Positions 1 through 64,000 of a stretch of 64,000 nucleotides of DNA are shown piece by piece; the first letter of the stretch is position 1, and each line of letters begins with the position of its first letter. The DNA is taken from assembly GCF_021117405.1 (NCBI RefSeq), contig NZ_CP088251.1:2170001-2234000 (forward strand), read 5' to 3'. The position numbers and the translations under genes were made by a program. Under the pieces are notes generated by a model, which searched no databases, had not been told where the DNA came from, and saw only the letters and a program-made list of their open reading frames with translations. This DNA comes from Frateuria edaphi (GTDB lineage Bacteria > Pseudomonadota > Gammaproteobacteria > Xanthomonadales > Rhodanobacteraceae).

Positions 1-1440
1 CACCGCCTGCTCCAGCGCGGCGCTGTCGTAAGTCGCGCGGTCGCCGATCTTCGGGCGCACCACGACGTGCAGGCGGGCCAGCGCCGCCTCGCCCATCAAT
101 ACGGCCGAGTCGACGTGCTCGCCGTGCAGCGCATCGCGCAGCAGGTTCTCGATGCGCTCGCGCACCGTGGTGTTGAAGCGCTCGCGCGGCACGTAGACCA
201 GGCAGGTGTAGAAACGGCCGTAGCGATCGCGGCGCACGAACAGGCGCGTGCGGGCGCGCTGGCGCAGTTCCAGGATGCCGCTGGCAATGCCGGACAGTTC
301 GTCCTCGCTGCTCTGGAACAGCTCGTCGCGCGGCAGCGTCTCCAGGATGTGGCGCAGCGACTTGCCCGAGTAGGAGTCGCGCTTGAGACCCGAGCGGCAC
401 ATCACCGCCTCGACCTTCTGGCGCACCAGCGGCACGTCCTGCGGACGGGCCATGTAGGCGTTGGAGGAGAACAGGCCCAGGAAGCGCTGCTCGGCGATCG
501 GCTTGCCGTTCGCGTCGAACTTGAGCACGCCCACGTAATCCATGTAGCCAGGCCGGTGCACGTGCGAGCGGGCGTTGGTCTTGGTCAGGATGATCGCGTC
601 CGTCGAACCGGACTGCGGCAGCGACGAGGCGGCCAGGCTGCGCAGCGAGCGCGGCGCCATCGAGCGTTCGCTGCCGCGCAGGATGCCCAGGCCCGAATCG
701 TTGATGGCGCGCAGCACTTCCTCGCCGTCGGCCTCGGTCACCTCGTATTCGCGATAGCCCAGGAAGGTGAAGTTGTCGTCGGCCAGCCAGTGCAGGAACG
801 ACGAAGCCTCGCCCACCGCGCTCTCGCCCAGCGGCAGCTTGCGCTCCGGCAGCTCGGCGGCGATCGCCAGCGCCTTGTCGCGCATGGTCGCCCAGTCGTC
901 CACGGCAACGCGCACGTCTTCCAGCGCTGCCTCGACGCGCGCCTTGAGCGCGGCCTGCGCCGCTTCGTCGGCCACCCGGTCGACCTCGAAATGCATCACC
1001 GATTCCGGCTTGCCGCCGTCGCCGCCCAGCTGTTGCAGCTGCCCCGTGGCGTCGCGCGTGGCACCGACCACCGGGTGGATCACCGCATGGATCTGCAGGT
1101 CGTCCGAAGCAACCATGCTGACCGTGTCGACCAGGAACGGCATGTCGTCGGTGACGACCTCGATCACGCTGCGCCCGGCATGGCCGCGCTCGGGGTTGAA
1201 CACGCGCACCTTGGCGCGGCCCGGTTCACGCTGCTGGATGAAATCGAGGAGCCCGCCGATCAGGCCGGCCCATTCGCCCGGGGTGTGCAGGTCCACGTCG
1301 CTGTGCGCCATCCGCGCGAAGAAGGCGCCGATAAAAAATTGCGCCTCATCAAGGCGCCCGGTCGCAAAGCCGCTTTTCTTCAGTTCCTCGAAGACAGCCG
1401 GGGGAACCGTGCTGTCGCTGGTCGCGCGAATGGCATTCAT
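1..1440 (-). CDS. gdhB: NAD-specific glutamate dehydrogenase, N-terminal part (cut by window edge)
   Basis: Large (about 1,600 residue) NAD-dependent glutamate dehydrogenase of the GDH2 type, which deaminates glutamate to 2-oxoglutarate in the cytoplasm. Only the first 480 codons lie in the window and the reading frame runs off position 1. The start is the ATG at 1440-1438, giving MNAIRATSDSTVPPAVFEEL. Around residues 85-100 the segment TDDMPFLVDTVSM is visible, a signature of the ACT-like N-terminal region of this family; the catalytic domain would lie outside the window. It is transcribed away from the RND efflux operon, with a 490-base gap between them. Product confidence is good; the symbol is less certain because names differ between genera. 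Confidence 0.85.
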   Translation of the reverse strand, partial: MNAIRATSDSTVPPAVFEELKKSGFATGRLDEAQFFIGAFFARMAHSDVDLHTPGEWAGLIGGLLDFIQQREPGRAKVRVFNPERGHAGRSVIEVVTDDMPFLVDTVSMVASDDLQIHAVIHPVVGATRDATGQLQQLGGDGGKPESVMHFEVDRVADEAAQAALKARVEAALEDVRVAVDDWATMRDKALAIAAELPERKLPLGESAVGEASSFLHWLADDNFTFLGYREYEVTEADGEEVLRAINDSGLGILRGSERSMAPRSLRSLAASSLPQSGSTDAIILTKTNARSHVHRPGYMDYVGVLKFDANGKPIAEQRFLGLFSSNAYMARPQDVPLVRQKVEAVMCRSGLKRDSYSGKSLRHILETLPRDELFQSSEDELSGIASGILELRQRARTRLFVRRDRYGRFYTCLVYVPRERFNTTVRERIENLLRDALHGEHVDSAVLMGEAALARLHVVVRPKIGDRATYDSAALEQAV

Positions 1441-1930
1441 GGCATCTGCTTGTCAGTGGAAACGAGTGGTGCCCACGCTGGGGAGGCGTAAAGCCCGAAA
1501 AGGATACGCCTCGCGTCAGGTCGATTCCACCGATGAGGGCCCGTTGAGGCGAGTGCCCGGGCCCGTTGCCGTGGCCACGTTCAGCCGGTCTTGCGCACCT
1601 GGCAAGGCGATCCCTGCGCGGGAGCGAATCCCGTGCGCTACCGCATGGTGGCGACAATGCAACACGGTCGCGCAGGGAGCGCGTTTCTTCGTTCGAGGGG
1701 CGACTCGCTGCCCGGCCTTTGTCCACAACATCCGGCGGCGCGCAAGAACTTGGCCGCGGCGGTTCGCAAAATGTAAACTCACCGGTATAGTTGCGCGTTT
1801 CAGCCGACGGTCGCCCCGCCGCCGGCACGCCGTGTCACGACCACTGGCACTGGTCGGCCACGTCGGCACTCGTATGCTCCCCGGCTTCCCCGCCGCGTCC
1901 CCGGTCACGCCTCATAAGAATGGAGTTCCC
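1441..1930. other. Divergent intergenic region with efflux promoter
   Basis: This 490-base gap separates the glutamate dehydrogenase gene from the efflux operon. I see no credible gene: the overlapping frames on both strands lack a family match. Positions 1595-1690 hold degenerate pieces of the GGAGCGC palindrome family (see repeats). A plausible promoter for the rightward efflux operon lies at 1763-1791. Confidence 0.6.
1763..1791 (+). promoter_or_regulatory. Candidate sigma-70 promoter for RND efflux operon
   Basis: TTCGCA (1763-1768), a 17-base spacer, then TATAGT (1786-1791). The -10 matches five of six consensus bases and the -35 four of six. The predicted transcript would start near 1798 and have a leader of about 130 bases before the ATG at 1931. 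No regulator gene for the pump is adjacent. Confidence 0.45.
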
Positions 1931-3148
1931 ATGAAGTCCACGACAACGCGCACCCTGGCCCTGTGCCTCGGCATGCTCGCCCTCGCCGCCTGCGGCGGCA
2001 AGGACCAGCCGCAGGGGCAACAGCAGATGCCGCCGCCGCAGGTGGGTGTGATCACCCTCAAGGCGCAGACCGTGCCGCTGACCAAGGACCTGGTCGGACG
2101 CCTCTCTCCGTTCCGCAGCGCCGACGTGCGCGCCCGCGTGCCCGGCGTGCTGCTCAAGCGCACCTACGACGAAGGCACCGACGTCGAGAAGGGCCAGTTG
2201 CTGTTCCAGATCGACCCGGCTCCGCTGAAGGCCACGCTGGGTGCGGCCCAGGCGAGCCTGGCGCAGGCGCAGGCCAGCTACACCAACGCGAAGGTCAACG
2301 CCAGCCGCGCGCGTGAGCTCGCGCCCAAGGGCTATGTCTCCAAGTCCGACCTGGACAACGCATTGGCGACCGAGCGCAGCGCAGCAGCCGCCGTGCAGCA
2401 GGCACGCGCCTCGGTGCAGTCGGCGCAGATCAACCTGGGCTACGCCGATGTGCGCTCGCCGATCGACGGCCGCGCCGGCCAGCAGCAGGTCACCGAGGGC
2501 GCGCTGGTCGGCCAGGGCGAAGCCACGCTGCTGACCACCGTGGAGCAGATCGATCCGCTGTACGTGAACTTCAACATGAGCGTGTCCGAGCTCGAACAGC
2601 TGCGCCAGGCGCAGGGCCAGGGCAACGTCTCGCTGGCCGTCGCCGGCAAGAGCGGCCAGGACGCCAGCGTGCGCGTCAGCCTCCCCGACGGCACCGCCTA
2701 CGCGCAGCCGGGCGCGGTCGACTTCTCTTCCACCTCGGTGGACCCGGCGACCGGCGCGGTGACGCTGCGCGCGCGCATCCCCAATCCCGAGCACGCCCTG
2801 CTGCCCGGCATGTACGTCACGATCGAAGCGTCGCTCGGCCAGCGCCACAACGTGTTCGTGGTGCCACAGGCGGCGGTGCTGCGTGACACCGTCGGTGCCT
2901 ACGTCTTCGTGGTCGGCCCCGATGGCAAGGTCGCGCGCCACGACGTCACCACCGCCTCCATGCAGGAGGGCAACTGGGTTGTCACCAGCGGCCTGAAGGC
3001 CGGCGAGAAGGTGATCGTCTCGGGGGTGCAGAACGTCAAGGAAGGCGCCCCGGCCAACCCCTCCCCGTGGCAGCCGCCGGCCCCGGCCGGCCAGGCTCCG
3101 GCGGCCGCGAAGGCGCCGGCCGCCGCCGCGACCGCGCGCGGCAAGTAA
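1931..3148 (+). CDS. RND efflux periplasmic adaptor lipoprotein (MexA/AcrA family)
   Basis: Membrane fusion protein that links an inner-membrane RND pump to an outer-membrane channel in the periplasm. The 405-residue product starts at 1931, five bases after GGAG; the open frame extends far upstream but without family similarity. Residues 1-21 form a lipoprotein signal with lipobox LAAC and acylated Cys21, followed by CGGKDQ. Next come a barrel/lipoyl half-motif (VRARVPGVLL), an alpha-hairpin (about 95-165, heptad-rich with many Ala and Gln), the second lipoyl half (YADVRSPIDGRAG), and a C-terminal membrane-proximal domain ending in an Ala/Pro-rich tail. The RND pump starts 14 bases after its stop. 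No TolC-type channel gene is present, so the pump probably uses an unlinked one. Confidence 0.93.
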   Translation: MKSTTTRTLALCLGMLALAACGGKDQPQGQQQMPPPQVGVITLKAQTVPLTKDLVGRLSPFRSADVRARVPGVLLKRTYDEGTDVEKGQLLFQIDPAPLKATLGAAQASLAQAQASYTNAKVNASRARELAPKGYVSKSDLDNALATERSAAAAVQQARASVQSAQINLGYADVRSPIDGRAGQQQVTEGALVGQGEATLLTTVEQIDPLYVNFNMSVSELEQLRQAQGQGNVSLAVAGKSGQDASVRVSLPDGTAYAQPGAVDFSSTSVDPATGAVTLRARIPNPEHALLPGMYVTIEASLGQRHNVFVVPQAAVLRDTVGAYVFVVGPDGKVARHDVTTASMQEGNWVVTSGLKAGEKVIVSGVQNVKEGAPANPSPWQPPAPAGQAPAAAKAPAAAATARGK

Positions 3149-3162
3149 CGGAGCCTTACGTC

Positions 3163-6100
3163 ATGCCGAGTTTCTTCATCGACCGCCCGATCTTTGCCTG
3201 GGTGGTGGCCATCCTGATCTCGCTGGGCGGCGTGCTGGCCATCCTCAACCTGGGCGTGGAGTCCTACCCCAACATCGCGCCACCCTCGGTGACGGTCAGT
3301 GCGTCCTATCCGGGCGCCAGTGCCGAGACCACCGAGAAGGCGGTCACCCAGGTCATCGAACAGCAGCTGACGGGCATCGACCATCTGCTGTACTTCAGTT
3401 CCTCATCCAGCGCCAGCGGCCGCGCCAGCATCACGCTGACCTTCGAGAGCGGCACCGACCCGGACATTGCCCAGGTGCAGGTGCAGAACAAGGTCTCGCT
3501 GGCCACGCCGCGCCTGCCCTCGGAAGTAACGCAGCAGGGCGTGGTGGTGGCCAAGGCCAACGCCGGCTTCCTGATGGTGGTGGCGCTGAAGTCCGAGAAC
3601 CCCAGCATCGACCGCGACCGCCTGAGCGACATCGTCGGCTCGCAGGTGCTCGACCAGATCGCGCGCGTGCCGGGCGTGGGCAGCACCAACCAGTTCGGCT
3701 CCGAGTATGCCATGCGTATCTGGCTCAACCCGGACAAGCTGCACGGCTACGACCTCTCGGCCACCGAAGTGCTGAACGCGATCCGCGCGCAGAACGTGCA
3801 GTTCGCCGCCGGCTCGATCGGTGCCGATCCGGCGCTGCCTGGCCAGGGCTTCACCGCCACGGTGTCGACCGAAGGACGCTTCACCACGCCCGAGCAGTTC
3901 GCCGGCATCATCCTGCGCGCCAACCCGGACGGCACCACTGTCAAGCTGGGCGACGTGGCCCGGATCAGCTTCGGCCCCGGCAACTACGGCTTCAACACCA
4001 CGGTGGACGGCAAGCCGATCGGCGCCTTCGCGATCCAGCTGCTGCCCGGCGCCAACGCGCTCAACGTGGCCACTGCCGTGCGCGGCAAGATGGACGAGCT
4101 GGCGCCCAGCTTTCCGCCGGGCGTGACCTGGTTCAGCCCGTACGACAGCACCACCTTCGTGAAGATCTCCATCGACGAAGTGGTGCACACGCTGATCGAG
4201 GCGATCATCCTCGTCTTCCTGGTGATGCTGCTGTTCCTGCAGAACATCCGCGCCACCATCATCCCGACGCTGGTGATCCCGGTCGCGCTGCTGGGCACGT
4301 TCCTGGGCATGCTGGTGCTGGGCTTCACCATCAACCAGCTGACCCTGTTCGGCATGGTGCTGGCCATCGGCATCGTGGTCGACGACGCGATCGTGGTGAT
4401 CGAGAACGTCGAACGCATCATGACCGAGGAGAACCTGTCGCCGAAGGAGGCCACGCGCAAGGCGATGGGCCAAATCACCGGCGCAGTGGTGGCGATCACC
4501 GTGGTGCTGACCGCGGTGTTCGTGCCCTCGGCGCTGCAGCCGGGTGCCTCGGGCATCATCTACAAGCAGTTCGCGCTGACCATTGCGGTGTCGATGGGTT
4601 TCTCGGCCTTCCTGGCGCTTTCCTTCACGCCGGCGCTGTGCGCGAGCTTCCTCAAGCCCGAGCACCACAAGAAGAAGAACGTCGTCTTCCGCAAGTTCAA
4701 CCAGTTCTTCGACTGGACCACGCGCACCTACACCGGCCACGTCGGCGGCGCCGTGCGGCACGCGCCGCGCTGGATGTTCGTGTTCGTGCTGGTCGCGGTG
4801 CTGGCCGGCTTCCTGTACACCCGCCTGCCCGGCAGCTTCCTGCCCGAGGAGGACCAGGGTTACGCGATGTCGATCATCCAGCTGCCGCCGGGAGCTACTC
4901 GCCAACGCACCGAAGAGGTGATGGCCGACATGCTGAAGGTCCTGAAAAAGGATCCCGCGGTCGACACCGTACTGCAGGTCGCCGGCTTCAGCTTCATCGG
5001 TTCCGGCGAGAACGCCGGCATGGCCTTCATCAAGCTCAAGGACTGGGCCGAGCGTGACGTCACCGCCGCGGAATTCATCCAGCGGGCGAACATGTCGTTG
5101 TTCCAGATCCACGACGCACGCATCTTCGTGGTCAACATCCCGACGGTGCAGGGCCTGGGCCAGTTCGGCGGCTTCGACATGTACCTGCAGGATCGCAGCG
5201 GCGCGGGGCGCGAAGCGCTCACGCAGGCGCGCAACACGCTGCTGGGCAAGGCCAGCCAGGATCCGGTGCTGACCGGCGTGCGCCCCAATGCGCTTGAAGA
5301 CGCGCCGCAGTTGCACCTGGACGTGGACCGCGTGCAGGCACAGTCGATGGGCCTGTCGGTGGGCGACATCTACAACGCGGTTGGCCTGATGCTGGCGCCG
5401 GTGTACGTCAACGACTTCACCTACGGCGGGCGCGTCAAGCGCGTGATCATGCAGGCCGACGCGGCCTATCGCATGAGCCCGGACGCGCTGCAGCACTTCT
5501 TCACCCCGAGCAGTACGCAGGCCACGGCCGCGGGCACGCCGGAGATGATCCCGCTGTCGAACGTGGTGCACGCCGACTGGCAGATGGGCTCGCCCTCGCT
5601 GAACCGCTACAACGGTTACGCCGCGGTCGAGATCGTCGGCTCGCCGACGCCAGGGCATGCGTCGGGCGAGGCGATGACCGAGATGGAGAAGATCGTCACC
5701 AACGACCTGCCGCAGGGTTACGGCTTCGACTGGACCGGCCAGTCCTACCAGGAAATCCTTTCCGGCAACGCCGCCACGCTGCTGATGGTGCTGTCGATCG
5801 TGATCGTGTTCCTGGCGTTGGCGGCGCTCTACGAGAGCTGGTCGATCCCGGTCTCGGTGCTGCTGGTGCTGCCGCTGGGCCTCCTGGGCGCGGTGGTGTT
5901 CACGCTGTTGCGCGGGCTGCCCAACGACATCTACTTCAAGGTGGGCCTGATCACGGTGATCGGCCTGGCGGCGAAGAACGCGATCCTGATCGTGGAGTTC
6001 GCGGTCGAGCAGCAAGCGCACGGCCGCACGTTGCGCGAGGGCGTGATCGAGGCGGCACGCCTGCGACTGCGCCCGATCCTGATGACCTCGCTGGCTTTCA

Positions 6101-6342
6101 TCCTGGGTGTGTTCCCGCTGTTCATCTCCAGCGGCGCCGGCGCGAACGCACGGCATGCGATCGGCACCGGCGTAGTCGGCGGCATGCTGTTCGCCACGTT
6201 CCTGGGTGTTCTGCTGATCCCGGTGTTTTACGTGGTGGTGCGTCGCCTGCTTGGCGACACGCTCGATGGCGACGGTCCCGCGCAGCCGGGGATCGGCCAC
6301 GGGCCGCATACATTCGATTCCGATCCACGTCGCGGGCATTAG
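3163..6342 (+). CDS. RND multidrug efflux pump, inner-membrane permease (HAE1/AcrB family)
   Basis: Proton-driven exporter of 1,059 residues, normal for AcrB/MexB relatives. The start MPSFFIDRPIFAWVVAILIS follows a GGAG ribosome site at 3150-3153. It has the family's N-terminal transmembrane helix, a large periplasmic porter loop, the first central helix bundle, and the essential aspartate pair in GIVVDDAIVVIENV (Asp407 and Asp408, the E. coli numbering exactly). A second periplasmic loop and helix bundle follow, including GLAAKNAILIVEFA near residue 940. It is co-transcribed with the adaptor upstream. Substrates cannot be read from sequence. The gene ends at a repeat and a strong bidirectional terminator. 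Confidence 0.95.
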   Translation: MPSFFIDRPIFAWVVAILISLGGVLAILNLGVESYPNIAPPSVTVSASYPGASAETTEKAVTQVIEQQLTGIDHLLYFSSSSSASGRASITLTFESGTDPDIAQVQVQNKVSLATPRLPSEVTQQGVVVAKANAGFLMVVALKSENPSIDRDRLSDIVGSQVLDQIARVPGVGSTNQFGSEYAMRIWLNPDKLHGYDLSATEVLNAIRAQNVQFAAGSIGADPALPGQGFTATVSTEGRFTTPEQFAGIILRANPDGTTVKLGDVARISFGPGNYGFNTTVDGKPIGAFAIQLLPGANALNVATAVRGKMDELAPSFPPGVTWFSPYDSTTFVKISIDEVVHTLIEAIILVFLVMLLFLQNIRATIIPTLVIPVALLGTFLGMLVLGFTINQLTLFGMVLAIGIVVDDAIVVIENVERIMTEENLSPKEATRKAMGQITGAVVAITVVLTAVFVPSALQPGASGIIYKQFALTIAVSMGFSAFLALSFTPALCASFLKPEHHKKKNVVFRKFNQFFDWTTRTYTGHVGGAVRHAPRWMFVFVLVAVLAGFLYTRLPGSFLPEEDQGYAMSIIQLPPGATRQRTEEVMADMLKVLKKDPAVDTVLQVAGFSFIGSGENAGMAFIKLKDWAERDVTAAEFIQRANMSLFQIHDARIFVVNIPTVQGLGQFGGFDMYLQDRSGAGREALTQARNTLLGKASQDPVLTGVRPNALEDAPQLHLDVDRVQAQSMGLSVGDIYNAVGLMLAPVYVNDFTYGGRVKRVIMQADAAYRMSPDALQHFFTPSSTQATAAGTPEMIPLSNVVHADWQMGSPSLNRYNGYAAVEIVGSPTPGHASGEAMTEMEKIVTNDLPQGYGFDWTGQSYQEILSGNAATLLMVLSIVIVFLALAALYESWSIPVSVLLVLPLGLLGAVVFTLLRGLPNDIYFKVGLITVIGLAAKNAILIVEFAVEQQAHGRTLREGVIEAARLRLRPILMTSLAFILGVFPLFISSGAGANARHAIGTGVVGGMLFATFLGVLLIPVFYVVVRRLLGDTLDGDGPAQPGIGHGPHTFDSDPRRGH

Positions 6343-6349
6343 CCGCCCG

Positions 6350-6395
6350 CTCCCTCTCCCCTCTCCGGGGAGAGGGTCGGGATGGGGGGCCGGGG
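6350..6395 (+). repeat. Palindromic repeat, family B, copy 1
   Basis: Contains a perfect 10-bp stem, CCCTCTCCCC (6352-6361) and GGGGAGAGGG (6367-6376), with a five-base loop, followed by a TCGGGATGGGG-type tail. An inverted, more degenerate copy lies at 6517-6556. A second pair with the same layout sits at 9968-10100. Confidence 0.7.
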
Positions 6396-6414
6396 CTCGC
6401 CTCGGGCCAAGACG

Positions 6415-6445
6415 AAAAAGCCCGGGCAATGCCCGGGCTTTTTTT
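6415..6445. terminator. Bidirectional rho-independent terminator
   Basis: Stem GCCCGGGC / GCCCGGGC with an AAT loop, flanked by five A on the left and a T run on the right. It sits between the convergent ends of the RND pump gene (6342, plus) and the acyl-CoA dehydrogenase gene (6564, minus), so it can stop both transcripts. Confidence 0.85.
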
Positions 6446-6516
6446 GGCTAGACGAAACGGCTGGTTTGCAGGGGGCAACCCTTACGAAGGGTATCTCTGT
6501 CGACTTCCCCGCGAGG

Positions 6517-6556
6517 CCCGCCCTCACCCCAGCCATCTCCCCACTGGAGACGGAGC
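6517..6556 (-). repeat. Palindromic repeat, family B, copy 2 (inverted)
   Basis: Read on the minus strand this segment resembles copy 1: a CCGTCTCC...GGGGAGA stem followed by GGCTGGGGTGAGGGC. It lies immediately downstream of the acyl-CoA dehydrogenase stop and faces copy 1 across the terminator. Confidence 0.55.
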
Positions 6557-6563
6557 AGAACGC

Positions 6564-7724
<1,161 letters not shown>

Positions 7725-7798
7725 GGGGCGGCTCCAAGGCTTGGCGAAGCCCGCTAGTTTAACCGACCCTCATGCGCGCCCGTAGGGTGGGGTCACGC

Positions 7799-7827
7799 TT
7801 GACGCCCACGCCACCGCCGCCTAGCCT
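7799..7827 (+). promoter_or_regulatory. Candidate promoter of regulator-metH unit
   Basis: TTGACG (7799-7804), a 17-base spacer and TAGCCT (7822-7827). The -35 is strong and the -10 weak. A start near 7834 would place the palindrome at 7835-7850 directly on the transcription start. Confidence 0.4.
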
Positions 7828-7834
7828 ATCCATC

Positions 7835-7850
7835 TTCGCATCGCGATGAA
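7835..7850. promoter_or_regulatory. Candidate operator palindrome
   Basis: TTCGCATCGCGATGAA, with a perfect 10-base core CATCGCGATG at 7839-7848. It lies between the predicted start site and the ATG of an ArsR-type regulator, the usual place for an autoregulatory operator in that family. The same palindrome is not present in front of metH, which may therefore be read from this promoter. Confidence 0.35.
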
Positions 7851-7859
7851 AGGATGAAA

Positions 7860-8786
7860 ATGGATCTGGCGACCGCCTCCGGCGTCCTGCGCCTGCTGGC
7901 CGATCCCACCCGCGTGCGGCTGCTGGCATTGCTGGAGCGCGAGGAACTGACCGTGGCCGAGCTGGCGCAGGTGCTGCACCTGGCCCAGCCGCGCGTGTCC
8001 ACGCACCTGGCCAAACTCAAGGAAGCCGAGCTCGTGCGCGATCGCCGCGCCGGCGTGTCGGCCTACTACCGCGCCAATAACGAGGGCGACTCGCACCAGC
8101 ACGCCCTGCTCCACTCGCTGCGCGAGAGCATCGACGATGCCCTGTTGCGCGAGGACGCTGCCCGCCTGCCATCCGTGCTGGCCAATCGCGCCCGTGCGGA
8201 AGGCTGGGCCGATACCGTCGCCGGCGACATGGAACGCCACTACTCGCCCGGCCGCACCTGGGAAACCCTTGCCCGCTCGCTGCTGCAGCTGCTGGAAACC
8301 GGCGACGTACTGGACATCGCCTCGGGCGACGGCATCACCGCCGAGTTGCTGGCCCCGCACGCGCGCTCGATCGTCTGCGTGGATTCGAGCGACCGCGTGG
8401 TTGCCGCGGCCGCACAACGTCTGAAGGCCTTTTCGAACGTGGAAGTGCGCGAGGGAGACATGCACGCGCTGGACCTGGGCAAGCGTCGCTTCGACCTGGT
8501 GCTGATGCTGCACGCACTGACCTATGCCGAACGCCCGTCCCAGGCCGTGGCCGAGGCGGCGCGCCTGCTCCGCAGCGGTGGCCGTTTGCTGGCGGTGACG
8601 TTGGGCAAGCACGACCATCGCACCGCGGTCGAGCCGTTCGACCACCGCAACCTCGGCTTCACGAGCGAGGAGCTGTCGGGTCTGGCCACCGACGCCGGCC
8701 TGAGCGTGTCCAGCTGCGTGCGCCTGAGCCGGGAGCGCAAGGCGCCGCACTTCGAAGTGATCAGCCTGCTGGCGCGCAAGCCGTAA
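7860..8786 (+). CDS. ArsR-family regulator fused to a SAM-dependent methyltransferase domain
   Basis: 308 residues with two domains. Residues 1-75 are a winged helix of the ArsR type (ADPTRVRLLALLEREEL, then recognition helix LAQPRVSTHLAKLKEAELV). Residues about 110-308 are a class I methyltransferase fold with SAM motif I VLDIASGDG at 150-158, acidic VCVDSS after strand 2, and FDLVLMLHALTYAERP. Metal-binding cysteines of classic ArsR sensors are absent from the wing region. ATG 7860 is preferred over 7854 because AAGG at 7850-7853 gives it proper spacing. The gene lies just upstream of split metH. ArsR regulators of methionine genes that sense S-adenosylhomocysteine (SahR) are known in Proteobacteria; SAM/SAH sensing by the second domain is an inference here. 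Confidence 0.82.
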   Translation: MDLATASGVLRLLADPTRVRLLALLEREELTVAELAQVLHLAQPRVSTHLAKLKEAELVRDRRAGVSAYYRANNEGDSHQHALLHSLRESIDDALLREDAARLPSVLANRARAEGWADTVAGDMERHYSPGRTWETLARSLLQLLETGDVLDIASGDGITAELLAPHARSIVCVDSSDRVVAAAAQRLKAFSNVEVREGDMHALDLGKRRFDLVLMLHALTYAERPSQAVAEAARLLRSGGRLLAVTLGKHDHRTAVEPFDHRNLGFTSEELSGLATDAGLSVSSCVRLSRERKAPHFEVISLLARKP

Positions 8787-8791
8787 TCGAT

Positions 8792-8815
8792 CCTTCCCCC
8801 GCGCGCGGGGGAAGG
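8792..8815. repeat. Perfect 24-base palindrome
   Basis: CCTTCCCCCGCG followed directly by its reverse complement, in the 84-base gap between the regulator and metH. It lacks a T run, so it may be an intergenic repeat or an attenuating hairpin rather than a full terminator. Confidence 0.6.
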
Positions 8816-8870
8816 TGCCAAAGGGCGAATGAGGGGGCCCGCCTCATGCCCGCACAGCCGAGAAAACACC

Positions 8871-9950
8871 ATGTCCACCCTGCCCTGGCTCCATCCCGAT
8901 CGCGTCGCCCAACTCGAACGGGCGCTGCGCGAGCGCATCCTGATCCTCGACGGCGCCATGGGCACCATGTTGCAGGGCCATGCGCTGGACGAGTCCGGCT
9001 TCCGCGGCGAGCGCTTCGCGCATGGGCATGACGACCAGCACGACCACTCGCACCCCGGCAGCTGCGACCTCAAGGGCAACAACGACCTGCTCTCGCTTAC
9101 CCGCCCGGAGCTGATCCGTGGCGTGCACGAGGCCTATCTCGATGCCGGCGCGGACCTGCTCGAGACCAACACGTTCAATTCCACCCGCATCAGCCAGGCC
9201 GATTACCACCTCGAGCACCTCGCCTACGAATTGAACCTCGAAGGCGCACGGCTGGCGCGCACCGCCTGCGATGCCTGGACCCTGAAAACGCCGGACCGGC
9301 CCCGCTTCGTCATCGGCGTGCTCGGGCCGACCAGCCGTACCGCGTCGCTCTCGCCGGACGTCAACGACCCGGGCTTCCGCAACGTCACATTCGAGGAGCT
9401 TGCGGCCAATTACCGCGAATCCGCCGCCGGCCTGATCGACGGTGGCGCCGACGTCGTGATGGTGGAAACCATCTTCGACACGCTCAACGCCAAGGCTGCG
9501 CTGTTCGCCCTGTCCGAGCTCTTCATCGAACGCGGTGCGCGCGTGCCGATCATGGTCTCCGGCACCATCACCGACCGCTCCGGCCGCACGCTCTCGGGCC
9601 AGACCGCCGAGGCTTTCTACTATTCGATCGCCCACGCCCGCCCCCTCGCCGTGGGCCTGAACTGCGCGCTCGGCGCCGCCGACCTGCGCCCGCACGTGCA
9701 GACCCTGGCCGACATCGCCGAGTGCTACGTCAGCACCCATCCCAACGCCGGCCTGCCCAACGCCTTCGCCGAATACGACGAGACGCCCGCGCAGATGGCC
9801 AGCGTCGTCGCCGGGTTCGCGCGCGACGGCCTGCTCAACCTGGTCGGCGGCTGCTGCGGCACCACGCCGGCGCACATCGCGGCGATCGCCGAGGCGGTGC
9901 GTGACTGTGCGCCGCGCAGGTTGCCCGGTGCCGTGCAGGAGGCGGCATGA
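8871..9950 (+). CDS. metH: Methionine synthase, homocysteine-binding (N-terminal) protein
   Basis: First half of cobalamin-dependent methionine synthase: the zinc (beta/alpha)8 barrel that binds and activates homocysteine. 359 residues, starting at [10 protein letters not shown]. Motifs are [40 protein letters not shown], and the zinc ligands Cys265 (GLNCALG) and Cys328-Cys329 (GGCCGTTP), corresponding to E. coli Cys247/310/311. Residues 51-61 form a histidine-rich insertion ([11 protein letters not shown]) absent from E. coli MetH. The remaining MetH domains are a separate gene starting 163 bases downstream. Two-protein MetH occurs in related bacteria, to my knowledge, so this is probably not a recent break. 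No ribosome site is obvious. Confidence 0.92.
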
Positions 9951-9967
9951 GCGCCGCCTACCCATTG

Positions 9968-10002
9968 CCTCTCCCCTCCGGGGAGACGGTCGGGGTGAGG
10001 GG
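9968..10002 (+). repeat. Palindromic repeat, family B, copy 3
   Basis: CCTCTCCCCTCCGGGGAGA stem followed by CGGTCGGGGTGAGGGG. It lies inside the gap between the two metH genes and is paired with an inverted copy at 10057-10100. Confidence 0.65.
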
Positions 10003-10056
10003 CCGCTCCAGCAAAAAGCCCGCATCCACGTCCGCTCTTTTGCAGTTCTCCGCAAG

Positions 10057-10100
10057 CCCCGTCCCCTCACATCGATCCTCTCCCCACGCCGGAGAGGAGG
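10057..10100 (-). repeat. Palindromic repeat, family B, copy 4 (inverted)
   Basis: On the minus strand it reads CCTCTCC...GGGGAGAGG, then TGTGAGGGGACGGGG. It faces copy 3 about 55 bases away, so the metH intergenic RNA could fold into one long stem. Confidence 0.6.
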
Positions 10101-10113
10101 CCAACGCAAACGC

Positions 10114-12813
<2,700 letters not shown>

Positions 12814-12969
12814 GCCTTTGCAGGCGCGTTTTGGGCGCGACCGCGGTGTCCCGGCGAACGGCCGCGCATGGCGGTCGCACACAGGGTGGGTGCTACCGGG
12901 ACCCGGTCCAGGGTGCAGGCCTACCGCGCCGATGGGACCCGTGCGCGATGATGCGCGGAGCCCGGTACG

Positions 12970-13293
12970 TCAGGTTCCTTCCGCGATTCCGTGCCTGCGC
13001 TGGCGCAAGTGCACCACCAGGTTGTAGACCGAGACGAACACGGGGAAGAAATTGGAAAGAATGCCCACCGAGTCGTTCTTGCCGACCGTGAAGTAGGCAA
13101 GCAGCAGCGCACTCCCGAATACCGACAGCCACCAGAACGCCAGGGGCATCACCACCCGCTTGTACTTGCGCGTGTAATACAGCTGCACGAACCAGCGGCT
13201 GGTGAACATGAAGGTGCCGACGAAACCGACCAGCTTCCATGGCGTCAGTTGGAAATGCTGCAGCGCGTGCAGGATGGGAGCGAAAAGGTCCAT
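12970..13293 (-). CDS. LAB_N domain membrane protein (lipid-A-disaccharide synthase N-terminal-like)
   Basis: Small integral membrane protein of 107 residues with three predicted helices (about 20-38, 55-73 and 80-98). The motif FVGTFMFTSRWFVQLYYTRK followed by a polar loop and PLAFWWLSVFGS is characteristic of the stand-alone LAB_N family (PF07578). Such proteins are often found near glycolipid or lipid A glycosyltransferases, but none is adjacent here. The start at 13293 (MDLFAPILHALQHF) is chosen because the 13 residues upstream are not conserved-looking. No enzymatic role can be assigned. Confidence 0.75.
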   Translation of the reverse strand: MDLFAPILHALQHFQLTPWKLVGFVGTFMFTSRWFVQLYYTRKYKRVVMPLAFWWLSVFGSALLLAYFTVGKNDSVGILSNFFPVFVSVYNLVVHLRQRRHGIAEGT

Positions 13294-13356
13294 GGGATCG
13301 GCGCCTGCCTGAAAGGCGGGCATTCTAACCAACGCCGCCTTGGTTCGACGTGGCCA

Positions 13357-13385
13357 TTGACCACACCTGCAAGCCCCCGTATAGT
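13357..13385 (+). promoter_or_regulatory. Promoter of tRNA-Val
   Basis: TTGACC (13357-13362), 17-base spacer, TATAGT (13380-13385): five of six consensus matches in each box. Transcription would begin about eight bases before the mature 5' end at 13400. Confidence 0.75.
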
Positions 13386-13399
13386 TGCGCGCTCTCGGC

Positions 13400-13474
13400 G
13401 GGCGATTAGCTCAGCGGTAGAGCACTGCCTTCACACGGCAGGTGTCGCAAGTTCGATCCTTGCATCGCCCACCA
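13400..13474 (+). tRNA. tRNA-Val (anticodon CAC)
   Basis: A complete cloverleaf can be drawn: acceptor GGGCGAT pairs with ATCGCCC; D-arm GCTC/GAGC; anticodon stem CTGCC/GGCAG with loop TTCACAC, anticodon CAC; T-stem GCAAG/CTTGC with TTCGATC loop; discriminator A and encoded CCA. It reads GUG valine codons. It is flanked by a strong promoter and a terminator. Confidence 0.95.
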
Positions 13475-13482
13475 CGCATAAA

Positions 13483-13509
13483 AAAAACCCGGCCTCGCGC
13501 CGGGTTTTT
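13483..13509. terminator. Bidirectional terminator (tRNA-Val / minor pilin operon)
   Basis: A run, ACCCGGC, five-base loop, GCCGGGT, T run. It lies between tRNA-Val (plus) and the end of fimT (13533, minus) and can serve both directions. Confidence 0.85.
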
Positions 13510-13532
13510 CTTTAGGTGCTCCCGAACACCTG

Positions 13533-14120
13533 TCAGCCGCCGCAACTGCCTCCGACGGCGATCGGACGGATCGTGGCCCGGCCGGACGAAGACAACAGCA
13601 GTTCAGAGCCGGGCACGGCCTGCGTGCTCTCTCCGACGGTGTCGTCTCCGGACTTGGAGCAGATCAGGAAATGCAGTGGCTGGTCACCCACCACCGACCC
13701 TTGCTGGTTGAAACCGACGTCGTCTACCGCCGCGCCGGTGTCGTCGACCAGGAGGATGCTGATGCCTGACTGGGCCTGCGTGACGCGTTGCACCTCGTCC
13801 GCCGCGCTGAACGTGGCGGTCGGCCCCGGTGCGGTCTCGCGATAGACCACCCACCCCCCCTCGAACGCGTTGGAGCCGGTGCAGGCGGTGCCGTCCGTGC
13901 TGCCGCAGATTTCCGTGACCACCCGCCGCGTGATGGCGTCGTTGCGGGCGTACTGCAGGTCGGCCAGGATCGCATTGGACTGCGACGTGACCGCATTGCG
14001 CCGCGCGAAGCTGCGAAAGTTGGGCAGCGCGATGCTCGTCAGGATGGCGAGCACGACGATGGCGACCATCAGCTCGATCAGGCTGAAGCCGCGTGCCGCC
14101 CTGGATGCCTGCATGCTCAT
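13533..14120 (-). CDS. fimT: Type IV pilus minor pilin FimT/GspH family
   Basis: 195-residue pseudopilin that helps prime type IV pilus assembly from the inner membrane. It has a class III signal: after AARG the mature protein begins FSLIELMVAIVVLAILTSIA, with Glu5 at the family position. The rest is a GspH-type globular domain with a Cys pair near ICGSTDGTACTG and a C-terminal SCGG. The start ATG at 14120 overlaps the stop of the DUF4124 gene (ATGA). This is the last gene of the minor pilin operon, whereas in many relatives fimT or fimU is first. Confidence 0.88.
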   Translation of the reverse strand: MSMQASRAARGFSLIELMVAIVVLAILTSIALPNFRSFARRNAVTSQSNAILADLQYARNDAITRRVVTEICGSTDGTACTGSNAFEGGWVVYRETAPGPTATFSAADEVQRVTQAQSGISILLVDDTGAAVDDVGFNQQGSVVGDQPLHFLICSKSGDDTVGESTQAVPGSELLLSSSGRATIRPIAVGGSCGG

Positions 14121-14551
14121 GGTTTGCTCCCCGCACCGCAGAACTGTGAAATTCGCTGCCGGGCGCGCAGCTTGGCTTGCCCACGCTGTTCGGCGTCAAG
14201 CTTGGTGGCCGCGTCCGGACTGCCACCGCTTACCACCATGCGGTTCTGTTCCAGCAGTTTCAGGTCATTGCGGGCGGCTTCGCACGAGTGCTGGCGGTAG
14301 GCCGCCTGCGCCTTTTCAAGCTCTGCCGAAGGCTCGGTAGGCACGTCCGGCGGCGGCGGTGCCGGGGCAGCCTGGCTGCCCTCCTGTCCCTCGAGCACAA
14401 GCGCTTTGGCCTTGTGGCCCGGCGGCGGCGAGGCGCTGAAGTGGACCGTGCCGCTGGCGTCGGTCCACTTGTAGTAGGTGCCGTCCTGCGCCACGGCGGC
14501 GAGGCACAGCGACGCGGCCACACAGCCGATCAGAAGCCTGGCGCGAACCAT
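14117..14551 (-). CDS. Secreted DUF4124 protein in the pilin operon
   Basis: 144 residues. A signal peptide occupies about residues 1-22 (MVRARLLIGCVAASLCLAAV), followed by a DUF4124 motif, TYYKWTDASGTVHFSASPPP. After that comes a proline-rich linker (PAPPPPDVP), then a helical segment with two cysteines (HSCEAARND, ISQFCGAG). DUF4124 proteins are periplasmic or cell-surface small proteins of unknown role. Translational coupling on both sides (three bases after pilE stop, four-base overlap with fimT) suggests a function in pilus assembly or its periplasmic support, which is inference. Start 14551 is preferred over the in-frame 14638 because it begins the signal peptide. Confidence 0.8.
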   Translation of the reverse strand: MVRARLLIGCVAASLCLAAVAQDGTYYKWTDASGTVHFSASPPPGHKAKALVLEGQEGSQAAPAPPPPDVPTEPSAELEKAQAAYRQHSCEAARNDLKLLEQNRMVVSGGSPDAATKLDAEQRGQAKLRARQRISQFCGAGSKP

Positions 14552-14553
14552 GC

Positions 14554-14970
14554 TCAGCGTCCCCAGCATGCCGGGTCGTTGGCGGTGGTACCGGTCGACC
14601 CCTGTCGCCCCGCCTGGTCCAGCGTGAACGTCTGGCACTGCGCGTCGTCCCTCTTCTGCGTTCCGGTGGCACTGGCCACGATCTTGAAGGTCGTGCTCGA
14701 GGTACTGGCTGGGTCGACTTCCACCGTGTAGTAGGTGCCCGCGATGGAACTGTTGGCACCCAGTTGGGTCAGGTCGTCGGTATACGCGTTGTTGCTGTAC
14801 AGGTAACGCTCCTGCCTGGCGGCCAGGTCGGTCACCGCACGTTGCGCGTCGACGCGGTGGGAACGCACCGCGTACCTGCGGTAGGACGGAACCGCGATGG
14901 ACGCCAGGATCGCGATGATGACCAGCACGATCATCATCTCCATCAGCGTAAAACCCTGCTGCCTGCGCAT
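14554..14970 (-). CDS. pilE: Type IV minor pilin PilE
   Basis: 138-residue type IV pilin-like protein. Leader MRRQQG is cut before FTLMEMMIVLVIIAILASIA (Glu5 present), followed by VPSYRRYAVRSHRVDAQRA and a small globular domain closed by a C-terminal cysteine loop (AQCQTFTLDQ ... DPACWGR). The ATG at 14970 is preceded by AGGAG at seven-base spacing, which decides the start against 15000. It lies ten bases after the pilY1 stop in the same transcript. Its position in the pilVWXY1 operon identifies it as the minor pilin PilE rather than the major pilin PilA. Confidence 0.9.
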   Translation of the reverse strand: MRRQQGFTLMEMMIVLVIIAILASIAVPSYRRYAVRSHRVDAQRAVTDLAARQERYLYSNNAYTDDLTQLGANSSIAGTYYTVEVDPASTSSTTFKIVASATGTQKRDDAQCQTFTLDQAGRQGSTGTTANDPACWGR

Positions 14971-14980
14971 GCGGCGCTCC

Positions 14981-17900
14981 TTATTTGTCCAGCGGTTCAT
15001 GCCAGGATACCTCGCTGCTGAGCACCGACTTGAGGGTGGTGATCTCCTTGCAGATGATCGCGCCCGTGGACGTCTGTACGCAGGCGGTCAACTTACTCTT
15101 ACCGGTGCCTTCGCCTACGTGCAGGCTCGGCGGCGCCGGCAGGCCCGGCCCCAGGTCGGTGGACTTGTTCACTGCATCCTTCCCACCACTGGGTGTGGTG
15201 CCGAAGAACTGTTCCGTCGGGCTTGCCGTACCACTCTTGTAGTTGAGGCCATAGAGCGCGCCGCGGCCCACGTCGGTACAGGTGTCCGTGCCCGGGAAGA
15301 ACGTGGTGGTGAGCAACACGCCGCCGAGAAGGCCCTGTGCGCTGACCACACGCTCGGCCGGCGTCTTGTCGGTGGTGGTGGTCGGCGCGGTCAGCTCCTG
15401 GTACCAGCCCAGGCGATTGACCGAATCGAAGCTGCCCAACAGCTTGTCGAACGTGTCGATGTTGGTGCCGCTGTCGTCGGTTGCGCCGCTCACCGAGTCG
15501 TCGGTGAACACCTTGATGCCGGTGACATCCAGCAGGTCGGACATCGCCAACGGCAAGTTGTCGCACAAACCGCTGGTCTTGCCGCTATCGCACTGCCGGT
15601 CACTGGCAGACAGCAATGACGTGTCGATGAGTCCCACGATTTTCTGCTGCGCAGTCGAGGCCAGATCGGTCTTGGTGTAGGCACGCCCGGTGCCGAAGAA
15701 CACCATGGGCGCGCCGCGGTCGTTTCGGCCTACCGTCGGGCGGACGGTGATCGGCAGGTCCAGGTCCGAAATGACTCGCTGCGGCATCCAGTTGTCCGGG
15801 TCCGGATCGGGTTTGCCGTCACTAATGAAGCTCAGCTTCCATAGCGAACCGCCGAAGTCGTTGGCCCCCTGGTCCTGCACGCTGCCGAAGTAGAGCCCTT
15901 CCGAACGGCCGTCCAGGTTGTAGTCCGAGGCGATCAGGTCGCCCGCGAAACTCTTGACGCCCGGGGTCGGTTCGGCAGTCGTCGCGCCGATGGTGGCCAG
16001 GTCGAAGGTCTTTGCCGGCGTGGACGAACGCATTGTGGACGTCAGGTCTTCCAGGTCGTAGGCACGGATCTTCAGAGACGTGGTCGCCACGGCGTTGCCG
16101 CCCTCGGTTTTGCCCACGCCGCCGTTGTCCGTCGTGCCCGAACCGGTGAAGAGGAAGAACTTGTTCGGGCTGCCGGAGGTGTTGTCGCGGAAGATCGCTG
16201 CCGCGGGGATCGACGAGGTGTACGTGTCGACCACCTTGGTGATGTCCGCACACGACGGCACGGCAGCACTCGTACCGCACTTGAGGTCGGTACCCGAGAG
16301 CGTGGTATTGGTCAGCTCGGCCAACAACACTGGCGCCTTCTCCGGGTTGGTCACGTCCAGCACGACGTAGGCAGAGAAAGAGTTCTGCGTGGCCGTGGTG
16401 CTGTCGGTCGCGGTATTGACCGAGATCGGACCGCCACCGAAGCGGAACGGCACGATCAGGATGGTGCCCCAGCCGTCCGGATGGTCGGTGTCGTCGGCAA
16501 ACACCTTCACGTCCTGGGCGATCGGGCTGCCGTCGACGTAGAAGTTGTGCTTGTAGTCGGGGTCGGCCAGCCAGCGCAGGTGCGGCAGCAGGTTGCCCGG
16601 CACATAGGCCCACAGCTCGCCGCCCAGTGGATCGGCCGTCACCGTCTGGGTGGTGTCGGTCGGGGTCAGCTGCAGCTTCTGCTCCTTCGCGTTGTAGAAG
16701 CCGCCGTTGAAGGCGTGCAGCATGCCGTCATTGGCGCCTACGTACACCACCTGGCGGCGGCTGCGGTAGTGGTCGCGGAACGTGCCGTAGCTGGTATCGC
16801 CGTACAGCAGGTCGAACGCCTCGGACGGGGTACCCACCACCACCGGCGTCGAGTCCACGATGTCACCCAAACGCAGGGTGCGCAGCGTGCCGTCGTTGTT
16901 GTAGTCGACCGTGCGCGAGCGCCACAGCGCGGTGCCCTGACTGTCCTTGTCGGCCACTTCGTAACCGCGGATCCAGGCCACGATGCGCTTGGCCACCGAA
17001 GGGTCGGCCGTGTTGAGGTAGCGGAAATTGCCGGTGCTGGTCGTGGTCGTGGTGCCACCGGATTTGCTGGTGCTCTGACTGCCGTAGAAACCGCTGCCCG
17101 CGCTGGTGCCGCTGAACACGAACGGCTGCTGCTCGTTGGCATCGACCACGCCGTCGTGATCGGCGTCGATCCAGGTGAAGATGTAGCGCCCGCCGCTGGT
17201 CAACCCGGTGTAGCTGCGGTTGCTGCTGGTGAGGTCGGTGGTGTTCACGCCGGTGTTGAACCCGGTGGCCCACAGCTGCTCCTGCGCGCTCCAGACGGTC
17301 CTCAACTCATCGAGTCCGTGATCGGTGATGGTGGCCTTGGTCTTGTCGAAGATCGTCACCGGCGAGCCGTCGGCGCTACCGGGCATGATTTCCCGGTGGA
17401 ACTTGGTCTGCCCGTCGTTGGGGTCGTAGTAGAACTCGATCACCGGGTCGACGTCGTAGCCATCGAGCGTGGCCACGCCGCTGGAGAGACCGTTGCCGTT
17501 CTCGCGGAGCCGGCCGAAGCTGTCGGTCCACAGGCCGTTGAGCGTGCCGTTCCAGTCGGCTGCGCGCTCGTTGGCGTCCTTGCGCTCGGCCTGGTAGAGC
17601 GCCTGGTAGACCAGGCCCACGCCCTTGGCGCTGTTGGCCACCACCGCCGCGGCCGTACCGGAGCCGGCGCGCTTGAGGATGGCGTCGAACGTGCGCGACA
17701 GGCGATCGGAAAGCTGTGCCGGGTTGCGCACCAGGAAGTAGTTGTCGGGAATGCCGTCCTGTCCGGCCGCGCCCGTGTCGTTGACGATGGCGTCCCATTC
17801 AGCCGAATCGGCACGGTCGGGCTTGTTGTCGGCGTTCTGGTCGGCGAAGCCGCCGTACTTGGCCGCGAAGAACAGCGGGTTCTCCAACGGAAGCTGTTCG

Positions 17901-20578
17901 GCCGGACCGGTGCTGTACTTCTCCACGGAAGGCTGCGTCCAACTGCGCGCACCGCCGTAATCGCCGAACAGCAGGCTGCCATTGGTATTGCCCGGACGCA
18001 GCACGGTGAACTTCACGCCGCTCACGTCCTGATTGCCGCTGTTGAAGGCGCCGGCGGTCGTGTAGCCAACCTGCAACGCGTTGCCTGCATAGGCCGACAG
18101 CGACTCAGTACGGACCAGGATCTGGCTTTCCTGGGTCGACTTGACGTTGTTGCAGGCGTTCGACGTGGTCCCTTCGCAGATGTCGGCCGTGCCGTCCTTG
18201 TTGCCGTCGTAGCTGCAGCCGCTGCCCTTGCAGAAGGTCAGCATCTCGACCACGTCATTATCGTGGTCGTTACCCCACTGGGAATCTTCCCAGGTGATGG
18301 TGAAGCTGCCGCTGATCGGTTCGCCATTGGCGTCGAGTGTGTACGGCAGGCCAAACACGTGACAGGGCGCGCTGGAACCGCCGCAGCTACCTGCGTTCTT
18401 GGGTGACTGGTTGCTCACTACTCTGAGCCAATCGCTCTGCGAGAGCGTGGTCGAGGTCCGGGTACCGATCGTCAGGTTGCCCAGGTAGCAGCTGCGCCAG
18501 CCGTTGGCACTGTTGAGGCTGGCCGAACCGTCGTTGTTCGCTTGGCAGGCCGGCGTGATGGTGATCAGGTCGGTCGTGCTGGCACTGGCGCGCACGCTGA
18601 TCTGGAAGGTCGGCAGGGTTTCGGCCAGCGCGATCGCGTAGGTCTGCACCTTGGTCTTGCCGGGTTTGGACGGACGAAGGTCCGGGCGCATGTCGTTGGT
18701 CCAGGCCTCGTAGGCCAGACCAGCGAGTTGATAGCCGCCCTCCAGCGAAGGGATGTCCGGGCAGATGCCGAAGGTGGTCGAAAGATCGGCGATGAATTTC
18801 GGCGTGCAGACGTCCTGGTAGGTCGTGGACGTAAGCGCGCCCACGCGGCCGACCAGGTACTTGGGCGGTTTGCCGCTCAGCGCACCGGAAAGATCCTCGT
18901 TGATGCCCACGTCGGTAGTGGCCGCGTTCGCCTGCTTGGGCAGGCCCTCGACCGTGGGAATCTGGTCACTGTCGAACGAGTTCAGACCCGTGGAGATCAG
19001 CACGATGCTGCAGTTGGCGCAGTAGGCGTTGCCGCCCTGGCTGGGGTCGCGGTAGGGATCGAGCCAGCTCGCCCGCGGCAGGCCGGTGATGATGCTCGCA
19101 TCACTGACGTTGAACGTACTGGTCGCGGACTTGCCCTTGATGTAGCGCAGGGCTTCGGCATACATCTCGGCGAGCGGGTTGCCCGAATCCTTGCAGTTGT
19201 ATGCCGTGGTGTTGCCGCTGGCGCCATCCGGATCGAGCAGGTGGCCGTTGGCACCCTTCACGTCGCGCTGCAGGATGCCGTAGGTGTTGCAGTCGGAGTA
19301 GACGTCGTTGGACGGATCCCACGAGGTGAGGCGGAAGCGCCGGAGCGTATTGATGATGCCTTCGTTGCCGTCCGCCTGGTTGCAGAACTGTCCCGTCTGC
19401 AGGTTGATCTCGTCGACCTTGCCGGCAGTGTTGGAGCACGCGGTACCGGGCACGTTGCCGGCCAGCAGGCCGATGTTCCGGCGCAGCATGCCGCCCGCAC
19501 GGGGCGCGCTGTAGGTGCCGGTGATCAGGCCGAAGCGCATCTCGCCATTCTGACCGTAGCGCTGCAGCAGCCCGTAGGGCTTGTAGTGGGTTGCCGTGGT
19601 GCCGTCGCTCTTGGTTTCGACGTACGCCTTGCAGAAGCTTTCGCGCACCGCGCTGCTGCTGGGATCGCAGACTTCCACGCGCACGGTGTAGACGTAGTTG
19701 CCCAGGCCGTCGCTGGTCTTGGAGGGCGAATCGGACTTGTTGATGTCCGCGCCGCTCTGGGTGATGTCCTCGCGCCAGCGGCACTGCTCACGGGCGGTCG
19801 AGGCCCACTCCGAATACGCGCCCTTGGCCACGCGCAACTGCGGCGCGCCGGTGAGGGTCGGCGTCACGTTGCACATCGACAGGCCGTTGCTGCTGGTGTC
19901 CGAGGTAGTGAACGGCGTGAACGAATTGACGTCGGTACCCAGGTATACCTTCGACCAGGCGTGCAGGTCGCTGGGGATGTAGGCGCGTTCCAGCACCGTC
20001 CTGTCGGCATCGTCGGTGGACCGGTTGCCGCCGTACAGCACGTAGCGCAACACGTCGATACGGCTCATCGCGGCCCAGTTCAGGAAGTTGCCGCTCCAGG
20101 TCTTGCCGTCGCACTCGTGCGCCTTGCCGTTGCCATTGGCATCCGTGGCCGCCGCGGAGGCCTTGAACTGGCCGCTGCCGTACCCGTAGCAGAGGTTGGG
20201 ATCGAAGTAACCGGAGTAATCGAACTTGTCCTGGTAGGTGATATCGACCACGCCGTCGTTGTTCAGGTCGGTGTAGTCGGTATAGGCCTTGATGTAGAGC
20301 TGCTCGTCGCGCGACATCACCAGCATCACCAGCGGCGGGACGGCGCCGACGTTGAGCAGCGGGTAAGCGGTGTAGTTGTCGGCGTTTGACTTGTCGCCGT
20401 TGCTGGTGGTCGAAATCGGCGCGTCCAGCCCTACCGGCGTGGAAGTGGTGCCGCCACCGCTGCCGCTTCCGCCTGAGCCGCTGCCCGCGCGCGCCACCGG
20501 CACGACGCTGATGCCCGCCGTCAGCGTGATGAGGAACAGCGCCGCGATCGTGCGCAAGGATGCGTGGAGGGTTCGCAT
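14981..20578 (-). CDS. pilY1: Type IV pilus tip adhesin/assembly protein PilY1, oversized
   Basis: 1,865 residues; Pseudomonas PilY1 is about 1,160. Signal peptide of about 32 residues (ending near VPVARA), then a Gly/Ser linker. The N-terminal about 1,200 residues are extracellular and cysteine-containing. The C-terminal part is the PilC/PilY1 beta-propeller (PF05567), recognisable from VVYVGANDGMLHAFNGG near residue 1280 and ELWAYVPGNLLPHLRWLA. Four Asp-rich EF-hand-like loops are visible: DLNNDGVVD from residue 104, DGNKDGTAD from 791, DQNADNKPD from 913 and DADHDGVVD from 1138. PilY1 controls pilus extension/retraction and surface sensing in a calcium-dependent way. The start MRTLHASLRT at 20578 is chosen for its signal peptide. 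It is the fourth gene in the operon, 19 bases after pilX. Confidence 0.92.
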   Translation of the reverse strand: MRTLHASLRTIAALFLITLTAGISVVPVARAGSGSGGSGSGGGTTSTPVGLDAPISTTSNGDKSNADNYTAYPLLNVGAVPPLVMLVMSRDEQLYIKAYTDYTDLNNDGVVDITYQDKFDYSGYFDPNLCYGYGSGQFKASAAATDANGNGKAHECDGKTWSGNFLNWAAMSRIDVLRYVLYGGNRSTDDADRTVLERAYIPSDLHAWSKVYLGTDVNSFTPFTTSDTSSNGLSMCNVTPTLTGAPQLRVAKGAYSEWASTAREQCRWREDITQSGADINKSDSPSKTSDGLGNYVYTVRVEVCDPSSSAVRESFCKAYVETKSDGTTATHYKPYGLLQRYGQNGEMRFGLITGTYSAPRAGGMLRRNIGLLAGNVPGTACSNTAGKVDEINLQTGQFCNQADGNEGIINTLRRFRLTSWDPSNDVYSDCNTYGILQRDVKGANGHLLDPDGASGNTTAYNCKDSGNPLAEMYAEALRYIKGKSATSTFNVSDASIITGLPRASWLDPYRDPSQGGNAYCANCSIVLISTGLNSFDSDQIPTVEGLPKQANAATTDVGINEDLSGALSGKPPKYLVGRVGALTSTTYQDVCTPKFIADLSTTFGICPDIPSLEGGYQLAGLAYEAWTNDMRPDLRPSKPGKTKVQTYAIALAETLPTFQISVRASASTTDLITITPACQANNDGSASLNSANGWRSCYLGNLTIGTRTSTTLSQSDWLRVVSNQSPKNAGSCGGSSAPCHVFGLPYTLDANGEPISGSFTITWEDSQWGNDHDNDVVEMLTFCKGSGCSYDGNKDGTADICEGTTSNACNNVKSTQESQILVRTESLSAYAGNALQVGYTTAGAFNSGNQDVSGVKFTVLRPGNTNGSLLFGDYGGARSWTQPSVEKYSTGPAEQLPLENPLFFAAKYGGFADQNADNKPDRADSAEWDAIVNDTGAAGQDGIPDNYFLVRNPAQLSDRLSRTFDAILKRAGSGTAAAVVANSAKGVGLVYQALYQAERKDANERAADWNGTLNGLWTDSFGRLRENGNGLSSGVATLDGYDVDPVIEFYYDPNDGQTKFHREIMPGSADGSPVTIFDKTKATITDHGLDELRTVWSAQEQLWATGFNTGVNTTDLTSSNRSYTGLTSGGRYIFTWIDADHDGVVDANEQQPFVFSGTSAGSGFYGSQSTSKSGGTTTTTSTGNFRYLNTADPSVAKRIVAWIRGYEVADKDSQGTALWRSRTVDYNNDGTLRTLRLGDIVDSTPVVVGTPSEAFDLLYGDTSYGTFRDHYRSRRQVVYVGANDGMLHAFNGGFYNAKEQKLQLTPTDTTQTVTADPLGGELWAYVPGNLLPHLRWLADPDYKHNFYVDGSPIAQDVKVFADDTDHPDGWGTILIVPFRFGGGPISVNTATDSTTATQNSFSAYVVLDVTNPEKAPVLLAELTNTTLSGTDLKCGTSAAVPSCADITKVVDTYTSSIPAAAIFRDNTSGSPNKFFLFTGSGTTDNGGVGKTEGGNAVATTSLKIRAYDLEDLTSTMRSSTPAKTFDLATIGATTAEPTPGVKSFAGDLIASDYNLDGRSEGLYFGSVQDQGANDFGGSLWKLSFISDGKPDPDPDNWMPQRVISDLDLPITVRPTVGRNDRGAPMVFFGTGRAYTKTDLASTAQQKIVGLIDTSLLSASDRQCDSGKTSGLCDNLPLAMSDLLDVTGIKVFTDDSVSGATDDSGTNIDTFDKLLGSFDSVNRLGWYQELTAPTTTTDKTPAERVVSAQGLLGGVLLTTTFFPGTDTCTDVGRGALYGLNYKSGTASPTEQFFGTTPSGGKDAVNKSTDLGPGLPAPPSLHVGEGTGKSKLTACVQTSTGAIICKEITTLKSVLSSEVSWHEPLDK

Positions 20579-20597
20579 GGGATGTTTCCCTATTGCT

Positions 20598-21275
20598 TCA
20601 GTTGCGGATCGATTGGCGGTACTGGGCCATGGTGACGGCACGGCCGTCCCCCGGCACGGTGCCAACGCTCATCACTTCGAAATACATGCTGCCGCCACCG
20701 GCCGCGGCGCCACCGCCGATACCGCGGTAGCCGGCCGCCTGGGCGCCGCCGGAGCCTTCGGCGAGCACCGTGCCGTCGGGCACGATCGAGACCGTGGCGG
20801 TGATGTCGCGCGAACACCCGGTGCTGGTCACGTCGCACATCGACAGGATCGCGTCCGGGTGCCAGGTGTTGGTGTCGTAGCGGTTCTCGGCATCGAGCCC
20901 GCCGCAGCCCGGCTCCAGGTTGCCGTAGAACAGATCCACGTCGCCGGCGCAGTTCTTCTGCAGGCCGTTCTTGAAGACAGTCAGCATCTGGTTGGCCAGC
21001 TGGAAGTCGAAGTCATCGTCCGGCAACGTGCCGCCGAGCTGCTCGGGCCAGCCTCGCTGGAAGACATGCTCGTCGAACACGGAGATCGGGACGGAGCGCA
21101 GCGTCTCCGAAGCCTCGAACGCCTGCTGATGGCGGGCCACGTTGGTCACCAGGCGCATTTCCATCAAAGTGCCGCGCATGGCGATGACCGCCACCAGCGA
21201 GAGCACCACCAGAAAGACGAGGCCGACGAAGAGCGCGATGCCGCGCTGGCGGGAGCGGGTCATGTGCATGTTCAT
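20598..21275 (-). CDS. pilX: Type IV minor pilin-like PilX
   Basis: 225 residues. N-terminal PilX_N segment: MNMHMTRSRQRG followed by IALFVGLVFLVVLSLVAVIA, a hydrophobic helix without the usual mature-position Glu5, as is common for PilX. The globular part contains several cysteines and a glycine-rich stretch near residue 195 (GIGGGAAAGGG). The start codon overlaps the pilW stop (ATGA), which decides the start; the longer frame to 21521 only overlaps pilW. PilX belongs to the priming complex with PilV, PilW, PilE and PilY1. Confidence 0.88.
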   Translation of the reverse strand: MNMHMTRSRQRGIALFVGLVFLVVLSLVAVIAMRGTLMEMRLVTNVARHQQAFEASETLRSVPISVFDEHVFQRGWPEQLGGTLPDDDFDFQLANQMLTVFKNGLQKNCAGDVDLFYGNLEPGCGGLDAENRYDTNTWHPDAILSMCDVTSTGCSRDITATVSIVPDGTVLAEGSGGAQAAGYRGIGGGAAAGGGSMYFEVMSVGTVPGDGRAVTMAQYRQSIRN

Positions 21276-22354
21276 CGGGAAGCCACCAGCATGCGGGTGC
21301 GGTTGCGCAGCTGCACCACCTGGGTCAGCGGCGTACGGGCGAATTGCCAGGGCTTGGTCCCGGCCACCGAGAAACTCGCGCAGCCGGTCGTCGTGGTCGA
21401 GCCATCGTCGACCTTGTAGGTGCAATTGCCCACACGGAACGTGCCGGTGTGCGGCATCGACATGTCGCGCTGCTGCGATACGGCCACCAGGCCCACGTCG
21501 ACCGTGATGACCCGCGACCATTCGTCGGCCGCCACGGTGCTGGCGTCCTCGTAGGCCGTGGGCACGATCTGGCTCATGTCGGTGCCGGTAATGCCGTAGC
21601 GGAACTGCAACTGCTCGATCCCTTCCACCAGCGGCTCCTCGGTGAGGTTGCCAGTGCTGTCCAGGCGCATGCGCATCAGCGTCGGGATAGGGTTGCCATC
21701 GTCATCGCCTGCGTCGCAGTGGGACGTATCGGTACCGCCGTCGGGATCGCTGCAGGGGCGCAAGTAGTACATGTCCAGGCGGTAGGGATAGACGTAGCGG
21801 CCGATCGCGGATGCCGGCGGAGTGGTCGGCACGCTGTCGCTGCCCACGAACAGCGCGGCCTGCTGGCCGATGGCCGATACCAGGTACACCTGCTTGGGCT
21901 CGGCCGAGATCGTCGAACTGGCAGCCGGGTCCATGCCGTCGGCGTCGACGTAGCGCGTGACCAGCACGTCCGAACCCTTGACGTAGTCCTTGTCGTCCAC
22001 GCAACCGGCGATCGGGAAAGTCGCGCCGCCATCGTAGCCATAGACACCCTGCCGGGTGTTCAGGATCCAATCCTTCTTGCAATCGCCGCGCGGCGTCACC
22101 GAAGGACTGCCGGTGACCACGCTGCCGGGGTTGCCGCCCCAGAAATCCGCCATGCGCAGCGACCAGCCGATGCGGTCGGAGGCGAAGCGCATGTTCTGCT
22201 GCAGGATGTTGGTGCCCTGCTGCAACTGGTAGGACTTGCGGTTGGCCAGCAGCACCTGGATCAGGCCGGCGACCACGATCAGGCCGAGCACCATGGCGAT
22301 CATCATTTCCACCAGCGAGAAACCGGCGGATCGGCGGGAACGGTTCGACCGCAT
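21272..22354 (-). CDS. pilW: Type IV minor pilin PilW
   Basis: About 360 residues. Leader RSNRSRRSAG is followed by FSLVEMMIAMVLGLIVVAGL with Glu5, then a large globular domain rich in Asp and Cys typical of PilW. Two starts are possible. ATG 22369 overlaps the pilV stop (ATGA) but has no ribosome site; ATG 22354 has GAGGA eight bases upstream and is preferred. The 3' end overlaps pilX. It functions with PilV, PilX, PilE and PilY1 as the pilus-initiating tip complex. Confidence 0.88.
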   Translation of the reverse strand: MRSNRSRRSAGFSLVEMMIAMVLGLIVVAGLIQVLLANRKSYQLQQGTNILQQNMRFASDRIGWSLRMADFWGGNPGSVVTGSPSVTPRGDCKKDWILNTRQGVYGYDGGATFPIAGCVDDKDYVKGSDVLVTRYVDADGMDPAASSTISAEPKQVYLVSAIGQQAALFVGSDSVPTTPPASAIGRYVYPYRLDMYYLRPCSDPDGGTDTSHCDAGDDDGNPIPTLMRMRLDSTGNLTEEPLVEGIEQLQFRYGITGTDMSQIVPTAYEDASTVAADEWSRVITVDVGLVAVSQQRDMSMPHTGTFRVGNCTYKVDDGSTTTTGCASFSVAGTKPWQFARTPLTQVVQLRNRTRMLVASR

Positions 22355-22365
22355 GCGTGGAGTCC

Positions 22366-22866
22366 TCATGGCAGCATGCTGAAGCTGAAGGTGCCGTTGT
22401 CGGCGGCAGTCAGCTGCTTGTCACCGTTGAGATCCAGGCCATTCCAGGACACGGTGACAGTGAAGGTGCCGAGTTTGGCGTCGCGGGTCACCGTGGCGGC
22501 CGGCGCGCCCTGGGCTCCGATCGTGCTGCTCTTGAGCCGGGCCAGCCATTCCTTCAGATCGGTCTTGGCCTGCTCGCACGGCTGGTTGCTGGCACAGGCC
22601 GCCGGATCCGGCGCGACAGAACCGTCGTAGAGGTAATAGCTACTGCTGCCGTCGGCCGGATCGACGCCTTGCGGGTTGGCACGCATGGCGTCGGCCAGGC
22701 TGCGCGCCTGGATGATCGCGTTGGTACGCGAACTCGATTCCTTGGTGAACTGGGCGCCCTTGGTCTGCAGCAGTGCCAGGCCAAGCATGCCGATGCCGAA
22801 CACGACGATCGCGACCATTACCTCGACCAGCGACACGCCGCGCTGGCTGCGCGCGTAACGATTCAT
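22366..22866 (-). CDS. pilV: Type IV minor pilin PilV
   Basis: 166 residues, first gene of the minor pilin operon. Leader MNRYARSQRG is cut before VSLVEVMVAIVVFGIGMLGL (Glu5). A short globular domain with a Cys pair (DPAACASNQPCEQ) follows. The start at 22866 is preceded by the purine-rich GGAAGGGGG; the longer frame to 22911 lacks a leader. A weak TATGCT box at 22898-22903 (minus strand) could be the operon's -10, but no convincing -35 is seen. Confidence 0.88.
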   Translation of the reverse strand: MNRYARSQRGVSLVEVMVAIVVFGIGMLGLALLQTKGAQFTKESSSRTNAIIQARSLADAMRANPQGVDPADGSSSYYLYDGSVAPDPAACASNQPCEQAKTDLKEWLARLKSSTIGAQGAPAATVTRDAKLGTFTVTVSWNGLDLNGDKQLTAADNGTFSFSMLP

Positions 22867-22994
22867 TCCAGCCCCCTTCCGGATCACGCCGATCCCAGCA
22901 TAGGCGACCATGCATCAGCCGCCAGACCCCGGCGGACGAAAGGCAGGTTTTTCCCGACGAGCGGCATCCGTCCCCTGGGCGGATGCGGCCTGCG

Positions 22995-24914
22995 TCACAC
23001 CATCTGGGCCCGGCTGCCGACCTCCACGCGATTGCGTCCGGCATCCTTGGCGCGATACATCGCGTTGTCGGCGCGCCGAACCAGTTCGGCAAGGTCGTCG
23101 ACGTCATGGTCGGCCACGGCCGCGCCGACGCTGGCGGTGATCTGCAGTCCGGGGGCCAGATTGGCCAGCGGCAGCGACTCGACTTTCCGGCGCAGGCGCT
23201 CGGCGATCTGCAGGGCGACTTCCGGGGTGGTGTCCGGCAGCACCACCAGGAATTCCTCGCCACCCAGCCGGCCGATCATGTCGAAGCGGCGCAGCGCCTG
23301 CTTGCAGGCCTGGGCGACGCGCACCAGCACCTGGTCGCCGACCGCGTGCCCGAAGGCGTCGTTGACGCCCTTGAAGTGATCCACGTCCAGCACCAGCACG
23401 CACAACGACTCGCCGTTGGCCCCGGCATGGGCGAGCGCCTGCCGGGCCAGTTGTTCGATGTGCCGGCGATTCGCGATCCCGGTGAGCGGATCGGTCATCG
23501 CCAACCGGTGCAGCTTGCGCGAGCGCCGGAACTGGCGCGCCGCGAGCCACAACAGCAACACGATCAACACGCCGCCGAGCACCAGCGCCAGGCGCTGCCA
23601 GTGCCGCACCCGTTCGAGCGACTCCAGTTGCTGCTCCTTCAATGCACGATCCGCCGCCAGACGGCGGTTTTCCTGCTCGCGCTGGGCGGTCTGGAACTGG
23701 TAGTTCATCAGCGTGGCGTTGTCCGAGTGCGCCTTGCGGTCCAGCGCCTCGTGCACCGTGACCAGCCGGCGCAGGTCCGCCACCGCGAGATCCAGATGGT
23801 CGAGCGCCTGGTAGCTGCGCGCGCGCGCATCGAGCAACTCGGCCAGGTAGCGCAGGTTGCCGCTTTCCTGCAGCAGCTTTTCGGCCTGGTTGTATTCGTC
23901 GATAGCCTCGGCCTGCTTGCCCAGCCCCGCGTGCGCCTCGGCGGTCTGCAGGAGGATCATGTCGCGGTTGGAACGGTCGCCCATGCGGGCGAACCCCGGC
24001 TTGGCCAGGGCGAGCTCTTTCAGCGCCTCCTGATAACGACCTTGCAGATTGTCGACCTGCGCCAGCCCCAGGTGGATGCTCGCGCCCCGCGAGCGGCTGT
24101 CGACCGCGTGCGCCAATGCCAGCGCCTTGCGCAGGTGCCGCTCGGCCGCCGGCTGGTTGCCGGCTTCGCTTTCGAGGAAGCCCAGCTCCATGTGCGCGGC
24201 GAGTTGCTGCGCGCGATCGTGTCGCTGTTCGCCCAGCACAAGCAGCTTGTCCAGGTACCCGCGCGCCTGCGTCTCCTCGCCCAACCGGCGATAGGCCACG
24301 GCGATGTTGAACAGGTTGTCCTCGCTCTCGACCGGCGCACCGCTGGTCGCGTAGAACTTCTGCGCCTCGAGAAAATCCACCAGCGCCAGGGCATGTTCGC
24401 CGAGCAGCGATTGCACGCTGCCGCGCCAGGTCAGCCCATCGGCAACCAGCCGCTGGTCTTCGTGCTGGCGCGCCAGCGTGATGCCGGCGTCGTAGTCGGC
24501 CAGCGCATCGCGTGGCGTGGTCAGCGCTTCCTGGTTGGCGCCGCGGCAGAAGTGGAAGTTGACTTCGGCCTCGACGTAGCCGAGGCGACGGGCATCCTCG
24601 ATGCCCTTGTCCGCGTACGCGATGGCCTGTTCGGGTGAGGTGTCCAGCCCGAGGATGCAATACATGTAGCGGTAGCGAAGCTCGCGCCGTGCATCGCCCG
24701 CCGGCACCAGGCTTTTCATGTGCTCCAGCGCTTCGAGCACGCCCGCCTGGGTGTCGGGCGAGATTTCGCCGCGCTCCAGCCGGCCGGCGTACTGGTCGAA
24801 CGCTGCCGCTTGGTCGGGCGGCACCGCCGCAAACGCCCTCCCCAGGAAAAGGCAGAGGATCAATATCGACACTGCCCGCAGCAGCGGCTTTGCTCTGGCA
24901 GTGGCTATGGGCAA
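22995..24914 (-). CDS. Membrane-anchored diguanylate cyclase with TPR sensor region
   Basis: 639 residues. A signal/anchor of about 29 residues is followed by a long periplasmic helical region (about 40-400) made of TPR-like repeats (e.g. GEHALALVDFLEAQKFYA, GRYQEALKELALAKPGF). A coiled-coil segment and transmembrane helix (LALVLGGVLIVLLLWLAA, about 440-458) lead to a C-terminal GGDEF domain with TDPLTGIANRRH and active site GGEEF at 551-555. It should make cyclic di-GMP. No RxxD inhibitory site is evident five residues before GGEEF (FDMIGRLGGEEF). The only in-frame start that preserves the signal peptide is TTG at 24914. It lies 129 bases upstream of the minor pilin operon on the same strand, suggesting, without proving, a link to pilus or surface behaviour. 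Confidence 0.88.
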   Translation of the reverse strand: MPIATARAKPLLRAVSILILCLFLGRAFAAVPPDQAAAFDQYAGRLERGEISPDTQAGVLEALEHMKSLVPAGDARRELRYRYMYCILGLDTSPEQAIAYADKGIEDARRLGYVEAEVNFHFCRGANQEALTTPRDALADYDAGITLARQHEDQRLVADGLTWRGSVQSLLGEHALALVDFLEAQKFYATSGAPVESEDNLFNIAVAYRRLGEETQARGYLDKLLVLGEQRHDRAQQLAAHMELGFLESEAGNQPAAERHLRKALALAHAVDSRSRGASIHLGLAQVDNLQGRYQEALKELALAKPGFARMGDRSNRDMILLQTAEAHAGLGKQAEAIDEYNQAEKLLQESGNLRYLAELLDARARSYQALDHLDLAVADLRRLVTVHEALDRKAHSDNATLMNYQFQTAQREQENRRLAADRALKEQQLESLERVRHWQRLALVLGGVLIVLLLWLAARQFRRSRKLHRLAMTDPLTGIANRRHIEQLARQALAHAGANGESLCVLVLDVDHFKGVNDAFGHAVGDQVLVRVAQACKQALRRFDMIGRLGGEEFLVVLPDTTPEVALQIAERLRRKVESLPLANLAPGLQITASVGAAVADHDVDDLAELVRRADNAMYRAKDAGRNRVEVGSRAQMV

Positions 24915-25068
24915 GGCTGAGGAATCCGTTGGGCGCCCTTTCCCTGGCGAGCTCTAGGCGGTATGCCTCCTTTTGTAACGGCAGGAGACCCGGAGACTGT
25001 AGTGGGCGGCGTCCCCTCCATCCATACGCCATCCACCGCAGTCGCCAAGCTTGCCACGCCTGATGCGC

Positions 25069-25097
25069 TTGCGTGCACCCCGATCGATCCGTAGAAT
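25069..25097 (+). promoter_or_regulatory. Candidate promoter of tRNA-Thr
   Basis: TTGCGT (25069-25074), 17-base spacer, TAGAAT (25092-25097). The predicted start is about six bases before the tRNA at 25110. Confidence 0.5.
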
Positions 25098-25109
25098 TCC
25101 CGCCTCTTT

Positions 25110-25185
25110 GCCGGAATAGCTCAGTTGGTAGAGCGGCGCATTCGTAATGCGTAGGTCGTAGGTTCGATTCCTATTTCCGGCACCA
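25110..25185 (+). tRNA. tRNA-Thr (anticodon CGT)
   Basis: Complete 76-base cloverleaf: acceptor GCCGGAA/TTCCGGC; D-arm GCTC/GAGC; anticodon stem GCGCA/TGCGT with loop TTCGTAA, anticodon CGT; T-stem GTAGG/CCTAT with TTCGATT; discriminator A and encoded CCA. It reads ACG codons. Its last 36 bases before the 3' tail recur at 26186-26221, marking it as a likely integration target. Confidence 0.95.
25146..25181 (+). repeat. Direct repeat, left copy (tRNA-Thr 3' half; attL-like)
   Basis: 36 bases from the anticodon arm through the acceptor 3' strand of tRNA-Thr. They match 26186-26221 at 34 of 36 positions; the differences are at 25151 (G versus A) and 25178 (C versus A). The copies are 1,040 bases apart. 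Confidence 0.8.
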
Positions 25186-25631
25186 GTAAAATCAAGGGCT
25201 TGCGCAGGTTGCCGCCTCCGCAGGCCCTTGTCATTTCTGGCTTTGCGTAACGATTGCCTAAAGTGGCAGCTCAGGGCGGCCGGTCCACAGGACGACTAGC
25301 TCAGAAACACGCGGACGCAGCGGCCCACTGTTTCGCAGGCCGCTGCGATCGCTGCTGGTCGGGGTGGGAAATTCGACCTTTGTGGCCCCTATCGCCAGGC
25401 GTCGCCACAAGCGTGGCGAGCGTGAGGAGACCGGCCGCGTCGCGTGGCCACCGGACAGCTACTGTGGCGATCACCCGCTATGCAGCACGCACGGCGATTC
25501 TGCAGAGTGTGACTCGCGTCCAGCTCCCCATGTAGGCGATTTCTGATTCTGTTCCGCAAGCCGTTGCGCTTGGCGCGCGAGGTATAGCGTTTGAGGTGCT
25601 CCGTGTGGAGCTCAAAGGACGAGGGACGCAC
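25186..25631. other. Left part of candidate island, no recognised gene
   Basis: 446 bases without a credible gene. An imperfect hairpin spans 25194-25229 (AAGGGC pairs with GCCCTT, TGCG with CGCA, AGG with CCT) and may end tRNA-Thr transcription, although no T run follows. Base composition looks less GC-rich than flanking genes. I see no integrase, excisionase or transposase remnant. TATAGC at 25583-25588 could be a -10 for the downstream gene, but no -35 is convincing. Confidence 0.5.
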
Positions 25632-26093
25632 ATGAAAGGCAAGCTAATAGCTCTGCTCGCGCTCGTGATTCTGGGTCTAGCCGTACCCGTCGCTTCGATG
25701 GCGGCCGTGCAGTACGCGCGGTCGGTGATCTATCTGAGCAGTACCGGTCACGTGATCGGGCAACAGATCCTTTACTGCAACAACGTGGCCGAACACGCAG
25801 GAACACTGAACGTGTCGAATCCGTACCGAATCGAGGAACAATTCAGCTGCGGTGACAAGTACATCAGCTGCGACATGCTCAACGGGGTGGAGTCGTGCTA
25901 CCCGACCGCGTGGGGCGACTACACCTATGACATGACTTATTTCCGCGCTCCGCTCGGACTGACCCAATCGCAGTGGTGTAACGATCCGGGGATGAACCAC
26001 CCTTGGGGAAGCCATCCGTCCTGCGGTATGCCGGCACCCTCGCGAGATACATACGCGTTTTCCAGTTTCACGGGCGGCTGGGGCACCCCATAA
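25632..26093 (+). CDS. Secreted cysteine-rich hypothetical protein (weakly DUF6289-like)
   Basis: 153 residues. Signal peptide about 1-24 (MKGKLIALLALVILGLAVPV, cleaved near SMA). The mature part has six cysteines (LYCNN, FSCGD, ISCDM, ESCYP, QWCND, PSCGM), which could form three disulphides, and many aromatic residues. The segment ARSVIYLSSTGHVIGQQILY resembles the start of small secreted DUF6289 proteins of Xanthomonadales, but I cannot confirm this. ATG 25632 is chosen over 25596 because GAGGG lies just upstream and the signal peptide begins there. Codons CTA, ATA and GTA, rare in this genome, appear early, consistent with foreign origin. A GGTGGGCC/GGCCCACC hairpin at 26104-26126 follows. 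Confidence 0.7.
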   Translation: MKGKLIALLALVILGLAVPVASMAAVQYARSVIYLSSTGHVIGQQILYCNNVAEHAGTLNVSNPYRIEEQFSCGDKYISCDMLNGVESCYPTAWGDYTYDMTYFRAPLGLTQSQWCNDPGMNHPWGSHPSCGMPAPSRDTYAFSSFTGGWGTP

Positions 26094-26103
26094 GACGCTT
26101 CAC

Positions 26104-26126
26104 GGTGGGCCGCGCGTCGGCCCACC
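26104..26126 (+). terminator. Hairpin after the island gene
   Basis: GGTGGGCC (26104-26111) pairs perfectly with GGCCCACC (26119-26126) around a seven-base loop. There is no T run, so termination is only possible, not certain. Confidence 0.4.
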
Positions 26127-26185
26127 CATCGGGTACTTAGGGCGCGGCCGCTTCAGTAGCCGAGCGGCCTACATACTTCTCCAGC

Positions 26186-26228
26186 AATGCATAGGTCGTA
26201 GGTTCGATTCCTATTTCAGGCTCCACCA
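26186..26228 (+). repeat. tRNA-Thr 3' fragment (attR-like)
   Basis: Right copy of the direct repeat (26186-26221) followed by TCCACCA. It contains the T-arm and a tRNA-like CCA end, but the 5' half of a tRNA is missing, so it cannot be a functional tRNA. The sequence just upstream (26150-26185) does not pair with its acceptor strand. Confidence 0.8.
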
Positions 26229-26230
26229 TG

Positions 26231-26256
26231 AAAAGCCCGCGCGAGCGGGCTTTTTC
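26231..26256. terminator. Bidirectional terminator right of the island
   Basis: AAAA, GCCCGC, GCGA loop, GCGGGC, T run. It directly follows the tRNA fragment and faces the end of ispH (26276, minus). It is probably the original terminator of tRNA-Thr and also serves ispH. Confidence 0.8.
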
Positions 26257-26275
26257 TTTGCAGAGGCGCCCCGCG

Positions 26276-27238
26276 TCAGAGGCTGGCGGGGACGTTGCCG
26301 CCATCCAGGCGCAGTTCGCGCGGCAGCGCGAAGGTGATCGTTTCGGCCTCGCCCTGCAGCTCGCGCACTTCGCCGGCGCCCCAGGACTGCAGCCGGGCGA
26401 TCACGTCGCGCACCAGCTTGTCCGGCGCCGACGCGCCGGCGGTGATGCCGATGCGCGTGACGCCATCGAGCCAGGCACGGTCGATGTGCTCGGCGCCGTC
26501 GATCAGGAACGCGCGCACGCCCTGCTTCTCCGCCAGCTCGCGCAGGCGGTTGGAGTTGGAGCTGTTGACCGAACCTACCACCAGCACCAGGTCGACCGCT
26601 CCGGCCAGCCGGCGTACGGCGTCCTGGCGGTTCTGCGTGGCGTAGCAGATGTCGTCCTTGCGCGGCCCCTCGATATCCGGGAAACGCGCGCGCAGGGCCG
26701 AGATGATTGCCTTGGTGTCGTCCACCGAGAGCGTGGTCTGGGTGACATAGGACAGCTGGTGCGGGAACCGGGGCGTGAGTCCGGCCACATCCTCGACCGA
26801 CTCGACCAGCAGGATCTCGCCGCTGTTGGCGGGATTCCACTGCCCCATGGTGCCTTCGACTTCCGGATGGCCGGCGTGGCCGATCAGTACCACGCTGCGC
26901 CCGGTGCGCCCCAGGCGCGCGACCTCCATGTGCACCTTGGTGACCAGCGGGCAGGTTGCGTCGAACACCTTGAGCGCGCGCTGCCCGGCTTCCTCGCGAA
27001 CGGCCTGCGATACGCCGTGGGCGCTGAAGATCACGGTGGCGCCATCGGGAACCTCGTGCAGCTCCTCGACGAAGATGGCGCCGTCGGCGCGCAGCTTCTC
27101 CACCACGTAGCGGTTGTGCACAACCTCATGGCGCACGTAGATCGGTGCGCCGTAGGACTCCAGCGCACGCTCGACGATGGCGATGGCGCGGTCGACGCCG
27201 GCGCAGAAGCCGCGGGGATTGGCGAGCAGGATATCCAT
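26276..27238 (-). CDS. ispH: 4-hydroxy-3-methylbut-2-enyl diphosphate reductase
   Basis: Last enzyme of the MEP isoprenoid pathway, an iron-sulfur protein that reduces HMBPP to IPP and DMAPP. 320 residues starting [14 protein letters not shown]. The three cluster cysteines are at Cys12 (GFCAG), Cys96 (DATCPL) and Cys198 (DICYA), matching the E. coli spacing. HEVVHN and HAGHPEVEG carry the conserved histidines, and SVNSSNS the substrate-binding serines. The longer frame to 28018 overlaps lspA and is rejected. It follows lspA after a 62-base gap containing a palindromic repeat. Confidence 0.96.
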
Positions 27239-27267
27239 GGGAGTTTCGCAGAAGTGGGACGGATTCC

Positions 27268-27293
27268 TGTAGGCGCGAACCTGCGCTCCTACA
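27268..27293. repeat. Palindromic repeat, family A
   Basis: TGTAGGCGCG (27268-27277) faces CGCTCCTACA (27284-27293), nine of ten pairs. It belongs to the TGTAGGAGCGC family recurring through the window and lies between lspA and ispH. Confidence 0.6.
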
Positions 27294-27300
27294 CCGGGCA

Positions 27301-27795
27301 TTATCGCACGTCGGCCTTGCCGCTCCTGAAACCGAACAGGATCAGCAGGACCGCACCGACCGAGATGCCGCAGTCGGCCACGTTGAACACCGGATAGCTC
27401 CACTGCTGGTAGTAGACCTGGATGAAGTCGGTCACCTGCGCCGCATGCAGCCGATCGATCAGGTTGCCAAGCGCGCCGCCGACGATCAGGGCCAACGGGA
27501 GCGCCGTGCGCCAGTCGCGGCGTGCGGTGCGCGCCAGCCATACGACCAGTGCGCCACTGATCACCAGCGCCAGCACGACGAAGAACCAGCGCTGCCAGCC
27601 GTCGCCCTGCGCGAGGAAGCTGAAGGCAGCGCCCGTATTGAAAGCCAGCGTCCAGTTGAGAAACCCCGGGATCACCGGATGTGGCATGCCGGCCGGCTGC
27701 AGGGCGTGCAGCGCCCATATCTTGGTCAGCTGGTCGAGGCCAATGACCAGCAGGGAAAGGAGCAGCCAGGGCAAGGCGTTGGGTTTGGGATGCAT
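27301..27795 (-). CDS. lspA: Lipoprotein signal peptidase (signal peptidase II)
   Basis: Inner-membrane aspartic protease that cleaves prolipoprotein signal peptides. 164 residues with four hydrophobic helices. Conserved elements are [35 protein letters not shown] and FNVADCGI; the catalytic pair is Asp123 and Asp141. It lies in the classical ribF-ileS-lspA-ispH order, but the fkpB gene commonly found between lspA and ispH is absent. Confidence 0.95.
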
Positions 27796-27824
27796 GTGCC
27801 AGTCCGGAGCGATTTGTCCAACAT

Positions 27825-27918
27825 CGTTCGCCCTGAGCGTAACGCAGCGGAGCCGAAGGGCCAGCGCTTTCGTGGCCCTTCGACTTCGGCACTACCAGCC
27901 TGTGCTCAGGATGAGCGT
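27825..27918. repeat. Palindromic repeat, family D
   Basis: About 94 bases between lspA and ileS. Central stem GAAGGGCCA (27854-27862) with TGGCCCTTC (27872-27880), flanked by CCTGAGCGTAACGCAGCGGA on the left and GACTTCGGCACTAC and CTCAGGATGAGCG on the right. This type of element is widespread between genes in Xanthomonadales, to my knowledge. Confidence 0.55.
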
Positions 27919-27929
27919 CCTTTTTCCGA

Positions 27930-30791
<2,862 letters not shown>

Positions 30792-30890
30792 GTAGGGCTG
30801 TCCGTGAGGAGACGCCGGAAAGGCGCGATACGCGCCGGCGAACCGTTGAAAATAGTGGAAATTGCTGCGTTGCGGTAGAGGACGATGCTT

Positions 30891-30955
30891 GCAGGAGCGC
30901 ACGTGTACGCGACGGGCGAGGCGGGCAGGCCGCCGTCGCACGGGTGCGCTCCTAC
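30891..30955. repeat. Palindromic repeat, family A, long-loop form
   Basis: AGGAGCGCAC (30893-30902) pairs with GTGCGCTCCT (30944-30953) around about 41 bases that contain a further GC-rich stem. It fills the gap between ribF and ileS. Confidence 0.65.
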
Positions 30956-30957
30956 AT

Positions 30958-31911
30958 TCAGGCTTCCGCCAACCGCGGATTCATGCCCAGCAGCTCGCGC
31001 GCCTGGCGCGCGTCCTCGTGCATCTGCGCCGTCAGCGTCTCCAAGCCGTCGAACTTCTGTTCGTCACGCAGCTTGGCGACGAACTCGACCGCCATGCGCC
31101 GTCCATAAAGATCGCCCTCGAAGTCGAACAGGCACACTTCCAATACCGGCTGCGCAACCTGGTTGACCGTCGGCCGCAGCCCGAGCGATGCCACGCCCGG
31201 CCAGCTGCACGGCGCCTCGCCGAGCCCGACGCGCACCGCGAAAATGCCTTGGATCGGGCTGACCCGACCACGCAAGTGGATGTTGGCAGTGGGAAAGCCC
31301 AGCGTCCGGCCCAGCTGGTTGCCGCGCTCGACGCGCCCATCGATCACGAACGGTCGTCCGAGCAACGGCATGGCGCCGGCGAACTCGCCGGCCGCGAGCA
31401 GCGCCCGCACGCGGGTGGCCGACACGCGTGCGCCCTCGAGCAACACTGGCGGCATCACGCGCGTGATGAAACCCAGCTCCGCGCCCATGCGCTCGAGCAT
31501 GGCCACGTCGCCCGTGCGTTTGTGGCCGAAGCGGAAATCCTCACCAACCCAGACCTCCCGCGCCGCCAGCCGCTCGACCAGCACGCGCCGCACGAAATCC
31601 CCGGCGGACATCGCCGTCAGCGCCGCGTTGAAACGCAGCATCAGCGCCTGCGCCATTCCGGCGGCCGCAAAACCCTTGAGCTTTTCTCGCACGCTGGACA
31701 GTCGCGGTACCGGATCGGGCGAGAAGTACGCCCGCGGCAGGGGCTCAAAACTGACCACCGCCGGCTGCGCCTCCAGTGCGGCCGCGCGGATGTGCACCTC
31801 GGCCAGCAGGGCCTGGTGCCCGCGATGCAGGCCGTCGAAGGCGCCGATGGCCACCACGCTGCCCTCGGGGGCCAGGCAGGGGCCCGCAAGGTCCCGGGAA
31901 AGTCTTGTCAT
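30958..31911 (-). CDS. ribF: Bifunctional riboflavin kinase / FAD synthetase
   Basis: Makes FMN and FAD from riboflavin. 317 residues from [12 protein letters not shown]. The N-terminal nucleotidyltransferase has [14 protein letters not shown] and the later SATRVRALL; the C-terminal flavokinase domain has [13 protein letters not shown] and [10 protein letters not shown]. The start at 31911 is chosen over 31950 because conserved sequence begins soon after it. It lies 76 bases downstream of murJ on the same strand. Confidence 0.95.
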
Positions 31912-31987
31912 CCGGCCAGTATAAGCGGACGCCCGTGGCGGGCTGTTCACGCTCTGGCAGGAGCGTCCTTGGGCGCCCCACCGAACA

Positions 31988-33595
31988 TCAGACCCCGCGC
32001 AGTTCGCGCAGCCGGAAGCCCATGGCGAGCAGCGCCACCACGTAGGTCACCGCGCCCGCGCCCACCATCACGGCCAGGTGCCAGACGCGCGTGAAGGTCG
32101 GTACCGAGGTCCAGTCCTGCCACAGCCAGCGCCCCAACAGCAGCACAGCCACCATCGCCGCGCAGGCCACCGCCAGCCGCAGGAAATGCCGCGTCCAGCC
32201 GTGCTGGCGTTCGTACACCCCAGCCTGCCTGAGCCAGCGCCACAAAAGGCCCAGGTTGATGTAGCTGGCCAGCGCGCTGGCCATGCCCAACGCCATGTGC
32301 AGGCCCGGCACTTGCGCCAGCGCCTGCAGCCAGGGCGCCTGCTTCTGCGACGGGGTGGCCCACAGCGCGAACAGCAGCGCCACGAACAGCACGTTGAACG
32401 CCATGTTGGCGACCAGCGACGCCACGCCGGCCCGCACGGGCGTGCGCGTGTCCTGCCGCGCGTAGAACGCCGGCAGCAGCACCTTGACCAGCGCGAAGGC
32501 CGGCAGCCCGAAGCTCAATGCGGTGATCGACAGCGTGGCCATGCGGGTATCGAACGCATCGAATCGGCCATGCTGGAACAACGTCGCCACGAGCGGCTCG
32601 GCCAGCAGCATCAGGCCGAACATGGCCGGCACCGCGATCAGCAGCGTGGTGCGCAGACCCCAGTCCAGCGCGCGCGAGAAGCCGATGCGGTCGGTAGTCA
32701 CGTGGTGGCGCGACAGCGAAGGCAGGATCACCGTGCCCAGCGCCACGCCGAACACGCCCAGCGGCAGTTCCAGGAACCGGTCCGCCTGCGACAGCCAGCT
32801 TTGCGAACCCGCGATCAGCAGCGAGGCGATCACCGTGTCCAGCAGCAGGTTGATCTGCGCCACCGAGGAACCGAACAGCGTGGGCACCATAAGCCGCATG
32901 ATCCGGCGTACCTGCGGATGGCCCCAGCCCCAACGTGGCAGCGACAGCAGGTCCAGTCCGCGCAGCGCCGGCAACTGGAACAGCAACTGGAGGATGCCGG
33001 CGGCCAGGATCGCCCAGCCCAGTGCAAGGATCGGCGTTTCCAGCCACTTCGACAGCCACAGCGCGCCCGCGATCATGCACAGGTTGAGGATCACCGGCGT
33101 CAGCGCCGGCAGGCCGAAGCGGTGGAAGCTGTTGAGCGCGCCACCGGACAACGCGGTCAGCGACACGAACAGCAGGAACGGGAAGGTCAGTCGCAGCAGC
33201 TCCACGGTGAGCGCGAACTTCTTCGGCTCGTCCAGCGCACCCGGCGAGAACAGCATGGTGACCTCGGGCGCGAAGATCAGCCCGATCGCCGTCACCACCA
33301 GCAGCACGCCGCCCAGCGTGCCCGACACCCGCGCCATCAGCTCCTTGAGATCGGCATGGCTCCCGGTCTCCTTCACCTCCGTGAACACGGGCACGAAGGC
33401 GGTGGAGAACGAGCCCTCGGCGAACAGCCGGCGCATGAAATTGGGAATGCGGAAGGCCACCCAGAAGGCGTCGGTGGCCGCGTTCGCACCGAACGCCGAA
33501 TTGATCGCCATGTCGCGCACCAGGCCGAGCACGCGGGAGATCATGGTCATGCTGCTGAAGGACAGCAGCCCGCGGAACATGCTGGGGGATTTCAT
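31988..33595 (-). CDS. murJ: Lipid II flippase MurJ (MviN)
   Basis: Polytopic inner-membrane protein that flips lipid-linked peptidoglycan precursor. 535 residues with about 14 hydrophobic helices. Family motifs are near the N-terminus: SMTMISRVLGLVRD, FGANAATDAFWVAFRIPN and RRLFAEGSFSTAFVPVF. The ATG at 33595 (MKSPSMFRGLLSFSSM) is the start that immediately precedes the first helix. It is divergent from rpsT and upstream of ribF. Confidence 0.95.
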   Translation of the reverse strand: MKSPSMFRGLLSFSSMTMISRVLGLVRDMAINSAFGANAATDAFWVAFRIPNFMRRLFAEGSFSTAFVPVFTEVKETGSHADLKELMARVSGTLGGVLLVVTAIGLIFAPEVTMLFSPGALDEPKKFALTVELLRLTFPFLLFVSLTALSGGALNSFHRFGLPALTPVILNLCMIAGALWLSKWLETPILALGWAILAAGILQLLFQLPALRGLDLLSLPRWGWGHPQVRRIMRLMVPTLFGSSVAQINLLLDTVIASLLIAGSQSWLSQADRFLELPLGVFGVALGTVILPSLSRHHVTTDRIGFSRALDWGLRTTLLIAVPAMFGLMLLAEPLVATLFQHGRFDAFDTRMATLSITALSFGLPAFALVKVLLPAFYARQDTRTPVRAGVASLVANMAFNVLFVALLFALWATPSQKQAPWLQALAQVPGLHMALGMASALASYINLGLLWRWLRQAGVYERQHGWTRHFLRLAVACAAMVAVLLLGRWLWQDWTSVPTFTRVWHLAVMVGAGAVTYVVALLAMGFRLRELRGV

Positions 33596-33840
33596 GCGTG
33601 GAACGGAACCTGGCGCGGCCAAAGGCCTAGTGTGACAGCCCGCCGGGGCGCGCAGGTAGCCTCGACATGGCGACAAGAGGGATTGGAATCGTTCGCAGGT
33701 GCGCACCTGTGCGCGACCGCGGCTCGCACGAGGTGTACATGCCCCAAGCGGTCGAGACCGCCTAAACAGTTGACCGGCCAGCGCATTGCCCGCATAATTG
33801 CCCGTCTTTTTCCAACCCAAGCCTTCTCTGGAGTTCTACC
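33596..33840. other. murJ-rpsT divergent intergenic region
   Basis: 245 bases without a gene. It contains the rpsT promoter (33770-33798) and a degenerate family A palindrome around 33695-33735. No regulatory palindrome for murJ was recognised. Confidence 0.5.
33770..33798 (+). promoter_or_regulatory. Promoter of rpsT
   Basis: TTGACC (33770-33775), 17-base spacer, CATAAT (33793-33798): five of six matches in each box. The leader would be about 35 bases long. Confidence 0.7.
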
Positions 33841-34104
33841 TTGGCCAACATCAAGTCCGCGAAGAAGCGCGCGCGCCAGTCCGAGCAGCGCCGCCTGCGC
33901 AACGTCAGCGCCCGTTCCATGGTGCGCACCGCCCTGAAGAAGGTCGTCAAGGCCATCGAGGCGAAGGACAAGGCCGCCGCCGTGGAAGCCTTCGCCGCCG
34001 CCCAGCCGGTCATGGACCGCTACGCCGCGCGCGGTCTCATCCACAAGAACAAGGCCGCTCGCCACAAGAGCCGCCTCAACGCGAAGATCCACGAGCTGGC
34101 GTAA
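33841..34104 (+). CDS. rpsT: 30S ribosomal protein S20
   Basis: 87-residue basic protein binding the 5' domain of 16S rRNA ([20 protein letters not shown] ... [14 protein letters not shown]). Translation starts at TTG 33841, after GGAG at 33830-33833; no in-frame ATG would give the conserved N-terminus. E. coli rpsT also uses UUG, where it is part of autogenous translational control, so the rare start may be functional. Single-gene transcript with its own promoter and terminator. Confidence 0.97.
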
Positions 34105-34133
34105 GCCGGCCTCGCGTATCCAAGGGTTGGTGG

Positions 34134-34158
34134 AAAGGCCGGCGCAAGCCGGCCTTTT
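34134..34158. terminator. Bidirectional terminator after rpsT
   Basis: AAAGGCCGGC, GCAA loop, GCCGGCCTTTT. It lies between rpsT and the convergent end of the asparaginase gene at 34210. Confidence 0.85.
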
Positions 34159-34209
34159 CGTGTGTCCGGAAGAAAAGCAGGCAGCCACCCGGCCGCGTCC
34201 CTGCCCCGG

Positions 34210-35250
34210 TCAGGAAAAGCTGGTTGTGTAGACGCTGGGCGAGGCGAACAGGCCATCCTGCTTCTTCGCATCGCACACGGCGTAGGTAAACCCGCGCTGG
34301 ATCGCGTGTGCGCCCACGGCACCGTCGCGCCGTAGCGCGAGGAAGCCCACCTGCATTTCCTTCGCCGCGTCCGGACGCTTCCTGACGATGCGCCGGACCG
34401 CCTCCTCGCAGGCTTCCTGGGGGCTGCGCCCCTGGCGCATCAGCTCGACCACCAGGAAGCTGCCAGCATTGCGGATGACCTCTTCGCCCACGCCCGTGGA
34501 CGTGGCGCCACCCACTTCGCCGTCCACGTAGAGACCCGCGCCGATGATCGGGCTGTCGCCGACACGGCCGAGCAGCTTCCACGCCATGCCGCTGGTGGTG
34601 CATGCGCCGGCCAGGTGTCCGTGCGCGTCCACGGCGAGCATGCCGATGGTGTCGTGGTTGTCGTGCCCGCCAGGCAGGCTGCGGCGGTAGTCGAGGTTCT
34701 CGCTGTTGGCCACCGGCCGGTATTTCGCGGTCTTCAGCCACTCGCGCCAGGCCTTCTCGGCCTCGGGCGTCAGCAGGTTTTCCTCATGGAAGCCTTGCTC
34801 CCGGGCGAACTGCAGCGCGCCGTCGCCGACCAGCAGCACGTGCGGCGTGGCCTCCATCACCCGCCGCGCCACGCGGATCGGGTGAGCAATGCGTTCCAGG
34901 CACGCGACCGCGCCACATCGGCCGTCGCCGTCCATGATGCTGGCGTCCAGGGTGACGTGGCCGTCCCGATCCGGATAGCCGCCCTTGCCGACGCTGTGGT
35001 TGGCCAGGTCCGACTCGGGCACCTGGGCGCCCTGCTCCACCGCGTCCAGCGCCTTGCCGCCGCGGGCGAGTACGGCCCAGGCCGCCCGGTTGGCGGGCAC
35101 GCCGAAATCCCAGGTGGAGATCACGCGGGCGCCGTCGGTGCCCGGCAGCGCGCCGTTCGACGGCGCCGCTGTGGCGGTAGCGAAGCGAGGCGCGGCGAGC
35201 GCGCCGGCGGCCAGCATGGAAGTCTTCAGGAATTCGCGGCGAGAGGGCAT
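34210..35250 (-). CDS. Exported N4-(beta-N-acetylglucosaminyl)-L-asparaginase / isoaspartyl peptidase-type Ntn hydrolase
   Basis: 346 residues. The N-terminus carries a Tat signal (SRREFLKTSMLAAGALAA), implying export of the folded precursor. The body is a glycosylasparaginase: STWDFGVPANRAAW, ALDAVEQGAQVPE, GRCGAVACLE, then NHDTIGML, in which autoproteolysis before Thr201 would expose the nucleophile; GLYVDGEVGGATSTGVGEE binds substrate. Family members remove the sugar-linked Asn from glycopeptides or cleave related amides; the substrate here is unknown. It is monocistronic between rpsT and obgE, with a 190-base gap on the obgE side that shows no gene. Confidence 0.88.
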   Translation of the reverse strand: MPSRREFLKTSMLAAGALAAPRFATATAAPSNGALPGTDGARVISTWDFGVPANRAAWAVLARGGKALDAVEQGAQVPESDLANHSVGKGGYPDRDGHVTLDASIMDGDGRCGAVACLERIAHPIRVARRVMEATPHVLLVGDGALQFAREQGFHEENLLTPEAEKAWREWLKTAKYRPVANSENLDYRRSLPGGHDNHDTIGMLAVDAHGHLAGACTTSGMAWKLLGRVGDSPIIGAGLYVDGEVGGATSTGVGEEVIRNAGSFLVVELMRQGRSPQEACEEAVRRIVRKRPDAAKEMQVGFLALRRDGAVGAHAIQRGFTYAVCDAKKQDGLFASPSVYTTSFS

Positions 35251-35442
35251 GAAGGAGACTCCTCGAACAGAAGCTCCGCATGATGCGCGAATCGGGGTGG
35301 GCAGGCGAATTTCGAGTTCCTGCTACCCCATCCGCTTGTCCTGAAGACGGAAATGACCCCGCGGCCGGCTCCAGTCCCGGCCATCCCCGATAACGGGAAC
35401 CGCCACGACAGGCGGATGTGGAAAGCCTCGCGAGAGCGCGGC

Positions 35443-36612
<1,170 letters not shown>

Positions 36613-36621
36613 TCACAAAAA

Positions 36622-36649
36622 ACAAAAGCCCCGCCGGAGCGGGGCTTTC
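36622..36649 (-). terminator. Terminator after rpmA
   Basis: On the minus strand AGCCCCGC, four-base loop, GCGGGGCT, then a TTTTGTTTTTT-type tract. It lies between rpmA and obgE. Confidence 0.8.
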
Positions 36650-36668
36650 GCTGCAGCGTCGGGAGCGA

Positions 36669-36926
36669 TCAGCCCTTGACGACGCTGACGAACTTGCGGT
36701 TGTTCTCGCCGCGGGTCTTGAACTCGACCACGCCGTCCGTCAACGCGAACAGGGTGTGGTCGCGGCCCAGGCCCACGCCGGTGCCGGCATGGAACTTGGT
36801 GCCACGCTGGCGGACGATGATGTTGCCGGCCTCGATGGCCTGACCACCATAGATCTTCACGCCCAGGTACTTCGGGTTCGAGTCGCGACCGTTGCGGGAC
36901 GAACCTACGCCTTTTTTATGTGCCAT
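36669..36926 (-). CDS. rpmA: 50S ribosomal protein L27
   Basis: 85 residues, [20 protein letters not shown], the family N-terminus that reaches the peptidyl transferase centre. [20 protein letters not shown] follows. It is 23 bases downstream of rplU and preceded by AGGA. No N-terminal extension of the type cleaved by Prp in Firmicutes is present. Confidence 0.97.
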
Positions 36927-36949
36927 GACTTAAATCCTCCGGCTCTGTA

Positions 36950-37264
36950 TCAGGCGTTGATGCCCGTGATCTCGACTTCGGTGAAATGCTGCCGGTGCCC
37001 CATCTGCTTCTTGTGGTGCTTGCGGCGGCGGAACTTGATGATGCGGATCTTGTCCGCACGACCGTGGCGGCGCACGGTTGCCGAAACGGTGGCGCCGGCA
37101 ACGGTCGGCACGCCGACGTTGACCGCGTCGCCCGAGCCAACCAGCAGAACCTGGTCGAAGCTCACGTTGGCGCCTTCCTCGGCATCCAGCAGCTCCACGC
37201 GCAGCACGTCGCCCTGCTGGACGCGGTACTGCTTGCCGCCGGTCTTGATGACTGCATAACTCAT
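36950..37264 (-). CDS. rplU: 50S ribosomal protein L21
   Basis: 104 residues, [20 protein letters not shown], with the C-terminal [15 protein letters not shown] basic patch that binds 23S rRNA. First gene of the rplU-rpmA unit, read from the promoter at 37333-37362. Confidence 0.97.
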
Positions 37265-37332
37265 GGGATTGTCCCTTCTGTCGTTATTCTCTTGGGTTTC
37301 ACCGCGCGCGTACCGGCCGTGGTGAACGGCGA

Positions 37333-37362
37333 AGTATAACGATGCCGTCCGGGGCTGGTCAA
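37333..37362 (-). promoter_or_regulatory. Promoter of rplU-rpmA
   Basis: On the minus strand TTGACC (37362-37357), 18-base spacer, TATACT (37338-37333). Both boxes match five of six consensus bases. Transcription would start about 60 bases before rplU. Confidence 0.7.
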
Positions 37363-37378
37363 TCTTTGAGCAGGGGCC

Positions 37379-37912
37379 TCAGGGGCTCGCCGACGAAGTA
37401 CCTGCGGCGGGCGCGACCAGCTTCGTCCCCGGCGCCGCTGCCGGCGCGGCCGGGCAGCGGCCCTGGGCGTCGATCCTGCCGCTTTTTTGCAGCTCGGCCA
37501 GCATCGCCTGAGCTCGCTGGCGGCCCCATTCCTGGCCCAGTTGCATGCCCTCGGCCATGGTCGCGGGCATTTCGGTGATCACCTTCTTGCCTAGTGGTGA
37601 GCGGTAGAACTTGAGCAGCCCCTGGATGTCGGCCGCGCTGAAATGGCGCTGGTAGATCGGCACCATGCGCTCGGTCAGCTCCCGAGCCCCCTTGGCGTCG
37701 ATGAAGCCCTGCCAGTAATCGCTCGGCACGCAGGGCAACTGCTGCTGCATCATCGCCGCCATCTGGCTGTTCATCTGCCCCAGCATCCGGTCGACGCCGA
37801 ACACGTCCATCAGCTGGCGCACCTGCGCCTCGCTGGGCGGTTTGGGGGTGGCTGCCAGCGCGGTGCCGGTCCCCAGCAGCAAGGCCATGCCCATCAGGCT
37901 CCACATGCGCAT
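37379..37912 (-). CDS. Periplasmic DUF2059 domain protein
   Basis: 177 residues. Signal peptide about 1-21 ([20 protein letters not shown]). A DUF2059-type helical domain follows ([19 protein letters not shown] ... [36 protein letters not shown]). The tail is Ala/Pro-rich with one cysteine. Function is unknown; the domain occurs in exported proteins. Of three clustered ATGs, 37912 is chosen because GAGGAG lies six bases upstream. It is monocistronic and reads toward rplU, whose promoter lies just beyond its stop. Confidence 0.8.
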
Positions 37913-37987
37913 GTGCATCTCCTCATCCCGTCCCGAGCCGGGTATTTGGCCACAGCCGCCAGCCTTTGCGTAGACCGGCGAAGGCCG

Positions 37988-38000
37988 CCCCCCCCCCCCC
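37988..38000. repeat. Homopolymer tract of 13 C
   Basis: Thirteen consecutive C between the DUF2059 gene and uvrA, followed by GGCGGG. It is prone to slippage and to sequencing error. It lies in no recognised reading frame, about 105 bases upstream of uvrA. Confidence 0.85.
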
Positions 38001-38018
38001 GGCGGGTGTGCGAGAGCA

Positions 38019-38035
38019 GTGGGCTGAAGCCCACC
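38019..38035. repeat. Palindromic repeat, family C, half copy
   Basis: GTGGGCTGAAGCCCACC, a short self-complementary unit identical to the arm of the family C element at 56213-56263. Confidence 0.6.
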
Positions 38036-38067
38036 CTACCGAGTCTCAATTTCTGACCTCGGCAGGT

Positions 38068-38076
38068 TGGTATAGT
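38068..38076 (+). promoter_or_regulatory. Candidate extended -10 promoter of uvrA
   Basis: TGG followed by TATAGT (38071-38076), an extended -10. No good -35 lies 16-18 bases upstream. No LexA-like palindrome was recognised. Confidence 0.4.
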
Positions 38077-38104
38077 GGCCGGTCTCCCCCATATCCCAGC
38101 GCGC

Positions 38105-41037
<2,933 letters not shown>

Positions 41038-41041
<4 letters not shown>

Positions 41042-41508
41042 GCCCGCGCAAGTCGACCAGGAAAGCCACGGTCGAAAGTCCTGCCGAGCAGGCGCCGCCG
41101 CCGACATCCGCGCCGCTGTTCACCGCGGCGCTGCCGGTTCGCTGGCGCGACCTGGACGCGTTCAACCACGTCAACAATTCCAACTACCTCACCTACCTGG
41201 AAGAGGCGCGGCTGCAGTGGCTCAGCCACGTGCCGGGCCCATGGTTCGACGAGAACGCGATGCCGGTGATGGCGGCCGTCCAGCTCAACTACCGACGGCC
41301 GATCGAATGGCCGGCGCAATTGAGCGTGGAGCTTTTCTGCGAGCGCCTGGGCACCAGCTCGATGACCATCGGCCATCGCATCCTCGATGTGGAGGACCCC
41401 GAGCGCCTGTACGGCGACGGCCACGTGGTGATGGTCTGGATGGACCCGGCCACTGGCAAGCCGGTGCCGTTGCCCGACGCGATCCGCCGGGCGGCCGCGC
41501 AGGACTGA
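41038..41508 (+). CDS. Acyl-CoA thioesterase, 4HBT hot-dog fold
   Basis: 156 residues. A Pro/Ala/Lys-rich N-terminus (1-28) precedes a single hot-dog domain with [20 protein letters not shown], where the Asp-x-x-x-His-Val-Asn pattern is the 4-hydroxybenzoyl-CoA thioesterase/YbgC-type active site. Substrate unknown. It overlaps the uvrA stop by four bases and ends two bases before an AraC regulator, so the three are probably one transcript. Confidence 0.85.
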
Positions 41509-41510
41509 TC

Positions 41511-42152
41511 ATGCGCGCCCGCGCCCCTGCTCCACGCACGGCCTTCCGGGTGCAGCGCAGCGAAGCGGGGGCGGTCGAAAGCATCGCCGGCGACCGGCAT
41601 GCCTGGCGCTTCCGCCCTCATTTCCATGCCGGCGACGAGGTCGTACGGATGCTTGCCGGCCGCGCGCGGCTGTGGCTTCCAGCCGGCGCCTGCATGGTGA
41701 GGGCCGGCGACACGGTCACGGTGCCGGCCGGCACGGTTCATCGTTTCGAACCGGTCGACCGATACGGCTGGGCCTTCGCTTCGGAGTTCGTGCCGAACCC
41801 ACGCGTTCCCCCGGCCACGGAGTCCGGCGACACGCTCGGTGCGCAAGCGCGGGCGCTGCTGGTCCGCCGTTCGTCACTGCATACCGATGTGGAAAGCGTG
41901 GCGCAGGCATGCGGGGTTTCGGCCGGCCATCTTGCGCGTGCGTTCCGCCGGGAGACCGGCACCGGCCTGCACAACTTCCACGTCCTGCTGGCCCTGCACC
42001 GTGCCAAGGCGTTGCTGCGCCGGCATGTGCCGGTTGCCGAGGTGGCGCTCGACGCCGGCTTCTATGACCAGGCGCACCTCAACCGGGAGTTCGTGAGGAC
42101 TTTCGGCATGACGCCGGCCACCTTCCGTGCCGGCTGGGCGCTCGCCGGCTGA
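41511..42152 (+). CDS. AraC-family transcriptional regulator with cupin sensor
   Basis: 213 residues. An N-terminal cupin (AraC-binding) domain has FHAGDEVVRMLAGRARLWLP and GDTVTVPAGTVHRFEP. Two C-terminal helix-turn-helix units follow: VESVAQACGVSAGHLARAFR and VAEVALDAGFYDQAHLNREF, ending FGMTPATFR. ATG 41511 is the first start after the thioesterase stop and matches the cupin length. Target and effector are unknown; the GNAT gene convergent to it is the nearest candidate outside its own transcript. Confidence 0.86.
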   Translation: MRARAPAPRTAFRVQRSEAGAVESIAGDRHAWRFRPHFHAGDEVVRMLAGRARLWLPAGACMVRAGDTVTVPAGTVHRFEPVDRYGWAFASEFVPNPRVPPATESGDTLGAQARALLVRRSSLHTDVESVAQACGVSAGHLARAFRRETGTGLHNFHVLLALHRAKALLRRHVPVAEVALDAGFYDQAHLNREFVRTFGMTPATFRAGWALAG

Positions 42153-42157
42153 CCCGC

Positions 42158-42658
42158 TCAATCCGTGCCGGGCGGGAGGTCGAGCGCCATGTACAGCGTG
42201 CCGGGCACGGGGTGCACGTAGTACGGCTCGACGGGCTGGAACCCGAGCGAGGCATAAAGCGCGCGCGCGGCATGCATCGAGGCGAGCGTATCCAGCAACA
42301 CCCGGCGATAGCCCGTCTGGATCGCCCAGGCGATCGCCGCCTCGGCCAACAGCCGCCCCAGAGATCGACCTCGCGCCGCGGGCCGCACGTACAGGCGCTT
42401 GATCTCGCACTCGCCCTGCCCTGGCCACGGCCGCAGCGCGACGCAGCCCAAGGCGGCGCCCGCCGCGTCGCGGGCGAGCAGCACGACCCCTCCGGGCGAC
42501 ACGTACTTTCCCGGCAGGTGCGCAAGTTCCGCATCGATGTCCTGGAACGACAGATCGATATCCAGGCTGGCCACGTATTCCTCGAAAAGCCCGCGCACGA
42601 GTTCAAGGTCCCCGGGCAGGCGCGCGGGTGCGATGTCGATGGTCGATGGCGTGGGCAT
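42158..42658 (-). CDS. GNAT-family N-acetyltransferase
   Basis: 166 residues. The acetyl-CoA motif is ECEIKRLYVRPAARGRSLGR near residue 85, followed by LLAEAAIAWAIQTGYRRVLLD and a C-terminal LYASLGFQPVEPY. GNAT enzymes acetylate amines of small molecules or proteins; the substrate cannot be inferred. It ends five bases after the convergent AraC gene stop, with no terminator visible between. Confidence 0.85.
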   Translation of the reverse strand: MPTPSTIDIAPARLPGDLELVRGLFEEYVASLDIDLSFQDIDAELAHLPGKYVSPGGVVLLARDAAGAALGCVALRPWPGQGECEIKRLYVRPAARGRSLGRLLAEAAIAWAIQTGYRRVLLDTLASMHAARALYASLGFQPVEPYYVHPVPGTLYMALDLPPGTD

Positions 42659-42815
42659 GGTCGGTCATCCGGAAGGAATGGAACCACCATAGCCGGGCAG
42701 CGCGCGCCGGGCTTGGACAGTCCTGACCCGGGCATGAGTCGGGCTGCGCGGCAGGGCCCACGCAAGCGGCAGGACGGTCGCTATGATGAGCGCTCCCCAA
42801 AACGGAAGGTGCCCC

Positions 42816-44267
42816 ATGACGACACTCCCCCGTTCCGCGGCTCTAGCCTCTGCCTGCGCCGCCTTGATGGCGATGTCCACGGCGCAGGCGGCCGACGCCG
42901 GTACCGCGCTTACCCTTTACCGAAGCGACAGCGCCGCCCTGTTCGCTTCCTCCGGCGACGGCAGCGTGGGTGAGGGCCATGCGGTGGCGCGCGAGCAGCG
43001 CACGTTGCAGCTCAAGGCCGGCATGCAGGACGTCACCGTCGGCGACCTGCCGCTCTACCTCGATCCCGAAGCCATTGCGCTCTCCTTCGCCAACGACCAG
43101 GCCAGGCTGATTTCCCAGCGCCTGTTGCTTGGCCAGGGCAACGAGGCAGCGCTCGCCGGACTGGTCGGCCAGGAGATTACGGTCCTGGGCAACAACGGCG
43201 AATCGCTGGCGCAAGGCACCTTGTTGCGCGCCGGCAACGGCCTGCTCGTCAAGGGCACGATGGGCACGACGCTGGTACGCGACTACGCCGCGGTGCGCAG
43301 CTCCGGCGGGGACTTTCCCACCGGCGCCAGCCTGCGCCTTCGCGTGGACGCCGCCCGCGCCGGAAACGCAACTGCAACACTCAGCTATCCCACCGCCGGC
43401 CTGGGTTGGCGCGCCGCCTACGTCGCCACGCTGGTGCCGGGCGATGCCTGCCGCATGCAGTTCGAATCGCGCGCCAGCATCGCCAACCGCAGCGGACGCG
43501 ACTGGCACGATGCCACGCTCAAGCTGGTCGCGGGCGAACCGCGCTTCGCCAAACCGGAAGCGCCGCGGCCCGTGGCGATGTCGATGACACGCGCCTACAA
43601 GGCCGAGGCAGCCGACATGCCGCAGCAGTCGTCCCTCGGCGATTACCGCCTCTACACCCTGCCCCAACCGGTCGACCTGCCCGACGGCAGTGTCAGCCAG
43701 GTGCCGCTCTACGCCACCCGGACGCTGACGTGCGAGCGCACCGCGCTGTACGAGAACGGCAACGCCTGGACGCCGCCGGAGCCCATGCTTGCCCCCGACT
43801 TCAACACCGGCGGTGGCAATACCATCGAAAGCACCCTGCGTTTCACCGCCTTCGACAGCCTGCCGGCCGGCTACCTGCGCGTACTGGGCGACGACAACCA
43901 CGGCACGCCGCAATTCCTGGGCGAAGGCCGCATCGACGACACGCCCAAGGGCAGCGACGCCACCCTCACGCTCGGCACCGCCTTCGACCTGCGCGCCGAG
44001 CGCGAACGCACCTCGTTCAAGGTGGACAAGGCCGCGCGCGCGATGGATGAAGCGTTCCGCATCACGCTCACCAACGCCGGCGAGTCGGCGCGCGTGGTGA
44101 CCGTGCGCGAACACCCGAGCCGCTGGCGGGAGTGGACGCTGGCCTCCTCGTCGGTCAAGCCGGACAAGCAGTCGCCCGACGTGCTCGAGTTCCAGGTGAA
44201 GGTGCCGGCCGGGGGCAAGGCGACGCTGGAATACGCGGTGCATTACCGCTGGGCCGCGGACGAGTAG
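42816..44267 (+). CDS. Secreted DUF4139-type protein
   Basis: 483 residues. Signal peptide about 1-25 (MTTLPRSAALASACAALMAM, cleaved near AQA). The mature N-terminal part has alternating beta motifs (LYRSDSAALFASSGDG). The C-terminal about 300 residues match the DUF4139 style (LSYPTAGLGWRAAYVATL, GRDWHDATLKLVAGEPRF). No enzyme motif is seen. Start 42816 is chosen because GGAAGG lies just upstream and the signal peptide begins there. Monocistronic. Confidence 0.75.
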   Translation: MTTLPRSAALASACAALMAMSTAQAADAGTALTLYRSDSAALFASSGDGSVGEGHAVAREQRTLQLKAGMQDVTVGDLPLYLDPEAIALSFANDQARLISQRLLLGQGNEAALAGLVGQEITVLGNNGESLAQGTLLRAGNGLLVKGTMGTTLVRDYAAVRSSGGDFPTGASLRLRVDAARAGNATATLSYPTAGLGWRAAYVATLVPGDACRMQFESRASIANRSGRDWHDATLKLVAGEPRFAKPEAPRPVAMSMTRAYKAEAADMPQQSSLGDYRLYTLPQPVDLPDGSVSQVPLYATRTLTCERTALYENGNAWTPPEPMLAPDFNTGGGNTIESTLRFTAFDSLPAGYLRVLGDDNHGTPQFLGEGRIDDTPKGSDATLTLGTAFDLRAERERTSFKVDKAARAMDEAFRITLTNAGESARVVTVREHPSRWREWTLASSSVKPDKQSPDVLEFQVKVPAGGKATLEYAVHYRWAADE

Positions 44268-44382
44268 CCACCACGCATCGCCGCAGGTGCGCACGTGTGC
44301 GACCGCCTCCGTCCGGTCATGCAACGTGCGCTCCCGCAGCAGCCGTTACGCAGCGTTCGACAAACAAGCCAAGGACCACGCC

Positions 44383-45144
44383 ATGCTCGACATCCTCCCG
44401 CACGACGGCGACATCGCCGAGATCCGCCTGGCCCGCCCGCCGGTCAATGCGCTGAACATGGACCTGATCGCGGCGCTGCGCGATGCCCTCGCCCAGGCGC
44501 CGCGCGACGGCGCGCGCGGATTGGTGATCTCCGGCGCGCAAGGCCTGTTCTCCGCAGGCGTGGACGTGCCCGAGCTGCTGCAACGCGACCGCGCCGGCGT
44601 GCGGGCGTATTGGCGCGCGCTGTTCGACCTATGCGCGGACCTCGCCCATTTGCCGGTCCCGGCGGTGGCGGCGATCACCGGCCACAGCCCCGCGGGCGGC
44701 GCCGTGCTGGCGCTGTTCTGCGACTACCGCGTGATGGCGCAAGGTCCTTTCCGCATCGGCCTCAACGAGGTCCAGGTCGGCCTGATGGTGCCCGACTGCA
44801 TCCAGCTCGCGCTGCGCCGCGTGGTCGGCACGTACCGCGCCGAGCGGCTGCTGGTCGCCGGCGCCATGATCGAGTCCGAGCAGGCGCTGGCCTGCGGCTT
44901 CGTGGACGAGCTGACTGGCGTGGACCAAGTGGTGACCCGCGCCGTGCACTGGCTGGCCGAACTGCTGGCGCTCCCGCGCCACGCGATGCTGGCCACCCGC
45001 GAGCTGGCTCGCGCCGACCTGCGCGCGGCATGGAAGGATGTCGATGCCCTGCCGCTGGACGCCTTCATGGACGCCTACTTCCACGCCGAAACACAGGCGA
45101 CGCTGCAGGGACTGGTCGCACGGCTGAAGGCCAAGGGCGCCTGA
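44383..45144 (+). CDS. Enoyl-CoA isomerase/hydratase (crotonase fold, ECI1-like)
   Basis: 253 residues. Crotonase-fold markers: oxyanion-hole segments FSAGVDVPEL and AAITGHSPAGGAVLAL, and IGLNEVQVGLMVPD, where Glu is a candidate catalytic residue. The pattern (PAGGA, CDYRVMA, RIGLNE, short length) resembles mitochondrial delta3,delta2-enoyl-CoA isomerase more than classic hydratase, which has GGG and two glutamates. It may therefore handle unsaturated fatty acids. ATG 44383 gives MLDILPHDGDIAEIRL, the normal N-terminus. The 115-base gap before it holds degenerate family A repeat sequence. Confidence 0.8.
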   Translation: MLDILPHDGDIAEIRLARPPVNALNMDLIAALRDALAQAPRDGARGLVISGAQGLFSAGVDVPELLQRDRAGVRAYWRALFDLCADLAHLPVPAVAAITGHSPAGGAVLALFCDYRVMAQGPFRIGLNEVQVGLMVPDCIQLALRRVVGTYRAERLLVAGAMIESEQALACGFVDELTGVDQVVTRAVHWLAELLALPRHAMLATRELARADLRAAWKDVDALPLDAFMDAYFHAETQATLQGLVARLKAKGA

Positions 45145-45186
45145 CCCGCCGCACTCCCTTACGCCATCAGTGCAGCAGCGATCGGC

Positions 45187-46050
45187 TCAGCCGGTGGCGA
45201 TCGGTCGCGACGGATCGCTCACCCAGCCGCTCCACGAGGGCGCATAAAGGCGCGAACCCGTCAGCCCGGCATGCTCCATCGCCAGCAGGTTGTGGCAGGC
45301 GGTGACGCCCGAGCCGCACATGTGCACGACCTCCTGTGGCGGCGTGTCGCCCAGCACCGCGGCAAACTCTTCGCGCAGTCGTGCCGGCGGCTTGAACCGC
45401 CCGCTGGCGTCCAGGTTGTCGGCATAAGGACGGTTGAGCGCGCCGGGCACGTGGCCGGCGGCGCGATCCAGCGGCTCGGTATCGCCGCGATAACGCGCGG
45501 TCGCGCGCGCATCGAGCAATACCGGCGCGGGATCGGCGTGCAACGCTGCGTGGTCGGTGATCGCCTGGGTCGGGTCGAAGTGCACGTCGAGCTGGCTGGG
45601 CGTGCGCTCGACGTCGCCGCTTTCGACCGGCAACCCGGCCTCGCGCCAGGCGGCGAAGCCGCCATCGAGCACGGCAACCTCGCGCACGCCGGCCAGGCGC
45701 AGCAGCCACCAGAGCCGGGCCGCCGCAAGCGCACTGCTGCCGGCATCGTAGGCCACCACCTGCAGGCCCGGACGCCAGCCCCAGCGACCGAGCACGGCGG
45801 AAAACGCCTGCTCCAGCGGCAATGGGTGCCGGCCCAGGCCTTGGTCCTTGCGGCCGAGATCGGACAGATCGTGTTCCAGGCTGGCATGCACGGCGCCGGG
45901 AATATGGGCTTCGCGGTACTCGCGTTCGGGCTTGTCCGGATCGGCCGCACCAGCGCCGGCCGGGTCCGCCCGGCAATCGACGATCAGGACCTGGTCCGGC
46001 GGCATCGCCGCCAGCGTGGCCGCATCGATCAGCGTGGTATGCAGGCTCAT
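45187..46050 (-). CDS. sseA: Thiosulfate/3-mercaptopyruvate sulfurtransferase (two rhodanese domains)
   Basis: 287 residues with tandem rhodanese domains: inactive N-terminal (IVDCRADP...HIPGAVHAS) and active C-terminal (LLDARATARYRGD...HVPGALNRPY). The active-site loop is CGSGVTA with Cys245, the CG[S/T]GVTA type of 3-mercaptopyruvate sulfurtransferases. It transfers sulfur to cyanide or thiols. Its start overlaps the NUDIX gene stop by four bases. It is last in the DUF1289-NUDIX-sseA unit. Confidence 0.88.
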   Translation of the reverse strand: MSLHTTLIDAATLAAMPPDQVLIVDCRADPAGAGAADPDKPEREYREAHIPGAVHASLEHDLSDLGRKDQGLGRHPLPLEQAFSAVLGRWGWRPGLQVVAYDAGSSALAAARLWWLLRLAGVREVAVLDGGFAAWREAGLPVESGDVERTPSQLDVHFDPTQAITDHAALHADPAPVLLDARATARYRGDTEPLDRAAGHVPGALNRPYADNLDASGRFKPPARLREEFAAVLGDTPPQEVVHMCGSGVTACHNLLAMEHAGLTGSRLYAPSWSGWVSDPSRPIATG

Positions 46051-46673
46051 GCGTCTTCCATCCTCTCCAGCAGGTTGAGCAGCATCGCGGCGGTCGCGCC
46101 CCAGATGCGGTGGCCGCCGTGGACGAATTCCGCCATCGCCCGCCGGTGCCCGCGGTAGTCCATCACATAGCGCCTGAGGTTGGCCGGTTCAAGGAAGAAC
46201 GCGAACGGCACCTCGAACACCTCAGCCACTTCCGCCGGAGTCGGGTAAAGCACGGCGCGTTCGGCAATGCGCGCGACCACCGGCGTGACGCAGTAGCCGC
46301 TGATCGTCTCGAAGCAGTCGAGGAAGCCCAACGGTTGCACCAGCGCGCGATCGAGCCCGATCTCTTCCTCGCTTTCGCGCAGGGCGGTGTCGATCGCATT
46401 GAGGTCGCCCGGATCCTGCCGGCCTCCGGGAAAGGCCACCTGCCCCGCGTGCGACTGCAGGTGGGCGGTGCGCACGGTGAGGACCAGTCGCGGTTGCACG
46501 CCCTCGCGCACGCCAACCAGCACGGCCGCCGGGCGCCTTGGTGTGTCGCCGAGCAGGTCGGCCATCTGTGCGTGGTTCCAGCCCGGGGCCGCGGGTGGGT
46601 CGGAAAGTGGCCGCAGGATACGAGGCAGCGCGTCGAACACGCGCTCGTCCAGGCGGTCCGGCGCGCCGTCCAT
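46047..46673 (-). CDS. NUDIX hydrolase, CoA pyrophosphatase type
   Basis: 208 residues. It has the CoA-diphosphatase signature LTVRTAHLQSHAGQVAFPGG followed by a NUDIX helix RESEEEIGL; the first half of the box is the variant seen in E. coli NudL. It probably hydrolyses CoA or acyl-CoA to phosphopantetheine and ADP. Start 46673 (MDGAPDRLDERVFDALP) overlaps the DUF1289 stop (TGATG) by one base, which decides it; the longer frame is antisense-like sequence over the upstream gene. Confidence 0.88.
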   Translation of the reverse strand: MDGAPDRLDERVFDALPRILRPLSDPPAAPGWNHAQMADLLGDTPRRPAAVLVGVREGVQPRLVLTVRTAHLQSHAGQVAFPGGRQDPGDLNAIDTALRESEEEIGLDRALVQPLGFLDCFETISGYCVTPVVARIAERAVLYPTPAEVAEVFEVPFAFFLEPANLRRYVMDYRGHRRAMAEFVHGGHRIWGATAAMLLNLLERMEDA

Positions 46674-46861
46674 CACGCCCTCGCGCGCGAAGGCAGGATC
46701 TCGCGCATGTAACGCAGGCGCTCGGCGTCGTCCATGTTGCGCCAGCGTGCGATTTCCTCGCCGCTGCGCAGGCAGCCCTCGCACCAGCCGCGCGCATCCA
46801 GTCGACAGATGCCGATGCAGGGGGTCAAAGGGGCGACGGGGACGTGGGGTTCGTGCGGCAT
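46673..46861 (-). CDS. DUF1289 small cysteine protein
   Basis: 62 residues, MPHEPHVPVAPLTPCIGICR, with four cysteines in the DUF1289 pattern (PCIGICRLDARGWCEGCLR) followed by EEIARWRNMDDAERLRYM. The cysteines probably bind a metal. Function unknown. It is the first gene of an overlapping three-gene unit with the NUDIX enzyme and the rhodanese. Confidence 0.85.
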   Translation of the reverse strand: MPHEPHVPVAPLTPCIGICRLDARGWCEGCLRSGEEIARWRNMDDAERLRYMREILPSRARA

Positions 46862-46972
46862 TCGCACGATTTTAGCCGATGCGCGGGAGCCTGACTGTGC
46901 CGATGGCCGCGGCAATGTTTCGGCTTCGCCCCGGGCGTGGGCCCAACGCGCCGGAGTCGAAGGATCCGGTCG

Positions 46973-47683
46973 CTACTTCGCGATATCCAGCAACTCGATC
47001 TCGAACACCAGCGCCTCGTTCGGCCCGATCCGCGGCAGTTGCCCGCGTTCGCCGTAGGCTAGTTGCGGCGGGATCACCACCTTCCACCGGTCGCCCACGT
47101 GCATTCGCGGGATCACGTCCTGCCAGCCGGGAATGACCTTGTCGACCTGGAAAGTGACCGGCGCACCGTGCGCCCAGGAACTGTCGAACTCGGTGCCGTC
47201 GACCAGCATGCCGCGGTAGTTGACCGTCACGGTGCTGGTGACTCTGGGCGTTTGCGTGCCCTCGCCCGAGGCGATCACCGCGTACTGGATGCCCGAGGGC
47301 AATTGCACCACGCCCGGTCGCTTGCGGTTCTGTGCCATGAATTGCGCGCTCTTGCGCGCGTTGGCCGCCGCGATGTGCTTGAACTCGTCCACCGCGTTGG
47401 CGTGCAGTTGCTGCTCCAGGCGCTCGAGCTGCGCGTGCATGTCCTGCATCGGGACGGCCGGATGGCGCCTGGCGTAGGCGTCGGCCATGGCCTTCTGCAC
47501 GGTGGCCAGGTCCACATCGGGTTCACCGCCGGCGAACTGGCTGCCGATCTGGTAGCCGATCGCGTAGGACAGCTTGTGCTTGTCCAGCTTGACCTGCGAC
47601 GCCGGCGCGGCGGTGCGGTCCTGCGCATGCGCGACGCTTCCCAGCAGCAGCATGCCAAGCGCCAGCCCACCCAGTCGTGTCAT
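46973..47683 (-). CDS. Periplasmic FKBP-type peptidyl-prolyl isomerase (FkpA/Mip-like)
   Basis: 236 residues. Signal peptide MTRLGGLALGMLLLGSVAHA, then an N-terminal helical dimerisation domain (KLSYAIGYQIGSQF, helices 60-125) and a C-terminal FKBP domain (VTVNYRGMLVDGTEFDSSW, VIPGWQDVIPRMHVGDRW, LAYGERGQLPRIGPNEALVF). It acts as foldase/chaperone for envelope proteins. GGAGG lies six bases before ATG 47683. Monocistronic and divergent from the enoyl-CoA hydratase. Confidence 0.92.
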   Translation of the reverse strand: MTRLGGLALGMLLLGSVAHAQDRTAAPASQVKLDKHKLSYAIGYQIGSQFAGGEPDVDLATVQKAMADAYARRHPAVPMQDMHAQLERLEQQLHANAVDEFKHIAAANARKSAQFMAQNRKRPGVVQLPSGIQYAVIASGEGTQTPRVTSTVTVNYRGMLVDGTEFDSSWAHGAPVTFQVDKVIPGWQDVIPRMHVGDRWKVVIPPQLAYGERGQLPRIGPNEALVFEIELLDIAK

Positions 47684-47828
47684 GCGTTGCCTCCACCGTC
47701 GACGGTACCGACATGCTAAGCGCAATGGCGACGCCATGCAGCGCCACAGCCGGCGTTGCTTCGAACCCGCGCGGCGGCAAAGGTTCCCGCGTTACCATGG
47801 TCGTTTCCCCTCCGCCGGAGCGCTTGTC

Positions 47829-48611
47829 ATGGCCTATCGCAATCTGGAAATCGCCAACCGCGGCGCGGTGCGCGTCATCACTGTCAACCGCCCCGACAAG
47901 CTCAACGCTCTCAACCGCGACACGCTCAACGAGCTGACCCTCGCCTTCACCCAGGCGGCGCAGGACGATGCGGTGCGCGCGGTGGTGCTGACCGGCGCAG
48001 GCGAAAAAGCCTTCGTGGCCGGCGCCGACATTGCCGAGATGAACGGCTACACGCCGGTGCAGGCGCAGTCGTTCTCGCGCACCGGGCAGCGCCTGATGAG
48101 CACGATCGAGCGGCTGGGCAAGCCGGTGATCGCGCGCATCCAGGGTTTCGCGCTGGGTGGTGGAATGGAATTGGTGATGGCCTGCCACCTGCGCGTGGCC
48201 AGCGAGAAGGCGAAGTTCGGCCAGCCGGAAATCAACCTGGGCCTGATCCCCGGCTTTGGGGGCACCCAGCGCTTGGTACGGCTGGCCGGCCGCAGCGCAG
48301 CGCTCGAGCTGTGCCTGACCGGCGCACCGATCGGTGCGCAGCGGGCCTTTGAGCTTGGCATCGTCAACCGCGTGGTGGCGCCCGACGCGCTGGACGAAAC
48401 CGTCGACGCGCTGGCCGACCAGCTGGCCGCCGCCGCGCCGCTGGCCGCCGCGGGCATCCTCGATGCGATCCTGCTGGGCGGCGAGACGGCGCTGGACCAG
48501 GGCCTGGAGTTCGAGACACAGGGCTTCGCGCTGGCCTTTGCCACCGAGGACATGCGCGAAGGTACGAACGCGTTTCTTGCCAAGCGCAAGCCGGAGTTCA
48601 AGGGTCGCTGA
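47829..48611 (+). CDS. Enoyl-CoA hydratase
   Basis: 260 residues, MAYRNLEIANRGAVRVITVN. Crotonase with both catalytic glutamates: GFALGGGMELVMACHLRVAS and FGQPEINLGLIPGFGGTQRL; oxyanion hole KAFVAGADIAEM. It hydrates trans-2-enoyl-CoA to 3-hydroxyacyl-CoA. No thiolase or dehydrogenase partner is adjacent. The start follows the family N-terminus; the longer frame to 47574 is not conserved. It ends at a perfect hairpin at 48619-48646. Confidence 0.92.
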   Translation: MAYRNLEIANRGAVRVITVNRPDKLNALNRDTLNELTLAFTQAAQDDAVRAVVLTGAGEKAFVAGADIAEMNGYTPVQAQSFSRTGQRLMSTIERLGKPVIARIQGFALGGGMELVMACHLRVASEKAKFGQPEINLGLIPGFGGTQRLVRLAGRSAALELCLTGAPIGAQRAFELGIVNRVVAPDALDETVDALADQLAAAAPLAAAGILDAILLGGETALDQGLEFETQGFALAFATEDMREGTNAFLAKRKPEFKGR

Positions 48612-48618
48612 GACCTTC

Positions 48619-48646
48619 TGCAGGAGCGCCTTCGGGCGCTCCTGCA
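48619..48646. repeat. Family A hairpin with UUCG tetraloop, possible bidirectional terminator
   Basis: TGCAGGAGCGCC (48619-48630), TTCG loop, GGCGCTCCTGCA (48635-48646): a perfect 12-bp stem. It is exactly centred between the convergent enoyl-CoA hydratase (ends 48611) and DUF1684 (ends 48656) genes. It has no T run, so it would stop transcription only inefficiently or by another mechanism. Confidence 0.75.
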
Positions 48647-48655
48647 ACAGCGGCG

Positions 48656-49570
48656 TCAGTGTCCGCCGCGATACTTCTTCTCACCGGCCGTCACGGCGAC
48701 ATCCAGCCGGTTCTCCGGTGGCGCCAGCGGACAGGTGGCGAAGGGCGTGAACGCGCAGGGCGGGTTGTAGGCCTTGTTGAAATCCAGCTCCACCTTGCCC
48801 GGCTGCGACAGGCCGCCCTTGGGCAACGTGGCGTAGAAGAAGCGCGCGGCGCCGTAGGTTTCCTTCCCGGACGTGCGGTCGGCGATCACGAAGAACAGCT
48901 CACCGCCCGGTTCTTCCTGGTAGGGCATCAGTTCGAAGGTCTGGCCGCTGCGCTGGAACACCGCCTTGCCGGGAACGTCGACCGCCTCGATGGTGCCGAT
49001 CACCGAACCGATCTCCAGCTTGTGGCCGGGTGCGAACGGCACCCAGTCGGCCTCGATGCGCCAGGATGGATCGATCGGGAAATAGTCGATGCCCGCGAAG
49101 TGCGCGCGGGTGGGAGCCTCGGGATCCTTCACGCGTAGCGCCTTGCGTCCGTCGCGATCGATCACGTAGAAGCTCGCGCTGCCGAAGCGCACGAGGGTCG
49201 GACCAGCCGCGCCGGCGTGCATGTCGTCGACCAGCGTCGCCTCGGAGACGTTCTTGCCGTCGATGGTGGCTCCCGCGTCCTTGTCGAGCGCGATGCGCTG
49301 GCTGCCGTCCGCCGCGAGCGTGATCGTGCCCAGGTGGGCGGGACCGGCCGAAAGGACGATGTCGTTGTCGGCGCCGCTGCCGATGCGGTTGGCACCCTCG
49401 TGCAACCACTCGAGTCCGATCAGGCTCAGCCAGCCATCCGGCGCGGTCAGCCGCGCCACGCGGTCGGCGCGCCACTGTTCGACCTGGCGGGAATACGGAT
49501 CGGTATCGGCGGCGTGCACGGCAACGGCTCCCAGGGTAATGGCGGCGAGGAACAGGCTGGCGCGAAGCAT
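48656..49570 (-). CDS. Secreted DUF1684 protein
   Basis: 304 residues. Signal peptide MLRASLFLAAITLGAVAVHA. The DUF1684 body contains WRADRVARLTAPDGWLSLIG, an FHA-like stretch (GANRIGSGADNDIVL), GIDYFPIDPSWRIEADW, and the conserved C-terminus DFNKAYNPPCAFTPFATCPL-APPENRL. Function unknown. ATG 49570, preceded by GGAGAG, begins the signal peptide and is chosen over 49774. Confidence 0.85.
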   Translation of the reverse strand: MLRASLFLAAITLGAVAVHAADTDPYSRQVEQWRADRVARLTAPDGWLSLIGLEWLHEGANRIGSGADNDIVLSAGPAHLGTITLAADGSQRIALDKDAGATIDGKNVSEATLVDDMHAGAAGPTLVRFGSASFYVIDRDGRKALRVKDPEAPTRAHFAGIDYFPIDPSWRIEADWVPFAPGHKLEIGSVIGTIEAVDVPGKAVFQRSGQTFELMPYQEEPGGELFFVIADRTSGKETYGAARFFYATLPKGGLSQPGKVELDFNKAYNPPCAFTPFATCPLAPPENRLDVAVTAGEKKYRGGH

Positions 49571-49655
49571 GGGGCTCTCCAGCGTGGGGTGGCGTTCGAG
49601 TATAGACGAGCTCGTATGCGTGCCCTGTGGATCGCGCCTGTGCGTTCCTACAGGA

Positions 49656-51467
49656 TCAGCGACCGCGCAGGAACAGCCGATCAAGTTCGCCCAGCGACAG
49701 CTGCACCCACGTCGGCCGCCCGTGGTTGCACTGGCCGGAGCGCTCGGTCGCCTCCATCTCGCGCAGCAAGGCATTCATCTCCGGCAACGTCAGCCGCCGC
49801 CCCGCGCGCACCGAACCGTGGCAGGCCATCGTCGAGAGCAGTTCGTTCTCCAGCTCCTGCAGGCGACGCGAACTGCCGTGCTGGGCCAGCTCGGCCAGCA
49901 CGTCGGTGGTGAGCTGGCCGACGTCGGCGCCCTCGAGCAGCGCGGGGATGCGGCGCACCACCACGGTCGACGGCCCGCTGCGCGAGAGCTCCAGGCCCCA
50001 GTCGGCCAGCGCTTCGGCGTGTTCCTCGGCGGCCGCGGCTTCCTTTGCGCTCACCGACAGGTTCAGCGGCACCAGCAGCATCTGCGAGCGCAGGTTGCTG
50101 CAGGCGCGACCGTTCTTGAGCTTTTCGTAAGTGATGCGCTCGTGCGCCGCATGCATGTCCACCAGCACCAGGCCGTGCGCATTCTCGGCGAGGATATAGA
50201 TGCTCTTTAGCTGGGCGATGGCGAAGCCCAGCGGCGGCGCCTCGCGCTCGTCGGCCTCGGGCATCGACGCCGCCACGGCAGCGTCCACCCGCGCCGAAGA
50301 CCCGCCCAGCAGCGTGGCGTACTCGGCCAGCGGCTCGTCACGCAGGCCGAGGTTGAGCCGGCTTTGCGCGAACTGCGACGGACGTCCAGCCGCCTGGCCA
50401 CCGTAGGCATACGACGGTGTCGACGCCGTCTCCGGTTCGGGCGATGACGGCTGCGCTGCCAGCCCTGCCCGCGTTTGGGCCAGTGCCTCGTGCAGGCTGC
50501 GGAACAGAAAATCGTGCACCAGCCGCTGCTCGCGGAAACGCACCTCGTGCTTGGCCGGATGCACGTTGACGTCGACGCCGGCCGGATCGAGTTCCAGGTA
50601 CAGCACGAAAGCCGGATGGCGACCGTGGAACAGCACGTCCGCATAGGCCTGGCGCACCGCGTGGGCGACCACGCGGTCGCGCACGAGCCGCCCGTTGACA
50701 TAGAAGTACTGGCCATCGGCCTGCGCGCGCGAGGCGGTCGGCAGTCCGACCCAGCCCGAAAGCTGCATGCCGGCCGCGGCGTGGTCGATGTGCAGGCTCT
50801 GTGCCGGGAAACCCTCGCCGAGCACCTCGGCCACGCGCGCCAGCGCGGCCGACTGGTCCTGGCAGGCCCTGAACAGGCGCAGCGGCTTGCCGTTGTTGCT
50901 CAGGCGGAACTCCACCGATCGGCGGGCGAGCGAGAGGGACTTGAGCAGGTCGTCGATGTGCGCCAGTTCCGTGCGCTCGGCGCGCAGGAACTTCCGCCGC
51001 GCCGGCACGTTGAAGAACAAGTCCCGCACCTCGACGCTCGTGCCCACCGGATGCTGCGCCGGGCGCACCGGCTGCATGCGCCCACCGTCGACCTCCAGCC
51101 GGAACGCGCTGTCGGCATCGCGCAGGCGCGACGTCAGCGCAAAGCGTGCCACCGAGGCCACCGAGGCCAGCGCCTCGCCGCGGAAGCCCATGCTGGCGAC
51201 ATGCTCGAGGTCGTCGAAGCTGCCGATCTTGCTGGTGGCATGGGAAGCCACCGCCAAGGGCAGGTCGTCCGGCCCGATGCCGCCGCCGTCGTCGCGCACG
51301 CGGATCAGCCGCGCCCCGCCCTGCTCGATGTCTACTTCGATGCGGCTGGCGCCGGCATCGAGGCTGTTCTCGACCAGTTCCTTGACCACCGAGGATGGCC
51401 GCTCGATCACCTCGCCGGCGGCGATCTGGTTGATGAGGTCGGGCGGAAGCTGGCGGATAACGGGCAT
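49656..51467 (-). CDS. mutL: DNA mismatch repair protein MutL
   Basis: 603 residues. The N-terminal GHKL ATPase has [20 protein letters not shown] (Glu30, Asn34), DDGGGI, TSKI and GFRGEAL; the transducer ends near [12 protein letters not shown]. The C-terminal dimerisation domain contains [12 protein letters not shown] from residue 437, close to the DQHA(X)2E(X)4E endonuclease motif of MutL proteins from bacteria without MutH. Last gene of the nnr-tsaE-amiC-mutL series, 77 bases after amiC. Confidence 0.96.
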
Positions 51468-51544
51468 CGCGCAAGCTTAAAGGGTGGCGGTGGCATTGCC
51501 CATGCCAGGACGCCCTTCTGGAAGCAAAGAAAAAGCGGAGCTGA

Positions 51545-52993
51545 TCAGCCGGCCGGAATGGCCAGCACCGCGCCTGTCTGCACCGTATCGCTGCTCATGC
51601 GATTGGCACTCTTGAGCGCATTCACGCTGACGCCGTACTGGCGCGCGATGCTGCCCAGGCTCTCCCCCCGCGAGACCCGGTGCAGGTCGCGCACGTTGGC
51701 GTCGGCGCGCGTGTCCGCCACCGCCACAGCGGGCTTGGCGGCGGAAGCCAGGGTGCCGTTGCGGCGCATGGCCTGCGCGGCGAACCAGGTGCCCTGCGGC
51801 GGGGTCGCCTCGAAGTAGTTGCGCACGCCGCCCATCACCGCCTCGGCCAGCTGGCGCTGATGCGCCGGATCGCGCAGCTTGCGCTCCTCGGCCGGATTGC
51901 TGATGAAGGCGGTCTCGACCAGGATCGATGGAACGTCCGGCGAGCGCAGCACCACGAAGTTGGCATGCTCGACGTGGCCACGATGGGTCGGCCCCAGGTT
52001 GGCCAGCGCCTTGAGCACGTTGCCGGCGATCGACTCGCTGGCCTGGATGGCGTAGCCCTGCTGCAGGTCCAGCAGTACCGCGGCCAGGCTGTCGTCCTTG
52101 TCGTCCAGCGAGACGCCGCCGATCAGGTCGGCGCGGTTCTCGCGGTCGGCCAGCCAGCGCGCGGCCTCGGACGTCTTGCCGCGCGGCGACAGCACCCACA
52201 CCGACGAGCCCTTGGCGTCGCTGCTGGTGAAGGCATCGGCGTGGACCGAGACGAACATGTCCGCGTTCTGCTCGCGGGCGATCTGGTAGCGGCGCTTGAG
52301 CGGGATGAAATAGTCGCCGTCACGGGTCAGTACGGCCTTCATGCCGGGTTGGCGGTTGATCTCGGCGGCCAGGGCGCGCGCCACCGCCAGGGTGACGTCC
52401 TTCTCCTGCGTGCCGCTGGGTCCGTGCGAGCCGGGATCCTTGCCGCCGTGGCCGGCGTCGATCGCGACGATCACCTTGCGCTCGCCGCCGAGCAACGCGG
52501 CAGCCTGCCTGGCGCCCTTGCCCTCGCTGGAGGTCGGCTTGACGCTGGCCAGCACGCGCGGCGCACGGTCGTCCGCCGTATCCGCGATGGCCCCGTCCTC
52601 GCCAGGATAGAGGTCCAGCACCAGGCGGTAGCCATGCTCGCCGGCAGGCTTGAGCAGGAAGCTCTTCGGCCGGGATCCCCCGGCGGCATGGGCCACCAGA
52701 TGCAACTCGCCACCCGAAGCGCGACTGTCCAGGCCCTTGTACAGGCCCTGCGCCACCGGCGCGTCGAAACCGCGCGCCAGGCCACCGCCGGGCAGCTCCA
52801 GCTCGACTGTGTTCCCGTCGCGGCGCAGCTTGTAATCCACCGGGCCGGACAGATCGAACACGATGCGGGTGTAATCCGGGCCCGCCCAGACGCGGGCGCC
52901 CTGCACATCGGCCGCCTGCGCCGGGCGCAACGGAAGCGCGGCGGCGAGAGCCACCAGAGCGAGACTTCCCAGGCGCGCAAACGTACGTGTCAT
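51545..52993 (-). CDS. amiC: N-acetylmuramoyl-L-alanine amidase with AMIN and LysM domains
   Basis: 482 residues. Signal peptide MTRTFARLGSLALVALAAAL (to about AQA). AMIN domain about 27-130 (VWAGPDYTRIVFDLSGPVDY). Zinc-dependent Amidase_3 domain about 170-400 with AIDAGHGGKDPGSHG, SVHADAF and VETAFISNP providing ligands and catalytic Glu. C-terminal LysM about 435-482 (HRVSRGESLGSIARQYGVSV). It splits septal peptidoglycan during cell separation. Start 52993 begins the signal peptide. It lies between tsaE and mutL as in many Gammaproteobacteria. A short AAGGG/CCCTT hairpin is present in its leader at 53029-53043. Confidence 0.94.
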   Translation of the reverse strand: MTRTFARLGSLALVALAAALPLRPAQAADVQGARVWAGPDYTRIVFDLSGPVDYKLRRDGNTVELELPGGGLARGFDAPVAQGLYKGLDSRASGGELHLVAHAAGGSRPKSFLLKPAGEHGYRLVLDLYPGEDGAIADTADDRAPRVLASVKPTSSEGKGARQAAALLGGERKVIVAIDAGHGGKDPGSHGPSGTQEKDVTLAVARALAAEINRQPGMKAVLTRDGDYFIPLKRRYQIAREQNADMFVSVHADAFTSSDAKGSSVWVLSPRGKTSEAARWLADRENRADLIGGVSLDDKDDSLAAVLLDLQQGYAIQASESIAGNVLKALANLGPTHRGHVEHANFVVLRSPDVPSILVETAFISNPAEERKLRDPAHQRQLAEAVMGGVRNYFEATPPQGTWFAAQAMRRNGTLASAAKPAVAVADTRADANVRDLHRVSRGESLGSIARQYGVSVNALKSANRMSSDTVQTGAVLAIPAG

Positions 52994-53155
52994 GGCGTCG
53001 CATTGAAACGCAGCAAAAATGCGATTGCAAGGGTTTTTCCCTTGGATATCCATAACCTGCATCGCATTTGTCATGGCAACCCAAGGTATGGCCGCCAAGC
53101 CGCGCTTTCCCGGAGCAAAACCACCTAAAGCACTTTTTTCTTACGGAACCGTAAC

Positions 53156-53614
53156 TTAGGACTCCCCCAAACGTCCCAGCAGGGCCCTGCCCCGGTCGCT
53201 GTGCGGGACCGCTTTGGCACACCGCCCGGGGTCCGCATGATCCAGCTCCAGGACGAGGTCCGGGGCGGGCAAGGCACCGGTGCCCCGCTCGGGCCACTCG
53301 ACCAGCACCAGCGCGGCCGGATCGCCCAGGGCGTCCAGGCCCAGCCATTCCAGCTCGCCCGGATCGGCGATGCGGTAGAGGTCCAGATGCCAGGCGGTGA
53401 GCGCGCCCGCGCGATAAGACTCGACCAGGCTGTAGGTCGGGCTCTTGACCCGCTCACCCACGCCCAGCGCGGTGAGCAACGCACGGGCGAAGCTGGTCTT
53501 CCCGGCGCCCAGGTCGCCGTGCAGGTAGAACACCAGGCCGCCGTCGATCGCCGCGGCGAAGCGTTGTGCCAGCGCGGAGGTGGCGGTTTCGTCGGGGAGG
53601 GTCCAGTAGCTCAT
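53156..53614 (-). CDS. tsaE: tRNA threonylcarbamoyladenosine biosynthesis ATPase TsaE
   Basis: 152 residues, MSYWTLPDETATSALAQRFA. Walker A HGDLGAGKTSFARALL at about 32-47, then SPTYSLVESY and HLDLYRI and the conserved LVEWPERG. With TsaB and TsaD it makes the t6A37 modification. Its start overlaps the nnr stop (ATGA), and it is followed by amiC after 162 bases. The family length is about 150, agreeing with this start. Confidence 0.94.
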   Translation of the reverse strand: MSYWTLPDETATSALAQRFAAAIDGGLVFYLHGDLGAGKTSFARALLTALGVGERVKSPTYSLVESYRAGALTAWHLDLYRIADPGELEWLGLDALGDPAALVLVEWPERGTGALPAPDLVLELDHADPGRCAKAVPHSDRGRALLGRLGES

Positions 53615-55095
53615 GCATCCAGTCCGTTCAGCAGGCGACGCAGCGGGAACAGCAGGTCGCTGGCGACAAGGCCTCGCTCGCCCGCGCGTGCCGCGTGGTC
53701 GCCGGCGCGCGCGTGCAGCCCTACGCCGAGGCGGGCCGCATTCCAGGCGGTACAACCCTGCGCCAGCAAGGCGGCGATGAGGCCGGTCAGCAGGTCGCCC
53801 ATGCCGCCGGAGGCCATGCCCGGATTGCCCCATGGACAGACGTCCAGACGGCCATCCGGACCGGCGATCAGCGAACCCGCGCCCTTGAGCACGGCCACAG
53901 CGCCGAAGCGCTGCGCAAGCGCGCGGGCAGCGGCGAAGCGGTCACCCTCGACCTCGCCGACGGAGCAACCGAGCAACCGTGCGGCCTCGCCCGGATGCGG
54001 CGTGAGTACCGCGGGCCGGGCCGGATCGAAGCGCCGCGGCTCGGCCGCGAGCAGGTTGAGGCCATCGGCGTCCAGCACCAGCGGCAGCGGGCTGTCCAGG
54101 GCGGTCAGCCACAGCGCGTGGCCCCACGCGCCCTGTCCCAGGCCTGGGCCGACCGCCAGCACGGTGGCGCGATCGAGCAGCGGCTCCAATGCCTGGGGAC
54201 CGTTGACCGCGTGCGCCATCAGCTCGGGGCGTGCGGCGTTGAGCGCGACCAGGTGTTCGTGGCGCGTGGCCACGCTGACCAGGCCCGCGCCGCCACGCAA
54301 GGCGGCCTCGCCGCAAAGACGGATCGCGCCAGCGGTGCCGTGGTCGCCGCCCATGGCGAGCACATGGCCGTTGCGCCCTTTGTGGTCGTCGCGCGGGCGA
54401 GGTCCCAATGTGCCCGCTTCGAGCAGGCGGGCATCGGGCGTCTCCTGCCACAGGCTGTCGGGAAGGCCCAATGTGGCCAGTTCCACGCGCCCCGTGTGCG
54501 CACTGGCCTGCCCGGTGTGCAGGCCGCGCTTGGCCGCAATGAAACTTACCGTGAGGCTGGCGCGGATCGCCGCGCCCGGGCAATGCCCGGTGTCGGCATT
54601 CAGGCCCGAGGGCACATCCAGCGCCAGGATCGGCTTGCCGCTGGCGTTGAGCCGTTCGATCAAGCCGGCCGCGGCCGGTTGCGGCGGCCGGTTCAGGCCG
54701 GTGCCATAGAGCGCATCGACATGGACGTCGGCGTCCGGCAACGATGATGTTCCATGCCAGCGATGCATCGGCACGCCCGCCTGCTCGCAGGCGGTCCGGG
54801 CGCTGGCGGCATCGCCCTCGCCCGGGGACTCCGCCAGCGCGAGCACGTCGGCGACCAGCCCGGCCTCATGCGCCAGCAGCGCGAGCAGGTAGCCGTCGCC
54901 ACCGTTGTTCCCGGGCCCGCAGTACACCGCGATGCGCTGCGCCTGCGGCCAGTGGCGGCGCAGGCTGGCGAACGCCGCGGCGGCCGCGCGGCGCATGAGC
55001 TCATAACCGGGAATGCCCAGCTCCCCGATCGCGCGCCGGTCCAGTGCGCGCACCTGGGCGACGGTATAGAGGGCGTGGCGATGCGGCGCGGTCAT
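53611..55095 (-). CDS. nnr: Bifunctional NAD(P)HX epimerase / ADP-dependent NAD(P)HX dehydratase
   Basis: 494 residues. The N-terminal YjeF_N epimerase (about 1-215) has GPGNNGGDGYLLAL and LDVPSGLNADTG. The C-terminal ribokinase-like dehydratase has GRNGHVLAMGGD, VGPGLGQ, TPHPGEAARLL, LKGAGSLI and WGNPGMASGGMGDLLTG. It repairs hydrated NAD(P)H. It is the first gene of the nnr-tsaE-amiC-mutL operon and divergent from queG, with 40 bases between the two starts, so their promoters must overlap. Confidence 0.95.
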   Translation of the reverse strand: MTAPHRHALYTVAQVRALDRRAIGELGIPGYELMRRAAAAAFASLRRHWPQAQRIAVYCGPGNNGGDGYLLALLAHEAGLVADVLALAESPGEGDAASARTACEQAGVPMHRWHGTSSLPDADVHVDALYGTGLNRPPQPAAAGLIERLNASGKPILALDVPSGLNADTGHCPGAAIRASLTVSFIAAKRGLHTGQASAHTGRVELATLGLPDSLWQETPDARLLEAGTLGPRPRDDHKGRNGHVLAMGGDHGTAGAIRLCGEAALRGGAGLVSVATRHEHLVALNAARPELMAHAVNGPQALEPLLDRATVLAVGPGLGQGAWGHALWLTALDSPLPLVLDADGLNLLAAEPRRFDPARPAVLTPHPGEAARLLGCSVGEVEGDRFAAARALAQRFGAVAVLKGAGSLIAGPDGRLDVCPWGNPGMASGGMGDLLTGLIAALLAQGCTAWNAARLGVGLHARAGDHAARAGERGLVASDLLFPLRRLLNGLDA

Positions 55096-55135
55096 CGGGC
55101 GATTATAGGTGCGGGCTCGCCCTTACAATGGCGTC

Positions 55136-56209
55136 ATGTCCGTTGTTCCCTCCCACGACTACGCCGCGCTGGCCCATGACATCAAGCAGTGGGCGCGCGA
55201 GCTGGGATTTGCCCAGACCGCCATCAGCGGCGTCGAACTGGGCGAGGACGAGTCGCACCTCGAGCAGTGGCTGGGCGATGGCCTGCATGGCGAAATGGAT
55301 TACATGGCCCGCCACGGCACCCGCCGCAGCCGCCCGGCGGAGCTGGAACCGGGCACCTTGCGGGTGATCTCGGTGCGCATGGACTACCTCGCGCCCGGCA
55401 CGAGGCACGCCTGGGACGTGATCAACGACGGCGAGGCCGGCTACGTGGCGCGCTACGCGCTGGGCCGCGATTACCACAAGCTGATGCGCAACCGGCTGCA
55501 GAAGCTTGCCGAACGCATCCGCGAGGCCATCGGCGAGTTCGGCTATCGCGCCTATGTGGACTCGGCGCCGGTGCTGGAGAAGGCGCTCGCGCGCAACGCG
55601 GGCCTGGGCTGGATCGGCAAGCACACGGTACTGATCAACAAGGATGCCGGGTCGTATTTCTTTCTCGGCGAGCTCTACACCGACCTGCCGTTGCCGATCG
55701 ATCCGCCCGCCACGGCCCACTGCGGCACCTGCTCGCGCTGCATCGACGTGTGCCCGACCCAGGCGATCCTGGGGCCCTACCGGCTCGACGCCCGTCGTTG
55801 CATTTCCTACCTCACGATCGAGCTCAAGGGCTCGATCCCCGAGGAATTGCGGGCGCCGATGGGCAACCGCATCTTCGGCTGCGACGACTGCCAGCTGGTG
55901 TGTCCCTGGAACAAGTTCGCGCAGGACGCCACCGAGCCGGACTTCGCGCCGCGGCACAGCCTGGACGGTGCGAAGCTGGCGGAGCTGTTCGCGTGGAGCG
56001 AAGAGGAGTTCCTGCGCCGCACCGAAGGCATGGCAATACGGCGCACCGGTTACGAGGGCTGGCTACGCAACATCGCGGTGGCGTTGGGCAATGCGCCACA
56101 TACCTTCGAGGTGATTGCCGCTCTGCATACGCGAGCTGGCCATTCCTCCCCGGTCGTCCGCGAACACGTGGCCTGGGCGCTGGCCCGACACGGCGAGCAG
56201 CCTTTGTAG
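55136..56209 (+). CDS. queG: Epoxyqueuosine reductase
   Basis: 357 residues. Cobalamin- and iron-sulfur-dependent enzyme for the last step of queuosine tRNA modification. N-terminal DUF1730 domain with EMDYMARH, LGWIGKHTVLI and GSYFFLGELYTDL. Ferredoxin-like clusters CGTCSRCIDVCPTQAI and FGCDDCQLVCPWNKF. HEAT-like C-terminus (LRNIAVALGN ... HSSPVVREHVAWAL). ATG 55136 is the first family-consistent start. Confidence 0.95.
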   Translation: MSVVPSHDYAALAHDIKQWARELGFAQTAISGVELGEDESHLEQWLGDGLHGEMDYMARHGTRRSRPAELEPGTLRVISVRMDYLAPGTRHAWDVINDGEAGYVARYALGRDYHKLMRNRLQKLAERIREAIGEFGYRAYVDSAPVLEKALARNAGLGWIGKHTVLINKDAGSYFFLGELYTDLPLPIDPPATAHCGTCSRCIDVCPTQAILGPYRLDARRCISYLTIELKGSIPEELRAPMGNRIFGCDDCQLVCPWNKFAQDATEPDFAPRHSLDGAKLAELFAWSEEEFLRRTEGMAIRRTGYEGWLRNIAVALGNAPHTFEVIAALHTRAGHSSPVVREHVAWALARHGEQPL

Positions 56210-56212
56210 GGC

Positions 56213-56263
56213 GGGCTTCAGCCCACCGCCCCGATGGCACAAAGAACCGGTGGGCTGAAGCCC
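56213..56263. repeat. Palindromic repeat, family C
   Basis: GGGCTTCAGCCCACCG (56213-56228) and its perfect 16-base reverse complement (56248-56263) around a 19-base loop. It is placed between convergent queG and pgi. Confidence 0.75.
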
Positions 56264-56273
56264 ACCTCTGCTG

Positions 56274-57902
56274 CTACTTGCGGCGCTCGCGGATCGCTGC
56301 GATCAACTCGCAGGTTGCCGCATCCAGCGGGGGCACGTCCGACGCTTCGCCGCGCAGCGCCGGCAGGATCTGCCGCGCGATGCTCTTGCCCAACTCCACG
56401 CCCCACTGGTCGAACGCGTTGATGCCCCACAGGTGGCCCAGCAGGAACACCTTGTGCTCATACATCGCGATCAGCGCACCCAGGCTTTCGGGCGTGAGTG
56501 CATCGAGCAGGATCACCGAGCTCGGGCGGTCGCCCGGGAACGTCCGCTGTGCGGCCAGTTCGCGACCGCCGGCGGGATTCTCGGCCAGCGCCTCGTCCGC
56601 GGTCTTGCCCAGCGCGAGCGCAGCCGCCTGCGCGAGCAGGTTGGACAGCAGCGCATCGTGGTTGCCGTGCAGCGGGTGCGCGGGATTGACGACACCGATC
56701 AGGTCCAGCGGCACCACCTCGGTGCCCTGGTGCAGCGCCTGGAAATAGGCGTGCTGCGCGTTGGTGCCGACGCTGCCCCACACCACCGGCACGGTCGGCT
56801 GCCCCACCGGCGCGCCCTGTGGCGTGACCGACTTGCCCAGGCTTTCCATCTCCAGCTGCTGCAGGTAGCTCGGCAAGTCGCCGAGCAGGTCCGCATACGG
56901 CACCACCGCGCGCGTGGGGAACCCCAGCACGTCGCGGTTCCAGATTTCGGTCAAGGCCAGCAGCGCCGGCAGGTTTTCCTGCCAGGGCGCGCTGCGGAAG
57001 TGATCGTCCATCCGAGCGGCGCCGGCCAGCACGGCACGAAAGCCCTGCATGCCGATCGCCAGCGCCAGCGACAGCCCGACCGCCGACCACAGCGAGTAGC
57101 GCCCGCCGACGAAATCCCACATCGGGAAGATCTGCCTGAGCGGCACGCCCCAGCTGCCCGCCACCTCGGTGTTGGCGCTGACCGCCAGGAAATGGCGCGC
57201 CACCGCGCGCTCGTCACCGCCGCAGGCTTCCGAAATCCAGCCGCGCAGCACGTTGCCGTTGAGCAGCGTCTCCTGCGTGGTGAAGGTCTTGGAGACCATC
57301 ACTACGAGCGTGGTCTTCGGATCCAGCCGGTTGGTCAGGTCGTAGGCCGCCTGGCCATCGACGTTGGTCAGGAAATGGCTGCGCACCTTCGGCGTGCGGA
57401 ACGGAGCCAGCGCGGCCACCGCCAGGCGCGGGCCCAGGTCCGAGCCGCCTATGCCGATGTTGACGACGTCGGTGACCGTCCCGGGCAGGCCGAGCGCCTC
57501 CTGGCGACCGTCATGGATGGCATCGACCAGCTCGCCGATACGATCGAGCGTGGCCTCGATCTCGCTGCGTGCCTCGGCGGGCGCGGGCGAAGGCATGGAT
57601 GAACCACCGGCACGCAGCGCCGTATGCAACACCGCGCGCCCCTCGGACGTGTTGATCGGCTCGCCGGCGAACATCGCGTCCCGGGCGGCCTGCCAGCCAC
57701 CGGCTTCCAGCTGCGCGCCCAGCGCATCGAGCGCCGCCAGGTCCAGCTTCTGCCGGCTGAGGTCGAGCAGCAGCGGCCCCGCGCGATGACGCAGGCGCGC
57801 CCCGCGGCCGGGGTCGGCGATCAGCGTGCGCAGGTGGGTCTGCGAAAGGCGGCGGGCGTGGTCGGCGAACAGCGAGGCGTACGTCGGGACGTTGGCTGGC
57901 AT
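56274..57902 (-). CDS. pgi: Glucose-6-phosphate isomerase
   Basis: 542 residues. Interconverts glucose-6-phosphate and fructose-6-phosphate. Motifs: NIGIGGSDLGPRL, VSKTFTTQETLLN, the PGI signature region VGGRYSLWSAVGLSLAL, NAQHAYFQALHQGT, and near the end LLGHLWGINAFDQWGVELGK with the catalytic Lys. ATG 57902 is preferred to the TTG 18 bases upstream. Monocistronic. Confidence 0.96.
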   Translation of the reverse strand: MPANVPTYASLFADHARRLSQTHLRTLIADPGRGARLRHRAGPLLLDLSRQKLDLAALDALGAQLEAGGWQAARDAMFAGEPINTSEGRAVLHTALRAGGSSMPSPAPAEARSEIEATLDRIGELVDAIHDGRQEALGLPGTVTDVVNIGIGGSDLGPRLAVAALAPFRTPKVRSHFLTNVDGQAAYDLTNRLDPKTTLVVMVSKTFTTQETLLNGNVLRGWISEACGGDERAVARHFLAVSANTEVAGSWGVPLRQIFPMWDFVGGRYSLWSAVGLSLALAIGMQGFRAVLAGAARMDDHFRSAPWQENLPALLALTEIWNRDVLGFPTRAVVPYADLLGDLPSYLQQLEMESLGKSVTPQGAPVGQPTVPVVWGSVGTNAQHAYFQALHQGTEVVPLDLIGVVNPAHPLHGNHDALLSNLLAQAAALALGKTADEALAENPAGGRELAAQRTFPGDRPSSVILLDALTPESLGALIAMYEHKVFLLGHLWGINAFDQWGVELGKSIARQILPALRGEASDVPPLDAATCELIAAIRERRK

Positions 57903-57979
57903 GGGCAGACGCGCTGGCAAGGGAAGCCTTGCATCTTAAGCCGTGCACGCGTGAGGAACACGTAGGACCCACGCAGCAC

Positions 57980-58029
57980 GGGCTTCAACCCACCGCGCCT
58001 TATCGCCCCTTGCGGGTGGGCTGATGCCC
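57980..58029. repeat. Palindromic repeat, family C, second copy
   Basis: GGGCTTCAACCCACC (57980-57994) faces GGTGGGCTGATGCCC (58015-58029), one arm mismatch. It lies between pgi and panD. Confidence 0.65.
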
Positions 58030-58049
58030 ACCCTGCTGTCTGGCGCGGA

Positions 58050-58436
58050 TCAGGCGACAGCCATCTGCTTGGGGATCGACCGATTGGTGTGGCTGATCCG
58101 GTTGCCGGCGCCCACGTACACCAGCGTCGGCTGGAACTTCTCCAGCTCCGCCTCGCTGAGCTGCACGAACGCGGCGATGATGATCAGGTCGCCGGCCTGC
58201 GCACTGCGTGCGGCGCTGCCGTTGACCGAGATGATCCCCGAGCCTTCCTCGGCGCGCAGCGCGTAGGTCACGAAGCGCTGCCCGCTGTTGATGTTCCACG
58301 CGTGGATCTGCTCGTACTCGCGGATGCCCGAGGCATCCAGCAACAGGCCGTCGATCGCGATCGAGCCCTCGTAGTGCAGCTCCGCGTGGGTCACCGTGGC
58401 GCGGTGGATCTTGGCCTTGAGCATGTTCAGGTGCAT
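58050..58436 (-). CDS. panD: Aspartate 1-decarboxylase
   Basis: 128 residues, [21 protein letters not shown] pyruvoyl enzyme making beta-alanine for pantothenate. Self-cleavage site Gly24-Ser25 in [10 protein letters not shown], Lys9 and the WNINSGQR and GDLIIIAAF segments are intact. No panB or panC is adjacent, so the pathway genes are dispersed. The start is the canonical family N-terminus; the longer frame to 58679 crosses the repeat upstream. Confidence 0.96.
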
Positions 58437-58520
58437 GACAGTTGTGTTTCCGGCAGGAACAGCCTGCGTCCCGCAATTATCGAACCCCTGACGCTGCGCT
58501 GCAACATCGAACCGCCGTGG

Positions 58521-58579
58521 CAGGAGCGCACCCCGTCCGCAACCACCCGCACCCGGGCCGCGCGCAGGGTGCGCTCCCA
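58521..58579. repeat. Palindromic repeat, family A, long-loop form
   Basis: GGAGCGCACCC (58523-58533) pairs perfectly with GGGTGCGCTCC (58567-58577) around 33 bases. It lies in the panD-metG divergent region, which otherwise shows no gene. Confidence 0.7.
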
Positions 58580-58653
58580 CAGGGGCTTCCGCGCGTTCAG
58601 CCATCCAAACCGCGCATGCCATAATGCGCGATCCCGTCGCAATGCCACCCGCC

Positions 58654-60753
58654 ATGACCCGCCGCCTGCTCGTCACCAACGCCCTGCCCTACGCCAACGG
58701 CCCGCTGCACATGGGCCACTTGCTGGGCTACATCCAGGCCGACATCTGGGTGCGCGCGCAGCGCATGGCTGGCAACGAGGTGGCGTACGTCTGCGCGGAC
58801 GACGCGCACGGCACGCCGATCATGCTGGCGGCTCAGAAGGCGGGCATGACGCCGGAGTCCTTCATCGAGGGCATCCGCGCCGGGCACGAGGCCGACTTCG
58901 CCGACTTCGGCGTGGACTTCGACCACTACCACTCGACGCACTCGGAAGAGAACCGCGAACTGGCGACGCTGATCTACACGCGCCTGCGCGACGGCGGATC
59001 CATCGCGCGACGCAGCATCAAGCAGCTGTTCGATCCGGAGAAGGAAATGTTCCTGCCGGACCGCTACATCAAGGGAACCTGCCCACGCTGCGGCACGCCC
59101 GACCAGTACGGCGACAACTGCGAGAACTGCGGCGCCACCTACGCGCCGACCGACCTGCTCGAGCCCTACTCGGTGGTCTCCGGCGCCGCGCCGGTGCTGC
59201 GCGATTCGGAGCACTATTTCTTCGAGCTGTCCAAGTTCGAGGCGCTGTTGCGCGACTGGTTCGCCGGCCGCTACACCGACGCCAAGCCGGTGGCGAACGC
59301 GGGCGTCGCAGCCAAGCTGCGCGAGTGGCTGGACGGCGGGCTGAAGGACTGGGACATCTCGCGCGACGCCCCCTACTTCGGTTTCCCGATCCCCGATGCG
59401 CCGGGCAAGTTCTTCTACGTCTGGCTGGACGCGCCGGTCGGCTACCTGGCCAGCTTCAAGGCGCTGTGCGACAAGCGTGGCCTGAAGTTCGACGATTTCC
59501 TCGCCCCGTCCAGCCACGCCGAGATGCACCACTTCATCGGCAAGGACATCATCAACTTCCATGGCCTGTTCTGGCCGGCGATGCTGCACGGCGCCGGTTT
59601 CCGCACGCCGACCGCGCTACACGTCAACGGCTACCTCACCGTCAACGGCGCGAAGATGTCCAAGTCACGCGGCACCTTCATCCAGGCGCGCACCTATCTG
59701 GACGCCGGCCTCAACCCCGAGTTCCTGCGCTACTACTTCGCCAGCATGCTGGACGACGCGCCGGTGGACGTGGACCTGGACCTCAAGGCCTTCGAGGAAC
59801 GCGTCAACTCGCACCTCGTCGGCAAGTGGGTGAACATCGCCAGCCGCACCGCGGGCTTCGTGCACAAGTTCTTCGACGGTCGCCTCGCCACGCGCCACGG
59901 CGCCGCCGAACAGGCGCTGTGGAACACGCTGCTGGAGCACTACGACGGCATCGACGCACTCTACGACGCGGGCGATTTCGCCGAAGTCACCCGCCGCTTC
60001 GTGCTGATGGCCGACCTGGTCAACGGCCACATCGCCGCTACCGCGCCCTGGACCATGGCCAAGGACGAATCGCGCCGCGTCGAGCTGCACCAGGTGTGTT
60101 CGTTCGCCTTGGCCGCCTTCCGGCTGCTGGCCGGATTGCTGAAGCCGATCCTCCCGGCCACCGTGGCGGCGGCCGAGGCCTTCCTCAACGCGCCCATCGT
60201 CGACTTCGACGAGGCCCGCGCGGAGTTGCACAACCATTCTATCGGCCCGTTCGAGCCGCTCCTCGGCCGCATCGATCCCAAGCGCATCGAGTCGATGGTC
60301 GATGCGTCCAGGGAATCGCTCACGCCCGCCCCGGCGGCCGCACCCAAGCCATCCAGAGAAAACCGCAAGCCCATGACCGAACCTGCCGCGCCCGCCGCAA
60401 ACCCGCCCTCCGCCACGCCCGCCACCATTTCCATCGACGACTTCGCCAGGCTCGACCTGCGCATCGGCAAGGTCATCGCCTGCGAGTTCGTGGAAGGCTC
60501 GGACAAACTGCTCCGCTTCGAGCTGGACGCGGGCCCGCTGGGCACGCGCCAGATCTTCTCCGGCATCCGCGCCGCCTACCAGGAGCCGGAAAAGCTGGTG
60601 GGCCGCAACGTGGTGTTCATCGCGAACCTGGCGCCGCGGAAGATGCGATTCGGCCTGTCCGAGGGCATGATCCTGTCCGCCGGCGACGGCGGCGGCGACC
60701 TGTTCCTGCTGGACGCCGACCAGGGCGCCAAGCCCGGCGCCACCGTCCGCTAG
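58654..60753 (+). CDS. metG: Methionyl-tRNA synthetase with C-terminal tRNA-binding domain
   Basis: 699 residues. HIGH motif [20 protein letters not shown], zinc knuckle CPRCG...CENCG around residues 145-165, and KMSKS in [13 protein letters not shown]. An Ala/Pro linker near 560-590 leads to a C-terminal EMAP/Trbp111 domain ([34 protein letters not shown]) that dimerises and aids tRNA binding. ATGs at 58624, 58642 and 58654 are all possible; 58654 ([16 protein letters not shown]) best matches the family. Confidence 0.95.
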
Positions 60754-60775
60754 GCAGGATGTCCTGCAGGAAAAC

Positions 60776-61069
60776 TCAGCGCGCGTAGGTGACGAAGAAG
60801 CCCACCAGGTCGCCGTTCTCGTTGTACGCCGACAGGTCCACCACGTGGTAGCCGCGCGCGGCGTACTCGGCGTGCGACTCGGTCAACTTCTTCGCCATGT
60901 GGTTCTTGCGGAAGCCCAGCGTGGCGTCGACGAACACCGTGACGGCATCGCCCGACACGGTTTCCGCCCGAACCGGCGCGGCATGGGTGAGCAACAGCGT
61001 ACCGGTCATGCCGATCGCTGCGGCGAGCAGCAGCGAGGCGACACGCACGGAGGGACGGAAAAAGGTCAT
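60776..61069 (-). CDS. Small exported hypothetical protein
   Basis: 97 residues, not recognised. Residues 1-35 look like a signal peptide or anchor (SLLLAAAIGMTGTLLLTHAA, possible cleavage near VRA). The mature part is VTVFVDATLGFRKNHMAKKL followed by HAEYAARGYHVVDLSAYNEN and ends GFFVTYAR, a compact alpha/beta pattern without cysteines. It is convergent with metG and divergent from rnfB. Coding is supported by the signal peptide and GC-rich third positions. Confidence 0.65.
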   Translation of the reverse strand: MTFFRPSVRVASLLLAAAIGMTGTLLLTHAAPVRAETVSGDAVTVFVDATLGFRKNHMAKKLTESHAEYAARGYHVVDLSAYNENGDLVGFFVTYAR

Positions 61070-61146
61070 GGGAAGCTCCTGCCGACTTGCGGGACAATAG
61101 AGCGCCGATTATGCCGATGCCCGTCCGGTAACGCGCCCGGAACACC

Positions 61147-61761
61147 ATGAACGACGTCACCGATCTTGCCATCCGCATCGACGCCCTGCTGCCGCAGACC
61201 CAGTGCGAGCAGTGCGGCTTCCATGGCTGTCGCCCGTATGCCGAGGCGATGGCGCGCGGCGATGCGCCGATCAACCGCTGCCCGCCCGGCGGCGTGGCCG
61301 GCATTGCCAGGCTGGCGGCGCTGTTGGACACGCCCGTGCTGCCGCTCGATCCCGACCACGGCGTGGAGAAGCCGCGCATGCTCGCACGCGTGGTCGAAGC
61401 CGACTGCATCGGCTGCACAAAATGCATCCAGGCGTGTCCGGTCGATGCGATCGTCGGCGCGGCGAAGCTGATGCACACCGTGATGCCGGACCACTGCACC
61501 GGTTGCGAACTGTGCGTGCCGGCCTGTCCGGTCGACTGCATCGTGCTCGAGCCCATGCCGCTGGCGCAGGTCGAGGATCCGGCGCACGCGGAAGCTTCCC
61601 GCGCGCATTTCCTGCGCCGCGAGTCTCGCCTTGCCCGCGAACGCGCCGAGCGCGAGGCCGAACTGGCCGCGCGCAAGGCTGCGGTCGATGCGCCCACCAC
61701 GCCGACAAACCCGGTGCTGGCCGCACTCGCCCGCGCCCGCGCCAAACAGGGCTCCGCATGA
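61147..61761 (+). CDS. rnfB: RnfB-like ferredoxin, without the membrane anchor
   Basis: 204 residues. An Fe-S domain with [16 protein letters not shown] (Cys20, 23, 28, 45) is followed by two ferredoxin clusters: [16 protein letters not shown] (87-97) and [16 protein letters not shown] (117-127). The C-terminus is Ala/Arg/Glu-rich, probably helical. E. coli RnfB begins with a transmembrane helix before this region; here the protein starts directly at [20 protein letters not shown]. No rnfA, C, D, G or E is present. Its stop overlaps the nth start. It is probably a soluble electron carrier, possibly for Nth or other Fe-S proteins; that partner is inferred from coupling only. Confidence 0.88.
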
Positions 61762-62399
61762 AGCGCGCCGATATCGTCGAACTGTTCACGCGCCTGCGCG
61801 AGCTCAATCCCCACCCGACCACCGAACTGGAATACCGCACGCCCTTCGAGCTGCTGGTGGCGGTGGTGCTCTCGGCGCAGGCCACCGACGTGGGTGTCAA
61901 CAAGGCGACCCGCAAGCTCTACCCGAAGGCCAGCACGCCGCAGGCGATCCTGGCGCTGGGCGAGGAGGGCCTGAAGCGCTACATCAGCACGATCGGCCTG
62001 TTCAACGCCAAGGCGAAGAACGTGATCGCGCTGTGCCGCATCCTCATCGAGCAGCACGGCGGCGATGTGCCACGCACGCGCGAAGCGCTGGAAGCCCTGC
62101 CAGGGGTCGGCCGCAAGACCGCCAACGTGGTGCTCAATACCGCCTTCGGCGAGCCCACCATCGCGGTGGACACGCACATCTTCCGCGTCTCCAACCGCAC
62201 CGGCCTCGCGCCGGGCAAGGACGTGCGTGCGGTCGAGGACAAGCTGGAAAAAGTGGTGCCGGCCGAGTTCAAGAAGGACGCCCACCACTGGCTGATCCTG
62301 CACGGCCGCTACGTGTGCAAGGCACGCAAGCCCGACTGCCCGATCTGCCCGATCCGCGACCTCTGCAAGTATCGGCACAAGACGCCGCCCGCGCCGTAG
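61758..62399 (+). CDS. nth: Endonuclease III (DNA glycosylase/AP lyase)
   Basis: 213 residues, [20 protein letters not shown]. Base-excision enzyme for oxidised pyrimidines. Helix-hairpin-helix [13 protein letters not shown] with catalytic Lys120, and catalytic Asp138 in VDTHIFRV. The 4Fe-4S ligands are Cys187, 194, 197 and 203, the E. coli spacing. Its ATG overlaps the rnfB stop (ATGA), the order also seen at the end of the E. coli rnf operon. Confidence 0.97.
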
Positions 62400-62426
62400 G
62401 CCATAGGGTGGGCTGCGAAAGCCTGC

Positions 62427-63224
62427 TCAGGCGACGTGCGTCAGCGAGCGGTAGAGCATGTAGATCGCCACGACCACGATCACGCCGGCGAAGACCACGT
62501 TGAGCGCACCGCGCGTGCCGGCCAGGCGCCGCGCGCCCAGGGCACCCAGCCAACCACCGATCACGCCACCGCCGATGAACTCGGCCGCGATGCGCCAGTC
62601 GACCAGGCCCGATGCCGCGTAGTTGCCCGCGGTGGTCGCTGCGAAGGTACCGACGGAGAACAACGAGGTGCCGATCGCGTTGATGATCTCCATCCCGCTG
62701 GCGAACATCAGCCCGGGCACGATCAGGAAGCCGCCGCCGATCCCGAAGAACCCGGCCAGGCCGCCAGCGCCGATGCCGACGGCGCCCAGCCGCGGCAGGG
62801 TATTGGGCAATGGATAGCGATCCGCCGCCCCGTCGCGCCGCCCGCGCAACATCAGGAACGCCACCACCAGCATCAGCAACGCGAACAACGCCAGCAGCCG
62901 ATGGCCGTCCATCGCCTTGCCCACGCTCGATCCCAGCCAGGCGCCGAGCACGCCGGCCGCGGCGAACACGAATCCCGCGCGCCAGCGCACGTGGCCGGCG
63001 CGCGCGTGCGGCAGCAGGTTGGCGAAGGCGTTGGCCGACACGGCCACCGCGCTGGTGCCGATCGCCAGGTGCGGATCGCGCACGCCGACGACGTACAGCA
63101 GCAGCGGCGTGGCCAGGATCGACCCGCCGCCACCGATGAGGGCCAGCGAAAACCCCACGGCGGAGCCGCACAGCACCGCCAGCAGTTCGCCAATCCCGGG
63201 CACCAGGCTCACGGGGTCGCCCAA
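62427..63224 (-). CDS. TSUP/TauE-SafE family membrane exporter
   Basis: 265 residues with about eight hydrophobic helices in two repeats, each beginning with a glycine-rich family motif (GFSLALIGGGGSILATPLLL; GFFGIGGGFLIVPGLMFASG). The family moves sulfur compounds such as sulfite or sulfonates. No ATG fits: the frame opens with TTG 63224, and GTG 63212 is an alternative. It lies 30 bases downstream of a DUF442 protein on the same strand, a pair also seen in the BigR sulfide-detoxification operons of Xylella and Agrobacterium. Confidence 0.85.
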   Translation of the reverse strand: MGDPVSLVPGIGELLAVLCGSAVGFSLALIGGGGSILATPLLLYVVGVRDPHLAIGTSAVAVSANAFANLLPHARAGHVRWRAGFVFAAAGVLGAWLGSSVGKAMDGHRLLALFALLMLVVAFLMLRGRRDGAADRYPLPNTLPRLGAVGIGAGGLAGFFGIGGGFLIVPGLMFASGMEIINAIGTSLFSVGTFAATTAGNYAASGLVDWRIAAEFIGGGVIGGWLGALGARRLAGTRGALNVVFAGVIVVVAIYMLYRSLTHVA

Positions 63225-63254
63225 CAGCGGGACACGTCGCCGGACCGCGTTGGA

Positions 63255-63680
63255 TCAGGCATGCCGCATCGCCCGCAGCCGTGGCGCGAGGGCCGCGATG
63301 TCATAGCCTGCCTCGCCGGCCGCCTTCACGATCGCGTCGGCGTCGCCGGCGCGGGCGGCCTGTAGCGCCCACAACGTGGTCGAACGCGTGCCGGTGCGGC
63401 AGAAGGCCAGCACCGGCGCAGGCAGTTCCGCCACCGCCCGTGCCATGGCCTCGATGACGGCGGCTTCGTACTGCCCGGGCACGACCGGGATGTCGCGGTA
63501 GGCCAGTCCGCGCGCGGCGGCGGCCTGCGCCATCTCGGCACTGGACGGCTGGTCGTCCGCTTCCCCGTCCGGCCGGTTGTTGATCACGCTGCGAAACCCG
63601 GCGGCTTCGAGGTCGGCCATCTCGCCGGGCAGGATCTGCGGCGACACGCTGATCTGGTCGGTCAACTTGCGGATGTGCAT
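63255..63680 (-). CDS. DUF442 / TIGR01244 sulfur transferase-phosphatase-like protein
   Basis: 141 residues, MHIRKLTDQISVSPQILPGE. It has the dual-specificity-phosphatase-like fold of DUF442: FRSVINNRPDGE, YRDIPVVPG, and the thiol loop LAFCRTGTRS with Cys94 and Arg99. In Blh proteins the same domain is joined to a sulfur dioxygenase; here it stands alone, upstream of the TSUP exporter. Start 63680 begins the family sequence. A role in sulfide or persulfide handling is likely but inferred. Confidence 0.85.
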   Translation of the reverse strand: MHIRKLTDQISVSPQILPGEMADLEAAGFRSVINNRPDGEADDQPSSAEMAQAAAARGLAYRDIPVVPGQYEAAVIEAMARAVAELPAPVLAFCRTGTRSTTLWALQAARAGDADAIVKAAGEAGYDIAALAPRLRAMRHA

Positions 63681-63721
63681 GAAGCGCTCCTGTGGTCGAC
63701 GGTGAGCGCAGGTCGCTTTTC

Positions 63722-63799
63722 GCAGGAGCCCATTCGTGTGCGACACCTGAGCTTCGATGGCGCATCAGGAAGAGAGCATCGCCACGAGCGGGCTCCTGC
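63722..63799. repeat. Palindromic repeat, family A, long-loop form
   Basis: GCAGGAGCCC (63722-63731) plus TCGTG pairs with CACGA plus GGGCTCCTGC (63790-63799), around about 44 bases. It lies upstream of the DUF442 gene. Confidence 0.6.
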
Positions 63800-63820
63800 A
63801 AAGACAACCTCGCAACCCTC

Positions 63821-63853
63821 AAAAAAAATAACGGCGGGCTTGCGGCCCGCCGT
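63821..63853 (-). terminator. Terminator of the gene at the right edge
   Basis: Perfect 9-bp stem ACGGCGGGC / GCCCGCCGT with a five-base loop. On the minus strand it is followed by an eight-T run, so it ends leftward transcription from the partial gene at 63963. Confidence 0.85.
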
Positions 63854-63962
63854 TGTCCCTCCCTGGGTAGAACTCCCTTCCGATAACCACTCCTTGACAC
63901 GCGGCTAATGATCCACGGGCCGCGTGAAGGTTTGTTCAAGAAGCGCCAAACGCAGCGCCCGC

Positions 63963-64000
63963 CTAGAACGCGACCTCGCCGAACACGCCGATTTCGTTCG
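63963..64000 (-). CDS. 3' end of a probable outer-membrane protein gene (cut by window edge)
   Basis: Only the last 11 codons and TAG are visible: NEIGVFGEVAF then stop. A C-terminal phenylalanine after alternating hydrophobic residues is the assembly signal of outer-membrane beta-barrels. The terminator at 63821-63853 matches the end of this transcript. Identity beyond that cannot be given. Confidence 0.4.
   Translation of the reverse strand, partial: NEIGVFGEVAF

Follow-up and report, generated by a model that had tools for sequence, protein, structure and literature searches.

In Frateuria edaphi, methionine synthase is encoded in two halves, and the DNA between them is filled with palindromic repeats. 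The locus was studied in a window, i.e., the whole stretch of 64,000 nucleotides analysed here, corresponding to positions 2,170,001-2,234,000 of a single 3.77-Mb contig, and in its relatives.

The split metH and the repeats in its gap

From sequence, ORFs and Pfam domains, metH was found divided into metH1 and metH2, with a 163-nt gap between them (Table 1). The metH1 frame is open from position 8829, its likely start being the one chosen by a home-made codon-score gene caller, and it closes on a TGA (9948-9950); metH2 begins with an ATG and carries Pterin_bind, two B12-binding domains, and the Met_synt_B12 activation domain. Among named records, the best MetH1 matches were Frateuria species, with 89-92% identity, records of the genome itself being possibly absent. 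The gene preceding metH1 is a putative SamR, and its position beside metH1 and metH2 agrees with the published SamR of Xanthomonas, which adjoins both genes in the portion of the article available (PMC4239095); the Xanthomonas met operon dealt with in the accessible part of another article is metA-metB-hom, metH not being its subject (PMC6230763).

Table 1. Coordinates of the features at the metH1-metH2 junction, numbered from the first letter of the window.
Feature	Position	Strand	Basis
Gene with ArsR-type HTH and methyltransferase domains, just upstream of metH1	7854..8786	+	PF01022, PF08241
metH1, homocysteine S-methyltransferase half	8871..9950	+	PF02574 (E 4.4e-94, scanned from 8829)
AGGAGG Shine-Dalgarno in metH1, 4 nt ahead of the linker start codon	9937..9942	+	Sequence; anti-SD duplex -10.3 kcal/mol
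Linker ORF, 56 codons	9947..10117	+	Translated, internal stops absent; frame conserved in relatives
Long RNA stem, predicted	9951..10107	+	Folding
Palindromic repeat copy 1, consensus cCCTCTCCCCtcCGGGGAGAGGgttGGGGTGAGGGGccg (lower case, weak positions)	about 9967..10003	+	
Palindromic repeat copy 2, inverted	about 10058..10100	-	
metH2, folate / B12 / activation half	10114..12813	+	PF00809, PF02607, PF02310, PF02965

The initial annotation had described a metH split by a gap of this length holding two head-to-head palindromes, and both parts were confirmed by the Pfam halves and the located repeat copies. In addition, the linker ORF, which that annotation had left unlisted, crosses both copies in a single frame. 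Its 5' end is an ATGA (9947-9950) overlapping the metH1 stop by 4 nt, and its terminal TGA (10115-10117) lies within the ATGA (10114-10117) that forms the metH2 start; therefore, the 4-nt stop/start overlap, a geometry of termination-reinitiation, is present at both ends of the linker.

With the gap as query, a BLAST search of its own genome found 46 matches at E<=1e-3 (of 73 first-look candidates, 40 were scored), so the gap repeat is no chance similarity. Fifty copies were located in 38 own-genome stretches plus the window and, where neighbouring copies lie less than 200 nt apart, nine of ten pairs are arranged (+,-), like the metH gap, and one (-,+). A second inverted pair of the same repeat occurs in the window at 6353-6542, between an RND-type transporter gene and a convergent acyl-CoA dehydrogenase-like gene (names by eye). 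Copies are mainly extragenic, being inside a called gene in 3/37 repeat-bearing stretches (L186, 2001-2174; L190, 1935-2035; L198, 2009-2049), in each case a long one. As judged by eye, the 50-copy consensus contains neither a GTAG nor a CGTC tag, although individual copies may contain such letters. A local RAYT was considered as mobiliser and rejected, no repeat copy being present within 2 kb on either side of the sole Y1_Tnp match in the genome (L199). An Rfam identity for the gap was likewise discarded, its four matches all falling under gathering scores (E 0.025-0.58) and belonging to unrelated families.

Junctions in relatives: spacing, frame, and register

Matches were obtained in 219 of the 233 genomes of family f1, and 141 were examined, these being the best by similarity among the matches listed, with about a dozen listed ones omitted; together with 11 loci from other families of the order, they make up the 152 loci compared. 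metH is split in 144 and fused in eight. The sole fused metH among the f1 loci examined belongs to genus g2 (L030), and could represent a reversal or a transfer. Split loci comprise 25 overlaps by 4 nt, three overlaps by 1 nt, 38 gaps of 0-39 nt, and 78 gaps of at least 40 nt, of which 51 are bridged by an ORF and 27 have no full bridge (ATGA definition). Gap fillings differ, consisting of several repeat families or unique DNA. A conserved split with a variable gap, which had been proposed as a check in the initial annotation, was thus found over 144 loci and, since the split is kept while the filling varies, the repeats arrived later. A second locus set (80, of which 74 usable) had 33 bridged and six unbridged gaps, but many of its contigs are those of the main set and it is not independent.

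The 4-nt ATGA overlap is present in L029 and L037, which belong to other families and sit on long branches, and is otherwise scattered over the tree (FastTree, 280 columns, midpoint-rooted, 61/141 inner forks weakly supported). On account of this spread, we infer that it was the ancestral state of the junction. Two junction types coexist in genus g36 (taken as Rhodanobacter), the tight one mostly ATAA-(n)-ATGG and the long one xTGA-linker-ATGA: among its 21 tight loci metH1 ends in ATAA in 15, and its 13 long gaps (at least 40 nt) are all bridged, with the metH1 stop in ATGA or GTGA.

Frames were compared with dinucleotide shuffles in the 73 gaps of 40-350 nt. Five gaps longer than 350 nt stand outside the frame, stem, and bridge counts; L085 is bridged, and L025, L026, L027, and L155 are not. 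In L025 and L027 about 600 nt separate metH1 from metH2, with a gene-sized ORF resembling a short-chain dehydrogenase in L027 (by eye), and the unbridged gap of L026, of about 500 nt, contains tandem repeats (by eye). Of the three frames, the one with its TGA overlapping the metH2 ATG is open in 63/73 gaps, against 38.6 expected, while the metH2 frame (39/73, against 38.4) and the third frame (30/73, against 37.7) are not in excess. An N-terminal extension of MetH2 through the repeats was rejected, the metH2 frame being open at the shuffle level.

A full bridge in loose form was defined as an ORF starting from -60 to +10 of the metH1 stop and ending from -12 to +4 relative to the metH2 start; strict bridges have a stop that overlaps the metH2 start. 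Loose bridges were found in 55/73 gaps, against 30.0 expected from shuffles, and strict ones in 46/73, against 20.3, leaving 18 and 27 gaps, respectively, without a bridge; neither count was reached in any of 200,000 draws made as if the gaps were independent of one another. Bridge ORFs range from 19 to 202 codons and their sequence differs widely between genera. Furthermore, bridges are also made from other repeats or from repeat-free DNA: L062 and L127 have a different repeat, and further examples are L085 (202 codons), L142, and L110.

Gap length follows the same register. Among gaps of at least 40 nt, 56/78 have a length of 1 mod 3, and among those whose metH1 stop has a start codon in xTGA and whose metH2 start is ATGA/GTGA the proportion is 42/50. 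Over all gaps of at least 40 nt, the difference is a multiple of three in 22/37 tree-disjoint pairs of unequal length (P 0.001). With one vote per cluster of related gaps, the bias stays at the strictest threshold (22.4/41, P 0.006) and is gone at loose thresholds (10.2/26, P 0.36; 8.4/23, P 0.52), because the 39 gaps with the repeat family of the window fall together in a single cluster. Consequently, distinct lengths and tree-disjoint pairs were tested inside this cluster, where 36/39 gaps are 1 mod 3. Between 76 and 601 nt, 25 distinct lengths occur in it, and 22 of these are 1 mod 3 (P 2e-8); out of 19 tree-disjoint pairs 17 are unequal in length, and in 15 of these the difference is a multiple of three (P 4e-6). 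By these comparisons of sequence the register is held, whether the insertion was single or repeated. In L147 (159 nt) and L091 (134 nt) the register is shifted, and the gap is nevertheless bridged from a different start codon, located at the metH1 stop or ahead of it.

In genera g29, g8, g6, g14, and g15, all 12 gaps of 40-350 nt are unbridged, and these genera therefore seem able to dispense with coupling; in the remaining 16 genera, 55/61 are bridged. Repeat-bearing gaps are also found among the unbridged ones, with a stop inside in L058 and L069, and out of register in L116.

Proposed passage of ribosomes from metH1 to metH2 and competing explanations

We consider it likely that the junction was translationally coupled when the repeats inserted, and that they have been kept where the ORF that they form still carries ribosomes to metH2. 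The anatomy of the junction, the frame bias, and the register-keeping changes in length are the directly observed parts of this explanation, and translation of the linker followed by reinitiation would be the mechanism behind them. In the ancestor, the metH halves would have been coupled in translation through the 4-nt ATGA overlap; palindromic repeats, in many cases inverted pairs, as well as other DNA would later have become placed precisely at the boundary of metH1 stop and metH2 start, so that an ATGA remained on each side. After finishing metH1, ribosomes could restart at the old ATGA, whose Shine-Dalgarno is retained, translate the repeats as a short ORF, stop at the second ATGA, and restart on metH2. 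Moreover, a purine-rich stretch before metH2 (10091-10097) pairs with 9968-9974 in the predicted stem, which translating ribosomes would open. Selection would have purged bridge-breaking gaps in most genera sampled, and length changes would thus stay in register. In E. coli, reinitiation at a distance of 38 nt was reduced by 80-90% in two gene pairs and abolished in a third, in the text available from PMC10666635, from which one would expect metH2 to be uncoupled by a bare gap of 163 nt. In this context, the inserted DNA has probably been kept readable in most sampled relatives so that ribosomes pass from metH1 to metH2.

Shine-Dalgarno strengths bear on this reading in both directions. Linker start codons in ATGA/GTGA have strong Shine-Dalgarno sequences (median -5.9 kcal/mol, 29/38 at -4 or below), and metH2 starts in bridged loci have weaker ones (median -2.8 kcal/mol, 14/51 at -4 or below), somewhat above the background of random sites in metH1 (-1.7 kcal/mol, 12% at -4 or below). 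In the unbridged class, a compensating Shine-Dalgarno was not seen, with 3/27 metH2 starts reaching -4 kcal/mol. In the overlap class these sequences are weak, 7/28 being at -4 kcal/mol or below, which counts against the coupling model.

Translation of the gap might serve mainly to exclude Rho or RNases from C-rich untranslated RNA, the restart on metH2 being secondary. For this purpose an open frame would serve equally, and the + strand of the gap is C-rich in parts (by eye). However, such an ORF need not end on the metH2 start, yet strict bridges are present in 46 gaps against 20.3 in shuffles; and in genus g36 the metH2 start is an ATGA in all 13 long gaps and only in 2/21 tight junctions. 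We therefore regard this explanation as unlikely, though it deserves consideration.

A second explanation, improbable in our judgement, is that of the initial annotation, in which the proportion of the two proteins is set by an RNA stem of the paired palindromes, through protection from RNases or through partial termination. Its structural premise, one long RNA stem, was borne out by folding: RNA 9940-10125 reaches -77.1 kcal/mol (z = -3.33), and 2/200 dinucleotide shuffles were at least as stable. Stems with z <= -2 are predicted in 34/50 bridged gaps, and in five congeners (L011 omitted) 201/221 pair cells are kept, with 3/45 pairs changing on both sides, or 1/43 once L020 is added. L011 was excluded from these pair counts, as well as from the pN/pS and third-position counts given below, since its gap sequence aligns poorly. 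Nevertheless, stems at this threshold are also predicted in 14/23 unbridged gaps, and bridged gaps without a stable stem exist (z above 0 in L142, L110, L136, L046, L092, L079, and L015); as the frame is kept across unrelated gap sequences, the stem does not appear to be the thing that matters, nor would it demand length changes in multiples of three. Partial termination found no support either, no terminator-like site (G+C-rich hairpin plus T-run) being present on the coding strand in 8600-10400; the only such site is on the - strand (10133-10112), where shuffles expect 0.9. A simple scan of the coding strand found no promoter in the gap.

That the linker encodes a functional small protein is quite improbable. 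A third-position excess was detected in five congeners, weak as it is (P 0.0047), and pN/pS is 0.68 in the linker's own frame but 0.98 and 1.29 when the frame is shifted; this constraint is weak beside that of the flanking genes in the same congeners (0.09 in metH1 and 0.04 in metH2). Moreover, the ORF of the window has no Pfam match, its codon usage is unlike that of genes (-0.45 per codon, compared with +0.21 for metH1), and the sequence and length of linkers vary widely between genera, from 19 to 202 codons. Because of these pN/pS values and the codon usage, the peptide looks disposable, of little or no use.

Chance, in the sense that G+C-rich repeats are often open in some frame, has some points in its favour, since the gap of the window is open in two of three frames, shuffles alone yield 30/73 loose bridges, and one vote per cluster weakens the length bias. 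We hold it to be very improbable, as the coupling frame alone exceeds shuffles, the length register is held, and few other junctions with the repeat are bridged. Indeed, among 28 co-directional repeat junctions examined in the own genome six are bridged including metH, i.e., 5/27 of the others, or 4/20 of those with gaps up to 350 nt, in a control that used home-made codon-score gene calls, allowed the ORF to end from -20 to +30 of the start, and covered gaps of 85-1903 nt, mostly longer than metH gaps, in which an open frame is less likely. Since 22/27 other repeat junctions are unbridged, the repeat does not usually seem to bring a bridge along, and the metH junction seems to select for one.

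The frr-uppS junction, one of the five other bridged ones (L170, 1392-2880; L200-L205), has the same repeat between its genes. A TTGA..ATGA ORF bridges this gap in 4/6 congeners, with lengths to that start of 1 mod 3 in 6/6, and overall the bridge is present in 8/30 loci. As a general second case it was rejected, being bridged in only 4/24 loci outside the genus; within Frateuria, it may be a second case of such a filter.

Two -1 frameshifts at the ATGA sites, giving a fused MetH with the repeats as linker, would be permitted by the register, but are hardly credible, with a slippery sequence seen at neither ATGA (by eye) and linkers of up to 202 codons.

Taking the preferred reading, in which ribosomes are carried through the insert, one step further, coupled junctions might filter mobile repeats: in most of the family, any repeat between metH1 and metH2 would survive only as a translated bridge, and selfish palindromes would become disposable ribosome-carrying ORFs, a generalisation to which we give about an even chance. 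The locus is a natural experiment across many species on how strongly translational coupling limits insertions between two genes. The same reading predicts translation of some short repeat-made ORFs that annotators would discard as spurious, and length register together with frame could provide a simple sequence test for coupled gene pairs that have drifted apart.

Comparison with known systems

Open-licence PMC literature on repeats and translational coupling, or on these genera, yielded no earlier description of such a repeat bridge, as judged by titles and the opening lines of abstracts. Among known repeats, REP/BIME elements are short, many-copy palindromes in inverted pairs, mostly intergenic and often near the 3' end of the upstream gene, according to the excerpted text of PMC3733652. 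The metH-gap repeat shares all these traits, but its consensus lacks the GTAG/CGTC tag and it has no repeat-flanked RAYT. The same source, within the part available, describes Rickettsia palindromic elements (RPE) and intragenic REPs as palindromic repeats tolerated inside open frames (PMC3733652), and the metH-gap palindromes are likewise tolerated in an open frame; however, RPE and intragenic REPs lengthen a protein, whereas the metH-gap repeats form a separate ORF between two proteins. With termination-reinitiation at ATGA overlaps, the junction shares the same geometry at both linker ends, and it differs in that inserted repeats, read as an ORF of their own, stand between the two metH genes.

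The hosts of MIRU, the mycobacteria, belong to a phylum other than that of Frateuria, and the primary MIRU paper is reportedly on senX3-regX3. In the accessible text of PMC12548453, MIRU is a mobile-looking repeat that inserts at a start codon, with its ORF coupled at -4 spacing and expression little harmed. The metH linker is similarly an ORF made of repeats, with a 4-nt ATGA overlap coupling it to metH2. Unlike MIRU, the metH-gap repeat is palindromic, bridges at the metH junction are made of several repeat families or of unique DNA, and this repeat bridges at only 5/27 other junctions, bridging as a trait of the element itself being our reading of what PMC12548453 makes available on MIRU. 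In brief, the metH junction would work like MIRU, though most other examined copies of its repeat do not bridge; selection would act on the metH junction and not be a property of the repeat element.
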